This document shows positions 1 through 64,000 of a stretch of 64,000 nucleotides of DNA, piece by piece; position 1 is the first letter of the stretch, and every line of letters begins with the position of its first letter. The stretch is from Paenibacillus terrae (GTDB lineage Bacteria > Bacillota > Bacilli > Paenibacillales > Paenibacillaceae): the NCBI RefSeq assembly GCF_005217525.1, contig NZ_PNXQ01000014.1:273353-337352 (forward strand), read 5' to 3'. The position numbers and the translations under genes were made by a program. The notes under the pieces were generated by a model. The model saw nothing but the letters and a program-made list of their open reading frames with translations, did no database searches and had not been told where the DNA came from.

Positions 1-976
1 GGTCGGAGCGGCGGGTGCTTTTCCCATTGTCATACCGCTCGTGGGGGATTTGTATGAGAACGAGGAAGAAGCCAGCAAAAACCTGGGTATAGTCGAGACC
101 TATAATACATTCGGTAAAGTGCTAAGCCCAATACTGGGTGCGGCATTGGGCGCAGTCCTTTGGTTTTTGCCATTGGCAGTGATTCCGGGCCTCTGTCTGA
201 TTTCGCTCATTTTGGTGCTTTGGCTGATTCATGCGCCCAAGCGTAAGAACCAACCGAGCACGTTTCGGGAGTTTGTAGGAAATGTGAAGCAGGTGCTTGC
301 CGAAAAAGGACGCTGGCTATATGCTATTTTCGCGGTGGGTGGCATTTGTATGTTTGTCATTTTTGGCGTCCTGTTCTACTTGTCCGACATACTGGAAAGT
401 CGTTACAACCTTCATGGGGTCTGGAAAGGATTCGTGCTGGCGATTCCGTTGGTTTCTCTCTGTCTGTGCTCTTATATCGGAGGGAAAATCATCGGCAAGC
501 ACAAAAAACGGATGAAATGGATCGGTTTTTCCGGTTTGGCAGTGTTGACGATCAGCTTTGGCATTCTCGGATTTTTTCAACATATTTATGCGGTGATCGG
601 ACTGTTTACATTGGGGGGAGCCGGAATTGGACTAGCACTGCCTTGTTTGGATGCCCTGATTACGAAAGGGATTGAAAAGGAGGAGCGCGGAACGATTACC
701 AGCTTGTACAGTAGTATGCGCTTTGTCGGGGTGTCACTAGGTCCTCCGGTTGTATCCTTGCTGATCGGAAGCAGTGGACATAGTTTGCTTTTTGGCGTGA
801 TGGCCGGAGTGGGCGGAATTGCGGCTCTGCTCATGCTGTTTGCGGTCAAACCGAAGCAAGATGAACCCTCAGACGAAAAATCCGGTGAACATATGAACAC
901 CACTGGGGGGCTGACAGACGTATCCCGGAAAAAGCCGCTTTCTTCCAAGCTGAGACGCAAAACCCCGGCCAAATAA
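1..976 (+). CDS. MFS transporter, C-terminal part (partial)
   Basis: The reading frame is open from base 2 (Val-Gly-Ala-Ala-Gly...), so the gene begins before the window and only its C-terminal portion is visible; the in-frame GTG near base 41 lies inside the protein. The visible part has several hydrophobic helices with the loop and helix pattern of a major facilitator exporter, including a Gly-rich helix (GGAGIGLALPCLDALI) and a basic, polar C-terminal tail of about 35 residues. Substrate cannot be told from sequence; drug or metabolite export is the usual role of this 12-TM type. It ends at a bidirectional terminator shared with the convergent MFS gene. Confidence 0.85.
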   Translation, partial: VGAAGAFPIVIPLVGDLYENEEEASKNLGIVETYNTFGKVLSPILGAALGAVLWFLPLAVIPGLCLISLILVLWLIHAPKRKNQPSTFREFVGNVKQVLAEKGRWLYAIFAVGGICMFVIFGVLFYLSDILESRYNLHGVWKGFVLAIPLVSLCLCSYIGGKIIGKHKKRMKWIGFSGLAVLTISFGILGFFQHIYAVIGLFTLGGAGIGLALPCLDALITKGIEKEERGTITSLYSSMRFVGVSLGPPVVSLLIGSSGHSLLFGVMAGVGGIAALLMLFAVKPKQDEPSDEKSGEHMNTTGGLTDVSRKKPLSSKLRRKTPAK

Positions 977-991
977 GAGCGATATAAAACC

Positions 992-1036
992 AAAGAGCAC
1001 CGATTCCATGAAGCCATGGTGTTGGGTGCTCTTTTT
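992..1036. terminator. Bidirectional intrinsic terminator
   Basis: AAAGAGCACC and GGTGCTCTTT form a stem around a loop of roughly 20 nt, with T-runs in both directions. It lies between two convergent MFS genes and can end both transcripts. Confidence 0.8.
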
Positions 1037-1046
1037 GAAATATGCT

Positions 1047-2246
1047 TTACCCCTCGACAGGGACACGCGTTTTGGGCTTGCGACCTACAGCAAGCTGAAT
1101 GATATAGATCAGCAGGAACAATACGATAAACAGCGAGGAAAGGCGATACATCCACGCATAATCGCTGGCTTTGGCGATAATACCAAGAATAAGCGCTCCG
1201 GCAGCGATTCCGAAATCAAGGGAGTTTAGAAACATACCGTTTGCCATGCCCCGTTGCTTGGGCGACACGACCTGAATCATCCACGTTTGCAAAGTCGGCT
1301 GCATTACGCCAAAACCGATGCCATAGCAAAGGGCAGACAGATACATGAAGGCATCACTGTGCGCATAGGAAAGCAGGATAAGACCGCCAAACAGGAACAG
1401 GGAACCGGGGATGAGCAGCGCTTTTGCTCCTTTTTTATCATAGATACGGCCTGAGAAGGGACGTACGATCAGAACGGACAGCGCATTAAACAGGAAAAAA
1501 TAGGCCGGGTGCGACAAATTGGCTTCATCTCCGTAAAGCGCCATAAAGCCGATCAATCCGCCGTACGTAATAGACATGAGCATGTTCAGCAAGGCGGGAA
1601 TCCAGAGCTTGCGGTTAAATGCCGGTTTTCGTCCTTCTTCCACAGGAACCATCGGCGGCTCAACATGTCCTTTCGGCAGGGTGCGAATCAGCCAGTAGGC
1701 CAACGGGAAAATGAGGACAATGACAGCTGAGGTCGTATATACAAGCAGATTAAAACTGCCATATTGCAGCATCGAAATACCGATGGTCGGTCCAATCGAC
1801 ATCGCCAGGCTTGTGGACAAGCTGAAATACCCCATTCCTTCACCGAGACGCTTGGCAGGAATGATATTTGAGGCCATGGTTGGAAAGGCGGTACTACTCA
1901 AACCGAAGCCGATGCCAAACAGCATACGCATGAGTAGCAACACCGTGATCGTCGGTGAAACGCTGTATCCGAGCGTACTCGCTAATCCGAACAGCAGACC
2001 GATGAAAATCAGGGTATTGCGATGCCCTTTTTCCAGCATACGGGCTGAAAAAAGCCTTGCCACAATCGCGCTCAATGCGAATAGCGTAGTGACGAGGCTG
2101 ACCTGAACGGAGCTGGCGTGGAATGTATTTTTAACATACGCAGGAATGGAAGATACGATCATCTGTAATTCCAGAAACAAAAAAAGATTAGATACGGTTA
2201 AAACGATAAATTCCTTGGTCCAAAGAGGCTGCTTGCCTTGTTGCAT
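1047..2246 (-). CDS. MFS efflux transporter (399 aa), partner of MarR
   Basis: Full-length 399-residue protein with about 12 hydrophobic segments typical of drug:H+ antiporters: a first-loop region ending ARLFSARMLEKGHRNTL, a TM5-type Gly/Pro-rich helix (MSIGPTIGISML) and a cytoplasmic central loop near residue 195. It starts at an ATG 9 nt after an AGGAGAG site and follows the marR gene immediately; the marR stop codon is 1 base upstream of its ATG. Regulator and exporter therefore form one operon driven by the consensus promoter upstream of marR. The substrate is unknown; a toxic phenolic or antibiotic sensed by the MarR protein is the likely class, by analogy with other MarR-MFS pairs. Confidence 0.85.
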   Translation of the reverse strand: MQQGKQPLWTKEFIVLTVSNLFLFLELQMIVSSIPAYVKNTFHASSVQVSLVTTLFALSAIVARLFSARMLEKGHRNTLIFIGLLFGLASTLGYSVSPTITVLLLMRMLFGIGFGLSSTAFPTMASNIIPAKRLGEGMGYFSLSTSLAMSIGPTIGISMLQYGSFNLLVYTTSAVIVLIFPLAYWLIRTLPKGHVEPPMVPVEEGRKPAFNRKLWIPALLNMLMSITYGGLIGFMALYGDEANLSHPAYFFLFNALSVLIVRPFSGRIYDKKGAKALLIPGSLFLFGGLILLSYAHSDAFMYLSALCYGIGFGVMQPTLQTWMIQVVSPKQRGMANGMFLNSLDFGIAAGALILGIIAKASDYAWMYRLSSLFIVLFLLIYIIQLAVGRKPKTRVPVEG

Positions 2247-2247
2247 G

Positions 2248-2703
2248 TTAGTCGTTCTCTCCTTGTTTTTCCGATTGAGTCAGGTTAGCGTGGACTTGTA
2301 AAAGAGTATGACGGAACTGCTCCAGATCAGCAGGGAAAATTCCATTCACAAAATCGTGGTTGGCGCCGCGCTCGACCGGAAGAGTTTCCTCCACGAGCTG
2401 TCGACCGGCTTCAGTCAAATGAAGCAAATAGGCTCGACGGTCCTGCGGGCTGTTCACACGCTGCACCCAACCCTTTTTGTCCAACAAATCAATAATTCGG
2501 GTCGTAGTTGGCTGGTCTTTGACCGCCTTAGCTGCAATTTCCTTCTGATTCAGACCTTCTGCCTGGTAGATTTGATACAGAACCGACCATTGCTCAGGGG
2601 AAATATCATAAGGTTTAAGGCGATGCATAAGCTGCTGGCTCATCTTGCGATGGGTAATGCCGAGCAGCATGCCGATGGAGCAATCCGGGGGCAAGTTATT
2701 CAT
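2248..2703 (-). CDS. MarR family transcriptional regulator
   Basis: A 151-residue MarR repressor. The start is the ATG preceded by AAAGGAGCT; an in-frame upstream start has no ribosome site. The winged helix runs about residues 35-100: a recognition-helix region (NQKEIAAKAVKDQPTTTRIIDLLDKKGWV) is followed by the wing with the family motif DRRAYLLHLTEAG. It is first in an operon with the MFS exporter. A palindrome overlapping the -10 box of its promoter (2736-2753) implies autorepression relieved by ligand. The ligand is not deducible. Confidence 0.88.
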   Translation of the reverse strand: MNNLPPDCSIGMLLGITHRKMSQQLMHRLKPYDISPEQWSVLYQIYQAEGLNQKEIAAKAVKDQPTTTRIIDLLDKKGWVQRVNSPQDRRAYLLHLTEAGRQLVEETLPVERGANHDFVNGIFPADLEQFRHTLLQVHANLTQSEKQGEND

Positions 2704-2735
2704 GAGTAGCTCCTTTCTGTTTTCCGTACACAAAT

Positions 2736-2778
2736 TAATTGTTGTAACAATTATATGTAAAACAAGTTATTTTGTCAA
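2736..2778 (-). promoter_or_regulatory. SigA promoter with MarR-type operator
   Basis: On the minus strand a perfect TTGACA (2773-2778) is followed by 17 bp and TATAAT (2750-2755). The palindrome TAATTGTT-GT-AACAATTA (2736-2753, arms of 8 bp, no mismatch) covers the -10 and the likely start of transcription. This is the expected placement for MarR autorepression of the marR-MFS operon. Confidence 0.75.
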
Positions 2779-2842
2779 AAAAAGTTGTACTTTATTCACC
2801 ATTTACTTTGAACTGGACTTCATTGGAGAGAGGAGAGAACTC

Positions 2843-3538
2843 ATGGATAATACGATTGTAACTGCCATCACCAAAGCCAAAAACAGGAACTCCTTATTTC
2901 ATTTTACACGAGTATGTAATGTATCGGTGATTGCTCATTTCGACGCTATATTGTCCAGTTACCAAATCAATCACCACAAAGCAGGGGAACGCCGCGTAAA
3001 GGCGGTACAAGTAGATTATGAGGGGTATGATATCACTATAAATACCCACCTGCGGATTCCTGACCAGATGATAGATGCTGCAATCACTCAGGAGCAATTT
3101 CGGGAGGCGCTAGATCGGCATGTATTTTTTTGGCCCACGTTAAAGGATTGTCAGAAAATGATGAATACCTATTCACGAAGAGAACCGGAGGAAAGGTTTG
3201 CCGTTCTGGAATTGGACGCGTATTCCTTGATATCCGGGCATGCTTCCGTAGTGAAGCTCACCAAATATGATTCAGGAAGCTCGCCACGTTTTCCGGCCCA
3301 TTGTTCCTACAAGAAAAGTCTGGACATGTTTTTACCTCTAGACCGCTTCCAGGTGGTACGGAATAATTTCGTGCCTGTTAAGCCATCCGACATACGAGAG
3401 GTCTTGGTAGAGGATCGGGTTAACCATATGTCTAGCTATCTGAGATCGGTTTACGTGGATCATGGTGAGGATGTGCCTGAACGCTGGAGAAACTTGACGC
3501 GGCCTTTGGCAGACTTGCGAGATATGGAGAGAAAATGA
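2843..3538 (+). CDS. DUF7002 family protein
   Basis: A 231-residue soluble protein. The ATG at 2843 is chosen because GAGAGAGGAGAGAAC lies just upstream, while the longer frame would run through the marR promoter. It resembles DUF7002: an N-terminal FHFTRVCNVSVIAHF segment like the HxT/S...I..HG opening of ADP-ribosyl-transferring folds, then RHVFFWPT near residue 95 and a late LELDAYSLISGHASVVKLTKYDSG block. The FH-T opening recalls DarT-type enzymes, but I see no complete catalytic triad. It stands alone between a divergent regulator and a convergent transaldolase. Function unknown; an ADP-ribose-related role is only a guess from fold resemblance. Confidence 0.65.
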   Translation: MDNTIVTAITKAKNRNSLFHFTRVCNVSVIAHFDAILSSYQINHHKAGERRVKAVQVDYEGYDITINTHLRIPDQMIDAAITQEQFREALDRHVFFWPTLKDCQKMMNTYSRREPEERFAVLELDAYSLISGHASVVKLTKYDSGSSPRFPAHCSYKKSLDMFLPLDRFQVVRNNFVPVKPSDIREVLVEDRVNHMSSYLRSVYVDHGEDVPERWRNLTRPLADLRDMERK

Positions 3539-3542
3539 TACG

Positions 3543-3577
3543 GACGAAAAAAACAGCCTGCAATATGCGGGCTGTTC
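3543..3577 (-). terminator. Intrinsic terminator of transaldolase gene
   Basis: AACAGCC-T-GC / GC-GGGCTGTT stem. Read on the minus strand it is followed by seven T residues, so it mainly ends the transaldolase transcript. It may also stop the convergent DUF7002 transcript. Confidence 0.75.
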
Positions 3578-3613
3578 GGGTTAAAGCAATATAGTTTTGC
3601 CGTTTTGGGCGAA

Positions 3614-4261
3614 TTAGGCTTTAGGTACAGTTTCCCAGTCCTTCAGGAAGCGTTCAATACCGCTGTCAGTCAGTGGGTGTTTCCACAGGGAAGGGAGCAG
3701 AGAGCCAGGAATGGTGGCAATATGCGCACCAGACAGAGCAGCATCTTCCACATGCTTGATGTTACGGATGGAGGCTGCAATGATTTCGGCTTTCAGACCA
3801 TAAATGTCCAAAATCTGTCTCAGATCACGAATCAGCTTCATACCATCAACAGCGATATCATCCAGACGTCCTACGAACGGGCTGATAAAAGTAGCGCCCG
3901 CTTTGGCAGCCATCAAACCTTGAGCCGCGGAGAAAATCAGCGTTACATTCGTTTTAATCCCGTTTTTAGTCAGCTCGTTACAAGCATACAAACCGTCTTC
4001 AGTCATAGGCAGCTTGATAACAACGTTCGGTGCCCATTTGGCAATCTCATAAGCTTCCTTGAGCATATCCTCGGCTTTCAAGCCAATGACCTCAGCACTC
4101 ACGGGACCTTCGACAATACCGCAAATCTCCTGAATGACTTCCTTGAACACCCGACCTTCCTTAGCGATCAGCGAAGGGTTCGTTGTTACACCATCAACCA
4201 GACCCAAACGTTCAATACGTTTGATTTCTTCAATGTTACCAGTATCCAAGAAAAATTTCAT
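3614..4261 (-). CDS. fsa: Transaldolase / fructose-6-phosphate aldolase family
   Basis: A 215-residue protein, the usual length of the short TalC/FSA subfamily. It opens [13 protein letters not shown], a phosphate and substrate-pocket signature ([17 protein letters not shown]) follows, and the Schiff-base lysine is expected at Lys83 in the motif [14 protein letters not shown] barrel C-terminal half has FVGRLDD and IIAASIRN. It acts in the cytoplasm on C3 units of fructose-6-P or sedoheptulose-7-P in the pentose phosphate pathway. Whether it is a true transaldolase or an aldolase cannot be decided from motifs. ATG follows GAGGAGG. It is divergent from the CcpN-like gene with a palindrome between them. 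Confidence 0.9.
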
Positions 4262-4361
4262 TTGATTTCCTCCTCAGGTTTTTTTAATTCATAATACATA
4301 TCACACACATGTACATCAGCTAAATAAAAGGTAGCATATTGCACACGTTAAACTTATAATT

Positions 4362-4378
4362 AGTATGTATTACATACT
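4362..4378. promoter_or_regulatory. 17-bp palindrome between transaldolase and ccpN-like gene
   Basis: AGTATGTA-T-TACATACT is a perfect inverted repeat with one central base in the divergent promoter region. A likely operator. The adjacent CcpN-like protein is the obvious candidate to bind it, though the sequence does not match my recollection of the Bacillus CcpN motif exactly. Confidence 0.45.
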
Positions 4379-4474
4379 TGATTGTGACACATTTTAAAAT
4401 TGAAAACAAGCTGTCTTTGATTAAAATTTGATGAATTGTCGGAAAATGCGGAAATTTACCGATCTATGCTCATC

Positions 4475-4480
4475 TATAAT
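4475..4480 (+). promoter_or_regulatory. -10 box (TATAAT) upstream of ccpN-like gene
   Basis: A perfect TATAAT lies 21 bp upstream of the AGGAGG ribosome site. Transcription would begin near 4487, which is downstream of the nearest in-frame ATG (4479) and leaves the ATT codons at 4512/4515 as the first start candidates. The -35 box is poor (TTTACC, spacing 14). Confidence 0.5.
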
Positions 4481-4514
4481 GTATACTACCCCATTTCATA
4501 AGGAGGTAATCATT

Positions 4515-5162
4515 ATTCAACTGTCTGAAAGACAGCGTGAAATTGTTGATATTGTCCAGCGCCTGGCGCCTGTTACGGGGGATAAAATTGCTGAGGAGTT
4601 GGGGCTGACGCGACCAACCCTTCGTTCCGATCTTGCGCTGCTCGTCATGCTCGGTCTGGTAGACGCCAAGCCGAAGGTAGGATATCTGCCAGGCCGTTAC
4701 CCTAAATACGACAGTCATGTCGGCACGATGCTCAAAAAGCTGACCGTGGCTGATGTGCTCAGTGATCCGATTTTAATTTCCGGTGACGCTACGGCCTACG
4801 ATGCAGTACTGATGCTGTTTCAGCAAAATACCGGTACGCTGATGGTCACGGGAGAGGATCAGGAGCTAATCGGAATTGTTACTCGCAAGGATCTGCTGAA
4901 GGTGACGCTGGGACATACCGATCTTCACGCCGTTCCGGTAACGATAGCAATGACGCGACGCGCACAAATGACGACACTCACTCCGGGGGATTCTCTGCTG
5001 GAGGCGATATCAAGACTCGTTCGTCATCAGGTCAATTGCCTTCCGGTCATGGACGAGCAGTGTATGGAGACCTCCTTCATTCAAGCCAATGGATTGGTGG
5101 GTCGGGTTACCAAAACGGACATTCTGAACGCTATTTTGAGCTTGACGGAAGAGAAGACGTAA
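4515..5162 (+). CDS. ccpN: CcpN-like HTH-CBS transcriptional regulator
   Basis: An N-terminal HTH (residues about 1-55, LSERQREIVDIVQRLAPVTG... then LTRPTLRSDLALLVMLGLVDAKPKVGY) is followed by two CBS domains (about 70-125 and 135-210), the layout of B. subtilis CcpN/YqzB, a catabolite co-repressor of gluconeogenic genes. The protein aligns with CcpN from the very first LSERQ. The strong AAGGAGGT (4500-4507) sits 7 nt before ATT at 4515 (another ATT at 4512); in-frame ATG codons upstream lack ribosome sites and overlap the -10 box. I therefore infer an unusual ATT start. If that is wrong, ATG 4479 would add 12 residues. It is followed by traX. Confidence 0.8.
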   Translation: MQLSERQREIVDIVQRLAPVTGDKIAEELGLTRPTLRSDLALLVMLGLVDAKPKVGYLPGRYPKYDSHVGTMLKKLTVADVLSDPILISGDATAYDAVLMLFQQNTGTLMVTGEDQELIGIVTRKDLLKVTLGHTDLHAVPVTIAMTRRAQMTTLTPGDSLLEAISRLVRHQVNCLPVMDEQCMETSFIQANGLVGRVTKTDILNAILSLTEEKT

Positions 5163-5194
5163 AGAAGACGTGAAAGAAGAAGAGGGGGCCTTAT

Positions 5195-5815
5195 ATGTAC
5201 TGGTTGGCCATGCTGACCATGCTGATTGATCATATCGGACTTGTATTTTTTCCGACTGATCCGGCCTGGAGAATTGCCGGCAGGCTTGCTTTTCCAATCT
5301 ATGCATATGCGCTGTATATGGGATATGCCCGCACTCGGAATATGCGAAGCTATATGCTTCGCTTGCTCGGAATTGCCCTGATTTCTCAGGTGCCCTATAT
5401 GCTGGCCTTTGATGTGTATAGGCCAAACGTGGTCTGGACGCTGTTGATCTCGTTGCTGGTGATGGGTGCTGCGTCGCGATTGAAGAATTGGGCGGCTATA
5501 ACAGGCTTATATGTGCTCACATCTCTGGTCATGGAGCTTAGCCTGATGGATTACGGAGCTTATGGACTGCTGCTCGTCCTCATTTACCGTTATACCCGCT
5601 CCTATAGGATGGTTGCGGCACATTTTGCACTGAATGTCGTGTATGATATGGTGCATCACGCGAATCTCCAGCATTTTAGCCTGCTGTCCACTATTCTTAT
5701 CGCATGCTTCGCATCCGGGGAGAGCGGATTTTATAGCCGGGTACCGCGCTGGTTGTGGCGCAGCTTTTATCCGGTGCATCTGGCTGTTATTGCTGTCATT
5801 CGTCTCTGGCTCTAA
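5195..5815 (+). CDS. TraX family membrane protein
   Basis: A 206-residue integral membrane protein with about 7 hydrophobic helices. The start MYWLAMLTMLIDHIGLVFFP carries the TraX-type DHIG motif, and RIAGRLAFPIYAYALYMGYARTRN follows. TraX of F plasmid acetylates pilin; chromosomal Firmicute homologues are widespread acyltransferase-like proteins of unknown substrate. Start ATG follows GAGGGGG. It lies 32 bp behind the ccpN-like gene, probably co-transcribed, and is ended by a strong terminator. Confidence 0.85.
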   Translation: MYWLAMLTMLIDHIGLVFFPTDPAWRIAGRLAFPIYAYALYMGYARTRNMRSYMLRLLGIALISQVPYMLAFDVYRPNVVWTLLISLLVMGAASRLKNWAAITGLYVLTSLVMELSLMDYGAYGLLLVLIYRYTRSYRMVAAHFALNVVYDMVHHANLQHFSLLSTILIACFASGESGFYSRVPRWLWRSFYPVHLAVIAVIRLWL

Positions 5816-5843
5816 TCATAAGCTCAGTATCTTCAAAATCAGC

Positions 5844-5895
5844 AAAAGAACCTTTAAAACCACGATATAGATGGTTTCAAAGGTTCTTTTTTATT
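5844..5895. terminator. Strong bidirectional terminator
   Basis: AAAAGAACCTTT ... AAAGGTTCTTTT is a 12-bp perfect stem extended inside by ACC/GGT, with T-rich tail on both strands. It ends traX and the convergent polysaccharide deacetylase gene. Confidence 0.85.
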
Positions 5896-5902
5896 CCAAA
5901 GT

Positions 5903-6901
5903 TTAGGACGCTTTGTTAGGACCTTGGGCAAATGGCAATGGTCGTTCCGGAGCGCCTTCCTTCATGTATTGCACCAATACTTCCGGAATATTGTGTATCC
6001 CACCTGCATTAACGCGATAGCCATTCGTTTGTCCAGGTGAGTTAATGCCACGCTTCACCGTGAAGGTAACGTCAATGCCCAAGGCGCGGCAAATTTCCAA
6101 GGTTTCCTTGGTATATCCTCCATACGGAAAGGCAAGGACGTTACGATCATTGTGAAGATGCTTGAACAGCTTCTTGTCAGCGGTGTCCAAATCGTTGTAA
6201 ACCCGTTGCTTGAATTCATCCTCGGTTTCCATACGCCCTAGCTTTTTCGAATATACCGGGCCCATGAGAAGCGGTTTTTCCTTGGTGCGTGCTACATTTG
6301 TGTATCCATACGCGTGCTGATCATTGGTGTGATTGTAGAAATCAACACCTTCGGCATGCATGTGCTGGATTTGCTCCCACGTCAGCTTCTTAATACCGAT
6401 GTGCTTGGGATTACTGATCGTGGATGTGATGAGAAAATTGGTTGCAGGTACACGGTACTTTTTCAACACGGGAAAGGTGTCTGTATAAAAAGATTCATAG
6501 CCGTCGTCGAAGGTCATAAGTACAGCATTATCGGGCACCTTGGCTTTATGCAGAATAAAGTCCGTATACTCTTTCATGGTAATCCAGTGGAAGCCGTTGG
6601 CTTTCATTTCATCCAGTTGCTTCGTAAAATTGCTGAGCTTGAGAGCGCCGGGATCGGGTGGAGTTTTGGTTACTTCATGATACATCAGGACAATAACCTT
6701 GTCCTGGTAATATACTCTATCCGGCGTTGGTGTCAGAGAGAACAGGTGTCGTACCAGTCGATCTGCATTTGCTGTGCGTGTACGGTGAGTCCCTTTAACA
6801 AGGGGGGGATGGTAGATGGTGCGTGCTTCGTACACCAAAATCCCTAAAATAGCTAGCATGCTCATAATAAGCATTGTTCTTTTAAATATGACGTGTTTCA
6901 T
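5903..6901 (-). CDS. Polysaccharide deacetylase (NodB-type), membrane anchored
   Basis: A 332-residue protein with an N-terminal uncleaved-looking signal anchor (residues about 8-25, RTMLIMSMLAILGILVYEA), hence extracytoplasmic. The NodB domain spans about residues 110-310: motif 1 VLMTFDDGYESF with the metal and catalytic aspartates, motif 2 NHTNDQHAY with the metal histidines, motif 3 FPYGGYTKET. It probably deacetylates wall or exopolysaccharide N-acetyl sugars. It is transcribed alone; no NRPS terminator is visible upstream, so read-through from the NRPS is possible. Confidence 0.88.
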   Translation of the reverse strand: MKHVIFKRTMLIMSMLAILGILVYEARTIYHPPLVKGTHRTRTANADRLVRHLFSLTPTPDRVYYQDKVIVLMYHEVTKTPPDPGALKLSNFTKQLDEMKANGFHWITMKEYTDFILHKAKVPDNAVLMTFDDGYESFYTDTFPVLKKYRVPATNFLITSTISNPKHIGIKKLTWEQIQHMHAEGVDFYNHTNDQHAYGYTNVARTKEKPLLMGPVYSKKLGRMETEDEFKQRVYNDLDTADKKLFKHLHNDRNVLAFPYGGYTKETLEICRALGIDVTFTVKRGINSPGQTNGYRVNAGGIHNIPEVLVQYMKEGAPERPLPFAQGPNKAS

Positions 6902-7018
6902 ATGAATGACATCCCCCGCATGCAGAAATTCTAAAAGTATAGATATGTAAACCCGATATCAACTAGCAAAACCTAGTTTATCATACCTAATACACGCGGG
7001 GAAAATATCACAACTTTG

Positions 7019-10000
7019 TTACCTCTGTGTTGTTTTTGTGGATACCGATGACGCGATAGGGAAATAACCGATCTCGACCGCATGCTGGATCATATTTCGA
7101 ATAAACTCCAGATCGGTTGTCGGGCACTTAACGCCAGCCTGATCCAGTAGCGCGGCGGTCACAGGGCAGCCATATCGGTAAGCGGAATCCTTGGCCCCGT
7201 CACCTTCCAACTGACCCATAGCAAGGTGCAGCGCATCCTCCTGAATACCGGAAGAGGGGTTCAGCAGCCAAGCGCTATAATCGTCAAAAGGCATCGTGTC
7301 TACTGCATATCCAAGCTGGTTGACCATAGCGATCAACTCATCATATGGCAGTGGGTTCGGATTGCAGATATGGAAAATGCGGTTCGCGCTTTTTTGATGC
7401 ACAGACAGCTCTACAATGGCGCGGCTCGCATAGTCAATCGGTGTAAAGTCCGTATGCCAATCAGCCTGTGGTGCTTTGCCCAGCAGCAGCATGGCCTTTA
7501 TCATTCGATAGTAGGCGTTGCTGTCGATATTGCGCTGGAAGCGTCCGTTGGCCGAATGGGCCGTCAGATTGCCTGCACGGTAGATAGAGACAGGCGTGCC
7601 TGACTGAGCTGCCTGGAACAACAGCTTTTCCGCTGCGAGCTTACTGTTCGTGTACAGGTTGTCCACCTGTAGCTCGTCTGGGAAGGAGGACAGTTCCAAT
7701 ACGGATTCCCATTGTCCTTCATTCGCCAGATCCTCCGGTATGCCCATAGTTGAGACATGATGGAAGGATACACCTGGCTTGGCCTGAGCAATTTTCAGCA
7801 GTTCCAGTGTTCCGGTTACATTCGTACGGTCAAAGGCAGCCGAATCACCAAAATGGCGAACGTCAGCGGCGCTGTGAATAATGCCGTCAACTTGATGCTC
7901 CAGCATATGGCGGTCAACGGCAGAGAGACCAAGGTCTGCCTGCTCCAGATCACCGTATACGGCTTTGACCCGTCCTTCGATCAGGGCCGAGACATTTTGT
8001 CCAAAATATCCGGTCAGTACGGCCTGAATACGCTCGATGCCGGATGGCCCGTTCTGTGATGGACGTACCATCGCGTACACTTTGGCTTCTGTCCGTTGAA
8101 GCAGGTCATACAGAATGTGCGAACCGAGATAACCTGTAGCCCCGGTCAGTAAAACAACATTCATGTCGCGCAATTCGGCTACACCCGCAGTGCCTGACAG
8201 CTCGATAGGATGCTCATTCAGGTCTGTTTTTTCTTGTTGAACCGCTAGTGCTTTACGTTGCGGCGCTTGTTCCGTGCCCAGTTGCTCCACGTATTCAGCA
8301 AGCTCGCGAACGGTTTTGTAGCGGAAAAAGTCTCCAATGCGCAACGTGCCATAACGCGGCTTCAAAATAGCCAGCACATGAATGACACGAAGGGAGTCGC
8401 CACCGATCAGGAAGAAGTCATCCGTTGCGCCGATGTTGGCTTTGCCAAGTACCTGTGTCCATGCTTCGGCAATAAGCGTTTCAGTCCCTTCGCGGAGAGG
8501 TTCGCTGCCATAGGAGCTGTCGGAAGCCTCGGGCAGCGGCAGCAGGGCCAGCTTCTTGCGATCAATCTTGCCCGTCGGTGAAATCGGCATAGCTTCGAGA
8601 TGAACGATATGGCTCGGAACAAAATAGGAAGGTAGCTTACCCGCAATATAAGACTGAATCACGTCTTGCGGAATAGACTGTCCGTCCGAAGTAGTGTAAT
8701 AGCCGACTAGCATATTTTGATCCGTGTGATCTTTGACGGCTACGACAGACACGTCCTGAACACCAGGATGCTTGGAGAAATGATCTTCAATCTCTCCGAT
8801 TTCGATCCGATTGCCCCGAATTTTGAGCTGTGAATCCTTCCGGCTTACATATTCAATCGTACCGTCTGGCAGCAGCTTGGCGATATCGCCTGAGCGGTAC
8901 ATTTTTTCACCCGGAACAAACGGGTTGTCCACAAACGATTGTGCTGTTCGCTCCGGCTGATGGAGGTAGCCATGAGCCAGTGCCGGTGTAGCAATGCATA
9001 CTTCACCGGGAATGTTAATTGGGCATAGCTTGTTGTCATCGTTGACGATATAGACCTTGTAGTTGTAAATCGGCTTGCCGATTGGGATGTTGACGACGTG
9101 CTCAGGCACAGCACCACGAACCCGGTGTGTCGTGGTCGCTACGGTGCACTCGGTCGGTCCATATACGTTTACGATGTCTGTATTTGTGCCGAATTTGCTT
9201 TGGAACGCCCGAACTTGTGAGCCGTACAGCGCCTCGCCTGCCACGGTGACAATTCGTACCTTAGTCAATTTGCGGTAGCCCTCGTCCGACAAATACGTGG
9301 ATAGCTGATTAAAGAACACGGTTGGCAAAATGGTAATGATCGTCGTGCCTGTGCGTGCGATGGCTTCTGCGAATTCTTCAACAGACACGCGTTCTTCGGA
9401 GGACAACAGGTACAGCTTGGCTCCGTAGAACAAGGCTCCAATCGTATCCCAAACAGATGCATCAAAGCTATAGGTGGCGAATTGCGTCAATACATCCTGA
9501 GGTGTAATATCGCAATCGCGCTGTACGACAGCACCCAGGTTGACGACGCCACGGTGAGCGATCAGGGCACCTTTGGGCTTGCCTGTCGAGCCGGATGTAT
9601 AGATCACATAAGCTAGATCATCCGGACCTACGTTAACGTTTGGATTGCTTGCGGCATAACCTGCCAGTGGTCCGTTAATGGCTAAAATTTCTTTTACTGT
9701 ATCAATGGAACCGCACAGTTCAGTCGCTTGCTCGATCAATGCTGAAGTCGTCAGGACGAAGGGAGAACGCGTATCCTCGACAATGTAGCTACTCCGGTCA
9801 GCGGGGTGGGCTGGATCGACTGGTACATATACCCCCCCGGCTTTCAGAATGCCGAGCAGGGAAATGACAGTTTCCAGGCTTCGTTCCATGAAAATAGTCA
9901 CGAACTCGCCCTTGGCAAGACCTTTGGACAACAGCACACGTGCGACTTGATTGGCACGTTCATTAAGCTCACGGTACGTATATTCCCCGGCGTGGGAAGA

Positions 10001-10714
10001 GATGGCCGGACGATCAGGATATTGCGAAGCGGCTTCCTCGAACATTCCATGAATGGTCTGATGCTCAGGATACTTCACAACTGTATTATTTAAGGCTTCA
10101 TGAGCTGCCTGATCTGCTTCGGATAAGATGTCAATCGAATTGACAAGGGCATGGCTGTTGGTGAGTGCGCCGCGCAGTAGCAATTCGAAGTATTCTGCAT
10201 ACCGGACAACCGTTGATTTCAGAAGAAGCGAATCATCATACCGAATATGGATATGGTAAGTGCCGTTGCTCTCGATGACAGCCCAGTCCATGATACAAGG
10301 CTCTGCGCCTTCATCTGCCAGCAGATTTGCCGAGAACGAGGTATCAGCTTGCGGGTCTGCCAGATAAGCATGTGGTTTATGGAGCATGTCCTGAAACAGG
10401 CCTGCCAGTTCATGGAAAGTAGTATTCTTTTCCATCGTCAGCGAAGCCGTGAGTAAACCGGATTGAGGCACCAAAGTAGAGAAGGAGACTTCTTCCTCTG
10501 CGGACAGACGGTACAGCCATGCTGCATACACAGACAGAAGCAAAGCATGTTGTTCTTCCGCCGACGTTTGCTGATGCAGCAACTTTGAGAGGGATGGTTC
10601 TAACTCTGCCTGATAAGCAGAGTATGTATACTTGCGTTGCAGACGTGCAAAATCCAAAGGAACCAGGAATGGGGATGGCGCTGTTTGTGTACTGTTTTGT
10701 AGCAATGAAGTCAT
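7019..10714 (-). CDS. Stand-alone NRPS: vestigial C - A - T - thioester reductase
   Basis: A 1231-residue single-module synthetase. Residues 1-215 resemble the C-terminal half of a condensation domain but lack HHxxxDG. The adenylation domain (about 220-745) has YIYTSGSTGKPKG near 370, NVYGPTECT, YRSGD and NGKIDRKKL-like GKIDRKKL. A carrier domain carries the phosphopantetheine serine at about 771 (IGGDSLRV). A reductase domain (about 855-1220) has the NAD(P)H Rossmann motif GATGYLGSH near 861 and the catalytic YTNSK near 1021. Such A-T-R enzymes, like Lys2 or carboxylic acid reductases, release an aldehyde or alcohol. By hand alignment with GrsA the specificity positions read D-A-W-T-T-A-V-V-A-K, DAWT being shared with the GrsA phenylalanine code. 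No partner module is adjacent. RBS CAGGAGGT. Confidence 0.88.
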   Translation of the reverse strand: MTSLLQNSTQTAPSPFLVPLDFARLQRKYTYSAYQAELEPSLSKLLHQQTSAEEQHALLLSVYAAWLYRLSAEEEVSFSTLVPQSGLLTASLTMEKNTTFHELAGLFQDMLHKPHAYLADPQADTSFSANLLADEGAEPCIMDWAVIESNGTYHIHIRYDDSLLLKSTVVRYAEYFELLLRGALTNSHALVNSIDILSEADQAAHEALNNTVVKYPEHQTIHGMFEEAASQYPDRPAISSHAGEYTYRELNERANQVARVLLSKGLAKGEFVTIFMERSLETVISLLGILKAGGVYVPVDPAHPADRSSYIVEDTRSPFVLTTSALIEQATELCGSIDTVKEILAINGPLAGYAASNPNVNVGPDDLAYVIYTSGSTGKPKGALIAHRGVVNLGAVVQRDCDITPQDVLTQFATYSFDASVWDTIGALFYGAKLYLLSSEERVSVEEFAEAIARTGTTIITILPTVFFNQLSTYLSDEGYRKLTKVRIVTVAGEALYGSQVRAFQSKFGTNTDIVNVYGPTECTVATTTHRVRGAVPEHVVNIPIGKPIYNYKVYIVNDDNKLCPINIPGEVCIATPALAHGYLHQPERTAQSFVDNPFVPGEKMYRSGDIAKLLPDGTIEYVSRKDSQLKIRGNRIEIGEIEDHFSKHPGVQDVSVVAVKDHTDQNMLVGYYTTSDGQSIPQDVIQSYIAGKLPSYFVPSHIVHLEAMPISPTGKIDRKKLALLPLPEASDSSYGSEPLREGTETLIAEAWTQVLGKANIGATDDFFLIGGDSLRVIHVLAILKPRYGTLRIGDFFRYKTVRELAEYVEQLGTEQAPQRKALAVQQEKTDLNEHPIELSGTAGVAELRDMNVVLLTGATGYLGSHILYDLLQRTEAKVYAMVRPSQNGPSGIERIQAVLTGYFGQNVSALIEGRVKAVYGDLEQADLGLSAVDRHMLEHQVDGIIHSAADVRHFGDSAAFDRTNVTGTLELLKIAQAKPGVSFHHVSTMGIPEDLANEGQWESVLELSSFPDELQVDNLYTNSKLAAEKLLFQAAQSGTPVSIYRAGNLTAHSANGRFQRNIDSNAYYRMIKAMLLLGKAPQADWHTDFTPIDYASRAIVELSVHQKSANRIFHICNPNPLPYDELIAMVNQLGYAVDTMPFDDYSAWLLNPSSGIQEDALHLAMGQLEGDGAKDSAYRYGCPVTAALLDQAGVKCPTTDLEFIRNMIQHAVEIGYFPIASSVSTKTTQR

Positions 10715-10767
10715 TACGCTAACCTCCTGAACGTATGATGTCGTAATATGATGCTAAAGTCAGTAAA

Positions 10768-10807
10768 TGCCTCCGATCCCTTCAAAAGCATGAATAGGAG
10801 GGAGGCA
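10768..10807 (-). terminator. Inverted repeat between chemoreceptor and NRPS
   Basis: TGCCTCC ... GGAGGCA with a weakly T-rich downstream flank on the minus strand. It could partly terminate the chemoreceptor transcript or act in the NRPS leader. Confidence 0.4.
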
Positions 10808-10831
10808 CTACCAAACGACTTACTTATGAAA

Positions 10832-12601
10832 TTATGATTTGGTGCGGCTAGGGTCCGCAATTTTAAAAAATGAAGTAATTTCCTGAAGCTCTTCAGACAT
10901 GGTTGACAGCTTATGAGACGATTCAATGATGGAGTCCAGAGAAGCTTTTTGTTCATCAACTGTTTGTGCAATATGAATGCTGTTGTTAGCTGTTTTGCTT
11001 ACAGTGGAAGAAAGATCATCTGCTGTCGCTGTCATTTCCTGCGTACCGGCGGATATTTCCTCGGTAGCACTGGATACTTCCTGAATCTGCCATGCTACTG
11101 TCTTGGTTGCTTGAAGTATGTTATTGAACAGCTCGCCCGCTTGTCCAGCTACGATGATTCCGTTCTGTGCCTCAACATTACCTTGTTCCATCGACTTCAC
11201 AGCCTGTCCGATTTCGCTTTGGATCTCTTCAATCAGCGGTGTGATTTGTTTTGTTGCATCCGCTGTTTGTTCTGCCAGCTTGCGTACTTCACTGGCAACC
11301 ACGGCAAAGCCTTTACCTTCCTCACCGACACGCGCTGCTTCAATAGAAGCATTCAGAGCGAGCAGGTTCGTCTGACTGGAAATGCCTGAAATCGTACCAA
11401 TGATATTACCAATTTCCTGTGAACGGTCGTTCAGCAACTTGATAATGCGGGATGTATTCGTAACTGTGTCTGTAATCAAATGCATTTGTGAAGAAACCTT
11501 GCCTACGATTTCGTTGCCTTCATTAGAACGCTTTTCTACCGAATTGGCTTCCTCTGCAACGGTGGCGGAACTGGCGGCAATATTTTGGATGACCGAGGCC
11601 ATTTCAGCCATGGCACGTGCGCTATCGCCCGTTGCTTTTTCCTGTGCACGGATATTATCCGTAATTTCATTAATGTTCTGATTAATGATGTTGGAATTGA
11701 TTCCGTTTTGCTCGCAGATCGCGAGCAATTCCTTCGCCGATTCATTCACTTCATCAGTTGTCAGCTTCACTTTGGTCATAATGCTGTTAATATGGCTAAC
11801 CATATCATTGAAGTTGCTATTCACAACACCCAGATCGTCTTGCCCAGCTTGAATCTGAACATCCAGATTTCCACGGCTTACTTCACTGATACCATACATC
11901 AGTTGTTTAATAGGGGACAGCGTACGCCTTACGACCCAATATTGGAGCGCCAAGCAGATGAGCAGGAAAGCAGCCAGAATTGTAGTACCGCTAATCAGCA
12001 GCTTAGTCAAACCCGCAGGTACAGCGCCTGCATCTGCATCGACAGCAAAATATGCAAAGATTTTGCCATTTGAATCTTTAAGTGGATACGTCAAGGTTGT
12101 CCACGTACCGAAGCTGTCATCATAGAAGCTGGTAAACGTCGGTTTTCCAGTATCCAGCATGTGGCTTACGCCTTCCACAACTACAGATGGTTGCTTATAC
12201 ATACCGCCGACACCCAATTTATCTTTTTCGAATGCTTCTCTAAGAGCGGTAGGCATCGCTACAACAGATGTCTTGTCACCGTCTTCCAGCTCGGTTCCGA
12301 AGATATAAGCTTGAGAGATATTCGGGTTCGTTGCTGTGATGTTATCCAGATAAGCGCGGAGTTTGGTCTGAACGGGACCATCATAACTTTTTTCCTGAAT
12401 GGCTTGGGTTACTTCATTTACATTAATTCCCTCAGCCCACTTTAATGTGATTTTTTCCACTTGTCCATGCAGCTGGTCTATCAAAATCGTACGTTGGATC
12501 AAATAGCTGGACACGATGAGGACTAGCCCGATCAATACGATGTTGAAGAAGGATAATAATAAGTTCTTGGTGAAGAAAGATAAGCTACTCCACTTTTTCA
12601 A
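10832..12601 (-). CDS. Methyl-accepting chemotaxis protein
   Basis: Transmembrane chemoreceptor. I place the start at TTG 12601, 8 nt after AGGGAGTGG, giving 589 residues; the longer frame has no ribosome site. A first membrane helix (about 10-33) is followed by an extracellular Cache-type sensor domain (about 35-200), a second helix (about 200-225), HAMP (about 225-280) and the cytoplasmic signalling domain, whose hairpin tip reads [20 protein letters not shown]. It passes ligand signals to CheA/CheW. The ligand is unknown. It is immediately upstream of the NRPS on the same strand, which could be coincidence or could link taxis to the NRPS product. Confidence 0.92.
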
Positions 12602-13060
12602 AATGTTCCACTCCCTGGTTGTAATTTTTGTACATGGTGTTGAACCGCTTATCAAATGAGATAATTAAGTCCCCCTTACAAACATAGTAATTAAGGAAAT
12701 TGACCTCTTGAAATTTTTCTAATAGGTCTTTAGTCCTTTTTAATTAAGTATGTATCCCTATATATATGTCGTACGATAAGCCCTTGAAATGAATACCTTG
12801 CCCAATAAAAATTTAATTTTTACCGGGTAATTCCTGTGTGTATCTCAGTATATTCCATTTTATACTTCAACTTGAAATTCAAACTCGTTTCAGGCTTCAA
12901 GCAGGTATCCAACAGAAACCATCATACTTTATAATAGAGTCAAATGCACTTGTCAATTTGGGAGGTTTTTCATATTTGGCGTTACAGATGCTTGATTTGC
13001 CGCGGTTTTTGCGGATTCCTTGCATAATGAGCCAATGTAGCTACACGACATAGGAGAGGG
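12602..13060. other. Intergenic, AT-rich
   Basis: About 460 bp between the divergent chemoreceptor and GNAT genes. It must contain both promoters, but I see no convincing -35/-10 pair, no SigD-type motif and no reading frame that looks coding. The base composition is clearly more AT-rich than its flanks. Confidence 0.5.
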
Positions 13061-13540
13061 ATGAAGAGAATGTCCAAGCTTACAATAGTAAAGGTTAAAA
13101 GCGATCATGCAGATCTGCATGAATTGATTCAAAGGCTGGATAAGGATTTGCTGGAAAGGTATCCTGCTGATGAAATTTACTTGGTTGATTTTTCCAATCC
13201 AAAAGTTAAAGAAATGATTTTCGCTGTTGTGTATTTGGATGCAGAACCGGTCGCTTGCGGTGGACTTAGGCCTATAGATGCGGAAGAGATGGAGCTTAAA
13301 CGATTTTATGTCGATTCTTCTTATCGCAGGCAAGGTATTGCCGTCAGTCTGTTAGCTTTTCTGGAAGGTGAGGCCCGGAAACGAGGCACTGTAAGAATCA
13401 AGCTGGAGACAGGGGCTGCTCAACCTGAAGCCATTGCGCTTTATACGAAGCAGGGATATGAGCCTATTGAACGATTTGGTGAATATGAAGAGGATGAAAA
13501 TAGTCTTTGTTACGGTAAGAACCTGACAGTGTCTTTATAA
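13061..13540 (+). CDS. GNAT family N-acetyltransferase
   Basis: A 159-residue single-domain acetyltransferase. The acetyl-CoA binding motif A is seen as FYVDSSYRRQGIAVSLLAFLEGEA (R/Q-x-x-G-x-G/A type, about residues 85-108), preceded by the beta strand VACGGLRPI, and the C-terminal LYTKQGYEPIERFGEY is the usual motif B. The substrate is unknown. The start is ambiguous: ATG 13061 lies very close to AGGAGAGGG, while ATG 13070 has better spacing and would remove three residues. Confidence 0.88.
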   Translation: MKRMSKLTIVKVKSDHADLHELIQRLDKDLLERYPADEIYLVDFSNPKVKEMIFAVVYLDAEPVACGGLRPIDAEEMELKRFYVDSSYRRQGIAVSLLAFLEGEARKRGTVRIKLETGAAQPEAIALYTKQGYEPIERFGEYEEDENSLCYGKNLTVSL

Positions 13541-13600
13541 AACGTTTTCATATAAAATGAATGAGGATCCATACTAGTCTATAAAGCGGGAGAGATGACA

Positions 13601-14269
13601 ATGAATTTGAAGCAAAAAGCAGCTGAAAAAGCAGTTGAAGCCATTCAGGACGGCATGAAAGTAGGACTCGGCACAGGATCGACAGCTTATTGGGCCATTC
13701 AAAAAATAGGTGAGCGTGTGGCGCAAGGCTTACATATACAGGCTGTAGCTACTTCCCAAGCCTCGGAGGATCAGGCCAGAGAACTGGGAATTCCCATCGT
13801 TCCATTTGATCAGATTGGACGACTCGACGTAACCATTGACGGAGCGGACGAGGTGAATGAGCAGCTTGTTCTGGTGAAGGGCGGAGGCGGAGCTTTACTG
13901 AGAGAGAAGATCGTGGAAAGCAACAGCAACCGGCTAATCATTATTGTGGACGAGTCCAAGGATGTGAAGGTGCTGGGTGCATTTCCATTACCGGTCGAAG
14001 TCGTACCTTTTGCCAGTGTATGGACGTTGGAGGCAATACAGCAAACAGGCTGCCAGGCTGAATGGCGCATGAAGGACGGTGAGCGTTTCCTTACGGATAA
14101 CGGCAATTATATTGTCGATTGTCGTTACGGAACCATTGATAATCCGCAAGAGCTGGAAATCCGATTAAATCAAATTCCGGGTGTGGTTGATAACGGACTG
14201 TTCATTAACATGGCGGACCAGGTTATCATCGCACGGGCCAATGGGCAGATTGATATTCGAAACAAGTGA
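13601..14269 (+). CDS. rpiA: Ribose-5-phosphate isomerase A
   Basis: A 222-residue RpiA, normal length. Signature motifs: GLGTGSTAYWAI (phosphate loop, about residues 28-39), VTIDGADEVN (about 80-89), VKGGGGALLREKIV with the catalytic acid and lysine region, and IVDESKDVKVLG. It interconverts ribose-5-P and ribulose-5-P in the pentose phosphate pathway. The ATG at 13601 follows GCGGGAGAG with normal spacing; ATG 13595 is also in frame. Its stop overlaps the vanZ-like start (TGATG), implying translational coupling. Confidence 0.93.
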   Translation: MNLKQKAAEKAVEAIQDGMKVGLGTGSTAYWAIQKIGERVAQGLHIQAVATSQASEDQARELGIPIVPFDQIGRLDVTIDGADEVNEQLVLVKGGGGALLREKIVESNSNRLIIIVDESKDVKVLGAFPLPVEVVPFASVWTLEAIQQTGCQAEWRMKDGERFLTDNGNYIVDCRYGTIDNPQELEIRLNQIPGVVDNGLFINMADQVIIARANGQIDIRNK

Positions 14270-14715
14270 TGCCTAGCGTCCGTCTGCTTCGTACTGTAGC
14301 TTTCGTGGTCTTCATTTTATATACGGGACTGTTATTATACTGGATGTTTCTTGGTTTTGGACGTACAATACGACCGGGTCCTCCATATTCGTATAATATG
14401 GTTCCGTTGGATACGATTGGGCGATATCTGAGGGCTGCGCAGTCGCTTTCTTTCCGGGTGTGGGGTGTCAATTTGCTCGGTAATATTGTTGTTTTCGTCC
14501 CGTTTGGCATCCTTCTGCCTATCATTTGGGTATCGTTACGCAGATTAGGTAGCTTGCTACTGACAGTGGTGGTCGCGCTGGTGATTCTTGAAGTGTCCCA
14601 AATGCTGCTCGGCGCAGGCACGATGGACGTGGATGATGTGATCCTGAATGTAACGGGTGTGCTTTTCGGCCGGGTTGTTTACGAGCTTCTACGAAAGAGG
14701 TTAGGGAATGAATAA
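14269..14715 (+). CDS. VanZ-like membrane protein
   Basis: A 148-residue protein with four hydrophobic helices, an N-terminal SVRLLRTVAFVVFILYTGLLLYWM-type helix broken by a basic loop, NLLGNIVVFVPFGILLP and a terminal DVDDVILNVTGVLFG motif. These are hallmarks of VanZ, whose founding member gives modest teicoplanin resistance; most chromosomal members have unknown roles. Starts with ATG overlapping the rpiA stop (a GTG one codon earlier is also possible). No separate ribosome site, so it is probably translated by coupling. A terminator follows at once. Confidence 0.85.
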   Translation: MPSVRLLRTVAFVVFILYTGLLLYWMFLGFGRTIRPGPPYSYNMVPLDTIGRYLRAAQSLSFRVWGVNLLGNIVVFVPFGILLPIIWVSLRRLGSLLLTVVVALVILEVSQMLLGAGTMDVDDVILNVTGVLFGRVVYELLRKRLGNE

Positions 14716-14717
14716 TG

Positions 14718-14772
14718 AAAGCCCTGCTCTCACGAACGGTGCTTCTGGTGCCGATTGGGGACGGGCTTTTTT
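14718..14772 (+). terminator. Terminator of rpiA-vanZ operon
   Basis: AAAGCCC and GGGCTTT close a long GC-rich hairpin followed by TTTTT. Confidence 0.75.
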
Positions 14773-14834
14773 ACATAATAGACTGTAATTTTCACATCAT
14801 ACACCTTATGAACAAAGGGATAAAACGGTTGAAC

Positions 14835-14876
14835 TTGACAAAAGTTTGCAATTAAGATATCTTTGAATAAAGATAT
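14835..14876 (+). promoter_or_regulatory. mhqR promoter and MhqR-type operator
   Basis: TTGACA (14835-14840), 17 bp, then TATCTT (14858-14863). The -10 is embedded in a perfect inverted repeat ATATCTTT-GAAT-AAAGATAT (14857-14876). The ATCT...AATAAAGAT layout resembles the tATCTcgaAtTCgAGATa operator reported for B. subtilis MhqR, supporting autorepression. Confidence 0.7.
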
Positions 14877-14896
14877 GAGTAACGGAGGCTGTTAAT

Positions 14897-15355
14897 ATGT
14901 CAGTAAAACCAGATGATCAGGACTTGGCGCTTAACTTGTTTGTTGTGCTGGCGCGCGCCTATAATTCGGTCACATCCCGCACGAATCGGGATATTCATAG
15001 TCATGGATTGAACACAACGGAATTTGGTGTACTTGATCTGTTATATTATCGTGGTTCACAGCCCTTGCAGAAAATTGGTGAAAAGGTGCTGATCTCCAGC
15101 GGAAATATTACGTATGTCGTAGATAAACTTCAGAAAAAAAAGCTGCTTACCCGGCGTGCATCACAGGATGATCGTCGTGTGATTTATGCAGAACTGACTG
15201 ACGAGGGACGTCATTTCTTTGAGCAAATATTCCCGCAGCATCATCGTGTCATCATGGAGACAGTAGACGGTTTATCCGTAGAAGAGAAAGAGCAGGTTAT
15301 CCATTTGCTAAAAAAGCTGGGACTCTCGGCTGAAGGCCAGAAGAGTAACGACTAA
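14897..15355 (+). CDS. mhqR: MhqR-like MarR family regulator
   Basis: A 152-residue MarR protein most like B. subtilis MhqR, the repressor of catechol and methylhydroquinone resistance genes: ALNLFVVLARAYNSV, IHSHGLNTTEFGVLDLLYYRG, QPLQKIGEKVLISSGNITYVVDKL and the wing DRRVIYAELTDEG align block by block. The winged helix spans about 35-110. No cysteine is visible in the sensing region. Starts at ATG behind AACGGAGG. It is monocistronic, with its own operator-promoter and a terminator; targets would lie elsewhere (dioxygenases, azoreductases in Bacillus). Confidence 0.8.
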   Translation: MSVKPDDQDLALNLFVVLARAYNSVTSRTNRDIHSHGLNTTEFGVLDLLYYRGSQPLQKIGEKVLISSGNITYVVDKLQKKKLLTRRASQDDRRVIYAELTDEGRHFFEQIFPQHHRVIMETVDGLSVEEKEQVIHLLKKLGLSAEGQKSND

Positions 15356-15390
15356 TAAGCTGCAAAAATCCACGTTAAATAGGCTTGTAG

Positions 15391-15426
15391 ATAAAATACC
15401 GGTTGTCCGGTATTTTATTTTTTTGT
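15391..15426 (+). terminator. Terminator of mhqR-like gene
   Basis: ATAAAATACCGG-TTGT-CCGGTATTTTAT followed by TTTTTTT; an 12-bp perfect stem with a 4-nt loop. Confidence 0.9.
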
Positions 15427-15446
15427 CGCAATTTTGGGCAACGGGG

Positions 15447-15559
15447 TTAATGTAGAGGCGGAAATCAGGTATAATTGACGAATAGTCACCATCAGTGATC
15501 GTTGGAATTATCCCTGTTAGACTTGCACACAGATGGAAGAGCTGTGTGCAAGTTTTTTT
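15447..15559 (+). promoter_or_regulatory. Promoter and leader with internal terminator ahead of MFS gene
   Basis: A TATAAT at 15470-15475 (weak -35 TTAATG, spacing 17) should start an RNA near 15482. That RNA contains ACTTGCACACAG-loop-CTGTGTGCAAGT (15521-15553) plus a run of T, a 12-bp perfect intrinsic terminator only about 40 nt before the MFS start codon. CCCTGT (15512) could pair with ACAGGG (15566) across the hairpin. This is the layout of a transcription attenuator, but no ligand or upstream peptide is evident. Confidence 0.55.
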
Positions 15560-15597
15560 CTGGAGACAGGGCAGAGAAGGAGACATAGATAACAGAT

Positions 15598-16839
15598 ATG
15601 AAGGAACAGCTTCGTTCGATTCACCCACTGGCCTGGACGATTATTGTGGGTACCATATTTGGTCGGATGGCGACATCCATGAGTATCCCGTTTTTGTCTA
15701 TTTATTTGACTACCCGGTTGGGGGTATCCCCTTTCCATACAGGGATGATCGTATCCGTCAGTTCATTAGTTGGCATTTTTGCCAGCTTTTATGGCGGCTA
15801 CATTTCCGATCGGATCGGACGGCGTAAAGTGATGCTGGTGTCCATCGCCAGTTGGGCGCTTGTATTCGTGGCTTTTGCGCTAGCTGAAGCGGCCTGGGCC
15901 TTTTTTGTCATCAATGCTCTGAATGGTCTGTGCAGATCCTTGTTCGAGCCAACCTCGCGGGCGCTGTTATCAGATGTAACCCCCAAGGAAAAAAGATTGC
16001 TCATCTACAATATGAGATATGCGGCGATTAATGTAGGTGTAGTGGCAGGGCCGTTGCTTGGTTTGATGTTAGGATCGGCATCCTCGGGTACACCGTTTAT
16101 GGTAGCGGCTGGTGTGTATGCGCTGTACGGGGTGTTGCTGTTGATCCAATTTGCTCGGTATGCATCGGATCTTCGTACAGGGACAACGGCGGGAGAGGCT
16201 CCACTACGGATGGGTGAGGCGTTCCGTACAGCCAGCCGTGATCCGGTGTTTATGCCGATTTTGCTGGGGACGGTATTTTGCGTCATGGGTTATGCTCATT
16301 CCAATTCCACGATGCCTCAATTCTTGTCCTTATCCTTCGAGGAAGGAACCCGGTGGTTTACATATATGCTTACAGTCAACGCGGTGTGTGTATTGGCTTT
16401 TCAATATCCGCTTGTACGGCTGGCAAGCCGTTTTTCCCCAGTGAATTCCTTGATTGTCGGAAATATATGTATTGCGGTCAGCCTATTGCTGTGCGGTATG
16501 TTACATTCGGGCTGGTTGTTTATACTGGATATGGTGCTGTTTACAGTGGGCGAAGTGCTATTGTTCACGATGCTGGACGTACTGATTGACCAAATTGCAG
16601 ATGCTCAATATAAAGGGACCTATTTCGGTACGATTGGCTTTAATAATCTGGGTAGCGTGCTTGCTCCTTTGTTTGGTGGCTGGCTGCTGGATACTTATGG
16701 CCAAACAGCGCCGCTTGCCGTTTTTGTTCCGGTTGCGCTGTCGGTTGTGATTGGCATTCCGTTCCTGCTGGTCGCACGTCGTCGCTTGGCGCAGCGTACA
16801 GCCCGGATTGCAGCTCAAGGAGGAGAGCCCGTGCAGTAA
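15598..16839 (+). CDS. MFS transporter (MdtH/YttB-like), possibly attenuated
   Basis: A 413-residue 12-TM exporter. The loop 2-3 motif reads GGYISDRIGRRKVML (G-x-x-x-D-R-x-G-R-R), and helix 5 has VGVVAGPLLGLML, typical of proton-driven drug efflux. The start ATG lies about 15 nt after AAGGAG, rather long, but no nearer start codon is in frame. The gene sits directly behind a leader terminator, suggesting expression only when termination is relieved. Its specific substrate is unknown. Confidence 0.85.
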   Translation: MKEQLRSIHPLAWTIIVGTIFGRMATSMSIPFLSIYLTTRLGVSPFHTGMIVSVSSLVGIFASFYGGYISDRIGRRKVMLVSIASWALVFVAFALAEAAWAFFVINALNGLCRSLFEPTSRALLSDVTPKEKRLLIYNMRYAAINVGVVAGPLLGLMLGSASSGTPFMVAAGVYALYGVLLLIQFARYASDLRTGTTAGEAPLRMGEAFRTASRDPVFMPILLGTVFCVMGYAHSNSTMPQFLSLSFEEGTRWFTYMLTVNAVCVLAFQYPLVRLASRFSPVNSLIVGNICIAVSLLLCGMLHSGWLFILDMVLFTVGEVLLFTMLDVLIDQIADAQYKGTYFGTIGFNNLGSVLAPLFGGWLLDTYGQTAPLAVFVPVALSVVIGIPFLLVARRRLAQRTARIAAQGGEPVQ

Positions 16840-16871
16840 CTGTCATGATAAAAAAAGGAGCTGAGTGCAGG

Positions 16872-17426
16872 ATGAAGTCGGAAGAAGATGTGCTACGAAT
16901 CATACAATATATGAATGATCCTCAGGTGCTGGAAGACTTGCGTTATGTGCGAGAGCTGAGGTTGCCGCAAGGCTGTATTGCCGCAGGCTATGTACGTAAT
17001 CGGGTATGGGACAAGCTGCATGGATATACAACTCTTACACCTTTGAATGATATAGATGTTATTTATTTTGACCCGAAAAATACGCTGGAGGAACGGGACG
17101 AGCATCTTGAACTGTCCTTGAACCGCAAGCAGGCGGGACGCAACTGGTCTGTCAAAAATCAGGCGAGGATGCATCTTCGCAACGGGACAGCTCCTTATGC
17201 TTCGGTAGAGGATGCGATGAGCCGCTGGCCGGAGACGGCTACGGCAGTAGCGATTAGATTGAATGACGAGGATCAAATGGAGGTCGTTTGTCCGCATGGA
17301 TTAAAGGATCTGCTGGATATGCGGGTACGCCAAAGCCCATTGTTCCGCCATACGACGGCCTTTCGTCAGCGTGTATTTGAGAAGCAGTGGCTGGATAACT
17401 GGCCGTTGCTTATGTTGGAGAACTAG
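16872..17426 (+). CDS. Nucleotidyltransferase family protein (DUF925-like)
   Basis: A 184-residue soluble protein. The ATG at 16872 is preferred over 16845 because AAAAAAGGAG lies 12-20 nt upstream of it. CIAAGYVRNRVWD followed by PLNDIDVIYFDP gives the nucleotidyltransferase-like G...N-D-x-D/V-x-Y motif (about residues 33-70), and WSVKNQARMHLRNG and DLLDMRV are conserved in this family. Catalysed reaction unknown. It is 32 bp after the MFS gene and may be co-transcribed. Confidence 0.78.
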   Translation: MKSEEDVLRIIQYMNDPQVLEDLRYVRELRLPQGCIAAGYVRNRVWDKLHGYTTLTPLNDIDVIYFDPKNTLEERDEHLELSLNRKQAGRNWSVKNQARMHLRNGTAPYASVEDAMSRWPETATAVAIRLNDEDQMEVVCPHGLKDLLDMRVRQSPLFRHTTAFRQRVFEKQWLDNWPLLMLEN

Positions 17427-17468
17427 AACGTAATCCCAATTTCAGGATATAAGGAGAGACGACGAACG

Positions 17469-17891
17469 ATGTTTAAAAATATAAAAACAGATTCAGATCG
17501 TGAGGAGGTTCTGGAGCTGCTAACCTACGCCGTGCTGGATCACCCTGAACGCGGAGAAGCAGCTTTACGTACCTATCAAACCTCGGATGACTGGAAGCTG
17601 TTCGGTGTAGAAGATGAAGGACTTATTGTAGGTATTGTCGGATTTGAGGAGCAGGAGGATGAAACCATCGTAATCCGGCATCTGGCTGTGTTGCCTGAAA
17701 ACCGTCATAGAGGATATGCCAGAGGTATGCTGCTGACGCTCATTCAGGAGCGTAATCCGAAACGGCTTACTGTGGACACCGATGCGGAAGGGGCAGACTT
17801 CTTTCGCAACGTAGGCTTTGCTGTATACGGATCGGAGGACTTGTCCGAGGATGGGCAATTTCATTGTGTGTATGAAATGGACGAAGAATAA
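17469..17891 (+). CDS. GNAT family N-acetyltransferase
   Basis: A 140-residue acetyltransferase. Motif A is clear: VIRHLAVLPENRHRGYARGMLLTLIQ (about residues 68-92), with the RGxA-type acetyl-CoA loop HRGYARG. The C-terminal DFFRNVGFAVYGSEDL corresponds to motif B. Substrate unknown. Start ATG behind AAGGAGAGACGACGAACG. Third gene in a same-strand run from 15598. Confidence 0.85.
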   Translation: MFKNIKTDSDREEVLELLTYAVLDHPERGEAALRTYQTSDDWKLFGVEDEGLIVGIVGFEEQEDETIVIRHLAVLPENRHRGYARGMLLTLIQERNPKRLTVDTDAEGADFFRNVGFAVYGSEDLSEDGQFHCVYEMDEE

Positions 17892-18017
17892 GCGAATCTC
17901 CGGGTCCTGCGTCTCTTTTTTTACATAAGATATGATATGTCGGGAATTGACATTATTCTCATGTAAAAGTTGATGTGCCTTTGGTTCCAAAGGCATTAGC
18001 GGGGGAGTTGGGTTCTA

Positions 18018-18656
18018 ATGGGTTACCACTATACGGCTATAGGAGATTCATTAACGACAGGTGCCGGGACGCTGCTGACTGGCGGATTTGTGCCTATCTA
18101 TCGACGAATGGCGGAAGCACGTCTTCGTACTCCAGTCAGTTACGAGAATTTGGGAATCAACGGACTGACATCGCAGGAACTGCTGTCTTTGATCCGCAAC
18201 AATCCGCTCTTTCGGTCGGCGTTGAGCGCGGCTGAACTCATAACGGTGACGATCGGCGGGAATGATCTGCGTCCATACGTCAGCGCCCTTGCTGGAGGCT
18301 CCGGTTCGTCTGCATCGTCCATTCCGCAAGCGGTGAACCGCACGAAAGAACATGTACGCCAAATCGTACATGCCCTGTATCAGATAAAATCCGGCCAGCG
18401 TGAGCCATTTATCATTCGAATGGTGGGGTTGTATAATCCTTTGCCGGGCGTGCGGGAGGCGGGGATATATGTACGCCAATATAACTCATTTCTCGCTACG
18501 CTGGGCGGTCCCAATTACCGGGTGGCGAACATTTACCCTGCGTTTGAGGGCAACGAACGGGAACTGCTCTCGCTGGATCGGGTGCATCCGAACAGTCGCG
18601 GCTATCGCGTCATTGCGGAGGAGCTGAATCGGCTTGGATATTCGCCATTACGGTGA
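18018..18656 (+). CDS. SGNH/GDSL-type esterase or lipase
   Basis: A 212-residue SGNH hydrolase. Block I is AIGDSLTTGAG with the nucleophile serine at about residue 11, block III is TIGGNDLR with the oxyanion Asn, and block V is LDRVHPNSRGYRVIA with the catalytic Asp-x-x-His. No signal peptide is visible, so it is probably cytosolic, unless exported by another route. It likely cleaves esters of lipids or acetylated sugars; the substrate is unknown. RBS GGGGGAG. Ended by a shared terminator. Confidence 0.88.
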   Translation: MGYHYTAIGDSLTTGAGTLLTGGFVPIYRRMAEARLRTPVSYENLGINGLTSQELLSLIRNNPLFRSALSAAELITVTIGGNDLRPYVSALAGGSGSSASSIPQAVNRTKEHVRQIVHALYQIKSGQREPFIIRMVGLYNPLPGVREAGIYVRQYNSFLATLGGPNYRVANIYPAFEGNERELLSLDRVHPNSRGYRVIAEELNRLGYSPLR

Positions 18657-18681
18657 GCGTAGAAGGAATTTGCAACAGAAG

Positions 18682-18727
18682 AAAGAGGTCCATCATGGCT
18701 GTGTATCTGACCATAGTGGACCTCTTT
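18682..18727. terminator. Bidirectional terminator
   Basis: AAAGAGGTCCA ... TGGACCTCTTT, 11-bp perfect stem, between the esterase gene and the convergent RND efflux operon. Confidence 0.8.
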
Positions 18728-18749
18728 ATCTTTAGCTGAATTGAACCTT

Positions 18750-19631
18750 TTAAACTTCCAAAATAGCTTTCAGCTTGGTACAGTCTTCCTGTAACTCGGG
18801 TAGCTGCTCCAAAAAAAGGAGGAGTGCTTTAACGTGGGCAGTTTCCACGTTTTGTTCCGAAAGCTCCCCCTGTAGCCTGCTTAGTATTTGCATATGTTCA
18901 TTCTGGATTGCTTCATCTAATTCGATTTGTTTCAAGACTGCGTCCATATGTTGAAGCACATGGGCGATTTGTCTTCCTTTGGTCCAGATTTGATCAGAAT
19001 CTTCATGGAATCCGGAATCGCGGCCCCACATGATTTGATGTTGAACATCAGGGCTCAGCATACTTTGTGCCAGCATATCCGTAATGCTGACGATAAATTC
19101 AGCCAGTGTTTGATGTTCCGTCCAGGACAGCTCTGAATCGCTCATTCGGAAGGAATTGATAATAATGCTTTTGACGACAAACCCAATATCGTACGCATAG
19201 TCATTTATGGACTCTCCATAAGCATCAATTAAGAAATCAACCATCACGTTAGATAAATGATGTTCAACACGGTCAATAGCTTGTGCGATTTTTTCTTCCT
19301 TGGAACCGATTAAAGGGACGGAGTATACCAGCAAATGAACTTTATTCTTATAAATCCGGCCCAGCGCAATCAAATTCAGTTGTCTCAACTTTTCACGGGA
19401 AGGTAGCTGGTGCTTCAAATAAAGTTCTTTAATATCTGCATCAAGAAGTTTTTCAATCAGGACGATTGTCCCCAGCAGCAACTCTTCTTTACTTTGAAAG
19501 TATTTATAAAAGGAAGCCTTCACCATCCCGCTTTCGCGGGCAATCTCATCGACCGAGGTGGCATCGTATCCCTTTTCTGAAAACAGGGAAAGGGCGGCAT
19601 ATATAATATCATCGCTCGTTATTTTTTTCAT
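18750..19631 (-). CDS. TetR family regulator of RND efflux operon
   Basis: A 293-residue regulator, longer than the usual 190-220 residue TetR protein because of an extended C-terminal ligand or dimer domain ending in coiled-coil-like helices (LSRLQGELSEQN...). The HTH is at residues 1-50: LSLFSEKGYDATSVDEIARESGMVKASFYKYFQSKEELL is the textbook TetR signature. Its start overlaps the pump's stop by four bases, so it is the third gene of the MFP-RND-TetR operon and translationally coupled. It presumably represses the operon through the palindrome at 24139-24154. Confidence 0.88.
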   Translation of the reverse strand: MKKITSDDIIYAALSLFSEKGYDATSVDEIARESGMVKASFYKYFQSKEELLLGTIVLIEKLLDADIKELYLKHQLPSREKLRQLNLIALGRIYKNKVHLLVYSVPLIGSKEEKIAQAIDRVEHHLSNVMVDFLIDAYGESINDYAYDIGFVVKSIIINSFRMSDSELSWTEHQTLAEFIVSITDMLAQSMLSPDVQHQIMWGRDSGFHEDSDQIWTKGRQIAHVLQHMDAVLKQIELDEAIQNEHMQILSRLQGELSEQNVETAHVKALLLFLEQLPELQEDCTKLKAILEV

Positions 19632-22600
19632 TGTACCCCCAATTTTTTGCTCTGTCTTTTTAATTTCCAGCGGGCAATAACCATATACAGGGACGGAACC
19701 ACAAACATCGTAAGAATGGTCGAGTACATCAATCCAAACATAATGGTATACGCCAGAGGTCTAAACATAAGTTCCCCAATAAGAGCAATCGGAATCAGAC
19801 CGACAATGGCTGTCAGCGAAGTAAGCAGTATGGGGCGGAAGCGCGCTTTGGTCGCTGCAATAACCGCCTCTTTCAGTTCCATCCCTTCGCGTCTTGCATC
19901 CTCTATAAACTCGATCAGCACAATACCGTTCCGTACGACAATACCTGCCAAGGTCATCAATCCCAGCACCCCCATAAAAGTGACCGGTGTGTTCAGAATG
20001 AACAAGCCGAGGAATCCACCCGCAGCCGCCATATACACGGTAGTCAAGATGATAAGTGGGGTTGAGAACGAATAAAATTGCAAAAAGATCAGCATGAAGA
20101 TTAATAGTATGACGACAACATATAACCATCCTATTTCTGATAAAATGTCATCTTGTCCTGAAATCTCGCCGCCAATTTCCCAAGTGTAGCCTGGAGGAAA
20201 TTTAATGTCCTGCAATTTAAGCTTGACATCCTTCATGACTTCGGAAGCTGTACGCCCGTGAACTTCAGCTTCAACAGTAATCGAACGCTTTAAATTATAA
20301 TGGTTAATTTTTTGTGTTGCAAAGGATGGCTTCAACTCAGCCAATTGAGATAAAGGGATCTGAACACCATTGGCATTGGTCACATTCAATTGCTGAAACA
20401 AAATTTCAGGATTTTGATCGGTTTGGCTTAGCTTCAGCTTAATATTTATCAAATCTTTCCCCGTATCAAATCGGCTAAAGCTCACGCCATTACCCATTAA
20501 CAAGAGTGTACGTGTCAGATCATTATTGCTAATCTGATATTGATCCATCGCTTGTTTATTGATTTGGAAATCCAGCGTATAGCCTTCATTTTCCATATTG
20601 TCTTGTATGTCCTGTGTTCCTCTGGTAGCCATAATGCCTTCTTTTAACTGCTGTGACAACGAACGCAACTGATCTACATCATTGCCTAAAATCCGAATGG
20701 AGATCGGCTTACCGAGAGGCACCCCCACTTTGGCTATTTTCAAGGAAATGGATTGACCCGGATAACGATCCTTTAAGATGGAGGGCCATTTGTCTGCCAT
20801 TTCATCGGGATCAAATGCACCTTCTTCCCCAACAATAGCAATCTGCCCCACGGTTGTGCCTGTTTTGGCGTCAGCGGTCATATCTTGAAACAACGGGGGG
20901 GCGTCGCCGCCAGCCGCATAACTGATCGTTTCCACATGAGGCTGCTGCTTCACCCATTTGGCAATATCCTCGGTGACCCGCTTGGTTTCTTCTATAGAAG
21001 TACCTATAGGCATACGCACATTAATGCTTAATTCCGGATCGTTGGTTCTGGGGAACAGGTCGATCGGAATCAGAGCAAGTACACCGTACAGCGTGGTACT
21101 AATCAATAATCCTAATGAAGCATACAATGCAGGTCGCTTGATGACTTTGGGAATCAGCTCACTGACATATACGTTACGAAGAGCATCAATTTGTTTGCCC
21201 AGCAGTCCCGGCGGCTTCATGGTGGAGTTGGGCGTTTTTTGACTTCGTTGTCCATACCATTCTCTAAAGATTGGGATGACGGTAAAGGACATGAGCATGG
21301 AAGCCAATAACGTAAAGATAACAGCAAACGGTAATGGTTTTATAAGGGAGCCTGCATCGCCTGATAAAAAGAACAGCGGGGCAAAGGAGGCTACAGTTGC
21401 CAGAGTTGCGGTCAAAATGGAAATGGAAACTTCTTTTGTTCCATTTAATGCAGCTATCTTGGGATTCTCACCCAAGGTCATCATCCTGCGCTCAATATTA
21501 TCATTAACCACCACAGCATCATCGACTAGAATCCCCATTACAATAATTAAGCCAATGACCGTAACCTGATTCAATGTTATTCCGAGCATAGGGAGAATAA
21601 TGAGACCTATGGCGATTGAAATAGGAATAGCCAGTGCTACAAAAGAGGATGTAATCAGATTCAAGCCCAATGTACATACGATCACAACCGCCGCAATGGC
21701 AAACAGCAATTCACGGGTCAAGCCATGAAAAATATGATCAATCCGCTCGGTCTGTGAAAATAACGTATTCAGTTGAAACGTATTAGGCAGATCTGGTTTT
21801 AACAACTGCATCTCTTTATTTACTTTGCTATAAATCGTGTCTACGTCAGAGCCGGTATTACCGTTAATCGTCAGTGTAATAGCTGGTTTACCGTTAAAAA
21901 AGGCCATATAGCTGCTGGTGTTATGTGTAAGCAATATGGTGCCCACATCACTGAGATACACAGGAGCGCCGCTGTCCGTTCTGGAAATAATGACTTTACT
22001 CAAATCCTGAGCATCCTTGGACTGCGTTACATTCATTCGGTACGTACGTTCATTGTAATCCAGATTGCCTATCGGATATTGCTCATTTTCCTTCTGCACT
22101 GCACTCATGAGCTGTTCCCAACCGATATGGTACTGCTGTAGCTTTTGAGCATCAATCTGAATCTGAACCTCTTGATCCGGTAATCCCTTAATTGTTACTT
22201 CCGATACACCGGGAATGGTTTTTAATTGATCCTTCCACGATTTCACCATATCATTTAGTTGATACAATTGCTCTATAGAGTCCCCCGTGATGGCGTAGGA
22301 ATGGATAAATACTTTATTCAAATCATCGTTAACGACAGGCTTTTGAGCATCTGTGGGCAGAGAAGACTGGGCATCGTTTATTTTTTTGCGTAATGTATCC
22401 CAGGCTTCCTTAGCATTGGCATTGCCTTTGGTCTCAATGATAATCGTCGAAAGTCCATTTTCAGATGTAGAAGAAATCTTTTTAATATGATTGATTTCTT
22501 TCATTTTTTGTTCCAAAGGCTTCGTGACCGTTTGTTCTACCTTTTGGGGTGTAGCTCCAGGGTAGAGGGTCGTGACCACAGCGGTTTTCTTGATAATATC

Positions 22601-22708
22601 CGGCGTTTCCTGCCGGGGAAGTTGAGAGACACTATACAGCCCGGCAACAATCACCATGATAAAAATAAAGAGGGTCAGTTTTTTCTTTCGGATAAAATAT
22701 GCAATCAT
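19628..22708 (-). CDS. RND family efflux pump (AcrB/SwrC-like)
   Basis: A 1026-residue resistance-nodulation-division transporter with 12 TM segments and two large periplasm-type loops. The N terminus MIAYFIRKKKLTLFIFIM, the TM4 proton-relay motif GILVDDAVVVNDN (near residue 395) and the duplicated second half (GLMTLAGIVVRNGIVLIEFIEDARREG) are diagnostic. In Firmicutes the best-known relative is SwrC/YerP, which exports surfactin and other amphiphiles. It overlaps both neighbours by 4 bases (ATGA type), showing tight coupling with the membrane fusion protein and TetR. Without an outer membrane it must release substrate outside the wall. Confidence 0.93.
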   Translation of the reverse strand: MIAYFIRKKKLTLFIFIMVIVAGLYSVSQLPRQETPDIIKKTAVVTTLYPGATPQKVEQTVTKPLEQKMKEINHIKKISSTSENGLSTIIIETKGNANAKEAWDTLRKKINDAQSSLPTDAQKPVVNDDLNKVFIHSYAITGDSIEQLYQLNDMVKSWKDQLKTIPGVSEVTIKGLPDQEVQIQIDAQKLQQYHIGWEQLMSAVQKENEQYPIGNLDYNERTYRMNVTQSKDAQDLSKVIISRTDSGAPVYLSDVGTILLTHNTSSYMAFFNGKPAITLTINGNTGSDVDTIYSKVNKEMQLLKPDLPNTFQLNTLFSQTERIDHIFHGLTRELLFAIAAVVIVCTLGLNLITSSFVALAIPISIAIGLIILPMLGITLNQVTVIGLIIVMGILVDDAVVVNDNIERRMMTLGENPKIAALNGTKEVSISILTATLATVASFAPLFFLSGDAGSLIKPLPFAVIFTLLASMLMSFTVIPIFREWYGQRSQKTPNSTMKPPGLLGKQIDALRNVYVSELIPKVIKRPALYASLGLLISTTLYGVLALIPIDLFPRTNDPELSINVRMPIGTSIEETKRVTEDIAKWVKQQPHVETISYAAGGDAPPLFQDMTADAKTGTTVGQIAIVGEEGAFDPDEMADKWPSILKDRYPGQSISLKIAKVGVPLGKPISIRILGNDVDQLRSLSQQLKEGIMATRGTQDIQDNMENEGYTLDFQINKQAMDQYQISNNDLTRTLLLMGNGVSFSRFDTGKDLINIKLKLSQTDQNPEILFQQLNVTNANGVQIPLSQLAELKPSFATQKINHYNLKRSITVEAEVHGRTASEVMKDVKLKLQDIKFPPGYTWEIGGEISGQDDILSEIGWLYVVVILLIFMLIFLQFYSFSTPLIILTTVYMAAAGGFLGLFILNTPVTFMGVLGLMTLAGIVVRNGIVLIEFIEDARREGMELKEAVIAATKARFRPILLTSLTAIVGLIPIALIGELMFRPLAYTIMFGLMYSTILTMFVVPSLYMVIARWKLKRQSKKLGVQ

Positions 22709-24117
22709 TTGCTGGTTCCCTCCGTGACCTGAAGAGGAAGTCCATTATAGATCAGGTTTACTCCGGTCGTAACCACACGATCCCCGACATTCAGCCCCTT
22801 GGTAATTTCGAGCTTGTTGTTGGACATTTGACCGACATTCACGACCGTCTTAACCGCCCTGTTGTTCACCACTTTATAAACAAAGGTATTTGTACCGTTA
22901 TTAATGACAGCCTTGGCCGGGAGCAAAATTTGCTCACTTTGGGTCAATTGGCGGCCTGCCTTTACGACTTGTCCGGGGGCCCAATCATGCTGGATGTTGG
23001 GAACCATCACTTCCACGTTGATACTGCCCGTATTGGTGTTGGTGGCCGGATAAATTTTGCTGACCGTTCCTTCTCTGTTCTCATCGTACAGTTGAAGCTG
23101 GACTATCTGACCTTGCTTCCAGTTCGTGATTTCATGATCGGGAACAGGGAGCAACACCTTGAGCCTGTCGATTTGTCCGATACGATATACCGGCTGTCCA
23201 GCGCTCGCCAATTGTCCGACGGTTGCTTTTTTCTCCAGAATAACGCCGGAAATCGGTGCTTTTAAAGCTGTCTTGGAGAGGGCGAGTTCAGCCTGCTTTT
23301 TAGCAATGATCGCCTGCTGATATGCCGCTGAAGAATTATCTTTGGAAGCTACAGCCTGTTCCTTTGCGGCGGTAGCGGCCTCTTTCCCGGCTTGGGCTTG
23401 CTGTAGGCTGGATTCTGCTGATTGCCGATCTTCTAATGTCGCTCCCTCCTGTATTAAGGAGAGGGCTTCTTGTGCATCCTCCAGGTCCTTGGTGGCATTG
23501 GTCAAAGCGAGCTGCGCATTTTCATAATCGTTTTTGGTTGCAGCTCCCTGGTCATATAAGAGCTTGGTGCGTTCAGCGGTAGCCTGTGCTTTAGTCAAAG
23601 CGGACTGTGCTCTTTGCACTTTGGTACGCACCTGCGCTTTTTCTTGTTCACGGGCGCCCTTGTTCACTTTATTCACTCCGGCCTGAGCGGCCATCTTTTT
23701 CGCGTCGGCGGATTGAATGGAGGCATCTGCGCTTGAAATGGCGGCTGTAGCATTTTTGATACCTGCTTGTGCTTCAAAAATAGTCGCATTCGCTTGCTCC
23801 AGTTGTAGCTGATAGCTGGATGGATCAAGCTTCGTTAATATCTGCCCTTGGGATACGGAGTCTCCCACATTGACAACTGTGTCGCGTATTAGTCCAGATA
23901 ACTCAAAAGATACAGAGGTATCCTCATAGGGCTGTAGTGTGCCTGAAAGGTCAAAAGACGCAGACAGTGGCTCTTTTTTAACGATCATTGCTTCAACCTT
24001 TTGGTTTTGTTGTTCTGCTGCTTCATGATCACTCGATCCTGTAGATGAGCAAGCTGAGGTGAACAGAAGAATGAATATAGCAGATATGTAGAGACTGTGT
24101 TTCAACAAGATGATCAT
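22705..24117 (-). CDS. RND membrane fusion protein, lipoprotein
   Basis: A 470-residue HlyD/AcrA-type adaptor. The lipobox LFTSAC places the lipidated cysteine at residue 23, so it is tethered to the outer face of the membrane. A lipoyl-like half (about 65-100, GDSVSQGQILTKLD), a very long Ala/Gln/Lys-rich coiled-coil hairpin (about 100-280), the second lipoyl half (KAPISGVILEKKATVGQL) and beta-barrel domains follow. It is the first gene of the operon under a consensus promoter. The long hairpin is notable because no TolC-like duct exists in Firmicutes. Confidence 0.9.
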   Translation of the reverse strand: MIILLKHSLYISAIFILLFTSACSSTGSSDHEAAEQQNQKVEAMIVKKEPLSASFDLSGTLQPYEDTSVSFELSGLIRDTVVNVGDSVSQGQILTKLDPSSYQLQLEQANATIFEAQAGIKNATAAISSADASIQSADAKKMAAQAGVNKVNKGAREQEKAQVRTKVQRAQSALTKAQATAERTKLLYDQGAATKNDYENAQLALTNATKDLEDAQEALSLIQEGATLEDRQSAESSLQQAQAGKEAATAAKEQAVASKDNSSAAYQQAIIAKKQAELALSKTALKAPISGVILEKKATVGQLASAGQPVYRIGQIDRLKVLLPVPDHEITNWKQGQIVQLQLYDENREGTVSKIYPATNTNTGSINVEVMVPNIQHDWAPGQVVKAGRQLTQSEQILLPAKAVINNGTNTFVYKVVNNRAVKTVVNVGQMSNNKLEITKGLNVGDRVVTTGVNLIYNGLPLQVTEGTSK

Positions 24118-24138
24118 CCTTCCTGATTTGTACTTTAC

Positions 24139-24200
24139 AGTTTATATTTAAACTCATTAGTTCATAAACGGATTATAGGGTCTGATCTGTGGCATGTCAA
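24139..24200 (-). promoter_or_regulatory. Consensus promoter and probable TetR operator of RND operon
   Basis: On the minus strand a perfect TTGACA (24195-24200), 17 bp, and a perfect TATAAT (24172-24177). Just downstream, AGTTTA-TATT-TAAACT (24139-24154) is a perfect inverted repeat and a further GTTCATAAAC (24160-24169) partly repeats the half-site. An operator over the start site would let the TetR protein shut down this strong promoter. Confidence 0.75.
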
Positions 24201-24285
24201 TAACTGTTATGAAAAAACATTCCAAATTCAGGTATCAAAAAAAGCCGATTCAGGCGAGTGGAGGTGCAGGGTGGACAAGCATAAA

Positions 24286-24325
24286 AACGACCTTTCTCAA
24301 AGGATGAGAAAGGTCGTTAAGAAAA
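24286..24325 (-). terminator. Intrinsic terminator of TPR gene
   Basis: AACGACCTTTCTCA and TGAGAAAGGTCGTT, 14-bp perfect stem with 5-nt loop; T-run on the minus strand. Confidence 0.88.
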
Positions 24326-24338
24326 AAATATAAGCTCG

Positions 24339-25016
24339 TCAGCCGATTAATTTACGGAAAAAGCTGCGTACAGCCCACTTGCGCTCACTTCGTTTGCGGT
24401 ATTTGGGCAGAGAACGGTAGACCGCGATCGACTGGTTAAAGGCTGTCGTGGCCTCCTCCTTGCGTCCCAGCAAACGATACATCAAGCCTGTCAGATAATA
24501 GCCTTCGCTGGAAGAGGACTGAATTTCCTGAAATTTCTGAAGATAGTGAAGCGACTTATTTACATCACGTTCCTTGAAAGCTGCGGCTAAATGCAAATAG
24601 GGTTCGCCGTATTGTACCCGCGGGTTAATGTCCAGTGCTTTCAGCAAATGCGCTCCTCCATCTTCGATGTGCCCCGTATGTACCTCAGCCGTTCCCCGTG
24701 CGTTCCAATAATCTGCGGAGTCCTCATAGCGGGACTCGATGTCCAGCAGCAGCTCCAAAGCCTGATGGTATTTCTTGCTCTCGATCCAAATACGAGCCAG
24801 ATCGAACTTGGCAGCCACATCATTGGTATTTAAAGCGATCTGTTGACGCAGCCGGGCAGCATTGCGCCTTCTTTTCCATGGCTTGCTGATGCTGGGCAAT
24901 ACACCGACAAAGCTGCGATCCAATATATAGATCACAATCAGCAGTACGAGCAACGCCAGAAACGGGTTGCCGAGCAAGCTCCATAATAGAGAGAAAATTA
25001 AAAATTTCCCGATCAT
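24339..25016 (-). CDS. Membrane-anchored TPR protein
   Basis: A 225-residue protein. Residues 1-35 contain a hydrophobic stretch (LLWSLLGNPFLALLVLLIVIYIL) followed by a strongly basic segment KPWKRRRNAARLR, giving a cytoplasmic soluble domain. Residues about 60-205 carry four tetratricopeptide-like units (for example AAKFDLARIWIESKKYHQALELLLDIE and GYYLTGLMYRLLGRKEEATTAFNQSIA). Probably a scaffold for protein interactions; partner unknown. RBS AGGAGGATGGGAG. Monocistronic with a strong terminator. Confidence 0.8.
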   Translation of the reverse strand: MIGKFLIFSLLWSLLGNPFLALLVLLIVIYILDRSFVGVLPSISKPWKRRRNAARLRQQIALNTNDVAAKFDLARIWIESKKYHQALELLLDIESRYEDSADYWNARGTAEVHTGHIEDGGAHLLKALDINPRVQYGEPYLHLAAAFKERDVNKSLHYLQKFQEIQSSSSEGYYLTGLMYRLLGRKEEATTAFNQSIAVYRSLPKYRKRSERKWAVRSFFRKLIG

Positions 25017-25143
25017 TCTGCTCCCATCCTCCTGTATATGTCACTATCCATACTTTCCACATTATAGCATAGGGTTATCTCAAGGGTCATTAGCATGACG
25101 AGGTTGTAAAGGAGTGTAAAACAGGCAGTGTGAAGTAGTGTGT

Positions 25144-25341
25144 TCATTTATGATGTTCGATGTACATTCTTACCAGAAAGGCAACTTTGGAACGGTGGTA
25201 GCTCTCTAACTTGGTAGGGTACTTGTACGTGCTTTTGAGATAACAGTGGGCGCAAATGAAGGCACCTTTGGACATAATGATAGATTCGGTCGAATGGCAG
25301 AGTAAACAACGTTCAGGCTTATGCTTATAAAAATGTCGCAT
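25144..25341 (-). CDS. Small zinc-ribbon-like protein
   Basis: A 65-residue basic protein with two CxxC pairs (CLLC near residue 15 and CAHC near residue 30), the pattern of a small treble-clef or zinc-ribbon domain, followed by a basic helix. ATG 25341 follows GGGGAG by nine bases. Located beside a small XRE protein on the same strand in the accessory region. Function unknown; a DNA or RNA-binding accessory role is plausible. Confidence 0.6.
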   Translation of the reverse strand: MRHFYKHKPERCLLCHSTESIIMSKGAFICAHCYLKSTYKYPTKLESYHRSKVAFLVRMYIEHHK

Positions 25342-25375
25342 GTTCAAAGTCTCCCCTCATATGTACGATAGGTTT

Positions 25376-25585
25376 CTATGACTCGTCCTGAATGCCAAGT
25401 ATTTGGGATACTATTTTTCTGTGTCGTTTGGCTTTTCTTGTACCATGAATGAGATTCGACAGACGAGAAGGCGGAATTTGGTACGTCTCACAAAACGTTT
25501 TCTGATCCAGTTGCCTTTCCACAAGCTTCTGCTTGATCGTCCATCCGAAGGGCGTTACAGGATGCTTTTTATTATTGTCCAACAT
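25376..25585 (-). CDS. Small XRE-type HTH protein
   Basis: A 69-residue protein consisting of one helix-turn-helix: FGWTIKQKLVERQLDQKTFCETYQIPPSRLSNLIHGTRKAKRHRKIV shows the xre/cro helix pattern (TFCETYQIPPSRLSNLI as helices 2-3). ATG preceded by AGAAGGTG. It is divergent from the XRE-TPR gene at 25854, 268 bp away, and could act in the same genetic switch. Such small Cro-like proteins are typical at the edge of prophages and islands. Confidence 0.7.
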   Translation of the reverse strand: MLDNNKKHPVTPFGWTIKQKLVERQLDQKTFCETYQIPPSRLSNLIHGTRKAKRHRKIVSQILGIQDES

Positions 25586-25739
25586 GATTCACCTTCTTTT
25601 TATTATTTGTAGGGATAAGTAAAGGGAGGAATTGAATTATTACTATGATGCTAAGTTATTGTTTTTTTAGAATACTATGAATTACCATAATTTCTGCTCT
25701 ATATTAAAAATGTGAAAACCGAATTTCACTTGGATATTA

Positions 25740-25769
25740 TTGATATTTATTCTAAATTGATTGTATAAT
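25740..25769 (+). promoter_or_regulatory. SigA-type promoter for XRE-TPR gene
   Basis: TTGATA (25740-25745), 18 bp, TATAAT (25764-25769), about 85 bp before the start codon. Confidence 0.5.
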
Positions 25770-25853
25770 CAGGGTGTTATGTAAAAAAACAGTAGCCATA
25801 AAATATAGGTAAATTTCGTTGTTTGGTGTATTCCGATGCTAGGAGGAAGGTTT

Positions 25854-27299
25854 ATGGAATATGCGATTGCAATCCGTACAGAGATACGGAAGTGTATGCA
25901 AAAGAAGGGATATAACTTATCAAATTTTGCAAAAGAATCAACTATTACATCCAGTCATCTTAGTTCATTGCTTAGTGAAAGACCTAGTCGGCCATTATCG
26001 GTTCATCAACTGGATCGAATTAACTTTACTCTAAATAATCCGGAGGGTTGCTTTTATGAGTTGTATGTAGATGAATGTTTTTTGTCAGGAAAACCACATC
26101 GTAGTCGTGTGAAGCCTTTTTTGTTACGTTGCGCGGAGTTGGACAAAAAGAATTGTATTGAGCAAGTATTATCTCGAATGATGGAGGATTTGAATTATAT
26201 TTCCTTGGTGTTTGAAGTTGCAGAGGAGTTGCACGCTAAAGGGAATATTCGTAAGTCGCTTGTGTTTTATGAATGTGTAGCAGAACATGAGAGATATCAG
26301 CACTCCGAGCGTTTGGCAATCAGCCAATATCGGCTGTTTCGAGCAGCATTGGGAAAGGATTTAGAAAAGAATAGAGATGCGGTAACACGGTTTTCACCTT
26401 TTCGTAATCGTTTACCTGTGAATTATCAGTTGGATGGACTATTACAGTTGGGAAACATATATTTTTCTTTGAATGACTGGAAACAGTTGGGGGAAAGTGC
26501 TGATGAGTTAATCGCATTAGCTAAGATCGTATATCAGGAACAGCAACAAAGAACAACGAGTAAGGGGAAGAAGTCATCTTTAAAAACGGAGCGACATCTT
26601 GTTGTATATTATGGAAAGGGCTATCTAATGAGGGCAGTTGCTTATGAGAAGCAAGGCCTTTATGAAGAATCCAAAAAATACATTAAAGGTTATGCTGATT
26701 TGAGTTGGTTTAAAGGTTTGGATGAAAATGCGACCAATGATGTAGAAAATTTCAAAATGTTTGCTATAGCCAACTCTTATACACTGGATATGCTTATGGG
26801 ACATGTTCATATATTACAGGAATATACCCAATATCTATTAGATCATCCGCAAGAGATTCTAACTGGTCTGGTAGTTATCATAGAAGCAGCAAACAAGTAT
26901 GGATTTGCAATTGAAGAAACGCTGGCCAAATTATCAAAGAAAATGGTAGAAGAAGAGCGACGAGATGAGATTATCTCTAAAGGAGGATGGTACTTGAAAT
27001 TTCATTATCAACTTGCTGTTTATCTGTTACGCAATGGACAGACAGAAAACGGGGCGGATAGTATTTTTGAGATGCTGGAGTCATCAATTCTATGTAACGA
27101 TTTTAGTTTATTTATTCAAGGCATATCTCTTTTTGAATCTTGTAAAGATAAAGTTAGCGACTCTCAACAAAACAAATACAGAAACCTGCTGGAGAGGATT
27201 AAAGAACACGAAAGTTTTGATCTTAGCCATCGCAACTATATTGCTTTGTTGTTACTTGGGCTTGATAAAACGAGATCGCACTTTTCGGAGATATTATAG
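25854..27299 (+). CDS. HTH regulator with large helical (TPR-like) domain
   Basis: A 481-residue AT-rich gene. The ATG at 25854 follows CTAGGAGGAAGG. Residues 1-65 form an XRE HTH (IRTEIRKCMQKKGYNLSNFAKESTITSSHLSSLLSERP). The rest is all-helical with TPR-like repeats (SLVFYECVAEHERYQHSERLAISQYRL; YGKGYLMRAVAYEKQGLYEESKKYIKGYAD). This architecture recalls RRNPP peptide-sensing regulators and phage AimR, but I find no obvious signal-peptide gene directly behind it. A role in controlling the adjacent accessory genes is possible. A terminator follows within 40 bp. Confidence 0.75.
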   Translation: MEYAIAIRTEIRKCMQKKGYNLSNFAKESTITSSHLSSLLSERPSRPLSVHQLDRINFTLNNPEGCFYELYVDECFLSGKPHRSRVKPFLLRCAELDKKNCIEQVLSRMMEDLNYISLVFEVAEELHAKGNIRKSLVFYECVAEHERYQHSERLAISQYRLFRAALGKDLEKNRDAVTRFSPFRNRLPVNYQLDGLLQLGNIYFSLNDWKQLGESADELIALAKIVYQEQQQRTTSKGKKSSLKTERHLVVYYGKGYLMRAVAYEKQGLYEESKKYIKGYADLSWFKGLDENATNDVENFKMFAIANSYTLDMLMGHVHILQEYTQYLLDHPQEILTGLVVIIEAANKYGFAIEETLAKLSKKMVEEERRDEIISKGGWYLKFHYQLAVYLLRNGQTENGADSIFEMLESSILCNDFSLFIQGISLFESCKDKVSDSQQNKYRNLLERIKEHESFDLSHRNYIALLLLGLDKTRSHFSEIL

Positions 27300-27334
27300 A
27301 GCATAACTCACATAAACTACATAATTACGTCTGA

Positions 27335-27361
27335 CCCTTGCCAACTGCGGCAGGGGTTTTC
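27335..27361 (+). terminator. Terminator of XRE-TPR gene
   Basis: CCCTTGCC-AACTGC-GGCAGGGG followed by TTTT; 8-bp stem with one wobble. Confidence 0.7.
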
Positions 27362-27680
27362 TGCTTTCTTCTTATTATTTAATCGTAGCAACATTGTTCA
27401 TTCAGTAAGGGGAAAAAGGTTTATTCAAGGAATCTTATTGAGCGATACAAAAGGAAATAAAATTCGTATATACGTCATTTCAAACTTCTGATAACATCGT
27501 GTATATACTGCTTTATAGTAAGCGTGGACTTATGGAGCGAATATTAGTTCCACCTGACAAACTGTTACAGATACCTGAGGTTAACAGAATTTTTTAATTG
27601 AAGTAATTTCCGTTTAGCCTTGTCAAATTTATTGAATGACACATACGGTATACAGTATCTTAAAAAAAGGAGGAGTTCAT
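27362..27680. other. AT-rich intergenic region
   Basis: About 320 bp with no plausible gene. CATACGGTA at 27642-27650 fits the SigK-type -10 pattern CATAnnnTA about 30 bp before the YjcZ-like start, but no clear -35 is seen, so sporulation control remains a guess. Confidence 0.35.
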
Positions 27681-27827
27681 GTGAGTGGATGTGTTGGGGG
27701 AGCTGAGCGTAGGGAAGAGCGTAGGGAAGAGCGTAGGGAAAACTGTTTTGGTGCTTTCACATCGCCAGCAGCAATTTTGGTGCTCTTTATTCTGTTGGTT
27801 ATCATCACTAAAGCCTGTTGGGTTTAA
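27681..27827 (+). CDS. YjcZ-like small membrane protein
   Basis: A 48-residue protein starting at GTG behind AAAAAAGGAGG. The N-terminal half is polar with one Cys and an Arg/Glu-rich repeat; the C-terminal half SPAAILVLFILLVIITKACW is a single TM helix very like the tails of the YjcZ family of small sporulation-associated proteins. The repeat ERRE-ERRE-ERRE comes from three perfect 12-bp copies (27705-27740), an insertion not usual in the Gly/Tyr-rich head of this family. A terminator follows. Confidence 0.65.
   Translation: MSGCVGGAERREERREERRENCFGAFTSPAAILVLFILLVIITKACWV
27705..27740 (+). repeat. Three tandem 12-bp repeats inside YjcZ-like gene
   Basis: GAGCGTAGGGAA occurs three times head to tail without mismatch, in frame, encoding Glu-Arg-Arg-Glu three times. 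A slippage-type expansion that keeps the frame. Confidence 0.9.
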
Positions 27828-27873
27828 TTTTTAAAGCAATGTCACGGTAATGCCCGATCATTGTTTCGGTATA

Positions 27874-27909
27874 AAAGGCTCTATCGGTATGTAACCGGTA
27901 GAGTCTTTG
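27874..27909 (+). terminator. Terminator of YjcZ-like gene
   Basis: AAAGGCTCTATCGGT / ACCGGTAGAGTCTTT hairpin with a few wobble pairs; T-rich end. Confidence 0.65.
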
Positions 27910-27989
27910 TAATGTTTACCTGTATGCCCTGTCCTCTGATGTATTTGAGCTTATATTTATGTTGTACTGCAAACAAGGGATGAGTGGAT

Positions 27990-28112
27990 ATGAAGGGTAA
28001 TGTAGTTGCTGGATCAATCAAGCTTACAGGCCAGATCGACAACTCAGAAATGAACGCTTCAGATATAAAGGCAGTACAGTTACTGCAAGTACAATACGAG
28101 GTATTAAATTAA
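27990..28112 (+). CDS. Putative 40-aa protein
   Basis: ATG preceded by AAGGGATGAGTGG opens a 40-codon frame reading MKGNVVAGSIKLTGQIDNSE... and ending in VQYEVLN. Not recognised. It is polar with no Cys or TM segment. The balanced composition suggests coding, but shortness makes it uncertain; it could equally be the remnant of a larger accessory gene. Confidence 0.3.
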   Translation: MKGNVVAGSIKLTGQIDNSEMNASDIKAVQLLQVQYEVLN

Positions 28113-28136
28113 CCGGTAATTAAAATCCTGGACTGC

Positions 28137-28182
28137 CGATGTTCTATTGAACTATTGGGAACGATAATTCAATAGAACATCG
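28137..28182. repeat. 15-bp perfect inverted repeat
   Basis: CGATGTTCTATTGAA (28137-28151) and TTCAATAGAACATCG (28168-28182) with a 16-nt loop, no T-tail. Non-coding hairpin between the putative small gene and the tandem paralogues; role unknown. Confidence 0.7.
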
Positions 28183-28356
28183 TGGTATCGAGTCAGTTGT
28201 TTGGTAAGTTGGCGCAACTTCAATCATCCCAGCTCAAACTAACCTTGCTCAACTAACGCATCCATTTAAAATTCGTGCTTCATCCAATCCGATTATTTTC
28301 TGCTGGCATATACTCTTTATATATTTCAAAGTACACCCGGAAAGGAGTCAAAGCAT

Positions 28357-28719
28357 ATGGCAAATACCACTAGTCTTATATGGAATAATATTTCCGATCC
28401 AGCTGAAATTGTAACGATTTTACTAAGCAATGATGATCTCAGCACTGCCGGTGTTGTCGAAATTGAAGTGTTTCTTACGATTCAGGGTGTTTCAACACCC
28501 GTAGCCCATCAGCTTTTTTCAGTGCCTCCATTGATTACTTCTATTCGAACTTTCAATCTTTCTAGTGCTGCCGCATATGAAGTTCAATATAATGTCACGG
28601 GCACGACCAGCTTAACAGTAAATATATTCCCAACAGATGTAAATGGCAGTATAATTGGAGCCCAGCGAGTACTGGGCAGCGAGAGCCAGGAAATATCTCA
28701 ATTAACGCCTGTTCCATAA
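28357..28719 (+). CDS. Hypothetical protein, first of tandem paralogues
   Basis: A 120-residue protein rich in Val, Thr and Ser and predicted by eye to be all-beta, without signal peptide, Cys or TM helix. It shares with the next gene the blocks VAHQLFSVPPL (about residue 48-58), a Tyr-Glu-x-Gln strand, VLGSE (about residue 107) and the C-terminal TPVP. RBS GGAAAGGAG. Not recognised; a structural surface protein (phage or spore) would fit the composition, but nothing in the sequence proves it. Confidence 0.6.
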   Translation: MANTTSLIWNNISDPAEIVTILLSNDDLSTAGVVEIEVFLTIQGVSTPVAHQLFSVPPLITSIRTFNLSSAAAYEVQYNVTGTTSLTVNIFPTDVNGSIIGAQRVLGSESQEISQLTPVP

Positions 28720-28743
28720 AATAATGGTTTGGAGGGGACACAG

Positions 28744-29106
28744 ATGCCAAGGACGTCGGGACCCATTCAGAATAATGGGTTGGCAACAACACTCATTTTG
28801 GCAATCCGAAATAGCAGTACGGTGCAAATACCTATGGTTCAATTAGAAGTTTTCATAATCACTGGCAACGGGCTGCCGAAAACACCTATTGCTCATGAAC
28901 TATTTTCAGTGCCTCCGCTTTCTAATATTATTAAGACTTATAGTATTGCCGGAGCCTTGGGTTATGAATTACAAGCAGATACAACCTCAGGCAGCGATTT
29001 TACGGCTAACATCTTCACGATGGATGAAAATGGAGATCTAATTGACGCTCAAAGGGTCCTCGGCTCGGAAACGGTACCAACTGCGGCGTTTACTCCAGTT
29101 CCCTAA
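28744..29106 (+). CDS. Hypothetical protein, second of tandem paralogues
   Basis: A 120-residue protein, same length as its upstream neighbour and clearly related: IAHELFSVPPLSNIIKTYSI, GYELQAD, ANIFTMDENGDLIDAQRVLGSE and a terminal FTPVP match block by block, while the N termini differ. The ATG at 28744 follows TTGGAGGGGACACAG; the longer frame starts inside the ribosome site. The 24-bp gap indicates one operon. Function unknown. Confidence 0.6.
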   Translation: MPRTSGPIQNNGLATTLILAIRNSSTVQIPMVQLEVFIITGNGLPKTPIAHELFSVPPLSNIIKTYSIAGALGYELQADTTSGSDFTANIFTMDENGDLIDAQRVLGSETVPTAAFTPVP

Positions 29107-29294
29107 TGAATAACAACGCGAGTTGGAGTCGGTGCAATGCTGTGTGCACTGAATAAAATAAGCAATAATATGACAGCCGGTAGTCGCTATTCTGAAGACC
29201 TGCCCGTTAGAATTCCTGTAAAACGAATAATTTGCTCTTTCCTTAAAAATCCGCAGCGTTATAGCAATCGAACCAATTTAAGATACAAGTATGA

Positions 29295-29322
29295 AAGCCT
29301 CTGATAACTCAGAGGCTTATTT
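29295..29322 (+). terminator. Intrinsic terminator
   Basis: AAGCCTCTG-ATAACT-CAGAGGCTT with a short TATTTTG tail, ending the paralogue operon just before the next ribosome site. Confidence 0.7.
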
Positions 29323-29348
29323 TGCGTCTTGAGGAGGTGATGAGACTC

Positions 29349-29570
29349 GTGGCAAAGATAAAATCTACATTGGATATTCAATTGGATCTGACTAGGCCAG
29401 TTGAAGAATTGACTGAGGTCATTTCTGCTGTCATTGCTTCACAGCCAGCACGCCGGAAAGAAATACTTGAAGGTTTGGATTTAGCTGTAGGAAATGCTTT
29501 ATCAGAGATTCAGGCTCAAGAGGAAAAAAATCAAAAAGTAAATGATGATAGCTCAGGAAAAGTTTCCTGA
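29349..29570 (+). CDS. Hypothetical phage-type small protein
   Basis: A 73-residue protein. The start is GTG 29349, nine bases after GAGGAGGTGAT; the earlier in-frame TTG lies before the ribosome site. It is helical and acidic at the C terminus (ALSEIQAQEEKNQKVNDDSS). It lies directly before the holin remnant, the position of small accessory lysis or tail genes in Bacillus-type prophages. No recognised domain. Confidence 0.5.
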   Translation: MAKIKSTLDIQLDLTRPVEELTEVISAVIASQPARRKEILEGLDLAVGNALSEIQAQEEKNQKVNDDSSGKVS

Positions 29571-29589
29571 ACGGAGAGGGGAGTAAGTA

Positions 29590-29972
29590 GTGAGCCAAAT
29601 TAAAATGTTTGGCAGCACCGTATGGACCGCAATGGTCGGAGCAACGGAAAAGGAGGCGCTGGCAGGGGGGGGATAAGTCCCTTCGGGTGCTACTTATAAT
29701 GATGGCGATTGATTATATTTTCGGTGTACTGGGAGCCGTTAAAACGAAAAGTGTTAATAGTGACGTTATGTTTTGGGGAGGGATTCGAAAGATCACGGTT
29801 TTGTTCGTGGTGGGGCTGGCCGCACAATTGGATGATTGGGGATACAGCCAGGCACTCCAATATTTCGCACAGCGCCATTTACTTTTATGTAGGGAGGGAG
29901 GGGCTGTCCGTGGTTGAAAATTTGGGCACGATGGGCGTTCCGTTAGCGTTTAAGCTTAAAAATTTTTTGTAG
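29590..29972 (+). pseudogene. Broken phage holin (toxin secretion/lysis holin family)
   Basis: Reading starts at GTG behind GGAGAGGGGAG with MSQIKMFGSTVWTAMVGATEKEALAGG, then stops at a run of eight G (29665-29672); with seven G the frame continues into GDKSLRVLLIMMAIDYIFGVLGAVKTK...FWGGIRKITVLFVVGLAAQLDD. A second shift near 29855-29880 is needed to reach IYFYVGREGLSVVENLGTMGVPLAFKL. These three pieces in order are a typical holin of the phi29/Cph1 type with three TM helices. Two frameshifts make it non-functional unless the G-run slips. Confidence 0.8.
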
Positions 29973-30000
29973 CAGTTAAATGACAAGGGAGATGGGAAGG

Positions 30001-30996
30001 ATGCAACAACGAAACAGCCGTAATGCTCAAGGGATCGACGTATCCCGATATCAGGGGAAGATTGACTGGAAGGCAGTGAAGGATGATGGCATATCGTTTG
30101 CCTTCATTAAGGCAAGTCAGGGGAAATCATACCGCGATAAAACGTTCATTGGTAATGCGCAGGCTGCACGTGCTGTCGGAGTCATGGTTGGAGCTTATCA
30201 TTATTTAGACGACTCTGCGAAAACGCCGGAGGATGCCCGAAGGGAAGCTGCAAACTTTGTGAGCGCCATTGATTCAGCCGGAGGTATCTCGGCTTTCGAC
30301 CTGCCGCCTGTAATGGATTATGAGTCCAAATTAAGTCCGACTTGAGCAAAGCGGCGCTTACAGCCGTAGCTAAGGCGTTTTTGCAGGAGGTTGCGCGGCT
30401 TACTGGAGTACGACCAATCGTGTACAACATATCCTTCATTCATCGGTAATTTCAGCGGCTTATCAGATTACCCGCTGTGGATTGCCCAGTACAGCGTCAC
30501 ACAGGTTCCTCCTGGTGCGTCTGGCTGGTCAATCTGGGATTTTCTGTCAGTATAGCGATGGTTCGGCTCGTGGCACACTACCGTCCGGCACACGTAAGGT
30601 GGCTGGAATAGCGGGTTCAGTCGATTTGAATGAATTTGACGGTACGGCAGATGAGCTTCGGACGCGGTTCGGCAAGAAGACTCTACCCAAAGAGGACGCA
30701 GTGACCATCAAGAAGGATCATTCCAGATTAACGGAGAGAATGCGGGTAAGGCGTTGCTGTTTGATGGCAAGACCTACGTTCCACTGCGTGTGCTGGCGAA
30801 TGCTCTCGGTATCCCTTTACGTTGGGATTATGCCAAAAAGGTCGCATATCTTAACAATCGTAAATTGCAGTCTGTGAAATTGGTTGAAAGAACATCTTAT
30901 GTACAATTGCGGCCCATTGCGGAATCATACGGAGCTGAGATTTCGTGGGATGCTAAAAATAAAATTGCTGGCCTGAAAACGAAAGGGGATAAATAA
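30001..30996 (+). pseudogene. Broken GH25 endolysin with copper-amine-oxidase-type stalk domain
   Basis: The N-terminal piece (GIDVSRYQGKIDWKAVKDDGISFAFIKAS... PPVMDYES) is a GH25 lysozyme, including the DVSRYQG and PVMDYE catalytic strands. Frameshifts near 30333, 30428, 30540 and 30720 separate the following pieces: SKAALTAVAKAFLQEVARLTGVRPIVYN, FIGNFSGLSDYPLWIAQYS, QYSDGSARGTLPSGTRKVAGIAGSVDLNEFDG, and a C-terminal stalk domain (LLFDGKTYVPLRVLANALGIPLRWD). Wild type would be about 330 residues. Each shift looks like a single-base indel. It follows the holin, the classical lysis order. Confidence 0.85.
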
Positions 30997-30998
30997 TC

Positions 30999-31502
30999 AT
31001 GCAAACATTAATCGAAGGTGTACAACCGTACGTGACCACTATTGCTACAACCGCCGTAGGCGTACTCACGACATTCGTTTTGGCTGGCTTGAACACGGTT
31101 AAAGGGAAAGCAAACACACATGGCTGGAGGCACGTACAACGGCAGCACAGAGGGAAGTAATCCATAAGGTTGCTGGAGAGGGATTTGCTTTTGCTCAGAC
31201 GGCATTTAAGCAAGCTGGAGGAAGCTTTACAATATGCTTCACTTACTCTTACCAGTCAGGGTATTGTAGTATCCAAAGTAGAGTTGAGATCCGTAATTGA
31301 GAAGGCATACTTGGAATATAAGGCTAAGACAAATGCAGTGTTGACTACTGAATCACTAACAAGTGAAGGGGCAACACAGGCAGCAGCTAAGGAAGCTGTA
31401 TCGGATCTGGCTGCAAAGCTTAACAATTTCTTGGCACAAGCAACAGCGGATGTATCGTCAGCTTCGCCAACTGAGGACAGCCTGAGCAGACTTTACCTGT
31501 AA
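30999..31502 (+). pseudogene. Broken LLH-family phage holin
   Basis: MQTLIEGVQPYVTTIATTAVGVLTTFVLAGLNTVKGKANT gives the N-terminal TM helix and stalk start of LLH-type holins. A frameshift near 31115 leads to WLEARTTAAQREVIHKVAGEGFAFAQTAFKQAGG and another near 31220 to ALQYASLTLTSQGIVVSKVELRSVIEKAYLEYKAKTNA, the normal C-terminal coiled part. Intact length would be about 165 residues. It completes a three-gene lysis cassette in which every gene is broken. A terminator follows. Confidence 0.75.
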
Positions 31503-31532
31503 AATCAGCATAAATAGTTACAAAATAATTTT

Positions 31533-31566
31533 AAAGCCCCGAGCACTGGTCGGGGCTTTATTTATT
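31533..31566. terminator. Terminator closing the lysis cassette
   Basis: AAAGCCCCGA-GCACTGG-TCGGGGCTTT, 10-bp perfect stem, followed by ATTTATTT; also suits the convergent gene. Confidence 0.85.
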
Positions 31567-32233
31567 TCACTCTCAAGTTATGGCTTATATCATTCCATCC
31601 AGTCACTTTTCCGTCAGTGAAACTAACCGAAGATAAATCAAGCCTCCATATCTCATACATTCCATATCCAGAAATACTACTTGGTGTGCCCATTACTCCC
31701 TTTACTTTATCCATTGAGTCGCCTTTGCTAAAGGTACCTTTTTTATTTTCTTGATTTTCAATGAATTGATCATCTTGAGTAGGATTGGTATTAGGAAGGT
31801 CTACATCTCGGTTCCGTACAGCAGCAAACTCACTTTCTGACATAGTTTGATCCGCCAATGTACTTTCGGTTTTGATTTCATCGACTTGTCTCTCTACAGC
31901 AGCCATTACATTCTGTGTGATTTTCTCTTCCTGTTTGTCAATTTCCATAGATATTTCACCTTTATATTGTTCCATTTTACCTAGTGCAGAATCAATATCA
32001 GGGGTGCTTTGCCAGCCGTCTTGAGTCAGAATCTTTGTTTCTCCAGTTAACCGATTGATCATTACAGGGTACTTTTGATCCAATTTATCGTACTTGTACA
32101 TAGTGGGATAAATAAAAAGTCCAAATAATACAATAGACGCTAATACAAGAGGATAGATCGATACCAGTCTCCAATTTATCCGGATCTTCTTCCGTTCATT
32201 TTTGATTTGATTTTCAGGTTCCAAAGTATACAT
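31562..32233 (-). CDS. Membrane-anchored protein with SmpA/BamE-like C-terminal module
   Basis: A 223-residue protein: basic cytoplasmic head (NQIKNERKKIRINWRL), one TM helix (about 24-45), an extracytoplasmic acidic helical region (about 85-150) and a C-terminal module KGDSMDKVKGVMGTPSSISGYGMYEIWRLDLSSVSFTDGKVTGW, the G-x-S/T-x-x-x-V...G-x-P...W...F-x-x-G-x-V-x-G-W pattern found at the end of several Bacillus surface proteins. Function unknown. ATG preceded by AAAGGGGA at unusually short spacing. Possibly co-transcribed with the small gene before it. Confidence 0.65.
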   Translation of the reverse strand: MYTLEPENQIKNERKKIRINWRLVSIYPLVLASIVLFGLFIYPTMYKYDKLDQKYPVMINRLTGETKILTQDGWQSTPDIDSALGKMEQYKGEISMEIDKQEEKITQNVMAAVERQVDEIKTESTLADQTMSESEFAAVRNRDVDLPNTNPTQDDQFIENQENKKGTFSKGDSMDKVKGVMGTPSSISGYGMYEIWRLDLSSVSFTDGKVTGWNDISHNLRVK

Positions 32234-32239
32234 TCCCCT

Positions 32240-32428
32240 TTACATTGGATATTCTAGTCGTAGTCTATCAGAACTAGGAATATATATCCAGATAAAAAAG
32301 TTCAAACAACTGTAACTAAGTAACAAAAAATAAAATAAATTTTCTGCTGCGTGTTTGGTTGTAAAAAGGTCTGTTAATTTACCTATAAATGTAGTGCCAC
32401 TTGTAGGCGTGCTAATTGGACTATTCAT
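32240..32428 (-). CDS. Putative 62-aa membrane protein
   Basis: A small frame with one strongly hydrophobic helix (ENLFYFLLLSYSCLNFFIWIYI). It ends 6 bp before the next gene on the same strand, which fits an operon, but I see no ribosome site before its ATG. Unrecognised and doubtful. Confidence 0.3.
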   Translation of the reverse strand: MNSPISTPTSGTTFIGKLTDLFTTKHAAENLFYFLLLSYSCLNFFIWIYIPSSDRLRLEYPM

Positions 32429-32607
32429 TGATAGGTAGCATATCTATTTACTGATCTTGCTGATATGGACCGGAAGAATGGCTGGATTAAGTGCTACTGA
32501 TTAGTTTTAGCTGGCATCTAAGGATCGACTAGGTAGCTTAAAGAATAGTAAGTCTGATTGGAACTAACAAATGCCCTACTGGTTTCGGCTGGTAAATTAT
32601 TTTTTGC

Positions 32608-32636
32608 TTGAAACACGAACGCGTGTTCTGTATAAT
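32608..32636 (+). promoter_or_regulatory. Promoter with LexA-like (SOS) operator
   Basis: TTGAAA (32608-32613), 17 bp, TATAAT (32631-32636). The spacer holds CGAAC-GCGT-GTTCT (32616-32629), which matches the Gram-positive LexA box CGAACRNRYGTTYG at all but the last base. The only gene downstream on this strand is the three-gene unit starting at 32843, giving a leader of about 200 nt. A GCAGGCC...GGCCTGC pairing in that leader (about 32768-32817) could fold but its role is unclear. Confidence 0.65.
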
Positions 32637-32842
32637 TGTTTTATGAATTTAATGCTATATTTCTATATAATTAGTACTAATACCCTATTGAAATGTCGAA
32701 TAATGTAAAAATATGTATGGATAAACCGGAGGTTATGGTATAAAATTGAAAAAAGACCAGAACCCGCAGGCCCTAGTCGCTTCCTAGTTCTCATTTTATT
32801 ACATTTGACAATGGCCTGCAATATTTTATTCGGAGGCCATAT

Positions 32843-33817
32843 ATGAGTAAATTTACTGAAATTCCTGATAAACTTGTAAGACAACTAGCTAAGATCAAAG
32901 AGATAAAAGGGATTAGAGGGAAAGAGATAGAAGAGATTGAACAAGAAATTATAAAGGCTGGTCACGAAAGTGACTTGGAATATCTTAATGATCAACTTGC
33001 TTTTACCGGAAAGATAAGTGGATTAATTATTGAAAAACCAATTGATGCTTTTCCAGAGGATGCTAGCAATGCAGCTAATTTCATTACGCGGCTTAAAGAA
33101 AATAAGCTTATACCTAATGATGTTTCAAAACAGAAAAATTGGTTTGTTGAATATAATGATGAAATAAAAATATGTGGTATTAAAATTGAAGAAGAATCTG
33201 TTTTTATCAGCACAGTTGAAAAGAAAATTAGTACCTATCAAACTGGTTGGAACAAAAGATCGCCTAATGAGTATGCTTATTTCGCGTCCCTAGTTTTTCA
33301 TTTTACCAATCAGTTGATTGAATACAGATGTCCTGTAACTAGCGTTAATAAGTACAAAAAATTTGCATTGAATATTCTAGGCTTAAATGAAAAAGTGGAA
33401 TGTGCCAGGTTGACCAAGCTAACACCTGCTGATGCTCGTAAAGTAAAAGAAAATTTAAAAGGTTCTTATACATCTGAACAAATTTCCATTCCTTTTTCGG
33501 TAGGTTCTATTACGTTTACAAGAGGGAAATCTTCTGTTGATTTGGATATTGATCCTTTAATGGTGATTATGAAACAAGCATTAAACGATGTAAATGTACC
33601 GACAGATGATAAGCTTGATGTTGTTTGTAAATTGGATGATTTTATAGATCAGCGTACAAAGGTTGAGCTTCCTTTTTCATTTGAAATTAACTTGAAGAGT
33701 GGCGGTTTAAAGTTTAAGTCAGGTACTATTACACAAGGCACTATTGATCACGTCGTAGAAGCTATAATCAAAGTCGCCTTTTTGGATAAACAGCAAGATT
33801 TAGCAGCCACAATTTAG
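32843..33817 (+). CDS. Unknown protein, gene 1 of LexA-box three-gene unit
   Basis: A 324-residue soluble AT-rich gene product. The first 60 residues are highly charged and helical (KIKEIKGIRGKEIEEIEQEIIKAG), the middle contains a Trp/Tyr-rich segment (TGWNKRSPNEYAYFASLVFHFTNQLIEYRCP) and the end is beta-rich with repeated Ile/Val strands (SIPFSVGSITFTRGKSSVDLDID; VELPFSFEINLKSGGLKFKSGTI). I recognise no family, catalytic motif or TM helix. RBS TCGGAGG. It is 29 bp before the next gene, under the SOS-type promoter. A sensor or core component of a stress or phage-response unit is an inference from context only. Confidence 0.6.
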   Translation: MSKFTEIPDKLVRQLAKIKEIKGIRGKEIEEIEQEIIKAGHESDLEYLNDQLAFTGKISGLIIEKPIDAFPEDASNAANFITRLKENKLIPNDVSKQKNWFVEYNDEIKICGIKIEEESVFISTVEKKISTYQTGWNKRSPNEYAYFASLVFHFTNQLIEYRCPVTSVNKYKKFALNILGLNEKVECARLTKLTPADARKVKENLKGSYTSEQISIPFSVGSITFTRGKSSVDLDIDPLMVIMKQALNDVNVPTDDKLDVVCKLDDFIDQRTKVELPFSFEINLKSGGLKFKSGTITQGTIDHVVEAIIKVAFLDKQQDLAATI

Positions 33818-33846
33818 ATGCATGACACTAATAGGAGGGGATTAAT

Positions 33847-34233
33847 GTGACAAAACCAATAGCTAAGATAACCTCAGTGCTAGAACAATGGGCGCTTTAT
33901 GATCCTCCTATGGTTGATTTTACGGTTGAAAATGTGCTTCATGCAATTAGATACGAAGCAACTTATGATTACGTGTTGAAATTCCTCATTTCCAGAAATG
34001 GTTTTGAATTAAGTGTTTCACGGGTTTATATGTGTCCTAATAATCACAAGGCGTTTTATTGTGAAGTAGACGAGGAAATTGATGAGTATGATTTGCCGAC
34101 TTGTCATATTTGTGAACAAGAAATTGTTAATGATTTAGATCATAGTTTTTTAGTTTTTAGTTTTACTGATGAATATAGGGAAGATATTAAAAAAAAAGAC
34201 CTCTTCAGATTGAAGAAGCTAGTGTGTCATTAG
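33847..34233 (+). CDS. Unknown zinc-ribbon protein, gene 2 of three-gene unit
   Basis: A 128-residue protein. GTG start behind TAGGAGGGG. The N-terminal half is helical (VDFTVENVLHAIRYEATYDYVLKFLISRNGFEL, which may be a winged-helix). The C-terminal half has four metal-ligand candidates, CPNNHKAFYC and CHICEQE, separated by an acidic Glu/Asp loop, the pattern of a zinc ribbon or rubredoxin-like knuckle. The last codons overlap the start of gene 3, indicating translational coupling. Function unknown. Confidence 0.6.
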   Translation: MTKPIAKITSVLEQWALYDPPMVDFTVENVLHAIRYEATYDYVLKFLISRNGFELSVSRVYMCPNNHKAFYCEVDEEIDEYDLPTCHICEQEIVNDLDHSFLVFSFTDEYREDIKKKDLFRLKKLVCH

Positions 34234-34646
34234 ATGAGCGATATATAGTTAAGACTTTGGGTGATCTTAAGAGGGAAGGTTTAGATATAGATTTATTGCT
34301 TAAAACTATTAATGGGGGCGTAATGATTATGAATATTGATAATAGAAAAAACGTTGTTAACGGCGTTACCGCAACTAATCAACAATTGAATTTTGGTGAC
34401 AGTGTAAGTATGAGTCAAACTGTAGGGGCTTTATCTGAAGATAACATAAAGAAACTTTTTGATGATTTGTATAAAACAATTAAAGATAACGGAGATGAAA
34501 GAGACATAGAGATTGCAGGTAAGGTCGAAGAAAGTATAATGAACAAGAATTGGGATGCAGCTAAAATGATTTTTGGTGCATTACCTAAAGTTATACAAGT
34601 ATCGGCTGCTGGAATTTCTATCGCTAAAGCATTTGGCTGGATGTGA
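34224..34646 (+). CDS. Unknown small protein, gene 3 of three-gene unit
   Basis: A 140-residue protein whose GTG start overlaps gene 2 by 10 bases; an internal ATG at 34323 behind GGGGGC is an alternative. A short helical head is followed by an Asn/Thr/Gln-rich linker (NRKNVVNGVTATNQQLNFGDSVSMSQTV), a charged helical region (LFDDLYKTIKDNGDERDIEIAGKVEESIM) and a hydrophobic C-terminal helix (VIQVSAAGISIAKAFGWM). This head-polar linker-hydrophobic end design resembles small membrane-active effectors in bacterial conflict systems, but I know no named family that fits. Confidence 0.55.
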   Translation: MSLDERYIVKTLGDLKREGLDIDLLLKTINGGVMIMNIDNRKNVVNGVTATNQQLNFGDSVSMSQTVGALSEDNIKKLFDDLYKTIKDNGDERDIEIAGKVEESIMNKNWDAAKMIFGALPKVIQVSAAGISIAKAFGWM

Positions 34647-34689
34647 TTATTTATTTAAACCGACTTGGTACTAGACTATGTTTTATTGG

Positions 34690-34726
34690 GACACCCTGCT
34701 GGCTATGCCGACAGGGTGTCATTTAC
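34690..34726 (+). terminator. Terminator-like hairpin after three-gene unit
   Basis: GACACCCTG ... CAGGGTGTC, 9-bp perfect stem with 13-nt loop and a weak ATTTA tail. Confidence 0.6.
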
Positions 34727-34823
34727 GTGCTGTATGCTATATTAGTTATAAGAGTAACACCTTTGTGTATTGAAATTTATAATTCTTTTTTTGAATGATT
34801 AACCGTAAAACTTGATGTAAAAT

Positions 34824-34857
34824 CCCTACTAACCTTAATTGGTTGGTAGGGCTTTTT
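34824..34857 (+). terminator. Second intrinsic terminator
   Basis: CCCTACTAACC-TTAATT-GGTTGGTAGGG followed by CTTTTT; strong hairpin in a gene-free stretch. Confidence 0.75.
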
Positions 34858-34933
34858 GACATTTTTCCTTAGTTTGCTTTATATTATTGTCGACCAAAAC
34901 GATGCTCCTATAAGCTTGGAAAGGGAGCAAACA

Positions 34934-35031
34934 ATGGACAAACTTTTGTATAAATTTTAATTAGCAGTGGAGTAGTAGTTATTCTTATGATAATTGCGGC
35001 GTACAGCTTTATATTTTATTTATTGGTGTAG
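34934..35031 (+). pseudogene. Frameshifted tiny membrane peptide gene
   Basis: ATG behind AAAGGGAG reads MDKLLYKF then stops. With one extra T at 34957 the frame would continue as LISSGVVVILMIIAAYSFIFYLLV to a stop at 35031, a 31-residue single-TM peptide. The good ribosome site plus hydrophobic continuation argue for a recently broken small membrane protein (toxin-like or phage-like), not recognised further. Confidence 0.45.
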
Positions 35032-35189
35032 AATTAAAAGATATAGCGCAACGAGTAGTTATTACCTTAAGTTAGCGGACTCTGGACTAAAAGAAAATAT
35101 TCAAATAATAAGATTAGACTTTTAGGGGTGTTTTGGTCGGCTCCCTAAATGGGGGCTGATCATGATCATGGCACCTTATAAACAAATAT

Positions 35190-35221
35190 AATTATCTAAT
35201 TGATTAGTTAATTAGATAATT
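35190..35221. repeat. 12-bp perfect inverted repeat
   Basis: AATTATCTAATT and AATTAGATAATT separated by 8 bp, directly abutting the following terminator hairpin. AT-only arms; may be an operator or recombination relic. Confidence 0.7.
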
Positions 35222-35222
35222 G

Positions 35223-35270
35223 CAAAAGAACTCTGCTGGCCTTCACACAGGTCGTCAGAGTTCTTTTGTT
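35223..35270. terminator. Strong bidirectional terminator hairpin
   Basis: CAAAAGAACTCTG ... CAGAGTTCTTTTG, 13-bp perfect stem with T-rich exit. No intact gene ends here, so it probably served a deleted or degraded gene. Confidence 0.8.
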
Positions 35271-35305
35271 GAAGGATTTCTCAAACCATTCACCGAATAG
35301 CTATT

Positions 35306-35366
35306 TGAGGTGATCAGCATGAACCGTACATATAAGTATTTTCGAAAGCACCGTTGTGCAATCTGA
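35306..35366 (+). pseudogene. Broken duplicate of gene start at 36158
   Basis: The 30 bases from 35306 (ribosome site GAGGTGATCAGC, ATG and next codons) match 36158-36187 at 28 positions. The frame MNRTYKYFRKHRCAI stops at 35366; a different frame stays open afterwards (STVVQSESIGDTLLATLGGVF), suggesting a frameshift. A decayed paralogue. Confidence 0.5.
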
Positions 35367-35450
35367 AAGCATTGGTGACACGCTACTGGCTACGTTGGGG
35401 GGTGTTTTTACATTTAAGGGGATAAACATTAAAAGGAAATTAATCAATCC

Positions 35451-35492
35451 AATACAAAAGACTCCATCAATATTGACAGAGTCTTTTGTATT
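35451..35492. terminator. Terminator of PLAT-domain gene
   Basis: AATACAAAAGACTC ... GAGTCTTTTGTATT, 14-bp perfect stem, followed on the minus strand by T-rich sequence. Confidence 0.8.
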
Positions 35493-35512
35493 AATTGTTA
35501 TAAGTTTTGTTA

Positions 35513-36001
35513 TTAGGATGGGAAAAGTGTTTCGGAATCTGCGGAACCGCCATCACCAAGCCAGCGGTTAGGGCCTGCAAATGAGAAAGTTTTCGCGTTT
35601 CCAGTTATTTTAATATTAGCGATTTTCCAACCAGGTTTATATCCAGATCCATCAGTTCTAATCGTAATTTTTCTGATGTCACCAAGGTTGCTGGTGCTGA
35701 TTCTTGTTGTATCAGAATCTCCCTGTTCAAAGCTTCCATTGAGTGTAGCGGTAGCATAATCTCCATTAGAACCATACAGAGTTATAGAAATATTTGAATC
35801 TGTTCCAGCATCTTTAAGATTGGCTGTGTTTACAGTAACAACATATTCAACATTAGCAAAAGGTGTAACTGACTCTATACTTCTACTAGAGTCTTGAAAT
35901 GAACTATAAGTGTCACTTGTGACCTGATCGGCAAAAGAAGGCGCTGCGAAAGCTACAGATGAGATAAACAGTGCTGATGCTAGTAAAGATACTTTTTTCA
36001 T
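35513..36001 (-). CDS. Secreted PLAT/LH2-domain protein
   Basis: A 162-residue exported protein. Signal peptide residues 1-24 (MKKVSLLASALFISSVAFA then APSFA, type I cleavage after Ala). Residues about 50-135 match a PLAT domain: YVVTVNTANLKDAGTDSNISITLYGSNG, then a spacer and IRKITIRTDGSGYKPGWKIANIKI, a beta sandwich that binds lipids or membrane proteins. The C-terminal tail ends NRWLGDGGSADSETLFPS. It may be a bacteriocin-like or stress-induced surface protein; exact role unknown. RBS AAAGGTGGT. Confidence 0.8.
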   Translation of the reverse strand: MKKVSLLASALFISSVAFAAPSFADQVTSDTYSSFQDSSRSIESVTPFANVEYVVTVNTANLKDAGTDSNISITLYGSNGDYATATLNGSFEQGDSDTTRISTSNLGDIRKITIRTDGSGYKPGWKIANIKITGNAKTFSFAGPNRWLGDGGSADSETLFPS

Positions 36002-36170
36002 TAAATTGTTACCACCTTTCTAGTATTTGTATTTAATGTTATACATGTGGCACATACTTGTACATAGTTCTTTGGTTGTGAAGAAGAATATTTTTATTGT
36101 CTTTGTTTGTCATATTTTATCCTTATGTGTCGATATCCTTGTTTCAATATGAATTACTGAGGTGATCAGC

Positions 36171-36377
36171 ATGAATCATACATATAAAGTGTTAAAGTCG
36201 CGTATCGAACTATTTGCAGCAGCATTAAGCCAGGTAAGAGTATATGTAGTAAAGCCGTTGAGTGAGGATATGGTGGGGGTTGTAGACTACCTGTTTGCCG
36301 CACCTGAGGCACAGCGACTTTTTATTTTACATTATAAGGGGAAGTGCCAGCGTCGTTGTCACCAGGTGCAAACATAA
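36171..36377 (+). CDS. Hypothetical small protein (68 aa)
   Basis: ATG 36171 lies behind TGAGGTGATCAGC, an extended ribosome site. The product MNHTYKVLKSRIELFAAALSQVRVYVV... is helical with a basic, Cys-containing tail (KGKCQRRCHQ). Not recognised. A broken relative of its first codons lies at 35306. The combination suggests a small family in this accessory region. Confidence 0.45.
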   Translation: MNHTYKVLKSRIELFAAALSQVRVYVVKPLSEDMVGVVDYLFAAPEAQRLFILHYKGKCQRRCHQVQT

Positions 36378-36402
36378 GTGAAATATAGTGAATATATTTG
36401 GG

Positions 36403-36431
36403 TTGACAGCACATTTGGACAGCAGTATGCT
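36403..36431 (+). promoter_or_regulatory. Promoter of M-box transcript
   Basis: TTGACA (36403-36408), 17 bp, TATGCT (36426-36431), placing the RNA start about 14 bases ahead of the riboswitch. Confidence 0.65.
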
Positions 36432-36451
36432 TGCTAGGGAAATATGGATGT

Positions 36452-36610
36452 CCTCGTTAGGTGAGGCTCCTATACGAACATAAGCCACTGCCCGGAAACA
36501 TCGAAAGATGCCAATGGGTATAACAGGAATTGCCGGATTAAGGCTCTTCTTAATGTGGCTAAAGAACTTTGGTTCTTTTACGTCGTATAGTGCTAAAGCT
36601 CGACTTGGGG
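36452..36610 (+). promoter_or_regulatory. M-box (ykoK) magnesium riboswitch
   Basis: The conserved M-box core is plain: CTCGTTAGGTGAGGCTCC, TATACGAACATAAGCC, CTGCCCGGAAACATCGAAAG, ATGCCAATGGGTA, ACAGGAA, TTAAGGC, TTAATGTGGC and GTGCTAAAGCTCGAC in the canonical order and spacing. Mg2+ binding compacts this RNA and favours termination. The expression platform is the hairpin at 36650-36685. The next substantial gene downstream is the DUF1003 membrane protein at 36932. Confidence 0.93.
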
Positions 36611-36649
36611 GAATCGGATATTTGCATGCCTTATCTTGCATGCAGAACG

Positions 36650-36685
36650 ACGCCCCTTCAGTTGAACTGAGGGGCGTTTTTATTT
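36650..36685 (+). terminator. Riboswitch-controlled terminator
   Basis: CGCCCC-TTCAGTTGAACTGA-GGGGCG followed by TTTTTAT. Its position 40 bases after the M-box core fits the Mg2+-dependent terminator. A preceding GCATGC...GCATGC pairing (36624-36643) may belong to the antiterminator switch. Confidence 0.8.
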
Positions 36686-36778
36686 CAATGTGTTAGGTAT
36701 TGGCAGTGACATGGTTCTTGTGAGATCAGTAAAATATGGAGCCAACAATACGATATGGGAGAGGGGGGTAACCATTCT

Positions 36779-36892
36779 ATGAGTAGTCGAAGTTCGACTG
36801 AACCGGATCCAGAGCCAGTGAGTCTATTGGCAGTCGGGTTAAAACTAGATACCGTAATTGAGTATGGTTGCAGCTCCTCTCCTACGGGGTAG
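36779..36892 (+). CDS. Putative 37-aa leader-region peptide
   Basis: ATG behind GGGAGAGGGGGG reads MSSRSSTEPDPEPVSLLAVG... for 37 codons and stops 40 bp before the DUF1003 gene. Located after the M-box terminator, so it would be made only at low Mg2+. Not recognised; could be chance. Confidence 0.3.
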   Translation: MSSRSSTEPDPEPVSLLAVGLKLDTVIEYGCSSSPTG

Positions 36893-36931
36893 TATTGGGC
36901 CTGACTGCCTTAAAACAAGGAGGTAGTCGAC

Positions 36932-37489
36932 ATGTCAAAAATGAATTTTTTTCAAAAAAAGCAGCAAAATAAAAGTGCTGCTCAAATTCAAGGCTTTGAT
37001 ATTGAATTGAATCCGGAAAATACTCGTCGTATTGATCGGCTAGTCGATAGTTACGAAAATAGCATTCTTTCTCATTTAGATGAAGCGTACCAAAGAACGA
37101 CAAGCTGGCAAGATCGTCTTGCTGATCGGATTGCATCATTCGGCGGTAGCTGGAGATTTATTACTTATTTTGCTATCTTTCTGACCATCTGGATACTCTT
37201 GAACAGCTTGCCGTTTACTCGCTTTCATTTCGATGAACCTCCATTTATCTTGTTGAACTTGTGTTTGTCTTTTATCGCAGCATTCCAGGCTCCAGTCATT
37301 ATGATGAGTCAGAACCGCCAAGCTGCAAGGGATAAGCATGAATCGATCATTGACTTCGCGATCAACTACAAAGCGGAACAAGAGATTGACGATATGCAAA
37401 GCCACCTTCATCGGATCGAAGGCGAGCTGATTGAGATTAAAAAACTTTTACTTGTTCTAAACAACCGAATGAATGAAGAACACAAATGA
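36932..37489 (+). CDS. DUF1003 membrane protein under M-box control
   Basis: A 185-residue protein. Soluble N-terminal part (about 1-75), two TM helices (FITYFAIFLTIWILLNSLP and EPPFILLNLCLSFIAAFQAPVIMMS, the DUF1003 hallmark with PFILLNL and PVIMMSQNRQAARD), then a charged cytoplasmic coiled coil (about 140-185, HRIEGELIEIKKLLLVLNNR). Function of DUF1003 is not established. Control by a magnesium riboswitch strongly suggests a role in Mg2+ or other divalent ion homeostasis. ATG behind AACAAGGAGG. Confidence 0.85.
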   Translation: MSKMNFFQKKQQNKSAAQIQGFDIELNPENTRRIDRLVDSYENSILSHLDEAYQRTTSWQDRLADRIASFGGSWRFITYFAIFLTIWILLNSLPFTRFHFDEPPFILLNLCLSFIAAFQAPVIMMSQNRQAARDKHESIIDFAINYKAEQEIDDMQSHLHRIEGELIEIKKLLLVLNNRMNEEHK

Positions 37490-37596
37490 CCCTTTTGATT
37501 ATATGGAGGCCCCGTAGTAAAGTTTTCACCTGAATCGATTAAGATTAACGGAAGCTATTTTATGAGGAATCAGTTTGAATTAAAAGTAGATGTAAA

Positions 37597-37640
37597 GAAG
37601 GACTCCACTGGTATATAGCCGGAATGGAGTCCTTCATATC
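37597..37640. terminator. Terminator hairpin
   Basis: GAAGGACTCCA ... TGGAGTCCTTC, 11-bp perfect stem, between the DUF1003 gene and the convergent pseudogene. The short stretch before it (37519-37617) has a coding-like frame (FMRNQFELKVDVKKDS) that may be a gene remnant. Confidence 0.7.
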
Positions 37641-37642
37641 AT

Positions 37643-37915
37643 TTATTTAGTTGAATACTTGCTTACTTCAAACGTGAGTATTTTATTGAAGATTACATAG
37701 TCTTTACGGTTGCTGAATGGGCCTTTGTTATTATTGTGCTTGTCAATTGCAAAGAATGAGGCACCTCTACCAGCATCTTTAGCGTCATACCAAGCGATGA
37801 AGGCACTCAGTTCTTTTTTGCTTAAATCGAATTGACCGGAATTGTAATTGGACAGATAACCAATTTTGCATTATCAAAACGAGAGAAATAAAAGCCTGTT
37901 TGTCTCGAATTGCAT
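37643..37915 (-). pseudogene. Frameshifted ~90-aa protein gene
   Basis: ATG behind AAGAGGAGTAGTT starts MQFET. Two frame changes then link GFYFSRFDNAK and IGYLSNYNSGQFDLSKKELSAFIAWYDAKDAGRGASFFAIDKHNNNKGPFSNRKDYVIFNKILTFEV to a stop at 37643. Read in the three frames the pieces form one compact, aromatic-rich protein without signal or TM segment. I do not recognise it. It lies just behind the Imm53 gene on the same strand and might be a second immunity-type protein. Confidence 0.55.
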
Positions 37916-37932
37916 AACTACTCCTCTTGTCT

Positions 37933-38226
37933 TTATTCCAAAGACTCTACCCAGTTTTTAAAAATAATCAGCAACTCATTTAGATTTTGTACACCACCGT
38001 AGCCTTTAAATGTTGTTTCGGCTTTTTTACAATGAATCCAATCTGATTCACTTCGTTCGACAGATATCGGTTCAAAATCTTTTTCAGCCAGTATCGTTCC
38101 TTCTAAATGAATGAATATAGACCAGCCTGGATTATCCAGTGTTAAAATCTGTATTCCTTCTGCATGTTCCCAGACTCCATTACAATGTTGAGCAAACCAA
38201 TTTTGTATCCATGTCATAGTATCCAT
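37933..38226 (-). CDS. Imm53 family immunity protein (orphan)
   Basis: A 97-residue acidic protein matching the Imm53 pattern: WIQNWFAQHCNGVWEHAEGIQILTLDNPGWSIFIHL, then ERSESDWIHCK and FKGYGGVQNLNELLIIFKNWV. Imm53 members neutralise polymorphic toxins of neighbouring cells. No toxin gene lies next to it in the window, so it appears to be an orphan immunity gene, a common arrangement for protection against kin. A GAGGT site is 11 nt before ATG 38226. Confidence 0.8.
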   Translation of the reverse strand: MDTMTWIQNWFAQHCNGVWEHAEGIQILTLDNPGWSIFIHLEGTILAEKDFEPISVERSESDWIHCKKAETTFKGYGGVQNLNELLIIFKNWVESLE

Positions 38227-38285
38227 TGAAGTATAATACCTCTACATAATAGCCTTCGACAATATAAAATAGGGCCGACTTCATT

Positions 38286-39320
38286 CTAAAACAGCCTGCG
38301 GGCTGTTACGAAACGTTGCTGCCATTTATCGTCAAGCGTGTCAAAATGAACGCCGCGTTCTTTGGAGAACGTATGGAGCAATTTGTTGTTCCCCGCATAG
38401 ATAGCCACATGGCCGATCTCCAGCCCGCGTGCGCTGAAGAACAGCAGGTCGCCTTTGCGCAGCTCGTTTAGCCCGACCTTCCGGCCTTCTTTAGCTTGAT
38501 CGTAAGAGACCCGGGGGAGCTCGATGGAGAGCGTATGCCGGAACACTTCCGCTACAAAAGAAGAACAATCAAAGGTCGATGTCTGGCTGGTTGCTGCGCC
38601 GAATTCATAAGGGGTACCGAGGAATTTCTCCCCGTAGGCGATCAGTTCTTCCCCTTGCCGTTCCGCCAGGGATGGGCTGGTATAATCGCTGTATTTTGGT
38701 TTTGCCGATATGTATCCGGTCAGATTGTCTTTGGTGCGCACTTCCAGCCAGAGAGCATTGACCTCGCGGATGACATGAACCTTTTCGCCGCCTGAAATAA
38801 GCCGCAGGGAAGGGGAAGCTCCCGATGAATCTGGCTCGCTGCGCAGGTTGACCCCGGAAAGAACCGTTGTGAAAAAATCGTTCCTGGAGACAATCCGAAT
38901 CGTCCGAGTCAGTGCATCCCACTTCACTGTGCTCCCAAGCGCTTCGCTTACAAAGCGCAGCGGAATCATCGTATTACCCTGAACAATCTGTCCGGGAACA
39001 TTCAGGGACAGCTCATTGCCGTTTAGGGTGGAGGTGAGTTCCCCGATACGGTAGGTCAGCACTGTGTCGTCTTTGGTAGCCGTTACGGTTTTGCTGGATC
39101 CGTTCCAGGAGAGCCTGGCTCCTTGCGCCTCAAACAACTGGCGCATGGGGACGAGCGTTGTCCCGTCTAGCAGCAGCGGCGGGGCGGCAAGCTGGAGCGG
39201 GCGGTCATCCAGATAGACGGTCGTCACTGGAGTCAGCGGCACCGATTTCGCATAAGACGGGTTCGCTTGGAGCTGCGATACGGCCAGTAGAGCCAGCAAT
39301 ACTCCCTTTTTGATTGTCAT
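38286..39320 (-). CDS. Secreted NlpC/P60 endopeptidase with stalk and SH3 domains
   Basis: A 344-residue wall hydrolase. Signal peptide about 1-24; copper-amine-oxidase N1-type stalk about 30-150 (LLLDGTTLVPMRQLFEAQGARLSW and IPLRFVSEALGSTVKWD); SH3b about 158-212; NlpC/P60 about 225-344 with catalytic Cys near 252 in TFDCSSFV and His near 304 in IGHVAIYAGN. It would cut peptide stems in peptidoglycan outside the cell. It is on the same strand as and downstream of murQ, so may supply muropeptide fragments to the recycling genes. RBS GAGGTGATG. Confidence 0.9.
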   Translation of the reverse strand: MTIKKGVLLALLAVSQLQANPSYAKSVPLTPVTTVYLDDRPLQLAAPPLLLDGTTLVPMRQLFEAQGARLSWNGSSKTVTATKDDTVLTYRIGELTSTLNGNELSLNVPGQIVQGNTMIPLRFVSEALGSTVKWDALTRTIRIVSRNDFFTTVLSGVNLRSEPDSSGASPSLRLISGGEKVHVIREVNALWLEVRTKDNLTGYISAKPKYSDYTSPSLAERQGEELIAYGEKFLGTPYEFGAATSQTSTFDCSSFVAEVFRHTLSIELPRVSYDQAKEGRKVGLNELRKGDLLFFSARGLEIGHVAIYAGNNKLLHTFSKERGVHFDTLDDKWQQRFVTARRLF

Positions 39321-39405
39321 GCTGTCATCACCTCGTTGTTGATATGTTCATCTAAGTTGTACGAGGCTGACCTTAATTAGTTGTGTACCAAATATTGGAG
39401 CGATT

Positions 39406-40308
39406 CTAGCTTTCCTTCAAGGCGCCGTGCACGAATCCATCCGCCGCCGTCAACCGGCGATGTGCTTCAGCGGCGTCAACTCCAGCCAGCAGCATAACAA
39501 TCGCCGTCTTCACGTGACCTTCCGATTCATGGAAGGCTTGTTCAATTTGCTCCCCGGAAGCATCTGTAGCCAGTTCGATAATACGCTTGGCCCTGTAGAC
39601 CAGCTTCTCGTTAGAGGGGTTCAAATCGACCATCAGATTCCGGTACACTTTGCCGATACGGATCATTGCTGTTGTGGTCAGCATGTTCAGAATCATTTTT
39701 TGCGCCGTTCCCGATTTCATCCGCGTCGAGCCCATGACAACCTCGGGGCCGACGACGGCTTCAATCGTCAGCTTGCCGAGCCTGGTCATCGGCGTTCCGT
39801 AGTTGTTGCAGAGGCCGATAACCACCGCTCCCCGTTCTCCGGCGCGTTTCATCGCGCCCAGCACATAAGGTGTACGTCCGCTGGCGGCAATGCCGATGAC
39901 GACATCGTTCACGCTGATTGCGGCATCGTCGATATCGGAGGCGCCCAACTCCTCGCTGTCCTCCGCGCCTTCGACCGGGTCCTTGACGGCCCGGAATCCG
40001 CCGGCGATTAAGCCCTGTACCATCTCGGGGGTGGTTCCGTAGGTCGGCGGGCACTCCGAGGCGTCAAGAATGCCGATTCTCCCGCTCGTTCCGGCACCAA
40101 CGTAGAACAGCCTGCCGCCATTGCGGAACGCCTCCACGATAAAGTCGGCTACTTCGGCAATCTGCGGTATCAGACCGTGGATTACCTCGGCGACCTGGCG
40201 GTCTTCATTGTTAATTAGATGCATAATTCCAGCGGAATCGAGATGATCGATTGCATTTGTTTGGTCATTGGGCTGCTCTGTAATCAAACTACCTAAAATA
40301 TGGTTCAT
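39406..40308 (-). CDS. murQ: N-acetylmuramic acid 6-phosphate etherase
   Basis: A 300-residue SIS-domain lyase that converts MurNAc-6-P to GlcNAc-6-P and D-lactate. Phosphate-sugar loop FYVGAGTSGRIGILDASECPPTYG holds Glu85, and the second conserved acid lies in EGAEDS (Glu116); these correspond to the E. coli MurQ catalytic pair by family knowledge. GSTRMKSGTAQKMILN is the late MurQ signature. ATG behind TAGGAGG. Encoded downstream of the kinase, but with its own promoter-like sequence at 40331-40351. Confidence 0.95.
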   Translation of the reverse strand: MNHILGSLITEQPNDQTNAIDHLDSAGIMHLINNEDRQVAEVIHGLIPQIAEVADFIVEAFRNGGRLFYVGAGTSGRIGILDASECPPTYGTTPEMVQGLIAGGFRAVKDPVEGAEDSEELGASDIDDAAISVNDVVIGIAASGRTPYVLGAMKRAGERGAVVIGLCNNYGTPMTRLGKLTIEAVVGPEVVMGSTRMKSGTAQKMILNMLTTTAMIRIGKVYRNLMVDLNPSNEKLVYRAKRIIELATDASGEQIEQAFHESEGHVKTAIVMLLAGVDAAEAHRRLTAADGFVHGALKES

Positions 40309-40330
40309 GAGGTTCCTCCTACCAGTCTAG

Positions 40331-40351
40331 TATACTGAGTATTTCGCATAA
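40331..40351 (-). promoter_or_regulatory. murQ promoter-like sequence shared with GlcP-like gene
   Basis: On the minus strand TTATGC-G-AAATACTCAGTATA, with a TATACT-type -10 at its end and the palindrome ATACT-C-AGTAT inside. Twenty of 21 bases recur upstream of the sugar symporter (57369-57389). Confidence 0.5.
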
Positions 40352-40417
40352 TTTCCCAAGCAATATTACAGCGGTATTTCAATTGAATATGCAAAATCCT
40401 GTTTCTCTGTATTGAAT

Positions 40418-41386
40418 CTACAACAAGGTGGATGGGGGTTCATCCTGCCGCCCGTCCACCAGTTCGCGGGCCAGCCGCGCTGCTCCGACCGAAGGCGGCG
40501 CTCCCTGGCTCCCGTCAACAAAAACCAGTCCACCGAATGACTCCTGCAGTCTACCGCACAGCATTTCGCGGAAGAGCGGGGCGTATCTGAACATGGAGCC
40601 GCTGAGCACGGCCAGCCCCTGCCGGAGTACGGGCGATCTGCGCAGCAGCGCTGCCACCGTATCCGCGAGCGCTTCGGCTTCGCTTGCAAGAATGCCAGTG
40701 GCGGCAACATCTCCTCGCGCGGCGGCCTGAATGCAGATTTTGGCGAATGCGGCGATCTGCGCTTTGTTGTGGGCCGGGTTATAGATGTAACCCTTCAAGT
40801 CGGTAATCCGCTGAAATCCATACTCCTGCATAATCATATCGGTCATTAGGGTCGGGGGATGAACGGCGTCGAAGCTGCGCATGACCGCTTTCAGCGTGCG
40901 CAGGCCGACCTGGTAACCGCTGCCTTCATCGCCCAGATAATGTCCCCAGCCGCCGGAGCGTAGGCGGGAACCGTCAGGGAGATAACCGTAGCATATGGAG
41001 CCTGTGCCTGAGATGATAAGCACTCCGGAACGGCTGCCGAGCGCGGCCATCAGGGCAATCTCTCCTTCGGAGCGCACAAACACTGGAAGGACAAGCCCAC
41101 GTTCTGATAGATGCTGCTGAACAGAGCTTTTAAGCAGATCACATTCTTCCTTGGTATCAAAACCTGACATACCAAGACAGATGGAAGCGCAATCTTCAAT
41201 TTTAGTCTGTAATTGTTCCGATACTATGTCAATAACTGACATGACTTCTGTAAGCGCTACCTCGAATCCGACGCTATGCGGATTCGAAGGCCCTCCGGTA
41301 CAGCGGGTCAGCAAGACTCCTTGTTCGTCCAAAGCGGCTGCATCGGTCTTTGTGCCGCCTCCATCAAGGCCTACATACACTTTCAT
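40418..41386 (-). CDS. BadF/BcrA-type amino-sugar kinase (MurK/NagK-like)
   Basis: A 322-residue ASKHA-fold kinase. PHOSPHATE 1 is YVGLDGGGTKTDAAALDE at the N terminus, the sugar-site region GGPSNPHSVG follows, PHOSPHATE 2 and glycine-rich SGTGSICYGY is near residue 130, and GWGHYLGDEGSGY near 145 is typical of GlcNAc/MurNAc kinases of the BadF/BadG group. By analogy with Clostridium MurK it should phosphorylate MurNAc and/or GlcNAc at O6, making the MurQ substrate. First gene of the minus-strand arm, divergent from murR. Confidence 0.88.
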   Translation of the reverse strand: MKVYVGLDGGGTKTDAAALDEQGVLLTRCTGGPSNPHSVGFEVALTEVMSVIDIVSEQLQTKIEDCASICLGMSGFDTKEECDLLKSSVQQHLSERGLVLPVFVRSEGEIALMAALGSRSGVLIISGTGSICYGYLPDGSRLRSGGWGHYLGDEGSGYQVGLRTLKAVMRSFDAVHPPTLMTDMIMQEYGFQRITDLKGYIYNPAHNKAQIAAFAKICIQAAARGDVAATGILASEAEALADTVAALLRRSPVLRQGLAVLSGSMFRYAPLFREMLCGRLQESFGGLVFVDGSQGAPPSVGAARLARELVDGRQDEPPSTLL

Positions 41387-41414
41387 CGATCAATCACCAC
41401 TTTGATTTTTTTCT

Positions 41415-41499
41415 AATTATAGGGGAAACTTCGTTTAAAGTAAAATAAAATTTCACATGAAAAATATGAGTTGAAATTTTATTTCACTACTCATATAAT
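41415..41499. promoter_or_regulatory. Divergent murK/murR promoters with twin operators
   Basis: For murR: TTGAAA (41471-41476), 17 bp, TATAAT (41494-41499). For murK on the minus strand: TATAAT (41415-41420) with TTTACT 17 bp upstream. TGAAAT-TTT-ATTTCA (41472-41486) is a perfect palindrome over the murR -35. Its reverse-strand near copy (41441-41455, 14 of 15 bases) lies at the murK -35. Centres are 31 bp apart, three helical turns, suiting cooperative binding by a MurR dimer pair. Confidence 0.75.
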
Positions 41500-41626
41500 G
41501 AATTCAATCCAATGTTTTGGAAGGATAATAAACCGTTCATGTTATTTAATCTAACATTTAAATTTGAAGGTATTTTTCGAGCATCATTTGCAAAATACCA
41601 CTTTATCAGGGAGGTGCTTACTTTCA

Positions 41627-42469
41627 ATGAATGGCAGCTTAATTCGTCTGCGGGAATTGCATGAATCGCTCAGTCCATCTGAGCACAAGATTGCCGCGTA
41701 TATTTTACAGAATCCGGATGAGATGATCCATCTGTCCATTGCTGAGCTGGCTGCAAAAAGCGGCTCAAGCCAGGCAGCCATTGTCCGGCTGTGCAAGACG
41801 ATCGGATTCAAGGGGTATCAGGAGCTTAAAATCAAAGTTGCTGGCGATTTACAGGGAAGAGATCCAGGAATCGTTGGCTATCAGGAAATTCGTCCGAACG
41901 ATACCATTGCCGCGATTATGCAGAATGTATCGAACAATAACATCCAATCGATCCGCGATACGCTGAAAATTCTGGATGAAGAGATGGTGGAGCGGGCGGT
42001 GGAGGCGATTGACCGGGCGAAGCGGATTTACTTTTTTGGAGTGGGTGCTTCAAACCTCATCGCGATGGATGCCCAGCAGAAGTTTTTGCGGATCAACAAA
42101 ACGAGCTTTTCGTTCGCCGACCCGCATGTGCAGCTTACCAGTGCCATAACGGCAACCATCGAAGATACGGCTGTCTGCATTTCGTATTCCGGCGAGACGA
42201 AAGAAGTAATCCGCGCCGCGTCCATCGTCAAGGAGAACGGCGGCACTGTGATCAGCATCGCCAAATACGGCAATTCCACATTAAGCCGGAACGCAGACAT
42301 ATCGCTGTGTACCTCCGCCACCGAAAATGAAATCCGCAGCGGAGCGATGGCGTCGAGAATTACCCAACTCAATCTGGTTGACATTCTGTATCTCGCTGTA
42401 GCCAGCCGGAATTACGAGCAGTCCGTCACTTATCTGGAGAGAAGCAGGCAGCAAATCAAACGGCTATAG
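41627..42469 (+). CDS. murR: MurR/RpiR family transcriptional regulator
   Basis: A 280-residue regulator: N-terminal RpiR HTH (about 1-77, LSPSEHKIAAYILQNPDEMIHLSIAELAAKSGSSQAAIVRLCKTIGFKGYQELK) and a C-terminal SIS sugar-phosphate sensor (about 110-250, RIYFFGVGASNLIAMDAQQKF; ISYSGETKEV). The start ATG 41627 follows CAGGGAGGTGC. MurNAc-6-P is the probable inducer, as for E. coli and Bacillus MurR. It heads the plus-strand operon and is divergent from murK; twin operators lie between them. Confidence 0.9.
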   Translation: MNGSLIRLRELHESLSPSEHKIAAYILQNPDEMIHLSIAELAAKSGSSQAAIVRLCKTIGFKGYQELKIKVAGDLQGRDPGIVGYQEIRPNDTIAAIMQNVSNNNIQSIRDTLKILDEEMVERAVEAIDRAKRIYFFGVGASNLIAMDAQQKFLRINKTSFSFADPHVQLTSAITATIEDTAVCISYSGETKEVIRAASIVKENGGTVISIAKYGNSTLSRNADISLCTSATENEIRSGAMASRITQLNLVDILYLAVASRNYEQSVTYLERSRQQIKRL

Positions 42470-42534
42470 CGCCTCGGGCAGAGTGCAGCATTGCCGCCAA
42501 TTAACAAGAACATATGCAAAAGGGAGAGGAAACG

Positions 42535-43887
42535 ATGAAAAAAAGTCTGTTGCTCTGTATGGTTGTTGTGCTGATGCTGATGAGCGCCTGCGGCAAATCG
42601 GGCGGAAACAAAGAAGCCGAAAGCCCGGATGACAAGGATACCGTTGTAGTCTGGACCTATCCGGTACACGGCACATATGAAGATGATCTGAAAGAAATGG
42701 TGGCCAATTTTCAAAAAGAGCATCCGAACATTACAGTGAAGACGGAAGTGCTGTCCTGGGCCGAGGGGCCGAAGAAATTTGACGTTGCCCTGAACGCCGG
42801 CAGCCCGCCGGACCTGTATTTTCACAGCGTGGACGGCACGTATGTTAATACCGGTCTTGCCCTTAAACTTGATCCCTACATGACCGACGACATCAAAACT
42901 GATTACCTGCCGGGAACGCTGGAGCTTGCGCAGATTGGCGGCAAACAGTACGGGCTTCCGTTGTACCAGTTCCAGTGGGCTTGGGGAGGCAACAAGCGCA
43001 TTCTGGAGGAAGCGGGTATTGATTGGGCCAAAATCCAGCAAGAAGGCTGGACCTGGTCACAGTTCAACGAGGCGGCGGCCAAGCTGACCAAAACCTTGAA
43101 CGACGGCTCAAAGCAATATCCGCTGGTTACGGACGGTACCTCGCTTGATTTTATCGAAATGCTCTCCCGCAACAACAATATGCCTGATGTTCTTGATGAG
43201 TCCGGGGCGTTCCAATGGGGTGACGAGCGAATCGTCGAGACGCTGAATTTCATCAAAGGGCTGCTGGATAAAGGATATATGCCGAAGGAAACGGCGGCGA
43301 TCGCCCCGGCCAAACGCTCCGATATGTTCTATGCCGGACAGGCGGCGATTATTTCCAAAGCGATTCCGTATTATGACGTCATGATCCAGAACCGCAACAA
43401 GGATATTGATTCCGGCAAGGTAAAAGGTGAAAAAATCGATTTTGTGCTACTGCCGGTTCCGCATAACGACAATGCTCCGGCCAAGACAACGATGGGGGCG
43501 GAAGGCTACATCGCCTTCAAACAGAAAAACGACAAGGGCGAGCAGCATGCCAAAAATACATTCCAAGTGCTTGAATACTTGAGCAATGCCAAAGCCGGAA
43601 ATTCCTCCAATGAGCTGGTGCTGCCATTTGTGCGTAAATCCCAGGCGGACCTGTTCGCTGGCAAGGCGCTCGGCTCGGAAGAGACGATCAAGGCATCGGC
43701 GGCCATGGCCAAACATATCGTAAATCCGGTCACGCTGAAGCTTGATGCGGCAACTGCCGCCAAAATGAAGCAGTTCAAGGAGCAGGTGGTGACACCAAAC
43801 CTTCAGGCGCTCTATTCCTCAGAGAAAACGCCGGAGGCAATCGCTGAGGAGTTCAAGAGCAAAGGAACGCAAATGCTCGGCAAATAG
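42535..43887 (+). CDS. ABC sugar importer, substrate-binding lipoprotein
   Basis: A 450-residue extracellular solute-binding protein of the CUT1 type. The lipobox LMSAC gives lipidated Cys19. ATG 42535 follows AAGGGAGAGG; an earlier in-frame ATG is weaker. The mature domain has the usual LKEMVANFQKEHPNITVKTEV start, DLYFHSVDGTY and the late GAEGYIAF hinge region. Because every neighbouring enzyme handles peptidoglycan amino sugars, the ligand is inferred to be MurNAc, GlcNAc-MurNAc or a related murein saccharide. Next gene begins 18 bp later. Confidence 0.88.
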   Translation: MKKSLLLCMVVVLMLMSACGKSGGNKEAESPDDKDTVVVWTYPVHGTYEDDLKEMVANFQKEHPNITVKTEVLSWAEGPKKFDVALNAGSPPDLYFHSVDGTYVNTGLALKLDPYMTDDIKTDYLPGTLELAQIGGKQYGLPLYQFQWAWGGNKRILEEAGIDWAKIQQEGWTWSQFNEAAAKLTKTLNDGSKQYPLVTDGTSLDFIEMLSRNNNMPDVLDESGAFQWGDERIVETLNFIKGLLDKGYMPKETAAIAPAKRSDMFYAGQAAIISKAIPYYDVMIQNRNKDIDSGKVKGEKIDFVLLPVPHNDNAPAKTTMGAEGYIAFKQKNDKGEQHAKNTFQVLEYLSNAKAGNSSNELVLPFVRKSQADLFAGKALGSEETIKASAAMAKHIVNPVTLKLDAATAAKMKQFKEQVVTPNLQALYSSEKTPEAIAEEFKSKGTQMLGK

Positions 43888-43905
43888 ACAGGAGGAGAGG
43901 AAAAG

Positions 43906-44817
43906 ATGACGACAATCGCGCCAAAGCGGGTGCGCAGTTCCGCCGGGCGGTTATGGCGTGAATACGGATGGGCATACTTGTTCATTTTGGCGCCCGTCCT
44001 GCTGTTTCTCGTGTTTACACTGTATCCGGTCGTCTCCGCCCTGATCATGAGCTTTCAGCAGTACAACATTATGGATTCAACCTGGGTCGGACTGGACAAT
44101 TACGAGCGGCTGGTGCAGGATGCGACCTTCTGGAAATCAATGCGTAATACGGTCATCTTTACGGTGTGCACGGTGCCGATGAACATCATCATTACCTTTG
44201 TGCTTGCATATCTGATCTACCAGATGAAGACGAAATGGCAGACTTTTTTCAAAGCAACGCTGTATCTGCCTGCGGTAGCTTCCGGGGTGACGATCTCCAT
44301 CGTTTGGCTGGCCATTTTTGACCCGACCGATGTGGGCCTGCTCAACCGGTTCCTCGGCTGGTTCGGCTTCGATCCTGTCATTTGGCTGGGCCAGTCCAAA
44401 ACCGCGCTGTTCTCCCTGATTCTGATGAACTGGCTGGGCTCGCACGGCGCAGGAATCATCTTGTATCTGGCCTCCATGGGCGGGGTGCCCAAATCGCTGT
44501 ATGAGGCTGCCGACATTGACCATGCCAGCGGCTGGACCAAGTTCACACGCATTACCTGGCCACTGCTGAAGCCGACGACGCTGTATTTGCTCGTTACGGG
44601 AGTAATTACTTCCTTCCAGGTATTTATTTCGGTGTATATGATGACCCAAGGCGGCCCCAACTTTGCGACCACGACAATTGCCTATTTAATCTACCAGACG
44701 GCGTTCGAATTTTATGAATTCGGCCTGGCTTCGGCCCAATCGTTCGTGCTGGCATTTCTGATTATCCTGGTCTCTGTCATCCAGTTTAAATACTTTTCGA
44801 GCGATGTCGAGTATTAG
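43906..44817 (+). CDS. ABC sugar importer permease 1 (MalF/UgpA type)
   Basis: A 303-residue permease with six TM helices. The cytoplasmic coupling motif reads EAADIDHASGWTKFTRITWPLLKP (EAA...G...I..P..). It pairs with the second permease and the ATPase encoded next. Starts at ATG behind AGGAGAGG. Substrate as inferred for the binding protein. Confidence 0.92.
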   Translation: MTTIAPKRVRSSAGRLWREYGWAYLFILAPVLLFLVFTLYPVVSALIMSFQQYNIMDSTWVGLDNYERLVQDATFWKSMRNTVIFTVCTVPMNIIITFVLAYLIYQMKTKWQTFFKATLYLPAVASGVTISIVWLAIFDPTDVGLLNRFLGWFGFDPVIWLGQSKTALFSLILMNWLGSHGAGIILYLASMGGVPKSLYEAADIDHASGWTKFTRITWPLLKPTTLYLLVTGVITSFQVFISVYMMTQGGPNFATTTIAYLIYQTAFEFYEFGLASAQSFVLAFLIILVSVIQFKYFSSDVEY

Positions 44818-44837
44818 GGCGAAGGGGTGAGCATTAC

Positions 44838-45671
44838 ATGAAAACCAGATCAAAAACCGTGTTTCTGGCCGTGGCGACCCTCATCCTTGTGGTGTGGGCG
44901 ATCGTAACGATCATTCCGCTGTACTGGATGCTGATCGGCTCCGTGCAGGACTCGATGGCGACGGCCAGCTTCCGGCCCCGGATGATTCCCGAGGCGCTGT
45001 CGTTTGCGCCGTATGAGCGTTTTTTTGCCAAAACAGCAGCCTGGCGCTGGCTGTTCAACTCCCTGCTGATTTCCACCGTGTTGACCGTAACCAACGTGTT
45101 TTTCGCTTCCCTGGCCGGGTATGCCTTCTCCAAGCTGAAGTTCCCCGGCAGCAATGCGGTATTCTGGGTGCTGCTCAGCACGATGATGATTCCGGCGCAA
45201 GTGACGCTGATTCCGCTATATATTCTGATCGTCAATGTGTTTAATCTTGGTGACAGTTATACCGCGATTATTCTGCCTACCGCAGTAACGGTCGGCAATA
45301 TTTTTCTGATGAAGCAATACATGTCTTCGCTTCCGACCTCGCTGATTCATGCGGCCCGAATTGACGCCTGTAGCGAGTTCGGTATCTTCTGGAAGGTGAT
45401 TCTGCCCATGGCCAAGCCGGGGCTGGCCGTGCTGGCGATCTTCACCTTTGTGGCCTCCTGGAACGAGTTTTTCTGGCCGTTTCTGATAACGAATTCGACG
45501 GAGATGCGGACGATCCAGGTGGGCCTGGCTTCCTTCGTCTTTGCCGAATCGACAGACTTTGGAGCGATTATGGCCGGGGCGACGGTTGGCGCGCTGCCGA
45601 TGCTTATCTTGTTTTTCTCGCTGCAGCGGTATTTCCTGCAGGGAATTACTATCGGAGCGGTAAAAGGCTGA
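44838..45671 (+). CDS. ABC sugar importer permease 2 (MalG/UgpE type)
   Basis: A 277-residue permease with six TM helices, N-terminal VAIVTIIPLYWMLIGSVQD and the coupling loop HAARIDACSEFGIFWKVILPMAKPGL. Standard partner of the upstream permease. ATG behind GGGGTGAGC. A gap of about 125 bp separates it from the ATPase gene. Confidence 0.92.
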   Translation: MKTRSKTVFLAVATLILVVWAIVTIIPLYWMLIGSVQDSMATASFRPRMIPEALSFAPYERFFAKTAAWRWLFNSLLISTVLTVTNVFFASLAGYAFSKLKFPGSNAVFWVLLSTMMIPAQVTLIPLYILIVNVFNLGDSYTAIILPTAVTVGNIFLMKQYMSSLPTSLIHAARIDACSEFGIFWKVILPMAKPGLAVLAIFTFVASWNEFFWPFLITNSTEMRTIQVGLASFVFAESTDFGAIMAGATVGALPMLILFFSLQRYFLQGITIGAVKG

Positions 45672-45797
45672 AGCGGCGGTCAGGCTTTGCTTGTATGGGA
45701 GAACGGCATGGTGATAAAACGGCATGGATGCCGCTCCCGCGATTTTGACAATGTCCATGTGTAAGTTTTTGTGGGGGAACTTAAAGGGGGAAAGGCT

Positions 45798-46904
45798 ATG
45801 GCACGTGTTGAATTCCGCAATGTGCGCAAACAATTTAACGATCAGAACAAGCAGGCTTTTACAGCGGTGGCGGGCTCTGATTTTGTTATTCAAGATAAAG
45901 AATTTGTTGTGTTTGTCGGTCCGTCGGGCTGCGGCAAAACGACCTCGCTGCGGATGATAGCGGGCCTTGAGCAGCAGACGAGCGGTGATATCATCATCGG
46001 CGACCGCATCGTCAACAATCTCCACCCCAAGGACCGCGACATCGCGATGGTGTTCCAGGATTATGCGCTGTACCCGCACATGACGATCCGCGAGAACCTG
46101 TCCTTTGGCCTGCGCAATCTGAAGAAACCGAAGGATTATATCGAGCAAAAGGTCCGGGAAGCGGCAACGATCCTTGGGTTGGAGGATATGCTAGAGCGCA
46201 AGCCGCGCGAGTTGTCCGGCGGGCAGCGTCAGCGGGTCGCCGTAGGCCGTGCGATTGTGCGCGATCCGCAGGTGTTCCTGTTCGATGAACCTCTCTCCAA
46301 CCTGGATGCCAAGCTGCGCATTCAGATGCGGGTCGAACTGGGCGAGCTTCATAAGCGGCTTGGCGCAACCATCGTATATGTCACTCATGATCAGGTGGAG
46401 GCAATGACCCTGGGCGAACGGATCGTCGTCATGAACAAAGGCGTCATTCAGCAGATTGCCTCACCGACAGAGTTGTATGCTAACCCAAAAAATATGTTCG
46501 TGGCCGGTTTTATCGGCTCCCCGGCTATGAACTTCATCAATGCCCGCGTGGAGCGGGGCCGCTTGTTCATATCCGGCGGAGAGTTCCAGCTGCCGCAGGA
46601 TGCCGCCACGGGACTTCAAGGATATGAAAGCGGCGAGGTCATTCTCGGCATCCGCCCGGAGCATATTTACGGCGAGGACTTTGCGCCGGGCGTTTCCGCT
46701 GAGCACCGGCTGAATGCACATATCAAGGTTGTGGAGCATCTTGGCTCCGAGAACCTGGTCTATTTTCACGTAGGCGAAAGATTGGTTACCGCCAAGGTGC
46801 ATCCGGAGACCAAGGCGTACAATGGGCTGGATAAGCCGTTTATTCTCGATCTGGCCAAAGCGCGTTACTTCGATCCGGTGACGGAGGACAGAATTCTCTG
46901 GTAG
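45798..46904 (+). CDS. ABC sugar importer ATPase (MsmK/UgpC type)
   Basis: A 368-residue ATPase. Walker A GPSGCGKTTS (about 40), Q-loop, signature LSGGQRQRVAVGRA, Walker B VFLFDEPLSNLDAKLR and switch His in VYVTHDQVEAM are all intact, followed by a C-terminal regulatory OB-type domain (GSPAMNFINARV; LGIRPEHIYG) of the MalK/MsmX group. Most Firmicute CUT1 importers share one remote ATPase, so a dedicated copy here makes the transporter self-contained. ATG behind AAAGGGGGAAAGG. Confidence 0.93.
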   Translation: MARVEFRNVRKQFNDQNKQAFTAVAGSDFVIQDKEFVVFVGPSGCGKTTSLRMIAGLEQQTSGDIIIGDRIVNNLHPKDRDIAMVFQDYALYPHMTIRENLSFGLRNLKKPKDYIEQKVREAATILGLEDMLERKPRELSGGQRQRVAVGRAIVRDPQVFLFDEPLSNLDAKLRIQMRVELGELHKRLGATIVYVTHDQVEAMTLGERIVVMNKGVIQQIASPTELYANPKNMFVAGFIGSPAMNFINARVERGRLFISGGEFQLPQDAATGLQGYESGEVILGIRPEHIYGEDFAPGVSAEHRLNAHIKVVEHLGSENLVYFHVGERLVTAKVHPETKAYNGLDKPFILDLAKARYFDPVTEDRILW

Positions 46905-46966
46905 TCGGACAACTCGGCAGCCGTTAAAAGCAAGCTGGACTGCTATGATAAAAGGGGGAGACAATC

Positions 46967-47668
46967 ATGCGCAAGCTGAATGACGTTTTGGTTCGCACAG
47001 GAACAGAGGCGTTCAGGGAGATTATACCGATTACACTGCTCAGCCTCGCTGGCTCGGCCGTGCTGGTGCCGGTCGTCCTGTTCGCGCCGCTTGCCTTTGC
47101 GTTTATCCTGTTTCCGCTCATTTATATGCCTTTGGTGTTCGGTGCGTTTTATGCCTATCACCGGAGAACGGAGGGGAAGAAGTTCGCAGTGCTGGAGATG
47201 TTCCGGGGGGCGTGGCGCGGCTTTGCACCTGCGGCGGTATTCGGGCTGCTCTGTTCGTTGCTGGTGCTCATTTTGTGGTCCACCTGGTGGTATTACGGGG
47301 GACGCGAAGGGATGCTGAGCCGGATGATTGCGATCATCCAGACGTATTTTGTCGCCATGGTATTTGTCTCCCAGTTCTATACGCTCCAGCTTGTCATCCA
47401 GCAGAAGCTGGGTATCTTCAAGGCGATGGGAGAGAGCGTAAAGCTGTTCTTGCGCCATCCGGCTTATACGATAGGTGCTTTTTTTCAAGCACTGTGCGTC
47501 AGTGTGATGTTGGCCGTCACGGTTGTCGGTTTTGCTGCTTTGTACAACGGCGTGCTTGCCGTTTACCTGCATAAAGCGGCTTATAATGTGCTGCACCCGG
47601 ATGAGGACAACGAAGCTGGGGAAGCGGCGGAGACTGGCGCCGGAATGGCGGGTGGGAGCCTGCGATGA
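46967..47668 (+). CDS. DUF624/YesL-like membrane protein
   Basis: A 233-residue membrane protein with five to six helices (LSLAGSAVLVPVVLFAPLAFAFILFPLIYMPLVFGAFYAY; AVFGLLCSLLVLILWSTWWYY) and a polar Gly/Glu tail. YesL-type proteins accompany CUT1 sugar importers in Paenibacillus and Bacillus, but their function is unknown. Its stop overlaps the namZ start by four bases (ATGA). Confidence 0.75.
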   Translation: MRKLNDVLVRTGTEAFREIIPITLLSLAGSAVLVPVVLFAPLAFAFILFPLIYMPLVFGAFYAYHRRTEGKKFAVLEMFRGAWRGFAPAAVFGLLCSLLVLILWSTWWYYGGREGMLSRMIAIIQTYFVAMVFVSQFYTLQLVIQQKLGIFKAMGESVKLFLRHPAYTIGAFFQALCVSVMLAVTVVGFAALYNGVLAVYLHKAAYNVLHPDEDNEAGEAAETGAGMAGGSLR

Positions 47669-48837
47669 GTGCCCGCGTGCGCAGCGGGGCGGACCGGCTG
47701 GCCGCGGGGCTGGCACACCCGCTGCTGGAGGGGCGGCGGATCGGGTTGGTGACCAATCCGACCGGGATTACGGCGGATTTCCGTTCCACCGCCGAGGTCT
47801 GCCGCGGACTGGCATCGTCTAGGCTGATAGCTCTTTTTGCCTGCGAGCATGGCATACACGGGCAGTATCAGGCAGGTGTGAAGTTCGAAGATGAACGGGA
47901 TGCTGTACTGGGGCTTCCGGTATACAGCCTGTATGGCAGACATAAAAAGCCTACCCCCGACATGCTGGTCGGCCTGGATACGCTGGTTTTTGATGTGCAG
48001 GACCTCGGGATGCGCTTCTATACGTATGTTTCCACCATGCTGTATATAATGGAAGCCTGCGCCGAGAATGGCAAAAGTCTGCTTATCCTCGACCGTCCCA
48101 ATCCGCTGGGCGGCATCGTCTGCGAAGGCGGACTGTTGCAGGAAGGTTATGAATCCATGGTTGGCGCATGGTCAATGCCGATCCGCACCGGAAGGACTCT
48201 TGGAGAACTGGCGCGAATGGTCAACGATCTGAAAGGGCTGGGCTGCGATCTCGACGTGATTCCACTTGAGGGCTGGAGCCGCAGCATGCAATATACAGAC
48301 ACGGGGCTGCCCTGGATGCTGCCCTCGCCGAATATGCCGACCCTAGAGACGGTCAGAGCTTATGGGGGAACCTGTTTTTTTGAAGGGACCAATCTATCCG
48401 AGGGACGTGGCACCACCCGCCCTTTCGAGTGGATCGGTGCGCCTTGGCTGGATGGCGCTCGTCTGTCCGAATCCATGAACAAGCACCGACTGCCGGGGGT
48501 GCATGTGCACCCTGTATATGCTACCCCGGCCTTTTCCAAGTATCAGGGGGAATTGTGCGGCGGCGTGCGGTTGTTCATTACCGATCCGCAGCGTTACGAA
48601 TCCGTAAATACAGGGCTGTTGCTGCTGCACGAGGTCAACGCCCTGTACCCGCAGGCATTCCGCTGGCTGGCCCCGCCGCAGGAAGGCTCCAGATATTTCA
48701 TCGACCTGCTGACTGGAGGCGAAGAGGTGCGCCGCTCCATCGCGTCGGCAGCGGGTCTGCGCGATATTCAAGTATCCTGGGGGCAGGACAGTGCAGCTTG
48801 GAAGGAGCTGGCTCGCCCGTATCTGCTCTATACCTGA
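47665..48837 (+). CDS. namZ: Exo-beta-N-acetylmuramidase NamZ (DUF1343)
   Basis: A 390-residue DUF1343 protein: RRIGLVTNPTGITADFRST, FACEHGIHGQYQAGVKFEDERD, LPVYSLYGRHKKPT, LVFDVQDLGMRFYTYVSTMLY, LDRPNPLGG and NLSEGRGTTRPFEWIGAPW are the family blocks. B. subtilis NamZ (YbbC) removes MurNAc from the non-reducing end of peptidoglycan fragments. Unlike that secreted enzyme, this one starts MSARVRSGADRLAAG with no signal peptide, so it probably works in the cytoplasm on imported saccharides. Coupled to the upstream membrane protein gene. Confidence 0.9.
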   Translation: MSARVRSGADRLAAGLAHPLLEGRRIGLVTNPTGITADFRSTAEVCRGLASSRLIALFACEHGIHGQYQAGVKFEDERDAVLGLPVYSLYGRHKKPTPDMLVGLDTLVFDVQDLGMRFYTYVSTMLYIMEACAENGKSLLILDRPNPLGGIVCEGGLLQEGYESMVGAWSMPIRTGRTLGELARMVNDLKGLGCDLDVIPLEGWSRSMQYTDTGLPWMLPSPNMPTLETVRAYGGTCFFEGTNLSEGRGTTRPFEWIGAPWLDGARLSESMNKHRLPGVHVHPVYATPAFSKYQGELCGGVRLFITDPQRYESVNTGLLLLHEVNALYPQAFRWLAPPQEGSRYFIDLLTGGEEVRRSIASAAGLRDIQVSWGQDSAAWKELARPYLLYT

Positions 48838-49018
48838 GCGAATGGCGAATACGGCGGCTGAAGCGGAAGGCGTGGTAACGCGGGGAAACATACATTGAAG
48901 CACATTGGGAAGATACAGAGCCGGATGGGCGAGACGACCGACGATATTGGGGCGAAAGACTGAACGATATTAAGACGCGAGGCTGGACGATATTATTGAA
49001 GCGAAGGGAGGAGCGGCT
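48838..49018. other. Spacer between namZ and nagZ
   Basis: About 180 bp, G+C-rich and non-coding on inspection. No terminator or convincing promoter seen, so nagZ-anmK may be read through from the operon. Confidence 0.4.
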
Positions 49019-50695
49019 GTGAATATGGATTTGCGCAACACTGGGGGGACGGGGGATGATCCCGATGCGATCCTCGCTGACATGAGCCTTGCGGACAAAA
49101 TCGGCCAAATGTTAATGTGCGGCTTTGAAGGAACTGTCCTGACGGATAAAGTTCGGGAGCTTGTCGCAACCGGCAAAATCGGGGGAATTATCTATTTCGC
49201 CCGCAATGTGGAGTCGCCGGAGCAGGTGGCACGGCTGACGGCGTCGTTGCAGCGTGCGGCTCTGGAGGGCGGGACGCCACCGCTTTTTATATCCATTGAC
49301 CAGGAAGGCGGCATGGTGGCGCGGATTACCGAGGGTGTTGCTCTAATGCCTGGCGGAATGGCAATTGCCGCAGCAGGGTCGGAAGCCGATGCATATGATG
49401 CCGCTTTTGTCAGCGGGAACGAGCTGGCGGCAATGGGCATCAATCTGAACTATGCTCCGGTGATGGATGTCAACAATAATGCGGACAATCCGGTAATCGG
49501 AGTCCGCTCCTTCGGGGAGTTGCCACAGCGCGTGGCCGATTTCGGAGCGGCAACGTTGCGCGGGTTCCAGGATGCCGGTGTTGCCGCTACGGCGAAGCAT
49601 TTTCCCGGCCATGGCGATACCGCCGTCGATTCCCATCTGGATCTGCCGACGGTGCCGCATGATCGGATACGGATGGAGCAGGTGGAATTGATGCCGTTCA
49701 GACTGGCAATCGCTGAAGGGGTGGATGCCATGATGTCGGCGCATATTTATTTTCCGGCGCTGGAGCCGGAGAAGTTGCCCGTTACCCTGTCGAAGACGGT
49801 ATTGACCGGACTGTTGCGCGAGGAGCTTGGTTTTGAAGGCATCATTATGACCGATTGCATGGAAATGAATGCGATCGCTGAACATTACGGAACAGTGGAA
49901 GCATCCGTAATGGCGATTGAAGCGGGCGCGGACATGATCCTGATCAGCCACCGCGCCGACCGCCAGCTTGCCGCCATTGCGGCGATCGGCCGGGCGGTAG
50001 CGGAGGGACGGCTGAGCGAGGCACGCCTCGATGTGTCGGTGCGCCGACTGCTGGCCCTGAAGGCGAAGCGCGGTCTGCTTGGGGGCGGCGGTGCAGCAGG
50101 CCAGGCGTTATCCGGCCTGGCACGCTGCGGAACCGCAGCACACCTGGAGGTGGCGAGGCGGATCAGCGAAGCCAGCGTGACGCTGGTTCGCAACGATGCG
50201 CCAGTGCTGCCCCTGCGGCGGTTGCGCACGTTGGTGATTACGGCTGCTCCGATGGTCGCCACGCAGGTCGATGAATCCTTCGCGCCTGCTCCTGGCCTTG
50301 GTACGGCGCTGAGCAAGCATGGCCTGGCTTGCGAAGACCGCGTCATTCCGTCCGATCAATTCGCACAGTACAGCGCAGAACTGCTGGCGGTAGCCGCTGC
50401 GGAGGAAATCGGTCAGATTGTGCTCGGCACCTACAACGCCAGGTTTAATCCCGCGCAGGCCAAGCTGGCCGAAGCATTGCAGACGCTCGGCAAGCCAATG
50501 GCCGTCGTCGCACTGCGCAATCCGTATGACCTGCTCGTCATGCCGGGCGTGCAGGTCTATGCCGCCGTTTACGAGAGTCGTCCGCTCGCACTGGAGAGCG
50601 CGGCCAAAGCGCTGCTCGGGGAAATTCCTTTCCGCGGGCGGCTGCCAGTCTCACTGGGCTCCGACTATCCGGCGGGGTGGGGAATGAGCCTATGA
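49019..50695 (+). CDS. nagZ: Beta-N-acetylglucosaminidase NagZ (GH3)
   Basis: A 558-residue GH3 enzyme, two-domain size like Bacillus NagZ. The catalytic loop KHFPGHGDTAVDSHLDLP (about 193-210) provides the Asp-His acid/base dyad, and the nucleophile Asp is in IIMTDCMEMNAI (about 278). It removes GlcNAc from GlcNAc-MurNAc or GlcNAc-anhydroMurNAc. No signal peptide is present, in contrast to secreted Bacillus NagZ, arguing for cytosolic cleavage. GTG 49019 behind GAAGGGAGGAG is the likely start, with ATG two codons later possible. The stop overlaps anmK (ATGA). Confidence 0.93.
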   Translation: MNMDLRNTGGTGDDPDAILADMSLADKIGQMLMCGFEGTVLTDKVRELVATGKIGGIIYFARNVESPEQVARLTASLQRAALEGGTPPLFISIDQEGGMVARITEGVALMPGGMAIAAAGSEADAYDAAFVSGNELAAMGINLNYAPVMDVNNNADNPVIGVRSFGELPQRVADFGAATLRGFQDAGVAATAKHFPGHGDTAVDSHLDLPTVPHDRIRMEQVELMPFRLAIAEGVDAMMSAHIYFPALEPEKLPVTLSKTVLTGLLREELGFEGIIMTDCMEMNAIAEHYGTVEASVMAIEAGADMILISHRADRQLAAIAAIGRAVAEGRLSEARLDVSVRRLLALKAKRGLLGGGGAAGQALSGLARCGTAAHLEVARRISEASVTLVRNDAPVLPLRRLRTLVITAAPMVATQVDESFAPAPGLGTALSKHGLACEDRVIPSDQFAQYSAELLAVAAAEEIGQIVLGTYNARFNPAQAKLAEALQTLGKPMAVVALRNPYDLLVMPGVQVYAAVYESRPLALESAAKALLGEIPFRGRLPVSLGSDYPAGWGMSL

Positions 50696-51879
50696 TCGGT
50701 CCACTCTGGAACAAAACTAATGCCACTGTAGTCGGCTTGATGTCTGGCACCTCGCTGGACGGTATTGATGCCGCAGTGGTGTCTATTGAAGGCTGTGGAA
50801 TGGGTGCGCGGGTGAAGCTGCTGCATTATCACAGCGTGCCTTATGAAGCTGCGCTCCGTGAGCGGCTCAAGTTGCTGTGCACCGTGGAGCATTCATCGGT
50901 AGAGCTGGTATGCGGCATGAATGTCTATTTGGCCGAACGGTTTGCCGAAGCGGCAATTGAGGCGGTGCGCGGGGCCGGAATGGAGATGGAAGAGATCGAC
51001 TTGATCAGCTCCCATGGACAGACCGTCTGGCATATCCCGGAAAAAGCCGGCCATGATCCCCATCTGCTCCGTTCCACCTTGCAGCTTGGAGATTTGTCCG
51101 TGCTGGCCAAACGAACGGGCAGGTATGTTGTCGGGGACTTCCGCCCGGCTGACATGGCCGTCGGTGGCCAGGGAGCGCCGCTGGTTCCGTACGGCGACCT
51201 GATCCTCTTCCGGCATCCTGAAAAAGGACGGCTGCTCCAGAATATCGGTGGTATCGGCAACTGCACCATATTGCCGCCTTCGTGCACTCCTGAACAGGTC
51301 TTCGCGTTCGATACCGGTCCAGGCAACATGGTTATTGATCAGGTGGTGCACCTGCTGACGGATGGCCGCTTGTCCTACGACGAGGACGGAGCTTGGGCAT
51401 TGCAGGGCCAGCCCGACGGGACGCTGGTATCAGAAATGCTGGAGCATCCCTATTTCGCCCGGAAGCCGCCGAAGTCGACGGGCCGGGAAATATTCGGCAA
51501 AGACTATGCCCGGCAGTTCGTAGCTTCGGCCCGGCAGCACGGGCTTGACGGTGCGGATATGGTGGCAACAGCCACCGCCTTTACCGCTCGTACGATCGCC
51601 GACGGCTATCGCCGCCATGTGTTTCCGGTGTGCCGGATGGATGAAGTGATCGTCAGCGGCGGAGGCGCGCATAACCGCACGCTGCTGGCTATGCTGGAGC
51701 GCCTGCTGCCGGAGCAGAAGGTGCTGACTTCGGGGGCGCTCGGAGTGAGCGACGATGCCAAAGAAGCCGTTATTTTCGCGCTGCTCGGCAACGATTTTAT
51801 GCACGGTCTCTGCAATAATCTGCCTTCCGCCACCGGAGCGGAACGCCCTACCGTTATGGGGAAGCTGGCCTTCCCCTAA
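50692..51879 (+). CDS. anmK: Anhydro-N-acetylmuramic acid kinase
   Basis: A 395-residue kinase of the ASKHA fold. ATP loop VGLMSGTSLDGIDAAVV (residues 14-30), SSHGQTVWHIP, RPADMAVGGQGAPLVPYGD, NIGGIGN and FDTGPGNMVID (probable catalytic Asp) are AnmK signatures. It opens and phosphorylates 1,6-anhydroMurNAc to MurNAc-6-P, the MurQ substrate. ATG 50692 overlaps the nagZ stop. Its presence implies the cell meets anhydro-muropeptides from lytic transglycosylases, its own or from other bacteria. Confidence 0.93.
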   Translation: MIGPLWNKTNATVVGLMSGTSLDGIDAAVVSIEGCGMGARVKLLHYHSVPYEAALRERLKLLCTVEHSSVELVCGMNVYLAERFAEAAIEAVRGAGMEMEEIDLISSHGQTVWHIPEKAGHDPHLLRSTLQLGDLSVLAKRTGRYVVGDFRPADMAVGGQGAPLVPYGDLILFRHPEKGRLLQNIGGIGNCTILPPSCTPEQVFAFDTGPGNMVIDQVVHLLTDGRLSYDEDGAWALQGQPDGTLVSEMLEHPYFARKPPKSTGREIFGKDYARQFVASARQHGLDGADMVATATAFTARTIADGYRRHVFPVCRMDEVIVSGGGAHNRTLLAMLERLLPEQKVLTSGALGVSDDAKEAVIFALLGNDFMHGLCNNLPSATGAERPTVMGKLAFP

Positions 51880-51891
51880 TGGAACATAACA

Positions 51892-51925
51892 ACGTCGTCC
51901 TGTCAGGGCGGCGTCTGTTTATTTT
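51892..51925 (+). terminator. Terminator of murein saccharide operon
   Basis: ACGTCGTCC-TGTCA-GGGCGGCGT with wobble pairs, then CTGTTTATTTT. Confidence 0.6.
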
Positions 51926-52153
51926 GCTGGCTCAATATCCGCAGGATACTCGTCAATAGGAATAGAGGTTACCGAATCCCCCGGTGATGAATGGCCATAC
52001 ATTCCGAGGTAGACGGATGAATAAAGACTTATCGTTTTCCACAGTTCTAATGGATCTCTTTAAACTCCCTCAATATGATTTGGTTTTCTCACTTAGGCTC
52101 ATGGATTCGCAGGATTTCACCTTTAGCTAAGTGTCAGATAAGACCCTATTGCG
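51926..52153. other. Non-coding spacer at island edge
   Basis: No gene or promoter recognised. Composition drops from the G+C-rich operon to the AT-richer chromosome here, and the next gene is missing its 5' part, so a deletion or insertion junction probably lies in this spacer. Confidence 0.4.
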
Positions 52154-52594
52154 ATGCGTCTATCCCAATGGAAAATGAGTGATTATAATGCGAAACCGTT
52201 CGATACACCTGACAAACTGGAACAATTCCTGAGTGTGTTAGTACAAGCGGGCGTAGACATCTTCCATTGCCCGACGCGTCGCTTTTGGGTGCAAGAATTT
52301 GAAGGTTCCGATCTGAGCTTTGCCGGATGGGTGAAGAAACTGACTGGGAAAACTACGATTACTGTTGGCTCTGTAGGTTTGGATGAAGAATTTGTTAGTC
52401 TTTATACGGAAGGGAAAGGGGCAGGACACAAAGATATTAATGAACTTCTGGAACGGCTGGACAACAATGAATTTGACCTTGTAGCCGTTGGGCGCACGCT
52501 ATTGAGCGATCCTGCATGGGTTACGAAAATACGTGAAGGTCGAATTCATGATCTTCAAACGTTCACTCTAGAGGCGCTTAAAATGCTCTTCTAA
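52154..52594 (+). pseudogene. NADH:flavin oxidoreductase (OYE family), C-terminal remnant
   Basis: About 146 codons matching the C-terminal third of old-yellow-enzyme TIM barrels: RLSQWKMSDYNAKPFDTPDKLEQFL, AGVDIFHCPTRRFW, GKTTITVGSVGL, and LVAVGRTLLSDPAWVTKIREG, where GR binds FMN phosphate. A complete enzyme has roughly 350 residues or more, so about 200 N-terminal residues including the substrate-binding half are missing. No ribosome site precedes the first ATG. Truncated by an event at the border of the murein island. Confidence 0.8.
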
Positions 52595-52642
52595 TGTATC
52601 TCATGCCTCGAATACCCCTTAATTTCATAATTAAACAATGTA

Positions 52643-52693
52643 AGCCAAAATACTCAAAGTCATTAATGAACTATGGGTATTTTGGCTTTTTAA
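52643..52693 (+). terminator. Intrinsic terminator
   Basis: AGCCAAAATAC ... GTATTTTGGCT, 11-bp perfect stem, then TTTT. Confidence 0.8.
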
Positions 52694-52757
52694 TGCGTCT
52701 GTGAGATGAGAGCATTCATACGTTAAACTTAAAACCAGATAAGACTGACAAAAATAC

Positions 52758-52786
52758 TTGATATATATAGATGTCTATGTAATAAT
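52758..52786 (+). promoter_or_regulatory. Promoter with MarR operator; leaderless start
   Basis: TTGATA (52758-52763), then TAATAAT ending at 52786. The spacer contains the inverted repeat ATAGA-TG-TCTAT (52767-52778). Transcription would begin at about the ATG (52793) itself, so the mRNA is probably leaderless; no ribosome site is present. Confidence 0.55.
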
Positions 52787-52792
52787 GCTAGT

Positions 52793-53215
52793 ATGTTAAA
52801 AAATAACGCAGCTGCACTGATAGGAACGATCAGAGACTCGATCAATAAATTGATTGTGTCTGAACTCGAATCCTATGGAGTTGAAGGGATTGTTCCTTCC
52901 CATGGTGGAATATTAATGTTCCTCTATCAAAAGGACGGGCTTTCTATTAAAGAATTGACGCAAAAAATTTCTCGTCAGCAGCCCACAGTCACGGTTCTGA
53001 TCGACAAGCTAGTGAGGCTGGGGTATGTCGAAAGAAAAAAAGAAAGGGAGGATAGCAGAGTAACCCTGATATATCTGACCGATAAGGGGAAAGAGCTGGA
53101 GCCTGTATTTGAAGTGATCTCCAATAGATTAAAAGAAACCATTTATGGTGGTCTCAAAGACGAAGAAAAAGAACAACTGGAGTATCTGCTGGAACATGTA
53201 AAAAACAGATTATAA
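52793..53215 (+). CDS. MarR family regulator of adjacent oxidoreductase
   Basis: A 140-residue MarR protein: winged helix about 30-95, GLSIKELTQKISRQQPTVTVLIDKLVRLGYVERKKEREDSRVTLIYLTDKG with the DSR wing motif. No cysteine is visible, so it likely senses a ligand instead of thiol oxidation. It is followed 72 bp later by the NAD(P)H oxidoreductase; the same palindrome lies before both genes. Its ATG has no Shine-Dalgarno sequence and lies about 6 bases after the -10, suggesting leaderless translation. Confidence 0.85.
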   Translation: MLKNNAAALIGTIRDSINKLIVSELESYGVEGIVPSHGGILMFLYQKDGLSIKELTQKISRQQPTVTVLIDKLVRLGYVERKKEREDSRVTLIYLTDKGKELEPVFEVISNRLKETIYGGLKDEEKEQLEYLLEHVKNRL

Positions 53216-53232
53216 ATTTTTTTAAATTAATG

Positions 53233-53246
53233 TATAGATATCTATA
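53233..53246 (+). promoter_or_regulatory. MarR operator before oxidoreductase gene
   Basis: TATAGATATCTATA is a perfect 14-bp palindrome that shares ATAGA-TCTAT half-sites with the operator at 52767-52778, implying the same MarR protein binds both. Confidence 0.65.
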
Positions 53247-53287
53247 TTAAATTCAAAATAACATAAAAACATCTGGAGGTAATTAAA

Positions 53288-53869
53288 ATGAAACATCTTA
53301 TCGTTTATGCTCACTCTAACGCTGAAAGTTTCAATCACGCGATACTGGAAACTGTTGTAAATACCTTGAAAGAAAAAGGTGACGAAGTCGTTATACGCGA
53401 TCTATATGCCCTTGATTTTCAACCTGTATTAAAAACTGAGGATACTGCCGCTATGAGAGCTGGGCAAACTCCAGCTGATATTAAAGTAGAACAGGAATAC
53501 ATTTCGCAGTCCGATACGATCACGTTTATTTCTCCGATTTGGTGGACAGGTCTTCCTGCTATCCTGAAAGGTTACGTTGATCGTGTATTTGCATACGGCT
53601 TTGCATATACGTCTGGTCCGGAAGGGATTAATAAGCTTCTTACAGGCAAAAAAGGTTTTATTGTAAATACACATGGTACACCGAATGAAATTTACGATGG
53701 AATCGGGATGACGGCAGGATTGAAAATCACTTCGGATACAGGAATTTTTGATTTCGTTGGAATTGAATCCGTGGGTCATTTACTATTTGGAAGTATCGGC
53801 TACCTTGATGAAGATGGATATAAAGGACTGTTGAAGCAGGTTCAAGACACCGTCAAATCGGTACTGTAA
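53288..53869 (+). CDS. NAD(P)H-dependent oxidoreductase (flavodoxin-like quinone reductase)
   Basis: A 193-residue flavodoxin-fold enzyme: LIVYAHSNAESFNHAILETVV at the start binds FMN phosphate, ITFISPIWWTGLPAILKGYVDRVFAYGFAY is the MdaB/KefF/NQO-type signature (about residues 78-107), and GKKGFIVNTHGTP follows. It probably carries out two-electron reduction of quinones or similar electrophiles in the cytoplasm. RBS CTGGAGGT. Under the MarR regulator upstream. Confidence 0.88.
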   Translation: MKHLIVYAHSNAESFNHAILETVVNTLKEKGDEVVIRDLYALDFQPVLKTEDTAAMRAGQTPADIKVEQEYISQSDTITFISPIWWTGLPAILKGYVDRVFAYGFAYTSGPEGINKLLTGKKGFIVNTHGTPNEIYDGIGMTAGLKITSDTGIFDFVGIESVGHLLFGSIGYLDEDGYKGLLKQVQDTVKSVL

Positions 53870-53895
53870 AATATAAGCCAGTCTTCAAATGATGA

Positions 53896-53929
53896 GGTCA
53901 ACCAGCATTTACTGGTTGGCCTTTTCTTC
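53896..53929 (+). terminator. Terminator of oxidoreductase gene
   Basis: GGTCAACCAG-CATTTA-CTGGTTGGCC then TTTTCTT; one wobble pair. Confidence 0.8.
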
Positions 53930-53997
53930 TATATAAGCTGACTCCGAATGCGCAGTGGCAATTACATGAAATTTTTAAGTTCAGTTTTATATAGATG

Positions 53998-54465
53998 CTA
54001 ATATCCTTCGACGGTTTTGGAATGTCCCTCTACGATTAAGGACATGTAAACGTCAATAGGATCCTCGCTTTCAACTTTAAAACCAAACCGTTCATAAAGA
54101 CGTCTGGCAGAGCTTCCTTGCAGGACATTTAAGGTTACACGTTTTCCTTTTACATCATTTTGTTCAAGCAGATTACTTAATACTTGATTTCCGACTCCTT
54201 TACCTTGGTAATTGGGGTGAATATAAAAATGCTCCAATAAATAACCGTCTAACGTCGGTTTAAAAGCTATGCAACCAACAAAAGAAGAATCTACTTCGAT
54301 GATCCAGGTATGTACAGAGTCGAATGCATCACGGAAGCGTTGACGAACTTTTTCTTCATCAAATCTCCCTAACCTGGTTAAATCGTTACGCAGTACAGTG
54401 GCCCGTAAATGAGCAATGGTTTCAACATCGGAATTTTGGGATTGGCGAAGAGTAAATGGTTTCAT
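53998..54465 (-). CDS. GNAT family N-acetyltransferase
   Basis: A 155-residue acetyltransferase. LLEHFYIHPNYQGKGVGNQVLSNLLEQ carries the Q-G-K-G-V-G acetyl-CoA motif (about residues 82-108); ARRLYERFGFKVESEDPIDVYMSL is motif B. Substrate unknown. AGAGGAG lies 11 nt before ATG. Monocistronic and divergent from a MarR gene. Confidence 0.86.
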   Translation of the reverse strand: MKPFTLRQSQNSDVETIAHLRATVLRNDLTRLGRFDEEKVRQRFRDAFDSVHTWIIEVDSSFVGCIAFKPTLDGYLLEHFYIHPNYQGKGVGNQVLSNLLEQNDVKGKRVTLNVLQGSSARRLYERFGFKVESEDPIDVYMSLIVEGHSKTVEGY

Positions 54466-54551
54466 CTAATGTAACAACTCCTCTATGTATTAAAATTCAC
54501 AAATAATTCATTGTTATTATCGTCAGCAATTCATTATAGTACATAGTATTA

Positions 54552-54563
54552 ATAGTTAACTAT
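54552..54563 (+). promoter_or_regulatory. Palindrome in MarR-DegV promoter region
   Basis: ATAGTTAACTAT, a perfect 12-bp palindrome about 15 bp downstream of a TATAGT -10 (TTGTTA 18 bp further up). Probable autoregulatory operator. Confidence 0.5.
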
Positions 54564-54592
54564 ATGTATTATGCGTTTTACGGAGGTTCACT

Positions 54593-55030
54593 ATGAAAGA
54601 TTATGAATTAAGGGATGATTTGAGAGAATCCGTTAACCGGATTTATGACATGGAATTATTCAGCAGCCTGACGGAGCTTATCCAAGGGGAAAACCATGTG
54701 CTTCAATATTTAGTTCAGCATCAAGATGATGAAATTAACCCATCCTTACTCAGTGACCACCTGCATGTATCCAGATCAAGAATTACGGCAGCGCTTACGG
54801 CCTTAAGAAAAAAAGGTTATGTGACCATGGAAATGTCTGAGCATGACAGACGACGAATGTGTGTAAGGCTCACATCAGAAGGTGCATCCCTGATTAAACA
54901 AAAACAAGAGAGAATTGAGGGCTATTTTGAAGCACTGGTAGAGGGTTTGGGTGAGGACGATGTCAAGGAATTTATACGATTGATCGAGCTTTCCATAAAT
55001 ATCATGAATGCGGATTCAACTGAAAAATAA
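54593..55030 (+). CDS. MarR family regulator
   Basis: A 145-residue protein. The HTH and wing are at about 40-105: INPSLLSDHLHVSRSRITAALTALRKKGYVTMEMSEHDRRRMCVRLTSEG. One Cys lies in the wing. ATG behind ACGGAGGTTC. It precedes degV by about 20 bp, so the two probably form an operon. Confidence 0.85.
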   Translation: MKDYELRDDLRESVNRIYDMELFSSLTELIQGENHVLQYLVQHQDDEINPSLLSDHLHVSRSRITAALTALRKKGYVTMEMSEHDRRRMCVRLTSEGASLIKQKQERIEGYFEALVEGLGEDDVKEFIRLIELSINIMNADSTEK

Positions 55031-55051
55031 CATAATGTGAGGGTGTACAGG

Positions 55052-55882
55052 ATGAAGTATAAAATAATAGCAGATAGCTGCTGTGACTTAACGACAGAGC
55101 TTAGAGAAGAAATGAAAATCACGACGATCCCGTTAAACATGACTTTGGGAGAAAAATGCTTTATAGATGATGAAACGCTAGATTTACCTCAGTTTATGGA
55201 AGAAATGAAAGCCTGTACAACCAAGATCGGATCGGCTTCACCGTCACCTATGCTGTATAAGGAAGCATTTCAAGGTGAGCATACTTCTTTTGCCATTACA
55301 ATATCCAGCAATCTGTCCAGTTCGTATTCAAGTGCATTGGTTGGTAAGGATATGGCGGAGGAAGAAGGGGCTGATGTTCATGTATTCGATTCGAAAAGCG
55401 CGTCGGCTGGACAAATATTGTTAGCTCTAAAATTACGCAAGCTGATCGACGAGGGGTATCATAAAGGAGAGATTATTTCTTCACTGGAAAGCTTTATCAC
55501 GAAGATGAAAACCTATTTTGTGCTAGAGAACCTGGATAATTTGGTGAAGAACGGACGAATGAATAAAATTACGGGAAAGATACTTTCATTCCTGCATATC
55601 AGACCCATTTTGGGTTCAGACGGTGACGGAAATATCGCATTGTTTACCCAAGCGCGTGGTCAAAATCAAATCATTGAAAAGCTGACAGATACGATTGAAA
55701 AGAGTGGTCGGGCTACCGAGGGGGAAAGCATTGTGATTACCCATTGTAATAATCCCGGGCTTGCGGAGAAGCTAATGAATGCGTTAAAGAACCGCTATCA
55801 ATTTAAGGATATTCTGATTGTGTCCACCAGAGGAATCAGTTCGATGTATGCCAATGACAAAGGAATTATTATGGCGTTTTAA
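55052..55882 (+). CDS. DegV family fatty-acid-binding protein
   Basis: A 276-residue DegV protein: IIADSCCDLT at the start, GSASPSPMLYKEAFQG, ITISSNLSSSYSSALVGKD with the Ser-Ser ligand pocket, VFDSKSASAGQ, and LVKNGRMNKITG near residue 170 are family blocks. Related FakB proteins bind fatty acids for phosphorylation by FakA. ATG 55052 follows GTGAGGGTG; an earlier in-frame start lies before this site. Paired with a MarR regulator, suggesting lipid-responsive control. Confidence 0.88.
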   Translation: MKYKIIADSCCDLTTELREEMKITTIPLNMTLGEKCFIDDETLDLPQFMEEMKACTTKIGSASPSPMLYKEAFQGEHTSFAITISSNLSSSYSSALVGKDMAEEEGADVHVFDSKSASAGQILLALKLRKLIDEGYHKGEIISSLESFITKMKTYFVLENLDNLVKNGRMNKITGKILSFLHIRPILGSDGDGNIALFTQARGQNQIIEKLTDTIEKSGRATEGESIVITHCNNPGLAEKLMNALKNRYQFKDILIVSTRGISSMYANDKGIIMAF

Positions 55883-55915
55883 GCTATTGGATGAATGATA
55901 CTCTCTTATTAAATA

Positions 55916-55957
55916 AAGGTTTATGCCAATTCGAGCCTGAGTTGGGGTAAGCCTTTT
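55916..55957 (+). terminator. Terminator of MarR-DegV operon
   Basis: AAGGTTTATGCCAATTC / GAGTTGGGGTAAGCCTT with wobble pairs, ending in TTTTT. Confidence 0.6.
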
Positions 55958-56045
55958 TGACATGCTGATATACACATTGAAATATTATGTCTATCTTTAG
56001 CTCAAATTAGGCCTTTGTACAAGGTACATTCGTCCAGTATGTAAA

Positions 56046-56094
56046 ATAACGCATCGGCTGTTCCCTAGGATGATACCAAGGAACAGCCGATGCG
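56046..56094 (-). terminator. Terminator of GlcP-like gene
   Basis: CGCATCGGCTGTTCC ... GGAACAGCCGATGCG, 15-bp perfect stem; the minus-strand exit reads TTATTTTAC. Confidence 0.8.
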
Positions 56095-56110
56095 CCGAAA
56101 GAGGCATATA

Positions 56111-57337
56111 TTAGGATGTAGCGGTTTGAAGCCGTTTTTTGCGCATGTATAGGACGTACAGAATGCCGCCAAGCAGGCAGAGGATACAAGCAAAGCCTGC
56201 CAGCAACCAGGCTGAAGCGACTGCTCCGCCACGATCCATGCTGTTTCCAAGCCATAAGGGCAGCAGAGCCCCCCCGACTCCACCTGCACCAATCAGCAGG
56301 CTGGTGGTGGATTCTACTGTACCTGGCATCATTTTGCTGGCAAAAACGAGTGCGATGGAAAATATGCCGGACATGCATAGCCCCAGGAGTGCAATAAGGA
56401 CAAAGGTAACAGCAGTGCCCTTGATCAGCGGGAACACGCACAGCAGCACGGTCGCCGCCAGTGAGCTTAGGGCGACAAAGACACCATAGCCGTAACGATC
56501 GGCAATGTTGCCTGCGAACAGCCGCCCGGCGGCCATCGCCAGCCAGAAGCAAGTAACACTGAGTGCCGCCTCAGCTTGTGTAAGGCCCAGCCGTTCAATG
56601 AACATAGAAGGTAGGAAATTGGCAAGGCTCATTTCTGTCCCTACATAAATAAAGAAAAAGATGATAAACAGTGCCAGCAGCAGCCAATTTCCCGCAGGGC
56701 CCCCTTTGGAAGCTCCCGTGGATGGAGAATGTGGGGCCGAGCCGGAATGTATATGCTTTTCCCCACGACCCTCATATTCGTCCAATACGGCATCCAGCTT
56801 GCCGAAGGATCCCCGTAGCCAGGCTACGACTGCCACCGCCGCACAGACGGAGATAACAGGAAAGGCCAACCGCCACCAGCCAAGGGCGATCAACTGGCTG
56901 GCAACCGCGGGCATTGCTAACGCGCCGATCCCGAAGAAGACTTCCAGACGGCTCATAGCTGCACCCGTTCCTTCGGTAATACCGCTAATCACGATGGTGC
57001 CGATGACCGCTTCCACCATACCGAAGCCAAAGCCGGCTGCCGCTCCGACGGCATATAGCCAACCCCATGGGGGCAGCAGTGAGTAGAGCCCTTCTGCTGC
57101 ACACAGCAGTAGCAAGGCGAATACCAGCGTCCGGCGTTTGCCGAATTGCCTTGCAAGCCATGGCGACAGCAGGACGCCAGCCAGAAAACCGGAAAATTGG
57201 GCGAAGATCAGACTTCCGCCCTCCGTATAATTCCGGTCATAGTGGTCCAGCAGCACGGGCAGCAGAGACCCTACAACCACGTGCGCCAGGCCAATTAAAA
57301 AATAAGATAAGCTGCCAATCCATAGCAGTCGTTTCAT
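56111..57337 (-). CDS. GlcP-like sugar:H+ symporter (MFS)
   Basis: A 408-residue MFS protein. ATG 57337 follows AAAGGAG; a longer frame has no ribosome site. It resembles B. subtilis GlcP in several places: IGLAHVVVGSLLPVLLDHYD, FAQFSGFLAGVLLSPWLARQ, GMVEAVIGTIVI and MSRLEVFFGIGALAMP, and NFLPSMFIERLGLTQAEAALSVTCFWLAMAAGRLFAGN. Likely imports glucose, mannose or a related sugar by proton symport. The promoter shares a 21-bp sequence with murQ. A hydrophilic central loop (about 195-220) is typical. Confidence 0.78.
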   Translation of the reverse strand: MKRLLWIGSLSYFLIGLAHVVVGSLLPVLLDHYDRNYTEGGSLIFAQFSGFLAGVLLSPWLARQFGKRRTLVFALLLLCAAEGLYSLLPPWGWLYAVGAAAGFGFGMVEAVIGTIVISGITEGTGAAMSRLEVFFGIGALAMPAVASQLIALGWWRLAFPVISVCAAVAVVAWLRGSFGKLDAVLDEYEGRGEKHIHSGSAPHSPSTGASKGGPAGNWLLLALFIIFFFIYVGTEMSLANFLPSMFIERLGLTQAEAALSVTCFWLAMAAGRLFAGNIADRYGYGVFVALSSLAATVLLCVFPLIKGTAVTFVLIALLGLCMSGIFSIALVFASKMMPGTVESTTSLLIGAGGVGGALLPLWLGNSMDRGGAVASAWLLAGFACILCLLGGILYVLYMRKKRLQTATS

Positions 57338-57368
57338 GATGAACTCCTTTGATACCTGAAATTTCAAT

Positions 57369-57389
57369 TATACTGAGTATTTTGCATAA
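57369..57389 (-). promoter_or_regulatory. Promoter-like sequence shared with murQ
   Basis: TTATGC-A-AAATACTCAGTATA on the minus strand with a TATAAT -10 at its end. It matches 20 of 21 bases of the murQ upstream sequence (40331-40351) and contains the palindrome ATACTCAGTAT. Confidence 0.5.
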
Positions 57390-57451
57390 ACCCAAGAGCG
57401 ATTTCAAATCAGCAATATAGAGATCGAAACGGTTTAGTTCGTCTATATATT

Positions 57452-57481
57452 GTACTTTCGAGCGTTGGGAATCGAATTATG
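57452..57481 (+). repeat. Dispersed 30-bp repeat, copy 1
   Basis: GTACTTT-CG-AGCGTTGGGAATCGAAT-T-ATG matches 27 of 30 bases with 63848-63877. It overlaps the 3' end of the beta-galactosidase gene. Confidence 0.7.
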
Positions 57482-59504
57482 ATAATTCCAGCACATGAAA
57501 GCCATAGCCTTCGATGGTAACATCTCCTTCCAGGAATTCGCCGCTGAGCAGCTCATGTCCTTTTTGTTCATCCAGATGATAATTCTGTTTCTGGGCGTTA
57601 TGGTTCAGGATGAACAAATACGATTTTCCATCCTTGGAGCGCACGCTGGCCTCCACACCCGCAGGAGCACGCAGCAAGGACGGAATCCCTTTTTCCTCAC
57701 AAATATAGCCCAGCAGGCCGTCCAGGAAAGCTTCTTCAGGGTCCGAAGCCACATACCATGCTTCGCCTTGACCAAAACGATTGCGTGTCAGCACGGGCAT
57801 CCCCTGATAAAAATCATCGCCATACTCCGCCAGCACCTCGGCACCTTCGCTATGCAGCAGGTCGCAGAGCAAGCCGCATTCATATTCCCCTTGTAATGCT
57901 CCTACCTGTTCCTTCAATACGATCCGATTTCGTGACTCCGGCAAAAGCGCGTCAATTTCTTCTACCCAAACTCCGAGAAGCTTACGCAGCTTACCCGGAT
58001 AGCCTCCGGTTGTGACTAGATCGTTTTCATTCACAATTCCGCTGAAAAAGGTGGTGACAAAGGTGCCGCCATGTTCAGTAAATTGTTCCAGCTTTTCCGC
58101 TGTACCCGGCTTGACCATGTAGAGTACAGGCGCGATAATGAGATCATATTTCTGGAAATCTGATTCCACGGAAATCAAGTCTACCTGCACGTTACGGTGG
58201 AATAGAGCGGCATAATATTTGTGCACCTGATCGACGTAATTCAGCGCTACAGAAGGACCGCTTGATTTCTCCAGTGCCCACCAATTATCCCAATCGAACA
58301 AAATGGCTACTTTTGCGTTAACGGTTGCATCCAGCAGCGTATTACCTAAAGTGCCAAGCTCTCTGCCGAGCTGTGCCACCTCCCGGAATACGCGTGTATT
58401 CTCATGACCGACATGCTCAATCACAGCCCCGTGGAATTTCTCACAGGCTCCGATGGAACGGCGAAGCTGGAAGAACATGACCGTGTCTGCGCCATGCGCA
58501 ACTGCCTGGTAACTCCATAACCGCATGACACCAGGCCGCTTGAGTGAATTGTATGCTTGCCAGTTTTGCTGGCTCGGTGTTTGCTCCATCAGCATAAACG
58601 GCTGCCCATCCTTAAGACCGCGCATCAGATCGTGGGCCATCGCGGTATAGCTCGGTGGGGTATTAGCCCGCGGATAGCTGTCCCAAGACACAATATCCAT
58701 GTGCTTTGCCCATTTGAAATAGTCCAGTTGCTTGAAAAAGCCCATCAGATTAGTCGTTATGACAGCTTCGGGGATATGCTTTTTGATCGCGTTATACTCC
58801 AGCAAATAGCATTCCAGCATACTGTCTGAATTAAAGCGTGCGTAATCAAGGGAAATGCCCTGAAAGGTGGAGTGGTTTTCGCCCCAATGCTCGCTCAGAT
58901 TATTTGGGGGTACAATTTCATTCCAATCATAGAAGGTGTGCCCCCAGAACGAAGTATTCCATACCCGGTTCACTTTTTCCAGTGTTCCATATTTTTGTTT
59001 GAGCCACACCCGGAATGCAGCAGCACAGTTATCGCAATAGCAATCCCCGCCGTACTCATTGGACACGTGCCACACGAGGATCGCAGGATGATTTTTGTAG
59101 CGTTCTGCCAGTCGGTCAGCCATGCTCTCCGCATATTTGCGGTAGGTGGGACTGTTCGGACAGGAATTGTGGCGTCCGCCGAATTTTCGTTTGCGCCCGT
59201 CGGCATCGACCCGGAGAATATCTGGGTATCGAGTCGCCATCCAGGCAGGGTGAGCTGCAGTGCTGGTGGCAAGACACACAAAGACACCGCTTTCATATAA
59301 ACTATCGATGAATTGATCCAGCCATTCAAAATGATATGTGATTTCATCCGACTGAATTTTGGCCCAGGAAAATACGTTGACTGTGGCGATATCAATTCCT
59401 GCCAGCTGGAACATGCGTAAGTCCTCCTGATGTGTGGTGTTATCCCATTGCTCAGGATTGTAATCTCCGCCGTAAAATACTTTAGGCAGTTTACCGCTTA
59501 TCAT
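57477..59504 (-). CDS. Beta-galactosidase, GH42
   Basis: A 675-residue GH42 enzyme. ATG 59504 follows AGAGGTGATTGGC. The start KVFYGGDYNPEQWD is the GH42 signature. The acid/base Glu is in WHVSNEYGGDCYC (near 155, beside a Cys cluster that usually binds zinc: C-x-C-x-x-C) and the nucleophile Glu in FMLMEQTPSQQNW (near 307). It is intracellular, without signal peptide, and hydrolyses beta-galactosides such as those from plant oligosaccharides. Divergent from an AraC regulator that is its likely activator. Confidence 0.94.
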   Translation of the reverse strand: MISGKLPKVFYGGDYNPEQWDNTTHQEDLRMFQLAGIDIATVNVFSWAKIQSDEITYHFEWLDQFIDSLYESGVFVCLATSTAAHPAWMATRYPDILRVDADGRKRKFGGRHNSCPNSPTYRKYAESMADRLAERYKNHPAILVWHVSNEYGGDCYCDNCAAAFRVWLKQKYGTLEKVNRVWNTSFWGHTFYDWNEIVPPNNLSEHWGENHSTFQGISLDYARFNSDSMLECYLLEYNAIKKHIPEAVITTNLMGFFKQLDYFKWAKHMDIVSWDSYPRANTPPSYTAMAHDLMRGLKDGQPFMLMEQTPSQQNWQAYNSLKRPGVMRLWSYQAVAHGADTVMFFQLRRSIGACEKFHGAVIEHVGHENTRVFREVAQLGRELGTLGNTLLDATVNAKVAILFDWDNWWALEKSSGPSVALNYVDQVHKYYAALFHRNVQVDLISVESDFQKYDLIIAPVLYMVKPGTAEKLEQFTEHGGTFVTTFFSGIVNENDLVTTGGYPGKLRKLLGVWVEEIDALLPESRNRIVLKEQVGALQGEYECGLLCDLLHSEGAEVLAEYGDDFYQGMPVLTRNRFGQGEAWYVASDPEEAFLDGLLGYICEEKGIPSLLRAPAGVEASVRSKDGKSYLFILNHNAQKQNYHLDEQKGHELLSGEFLEGDVTIEGYGFHVLELS

Positions 59505-59643
59505 GCCAATCACCTCTATATATAAGAATAATTCTATCTTATAATACAAGTAAATGCTTTTAAATATAATAAAATGAACATGGATATAACAATATGGATC
59601 TACATTAAGGAATACATAACCGCGTGCGCCGGAGGTGCTTTTA

Positions 59644-60480
59644 ATGATTTTAACTCCCCATCATTTGCGATTTTTTCTAACTACGCGTGAGCATTCTTTA
59701 CCGCTTTTTATCGAAAGTATCGGATTTAACAGCAGGCAGGAGGATGTATCCCGGCCGGAGGGCTATCCGTGCTTTCACTGGATTCAGACGGTGTCCGGGG
59801 AAGGGGTGTTCACGTTCAAGGGGGGCTCCTTCCGTTTGGGAGAACAGGCCGGAGTTCTACTGCTGCCGGGCGAGTCCCATGCTTACAGCCGGGCGACGAA
59901 AGTATGGCGAACGCTGTACATTACGTTTGACGGACCGATAGCCGCTGCTGTGCTGACAGAGCTAGGATTGAAGCATACACGCGGGTATCATTGGGACGCC
60001 CATAGTGAACTGCACAGCTTCGGAGAAAGTATGCTTCATACTATAGCAAGTGAACGGGATTTATCAGGGCTGGACGCTTCGGCCAATATGTACCGCTTTC
60101 TAACTTTGCTGCGCAAACATGGTCAATACAGCTCTATGCCTTCCTTGTCTCATAATGTAGAACGTTTGGGGCCTGTGCTGGCTTTTATGGAACAAAATTA
60201 TGCCAGCCCGGATATCGGCCTGTCTGATATGGCGGTGATGATGAATGTCAGCGCCCGTCATTTGAATACGTTATTTAAGCAGGCATTCGGTGTGACCTCT
60301 TATGCGTATCTGATCGTCATACGTTTGCGCAAGTCTAAGGAAATGATGGCTGAATCCCCGCACTTAACGGTAAAAGAGATCGCCGAGCGGGTAGGGTTCC
60401 GTGATGTCAGTCATTTTGTGGCGACTTTCCGCAAGACCGAAGGAATTACCCCTGAAAGGTTCAAATTATTGTATATATAA
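59644..60480 (+). CDS. AraC family regulator, probable activator of beta-galactosidase
   Basis: A 278-residue regulator: cupin sugar-sensing domain (about 20-150, with GVFTFKGGSFRLGEQAGVLLLPGESHAY) and two C-terminal HTH motifs (about 180-278, IGLSDMAVMMNVSARHLNTLFKQAFGVTSYAYLIVIRLRKSKEMM and VKEIAERVGFRDVSHFVATFRKTEGITPERF). ATG 59644 follows CGGAGGTGC. Divergent from the GH42 gene, with about 140 bp of shared promoter space. Confidence 0.9.
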   Translation: MILTPHHLRFFLTTREHSLPLFIESIGFNSRQEDVSRPEGYPCFHWIQTVSGEGVFTFKGGSFRLGEQAGVLLLPGESHAYSRATKVWRTLYITFDGPIAAAVLTELGLKHTRGYHWDAHSELHSFGESMLHTIASERDLSGLDASANMYRFLTLLRKHGQYSSMPSLSHNVERLGPVLAFMEQNYASPDIGLSDMAVMMNVSARHLNTLFKQAFGVTSYAYLIVIRLRKSKEMMAESPHLTVKEIAERVGFRDVSHFVATFRKTEGITPERFKLLYI

Positions 60481-60512
60481 GGGTATTTAATCGAAATACT
60501 CTTTCTTACGCG

Positions 60513-60552
60513 GGAATGCTCTTTTTAGTGAGCATTCCTTATTGTTTTTTTC
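60513..60552 (+). terminator. Terminator of araC-type gene
   Basis: GGAATGCTC-TTTTTAGT-GAGCATTCC then TTATTGTTTTTTT. Confidence 0.88.
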
Positions 60553-60672
60553 CGGATGTGGGAGTATAAAATAATAGTTCATTTGTTTCATCAATCTGAT
60601 GTTCAGGTGACATAATAACAAATAGTTCAAAGTTCTTCTGCAAAACCCTCATCCAAAGAAGGAGTTAACGAA

Positions 60673-62490
60673 ATGCTGAGTAAAGTCAAAAGATTACTAA
60701 TCGGTCGTCCACGAAAATCGACGGCTCTTGAAGATGAGAAACTAAACAAGCTTAAGGCTCTGGCCATCCTGTCCTCGGATGCGTTGTCCTCTGTAGCTTA
60801 CGGAACGGAGCAAATTCTGATTGTTTTGATTACAGCGGGCTTCACTGCTTTATGGTATTCCATTCCTATATCCATCGCGGTATTGGGATTGCTGGTTATT
60901 CTGATCCTGTCCTACAGACAGACTATTTTTTCCTATCCCGCTGGTGGTGGCGCCTATATCGTCGCTCAGGACAATTTGGGCAGGGCTCCGAGTCTGATTG
61001 CAGGCGGATCTTTGCTGGTCGATTATATTCTGACGGTAGCAGTCAGCTCGTCAGCGGGTACAGATGCCATTACATCGGCGTTTCCATCCTTGCATGATCA
61101 TCGGATCGCCATTGCACTGATCATGATCATCTTTTTGACCATTATGAACTTGCGCGGAGTAACAGAATCAGCCTCAGTGCTGGCTGCACCGATTTATTTA
61201 TTCGTAATTTCGATCTTTGTCCTGATTATTAGCGGTATCATCCATTACGTGGCAGGAGGAGCCCATGCTGCGGCACCGCAATTTGGAGCTACGGTATCCA
61301 ACGTCAGTCTGTTTCTGCTGCTGAAGGCGTTCAGCTCAGGCTGCTCGGCGCTAACTGGGGTAGAGGCTGTCTCGAATGCCATTCCGAATTTCCGTAAGCC
61401 TGCTGCCAAAAATGCGGCAACTACGCTGATGATGATGGGTTTGATTCTCGGTTGTATGTTCATCGGAATCAGTCTGCTGGCTTATTGGTATGGTGTTCGT
61501 CCAAATCCGCACGAAACGGTCATTTCGCAAATTGCGAACGCCACTTTCGGGCGCGGTGTGATGTATTACATCATTCAGGGCGTGACGGCGTTAATCTTGT
61601 TTTTGGCGGCGAATACAGCTTATTCGGCCTTTCCGTTGCTTGCATTTATGCTGGCAAAAGACAAATACATGCCGCATATGTTCATGGTTCGCGGAGATCG
61701 ACTCGGTTACTCGAACGGTATCCTGTTTCTGAGTATTTTCTCGGCATTGCTGGTTATCGTATTTGGTGGCAATACAGGAAATCTGATTCCACTTTATGCT
61801 GTAGGGGTATTTATCCCGTTTACGCTTTCCCAGCTTGGAATGATGATTCGCTGGATTCGTCTCAAGCCGTCAGGCTGGGTCGTCAAGCTTGCTATTAATA
61901 CGGTTGGGATGCTGACCACGCTGTCCATTACGCTTATTTTTATTTTCACCAAGTTTAGTCAGGTGTGGATGGTGTTTATCTTCCTGCCTTTGGTTTTGTA
62001 TTTCTTTATGAAGATCAATGGTCATTACAAAAATACGGCTGAGCAGCTGCGGATCGACATTACGAAGGATAAGCCTATGGTCAAAGGCAATACGATCATT
62101 ATTCCAGTGGCTGGTATTACACGAGTCGTGATGAATACCATCAGCTATGCCAAGACCTTGTCGGACAATGTGGTTGCTGTATATGTAGGTGTGGATGATG
62201 AAGCAATCCGCAAGATGGAGCAAAAATGGGAAGAGTGGGATGTAGGTATCCGTTTGGTGGTGCTGAAATCCCGTTATCGCAGCATTATTAATCCGCTTCG
62301 CAAGTTCATTGATACGGTGGAGTGGAAAAAAGCGGACGAGGATCATATTACCGTTCTTATTCCACAATTCATCACGAAGCACTGGTGGGAAAATATTTTG
62401 CACAACCAGACCAGCTTGCTGATGAGAGCTTATCTGATCAATTACAAAGACGTCATCGTAACGACGGTCCCTTTTCATTTAAACAAATAA
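60673..62490 (+). CDS. kimA: KimA-type high-affinity potassium transporter
   Basis: A 605-residue APC-fold transporter closely resembling B. subtilis KimA (YdaO): LKALAILSSDALSSVAYGTEQILIVL, SYRQTIFSYPAGGGAYIVAQDNLG, GGSLLVDYILTVAVSSSAGTDAITSAFPSLHD, LLLKAFSSGCSALTGVEAVSNAIP and FGGNTGNLIPLYAVGVFIPFTLSQLGM. About 12 TM helices are followed by a cytoplasmic domain (about 455-605) where c-di-AMP binds in KimA. It is a K+/H+ symporter. ATG behind AAGAAGGAG. I see no ydaO/c-di-AMP riboswitch core in the 190 bp upstream. Confidence 0.9.
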   Translation: MLSKVKRLLIGRPRKSTALEDEKLNKLKALAILSSDALSSVAYGTEQILIVLITAGFTALWYSIPISIAVLGLLVILILSYRQTIFSYPAGGGAYIVAQDNLGRAPSLIAGGSLLVDYILTVAVSSSAGTDAITSAFPSLHDHRIAIALIMIIFLTIMNLRGVTESASVLAAPIYLFVISIFVLIISGIIHYVAGGAHAAAPQFGATVSNVSLFLLLKAFSSGCSALTGVEAVSNAIPNFRKPAAKNAATTLMMMGLILGCMFIGISLLAYWYGVRPNPHETVISQIANATFGRGVMYYIIQGVTALILFLAANTAYSAFPLLAFMLAKDKYMPHMFMVRGDRLGYSNGILFLSIFSALLVIVFGGNTGNLIPLYAVGVFIPFTLSQLGMMIRWIRLKPSGWVVKLAINTVGMLTTLSITLIFIFTKFSQVWMVFIFLPLVLYFFMKINGHYKNTAEQLRIDITKDKPMVKGNTIIIPVAGITRVVMNTISYAKTLSDNVVAVYVGVDDEAIRKMEQKWEEWDVGIRLVVLKSRYRSIINPLRKFIDTVEWKKADEDHITVLIPQFITKHWWENILHNQTSLLMRAYLINYKDVIVTTVPFHLNK

Positions 62491-62521
62491 ATGGAACAGG
62501 CGATTATAGCATGACAAAATG

Positions 62522-62568
62522 AACATCTTCTGGTCGCATGTCGTTGCGGCTGGAGGGTGTTTTTTTTA
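62522..62568 (+). terminator. Terminator of kimA
   Basis: AACATCTTCTGGTCGC / GCGGCTGGAGGGTGTT pair over 16 positions (several G-T wobbles) followed by eight T. Confidence 0.75.
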
Positions 62569-62583
62569 TACCTGCATATTTAC

Positions 62584-62630
62584 TTTAACGATACGTTTTA
62601 TGTATTATTGATACAAAACGTATCGTTAAA
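62584..62630. promoter_or_regulatory. 16-bp perfect inverted repeat before acyltransferase gene
   Basis: TTTAACGATACGTTTT (62584-62599) and AAAACGTATCGTTAAA (62615-62630) with a 15-nt loop that itself contains GTAT...ATAC. GATAC/GTATC half-sites recur four times. No T-tail, and the repeat ends about 10 bp before the ribosome site, so it is more likely a regulator binding site or 5' RNA hairpin than a terminator. Confidence 0.65.
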
Positions 62631-62651
62631 GAATAGATATGGAGGGCTACA

Positions 62652-63770
62652 ATGCCAGGAACCGAGGGTGAAACGGAACATAACAAGCTGCAATTTGTAG
62701 ATACGCTGAGAGCGCTGGCAATTATGGGCGTGTTGCTTGTACATGTCAGCCAGCAGGTAGATGGATTAAACGGATGGTTGCAAAAGGGATTAAGCTTGGG
62801 AGCGAAAGGGGTCGCTTTATTTTATCTGGCCAGTGCTTTTACACTCTTTCTGTCATTGAGCAGACGTTCCGGTGACAGAAAAGAGCGTGTCTCGGCGTAT
62901 CTGGTGCGTCGTTTTTTTCGAATTGCTCCCTTGTATTACATTATGTTAATCACCTATTTGCATGTGAACGGAGCAGGGCCCCGTTTCTGGCTTGGGGATC
63001 AGGAAGGGGTCACTGTTGCGAATATCGCAGCTCATATCTTGTTTCTGAATGGACTGAATCCGTACTGGATCAATAGCATTATCGGTGTGGAATGGTCCAT
63101 AGCAGTGGAATGTATGTTTTATCTATGCGTGCCGTTATTATTTAAGCTGATCCGATCGATTCGGCATGCTGCCTGGTTTGTGGTGGGAGCGCTTCTACTG
63201 AGCTTTGGGCTGAACACGGTATTTGCGAATGCTCCATGGATCGGTGATCACCTGTTGTGGGGGCATTATCTATATTTATGGTTTCCGAACCAACTGCCTG
63301 TCTTCGGACTGGGTATATTGCTGTTCTTCATATGGAAAGACGAGCGGCATTGGAAAAGTGTAGACCGATTCAGCGGCGTATTGCTGCTTGGCTCCATGCT
63401 GTTTGCTCTTTGTACAGGTATGACGGATTATCTCATCGGTGTCCTGTTGCTGCTGGGAGCCTATGCTTTGTATCACTGGAAGCCTGTGTGGCTGTTAAAC
63501 TGGGGATGGTCATGGATCGGCTGCCTCAGCTACAGTATGTATTTGACGCATATGCTTGCTCTGGAGATTGTAAGTCAGATTGAGTTTCCATTTTCCCCCG
63601 TTGTTAATTTGACTCTTATGTTTGTTATGACACTTCTGTTGACCACAGGTTTGTCCTGGCTCACCTATTCATGGATCGAACAACCCGGCATCCGTTGGGG
63701 GAAAAATATCATATCACGTATGAAGTCTGTACGCTCACAGGAAGATTCGGTCAATGAAAGTGTTGCCTGA
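62652..63770 (+). CDS. Acyltransferase-3 (OafA/YrhL-like) membrane protein
   Basis: A 372-residue membrane protein with about 10 TM helices. KLQFVDTLRALAIMGVLLVHVSQQV is the family start, with the conserved Arg and His of the acyltransfer site (LRALAI...HV), then RRFFRIAPLYYIMLITY and GVEWSIAVECMFYLCVPLLF. Such enzymes O-acetylate surface sugars or peptidoglycan on the outer face of the membrane. No SGNH domain is fused. ATG behind ATGGAGGGC. Confidence 0.9.
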   Translation: MPGTEGETEHNKLQFVDTLRALAIMGVLLVHVSQQVDGLNGWLQKGLSLGAKGVALFYLASAFTLFLSLSRRSGDRKERVSAYLVRRFFRIAPLYYIMLITYLHVNGAGPRFWLGDQEGVTVANIAAHILFLNGLNPYWINSIIGVEWSIAVECMFYLCVPLLFKLIRSIRHAAWFVVGALLLSFGLNTVFANAPWIGDHLLWGHYLYLWFPNQLPVFGLGILLFFIWKDERHWKSVDRFSGVLLLGSMLFALCTGMTDYLIGVLLLLGAYALYHWKPVWLLNWGWSWIGCLSYSMYLTHMLALEIVSQIEFPFSPVVNLTLMFVMTLLLTTGLSWLTYSWIEQPGIRWGKNIISRMKSVRSQEDSVNESVA

Positions 63771-63847
63771 GATGTAACTTTTTTCTGCATCCGATAACAT
63801 TTGTTGAAGTGCTTAAAGAATTTATCCAATCCTTGAAAAGGAGATGC

Positions 63848-63877
63848 GTACTTTTAAGCGTTGGGAATCGAATGATG
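63848..63877 (+). repeat. Dispersed 30-bp repeat, copy 2
   Basis: Second copy of the sequence at 57452-57481 (27 of 30 identical). Its continuation ATGCAAAATGCTGATATA also recalls the murQ/GlcP promoter sequences. Confidence 0.6.
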
Positions 63878-63895
63878 CAAAATGCTGATATACAT

Positions 63896-63924
63896 AGGCT
63901 GCCAGTGAGCAGCTTCTTTTTTTT
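63896..63924 (+). terminator. Terminator after acyltransferase gene
   Basis: AGGCTGC-CAGTGA-GCAGCTT followed by CTTTTTTTT. Confidence 0.75.
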
Positions 63925-63926
63925 GT

Positions 63927-63957
63927 AAAAAAAATCAGGCGCTCCAATAAGAGCGCC
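63927..63957 (-). terminator. Minus-strand terminator of a gene beyond the window
   Basis: GGCGCTC-CAATAA-GAGCGCC; on the minus strand the stem is followed by TGATTTTTTTT. It indicates a minus-strand gene ending just past or at the window edge. Confidence 0.75.
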
Positions 63958-64000
63958 CGAATGGGAGAGGAGAAACCGGACGAAGAGCTTATGGGGAAAC

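Follow-up and report, generated by a model that had tools for sequence, protein, structure and literature searches.

A putative tandem magnesium switch, an M-box riboswitch followed by an acidic-proline upstream reading frame, in front of a DUF1003 gene of Paenibacillus terrae and related Bacilli

The window analyzed in this study is a stretch of 64,000 nucleotides of the Paenibacillus terrae genome (RefSeq assembly GCF_005217525.1, contig NZ_PNXQ01000014.1, positions 273,353 to 337,352 of the forward strand); all coordinates given below are counted from its first letter. The gene of a DUF1003 protein is preceded in this window by a magnesium riboswitch of the M-box type and a short upstream open reading frame (uORF). 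The features of the locus are the following:

36403-36431, plus strand: promoter-like site of the M-box transcript (P1), TTGACA-N17-TATGCT, agreeing with the consensus at 10 of 12 positions
36446-36618, plus strand: M-box (ykoK leader) magnesium riboswitch aptamer, RF00380, 150.7 bits (gathering score 44), full length with model positions 1-169 of 169
36597-36621, plus strand: 3' strand of the aptamer, candidate antiterminator against the 5' arm of the terminator, computed duplex of -20.9 kcal/mol
36654-36682, plus strand: intrinsic terminator (stem 36654-36674 and T run), from sequence pattern and computed fold
36706-36735, plus strand: candidate second promoter P2 (GTGACA-N18-TAAAAT), 3' of the terminator, pattern match
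36759-36768, plus strand: Shine-Dalgarno-like stretch of the uORF (GAGAGGGGGG), from sequence
36779-36892, plus strand: uORF of 37 codons, MSSRSSTEPDPEPVSLLAVGLKLDTVIEYGCSSSPTG (start MSSRSSTEPDPEPVSLL...), from frame and conservation
36800-36817, plus strand: EPDPEP, uORF codons 8-13, MgtL-like acidic-proline motif, from the alignment of leaders
36829-36840, plus strand: segment A (GGCAGTCGGGTT), uORF codons 17-21, just 3' of the motif; its predicted pairing with B would free the ribosome-binding site
36898-36911, plus strand: segment B (GGCCTGACTGCCTT), predicted partner of A or of C
36917-36928, plus strand: segment C (AAGGAGGTAGTC), Shine-Dalgarno sequence of DUF1003 within a predicted sequestering hairpin
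36932-37489, plus strand: DUF1003 protein gene, 185 amino acids, PF06210, 115.5 bits (cut-off 27.4)

A preliminary description of this DNA had reported a complete M-box core with promoter and terminator. RF00380 is matched over its full length, and P1 (36403-36431) and the terminator (36654-36674) were found again, both as pattern matches not clearly above chance: five promoter-like patterns were found in this stretch against 5.1 expected, so that P1-type sites are not above chance, and two terminator-like patterns against 1.2 expected. The uORF attenuator region (36779-36928) and the promoter-like site at 36706-36735 had been missed in that description. The M-box is the sole RNA match at gathering level in the window and the single M-box found in the genome. 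A second known riboswitch was considered for the leader between 36700 and 36931 and rejected, as no Rfam family reached a useful score. The region from the M-box to the terminator folds with a z-score of -4.49. In the window, the antiterminator duplex (-20.9 kcal/mol) competes with a terminator hairpin of -19.0 kcal/mol, both computed without shuffle control, and such competing pairings were computed, likewise without shuffle control, in all nine loci examined, with -18.1 to -28.8 kcal/mol for the antiterminator duplexes and -9.3 to -20.9 kcal/mol for the terminator hairpins. All ten DUF1003-linked loci have a full-length M-box, with scores of 145.9 to 151 bits. By computation the M-box switch looks intact, and a response to Mg2+ is predicted. 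The full-length aptamer, the intrinsic terminator and the computed antiterminator pairing are features of the M-box (RF00380, ykoK leader) as it is known. The target is different here, namely DUF1003, and is preceded by a second, uORF-based switch; the M-box targets named in the available part of PMC4072509 are mgtE, corA, mgtA and Nramp-related genes.

Only one DUF1003 copy was found in the genome. The next open reading frame of at least 50 amino acids past it lies on the minus strand and belongs to an Imm53 gene, in line with the earlier remark that no transporter gene follows. The earlier assignment to the DUF1003 family is confirmed by the PF06210 match. The proposed topology of two transmembrane helices plus a coiled coil is compatible with an AlphaFold2 model of moderate quality (mean pLDDT 74, pTM 0.41), which has two shorter helices (residues 59-71 and 74-92) and a long one (106-184), and is predicted from this model only. 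No relative of the protein in the PDB was found by sequence profile or by Foldseek with the model as query. In the available parts of two papers, DUF1003 is named in a study of streptococcal evolution (PMC9163064) and a CiaR-regulated DUF1003 gene is likened to that of a Lactococcus multistress protein (PMC4839699); the main text of both does not contain the word magnesium. A full-text literature search covering few subscription papers gave no paper joining DUF1003 with magnesium or with M-box and riboswitch, and none naming COG4420.

In the survey of M-boxes linked to DUF1003 genes for which the preliminary description had called, the linkage was found repeatedly. Among 75 genomes of the genus, the M-box is present in seven and DUF1003 in seven, and these are the identical seven genomes, with the M-box upstream of DUF1003 on the same strand each time. 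Among 296 genomes of the order, 45 harbor an M-box (67 matches) and 69 a DUF1003 gene (95 matches). The M-box lies just upstream of DUF1003 in nine of these 45 M-box genomes, belonging to four genera (g1, g3, g31 and g36, by coordinate comparison), so that the linkage recurs in three genera beyond the own genus. These nine loci together with G008, which is absent from the order draw, are the ten loci with M-box and DUF1003 referred to in this study. No M-box was found upstream in 40 further DUF1003 loci. MgtE (PF01769) was found in none of the seven genomes with the M-box-DUF1003 unit versus five of six others among 13 genus genomes tested, all of which encode CorA; if the seven genomes represent one lineage, the MgtE result is a single contrast. 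A phmmer search of 80 DUF1003 loci with CorA, MgtE, MgtA, MgtC, Nramp and MgtE_N as queries revealed no adjacent Mg2+ transporter; the hits were limited to two Nramp matches about 2 kb off (L074 and L075) and, at L113, a weak match to CorA.

Between terminator and uORF, the candidate promoter P2 consists of a GTGACA- or GTGGCA-like box separated by 18 nt from a TAAAAT-like box. It is present in seven of nine loci examined (the window, L005, L006, L007, L008, L047 and L055), with 8 to 10 of 12 matches and the same spacing; it was not recovered in L004 and is absent in L046. The gap between terminator and uORF in L046 is just 44 nt and no P2-type site fits, so DUF1003 expression there should require the M-box transcript. 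P2, if active, would feed the uORF switch and bypass the M-box in the seven loci. An independent promoter 3' of the terminator had been named beforehand as a finding that would speak against the proposed role of DUF1003 in Mg2+ homeostasis; it exists as a candidate in most of the loci examined, with L046 as the case without such a site.

The uORF was first noticed by eye, and motif filters were written afterwards. It is present in all ten loci with M-box and DUF1003, with EREPEP as a variant in L046; the uORF of the window has repeated acidic residues within its first 30 residues (EPDPEP). DUF1003 loci without a linked M-box carry it as well (L049, L050, L051, L056, L058, L045, L062, L161, L167 and L172). 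The DUF1003 leader of Paenibacillus sp. HGH0039 has a uORF with EPEP, and those of Scopulibacillus daqui, three Gottfriedia, Peribacillus loiseleuriae and two Bacillus have a uORF with ESD. The uORF was found in 10 of 25 DUF1003 loci of the order (L043-L067). Out of 80 DUF1003 loci, 22 were inspected, a set excluding 58 distant ones; eight of the 22 have the uORF, 13 are without it, and for L087 the gene start was not found. A Shine-Dalgarno-like stretch precedes the uORF in the aligned leaders; in L046 its distance is greater, and the filter missed it.

Conservation of the encoded peptide was examined in 31 leaders, i.e. 36 minus the near-copies L003, L068, L080 and L081 and minus L022, which has an unrelated uORF; L174 and the CorA leaders of the own genus are also outside this set. 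Codon 8 is acidic in 30 of them and codon 10 in 30, and proline is found at codon 9 in 24 and at codon 11 in 26. EP[DE]P occupies codons 8-11 in 23 of the 31 leaders with varying synonymous codons, and the exceptions include five ESD, one EEGP and one VPEP. In codons 2-12 of 23 lineages, chosen by the authors without selection by motif, the pairwise differences amount to 713, 878 and 1420 of 2783 at codon positions 1, 2 and 3; the third-position total was reached by 149 of 20000 column shuffles. Codons 8-11 of the same lineages differ 139, 149 and 665 times at the three positions, and a separate count in 13 leaders gave 208, 309 and 459 of 858. Over the first 15 codons, frame 0 is free of stops in all 31 leaders, and the other forward frames contain stops in 22 and 31 of them. 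This pattern of differences is what selection on a peptide would be predicted to look like. Frameshifts disrupt the C-terminal half of the reading frame in L006, L007 and L008, so only the N-terminal part seems important as a peptide.

Downstream of the motif, segment A (36829-36840) is predicted to pair with B (36898-36909), and B (36903-36911) alternatively with C (36920-36928). Across the leaders the A:B energies range from -20.5 to -37.4 kcal/mol. A:B is better than with shuffled A (p < 0.05) in 20 of 25 leaders, with p = 0.003 for the window; this test was not passed by L046 (p = 0.74), L049, L051, L055 and L068. Among the CorA and later leaders it was passed by nine of eleven. The hairpin region around the DUF1003 Shine-Dalgarno sequence has -10.4 to -22.5 kcal/mol and reaches z ≤ -2 in no more than 12 of 25 leaders; the value for the window is -1.72. 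With B chosen by its fit to C alone, A fits better than shuffled A (p < 0.05) in 15 of 26 lineages, for which 26 of 40 leaders were used; the pooled p of 8e-17 takes no account of common descent and is given no weight here. The window (p = 0.14) and L046 (0.67) are among the 11 of 26 not passing, and the CorA leaders of the own genus gave p values of 0.07 to 0.63, none passing. The letters of A and B vary by lineage (GGCAGTC/GACTGCC versus GAGGAAGTC/GACTTCCTC). In the six closest sequences, 95.8 and 94.4% of the cells pair, far above slid pairings; the changes among these six are one-sided only, without a compensatory double change and with covariation measures not exceeding those of shuffles. 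Judged from these alignments and computed folds, the A/B/C architecture has good support across the family and moderate support when the window is taken by itself. The leader has, as a prediction only, two mutually exclusive structures between which a translating ribosome can decide.

CorA is a family of Mg2+ transporters. A link between its genes and those of DUF1003 emerged from R1, a profile built from sequence alone and covering 63 nt around the start of the uORF. It was trained on 17 leaders and searched in 694 partly overlapping genome draws of the order (296) and the class (398), with a limited first screening step and rough E-values. In the order, 21 matches were obtained in 19 genomes, 18 of them before DUF1003, two before CorA (L165 and L166) and one a decayed copy (L168). 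In the class, eight of 398 genomes match, the own genome included, and the seven matches outside the order are located before CorA (L169, L170, L171, L173, L174 and L175) and, once, before DUF1003 (L172). Leaving aside the training set and near-copies, 12 matches are counted: eight CorA, three DUF1003 and the decayed copy L168, itself like L047. The uORF recognized by R1 stands at 18 of the 95 DUF1003 matches of the order. Seven CorA leaders encode EP[DE]P at 151-159 nt upstream of the gene start used; the CorA leader L174 has MDSSPS instead of EPDP, about 295 nt before the gene. One CorA gene in the own genome is preceded by another uORF that is similar in style (MEGDPSPNRRR), and in all 13 genus genomes tested this CorA uORF reads [DE]GDPxP, with MEGDPSP in seven and MDGDPRP in six. 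The uORF filter found none before MgtE genes (L176-L180). Before the other CorA copy (L181-L192) it listed small TTG- or ATG-started open reading frames in L187, L189, L190, L191 and L192, and these lack an acidic-proline start of this kind. Since CorA is a Mg2+ transporter, the leader element common to both families ties DUF1003 to a known Mg2+ gene. The M-box linkage, its recurrence in three further genera and the leader shared with CorA add weight to the earlier proposal of a part for DUF1003 in Mg2+ homeostasis. The picture of control given with that proposal was incomplete with respect to the uORF switch and the candidate P2. On these comparisons DUF1003 may be regarded as a strong candidate for a Mg2+-homeostasis family.

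The MgtL leader peptide contains EPDP at codons 2-5. In enterobacteria at low Mg2+, ribosomes are described to drop off on this EPDP, upon which mgtA is expressed (available text of PMC11282234). The uORF resembles MgtL of Salmonella and E. coli in having EPDP early in a short leader reading frame before a Mg2+-related gene and in that efficient uORF translation is expected to mean OFF. It differs from MgtL, which controls Rho-dependent termination, in that the pairing points to sequestration of the ribosome-binding site, and further in its occurrence in Bacilli, its length of 37 codons and the position of the motif at codons 8-13; no sequence homology is claimed. In MgtQ, acidic codons favor a stem by which the ribosome-binding site of mgtB is released. 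MgtQ and the uORF described here are both acidic-codon uORFs on which ribosomes choose between stems hiding or freeing the ribosome-binding site of the next gene, as far as described in the accessible part of PMC8092293. According to the same part, MgtQ has eight codons and a four-region arrangement (1:2/3:4 versus 2:3), in contrast to A:B versus B:C here, with A inside the uORF past the motif and an M-box upstream. The enterobacterial CorL is likewise a case of uORF control of corA, corL translation being inversely related to corA expression (partial text of PMC11552253); it differs in having fewer acidic or proline residues and in working with Rho. In Mycobacterium tuberculosis, the pe20 Mbox is followed by a conserved uORF, rv1805A; there the M-box controls translation of the uORF, as stated in the part available of PMC12810186, and the terms 'mgtl' and 'ribosome destabilization' are absent from the main text of that paper. 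Convergence with the enterobacterial mgtL/mgtQ leaders is as likely as common descent, the uORF being too short for a sequence test.

Taken together, these data make it probable that two Mg2+ sensors act in series on one mRNA, the M-box with its terminator and a translational attenuator of the MgtL/MgtQ kind, and that both control DUF1003. By analogy with the enterobacterial leaders, we infer ribosome drop-off, Mg2+ as the signal, the direction of switching and the function of DUF1003. At high Mg2+ the M-box would fold and the terminator at 36654 would form; at low Mg2+ the antiterminator would form instead and RNA polymerase would read on into the uORF. With ample Mg2+, ribosomes would finish the uORF and cover A, leaving B to close over the ribosome-binding site of DUF1003 (OFF). 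When Mg2+ is low, ribosomes destabilized on the acidic-proline motif would drop off, A would pair with B and the ribosome-binding site would be free (ON). Low Mg2+ would open both locks, and DUF1003 would be a membrane protein of Mg2+ homeostasis that is induced at low Mg2+. The protein may transport Mg2+, aid a transporter or protect the membrane at low Mg2+.

Several other explanations of the locus have to be weighed against this tandem arrangement. DUF1003 might be driven mainly from P2, with the M-box as a relic or a minor input; the P2-like sites in seven of nine loci examined and the existence of uORF-DUF1003 loci without M-box point in this direction. A relic would hardly be expected to be full length with 145.9 to 151 bits in ten loci and to keep terminator and antiterminator in the nine examined, and in L046 there is no space for P2, which makes a main role of P2 rather unlikely, if still worth considering. 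The attenuator might also be real and respond to another input, such as charged tRNA-Pro, the activity of EF-P or ABC-F proteins, or ribosome-targeting antibiotics. Proline codons of leader reading frames can report EF-P status (PMC6460261), those of mgtP report charged tRNA-Pro (PMC8092293), and EttA acts on MgtL translation (PMC11282234), each according to the part of the source available. Such an input is improbable in view of the genes concerned: all R1 matches except the one decayed copy precede DUF1003 or CorA, and ten uORF loci stand behind an M-box. Moreover, five of the 31 leaders have the acidic pair ESD with no proline at codons 9 or 11, and these proline-free leaders fit acidic destabilization better than proline sensing.

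The reading frame could further be incidental to an RNA-only element, i.e. another riboswitch. Strongly conserved nucleotides such as ATGGGTAGTCGAAGT, the loss of the C-terminal frame in three loci and a DUF1003 leader folding somewhat better than shuffles (z -2.83) would suit such an element. It is nevertheless very improbable given the excess of third-position differences, above all in codons 8-11 (139, 149, 665), the stop-free frame 0 in 31 of 31 leaders over 15 codons against stops in 22 and 31 in the other frames, and length differences of 3 nt among Gottfriedia-type leaders. That the neighborhood is due to chance, with an M-box serving no gene and a DUF1003 unrelated to Mg2+, is hardly credible: the seven genomes of the genus may belong to a single lineage, their co-occurrence hence maybe one event, and DUF1003 was found elsewhere without a link to a Mg2+ gene in the neighborhood search, yet the adjacency recurs in three further genera and the leader element common to DUF1003 and CorA already disfavors this explanation.

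The combination of riboswitch and uORF extends beyond DUF1003. The order has 58 M-box matches without linkage to DUF1003. Behind 45 of them, a uORF beginning with M-[DE]-[SGPRC] is located within 420 nt, together with a Shine-Dalgarno-like stretch; by the same rule, 4.4 of 58 are expected in shuffled sequence. The rule was set after the first 27 loci (22 of 27), and loci fetched later gave 23 of 31, with near-identical genomes in both sets. Most of the M-box-linked uORFs are MDSSPS- or MDSSSR-like and mostly without the double acidic motif; two loci have MDPDPS and MDPEPT. A second intrinsic terminator was found behind the uORF in 31 of 38 loci examined, without shuffle control; in 12 of the 31, the uORF is complementary to the terminator arm beyond the level of shuffles. 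The 38 are taken from the 45 loci; among these 38, L208 was read at the wrong start and two gave no uORF. Among ten genes behind such M-boxes checked with Pfam are those of a P-type ATPase, an ABC permease and MgtC, the remaining genes being named by likeness. In L022 the M-box precedes an MgtE_N-CBS gene (PRC start below the cut-off), and the uORF MDPDPSIERC follows the same A:B:C logic.

With some reservation, we favor the view that tandem Mg2+ sensing by an M-box terminator and a translated uORF attenuator is general in the order, that the leaders of DUF1003 and CorA form its EPDP branch with a sequestered ribosome-binding site, and that DUF1003 is a new family of Mg2+ homeostasis. The M-box and the uORF are each of a known kind. 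Destabilizing acidic-proline leader peptides have been described in enterobacteria, and an mgtQ-like open reading frame was noted in Brucella. The searches made found no printed account of the stacking of M-box and uORF, of an EPDP device preceding CorA and DUF1003 in Bacilli, or of a link between DUF1003 and Mg2+; the full-text literature, with few subscription papers covered, gave no paper that contains M-box, 'upstream open reading frame' and magnesium together. If the proposed arrangement is correct, Bacilli would sense Mg2+ by ribosome destabilization on an acidic-proline leader peptide, and this sensor would be placed downstream of a riboswitch that detects the same ion by other means. 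The widespread, uncharacterized DUF1003 family would gain a concrete and testable function, and the leader signature could be searched for further Mg2+ genes.

Upstream open reading frames (uORFs) beginning M-[DE]-[SGPRC] were present at 45 of the 58 order-wide M-box matches without linkage to DUF1003. A second uORF class, MDSSPS/MDSSSR (e.g. at loci L031, L035, L041, L214 and L232), lies between the M-box terminator on its 5' side and a second intrinsic terminator on its 3' side. The nearest look-alikes of MgtL are two other uORFs behind M-boxes:

L022:1804-1866, uORF MDPDPSIERC
L210, uORF MDPEPTSIVRC

The former precedes an MgtE_N-CBS gene, and the core pairs of both predicted alternative pairings, A:B (uORF segment A with the switching segment B) and B:C (B with the ribosome-binding-site segment C), are all present there (9/9). 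A conserved uORF starting MEGDPSP or MDGDPRP was also found at one CorA gene of the genus, in all 13 genomes tested (L193, L194-L206). Across 13 genomes of the genus, MgtE was not found in any of the seven carrying the M-box-DUF1003 unit and was found in five of the six lacking it.

The leader itself, comprising the promoter-like site P2 and the uORF, is duplicated at L168 (G224:C75), with no intact DUF1003 gene directly behind it. In Alicyclobacillus sacchari the order is reversed: DUF1003 comes first, and an M-box (L076:5010-5175) follows approximately 2 kb further downstream. Paired M-boxes were detected as follows:

G133:C1:2677344-2677835, tandem double M-box
G133:C1:2903087-2903581, tandem double M-box
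G280:C210:121628-122144, divergent M-box pair
G249:C1:588161-588678, divergent M-box pair

An Nramp gene is encoded behind one of the two tandem pairs. Neighbouring genes in the window are:

35513-36001, minus strand, PLAT-domain protein with a signal-like start
37933-38226, minus strand, Imm53 immunity protein

Genes downstream of other M-boxes encode a RodA/FtsW-type protein, YmaF and two response regulators (L019, L020 and L028, Pfam-checked; L029, named by likeness). ABC-type permease genes (BPD_transp_1) were confirmed by Pfam behind the M-boxes of L016 and L030 and assigned by likeness at L017, L023, L032, L034, L038 and L040. These M-box-linked permeases are candidates for a Mg2+ uptake system outside the usual list of M-box targets.
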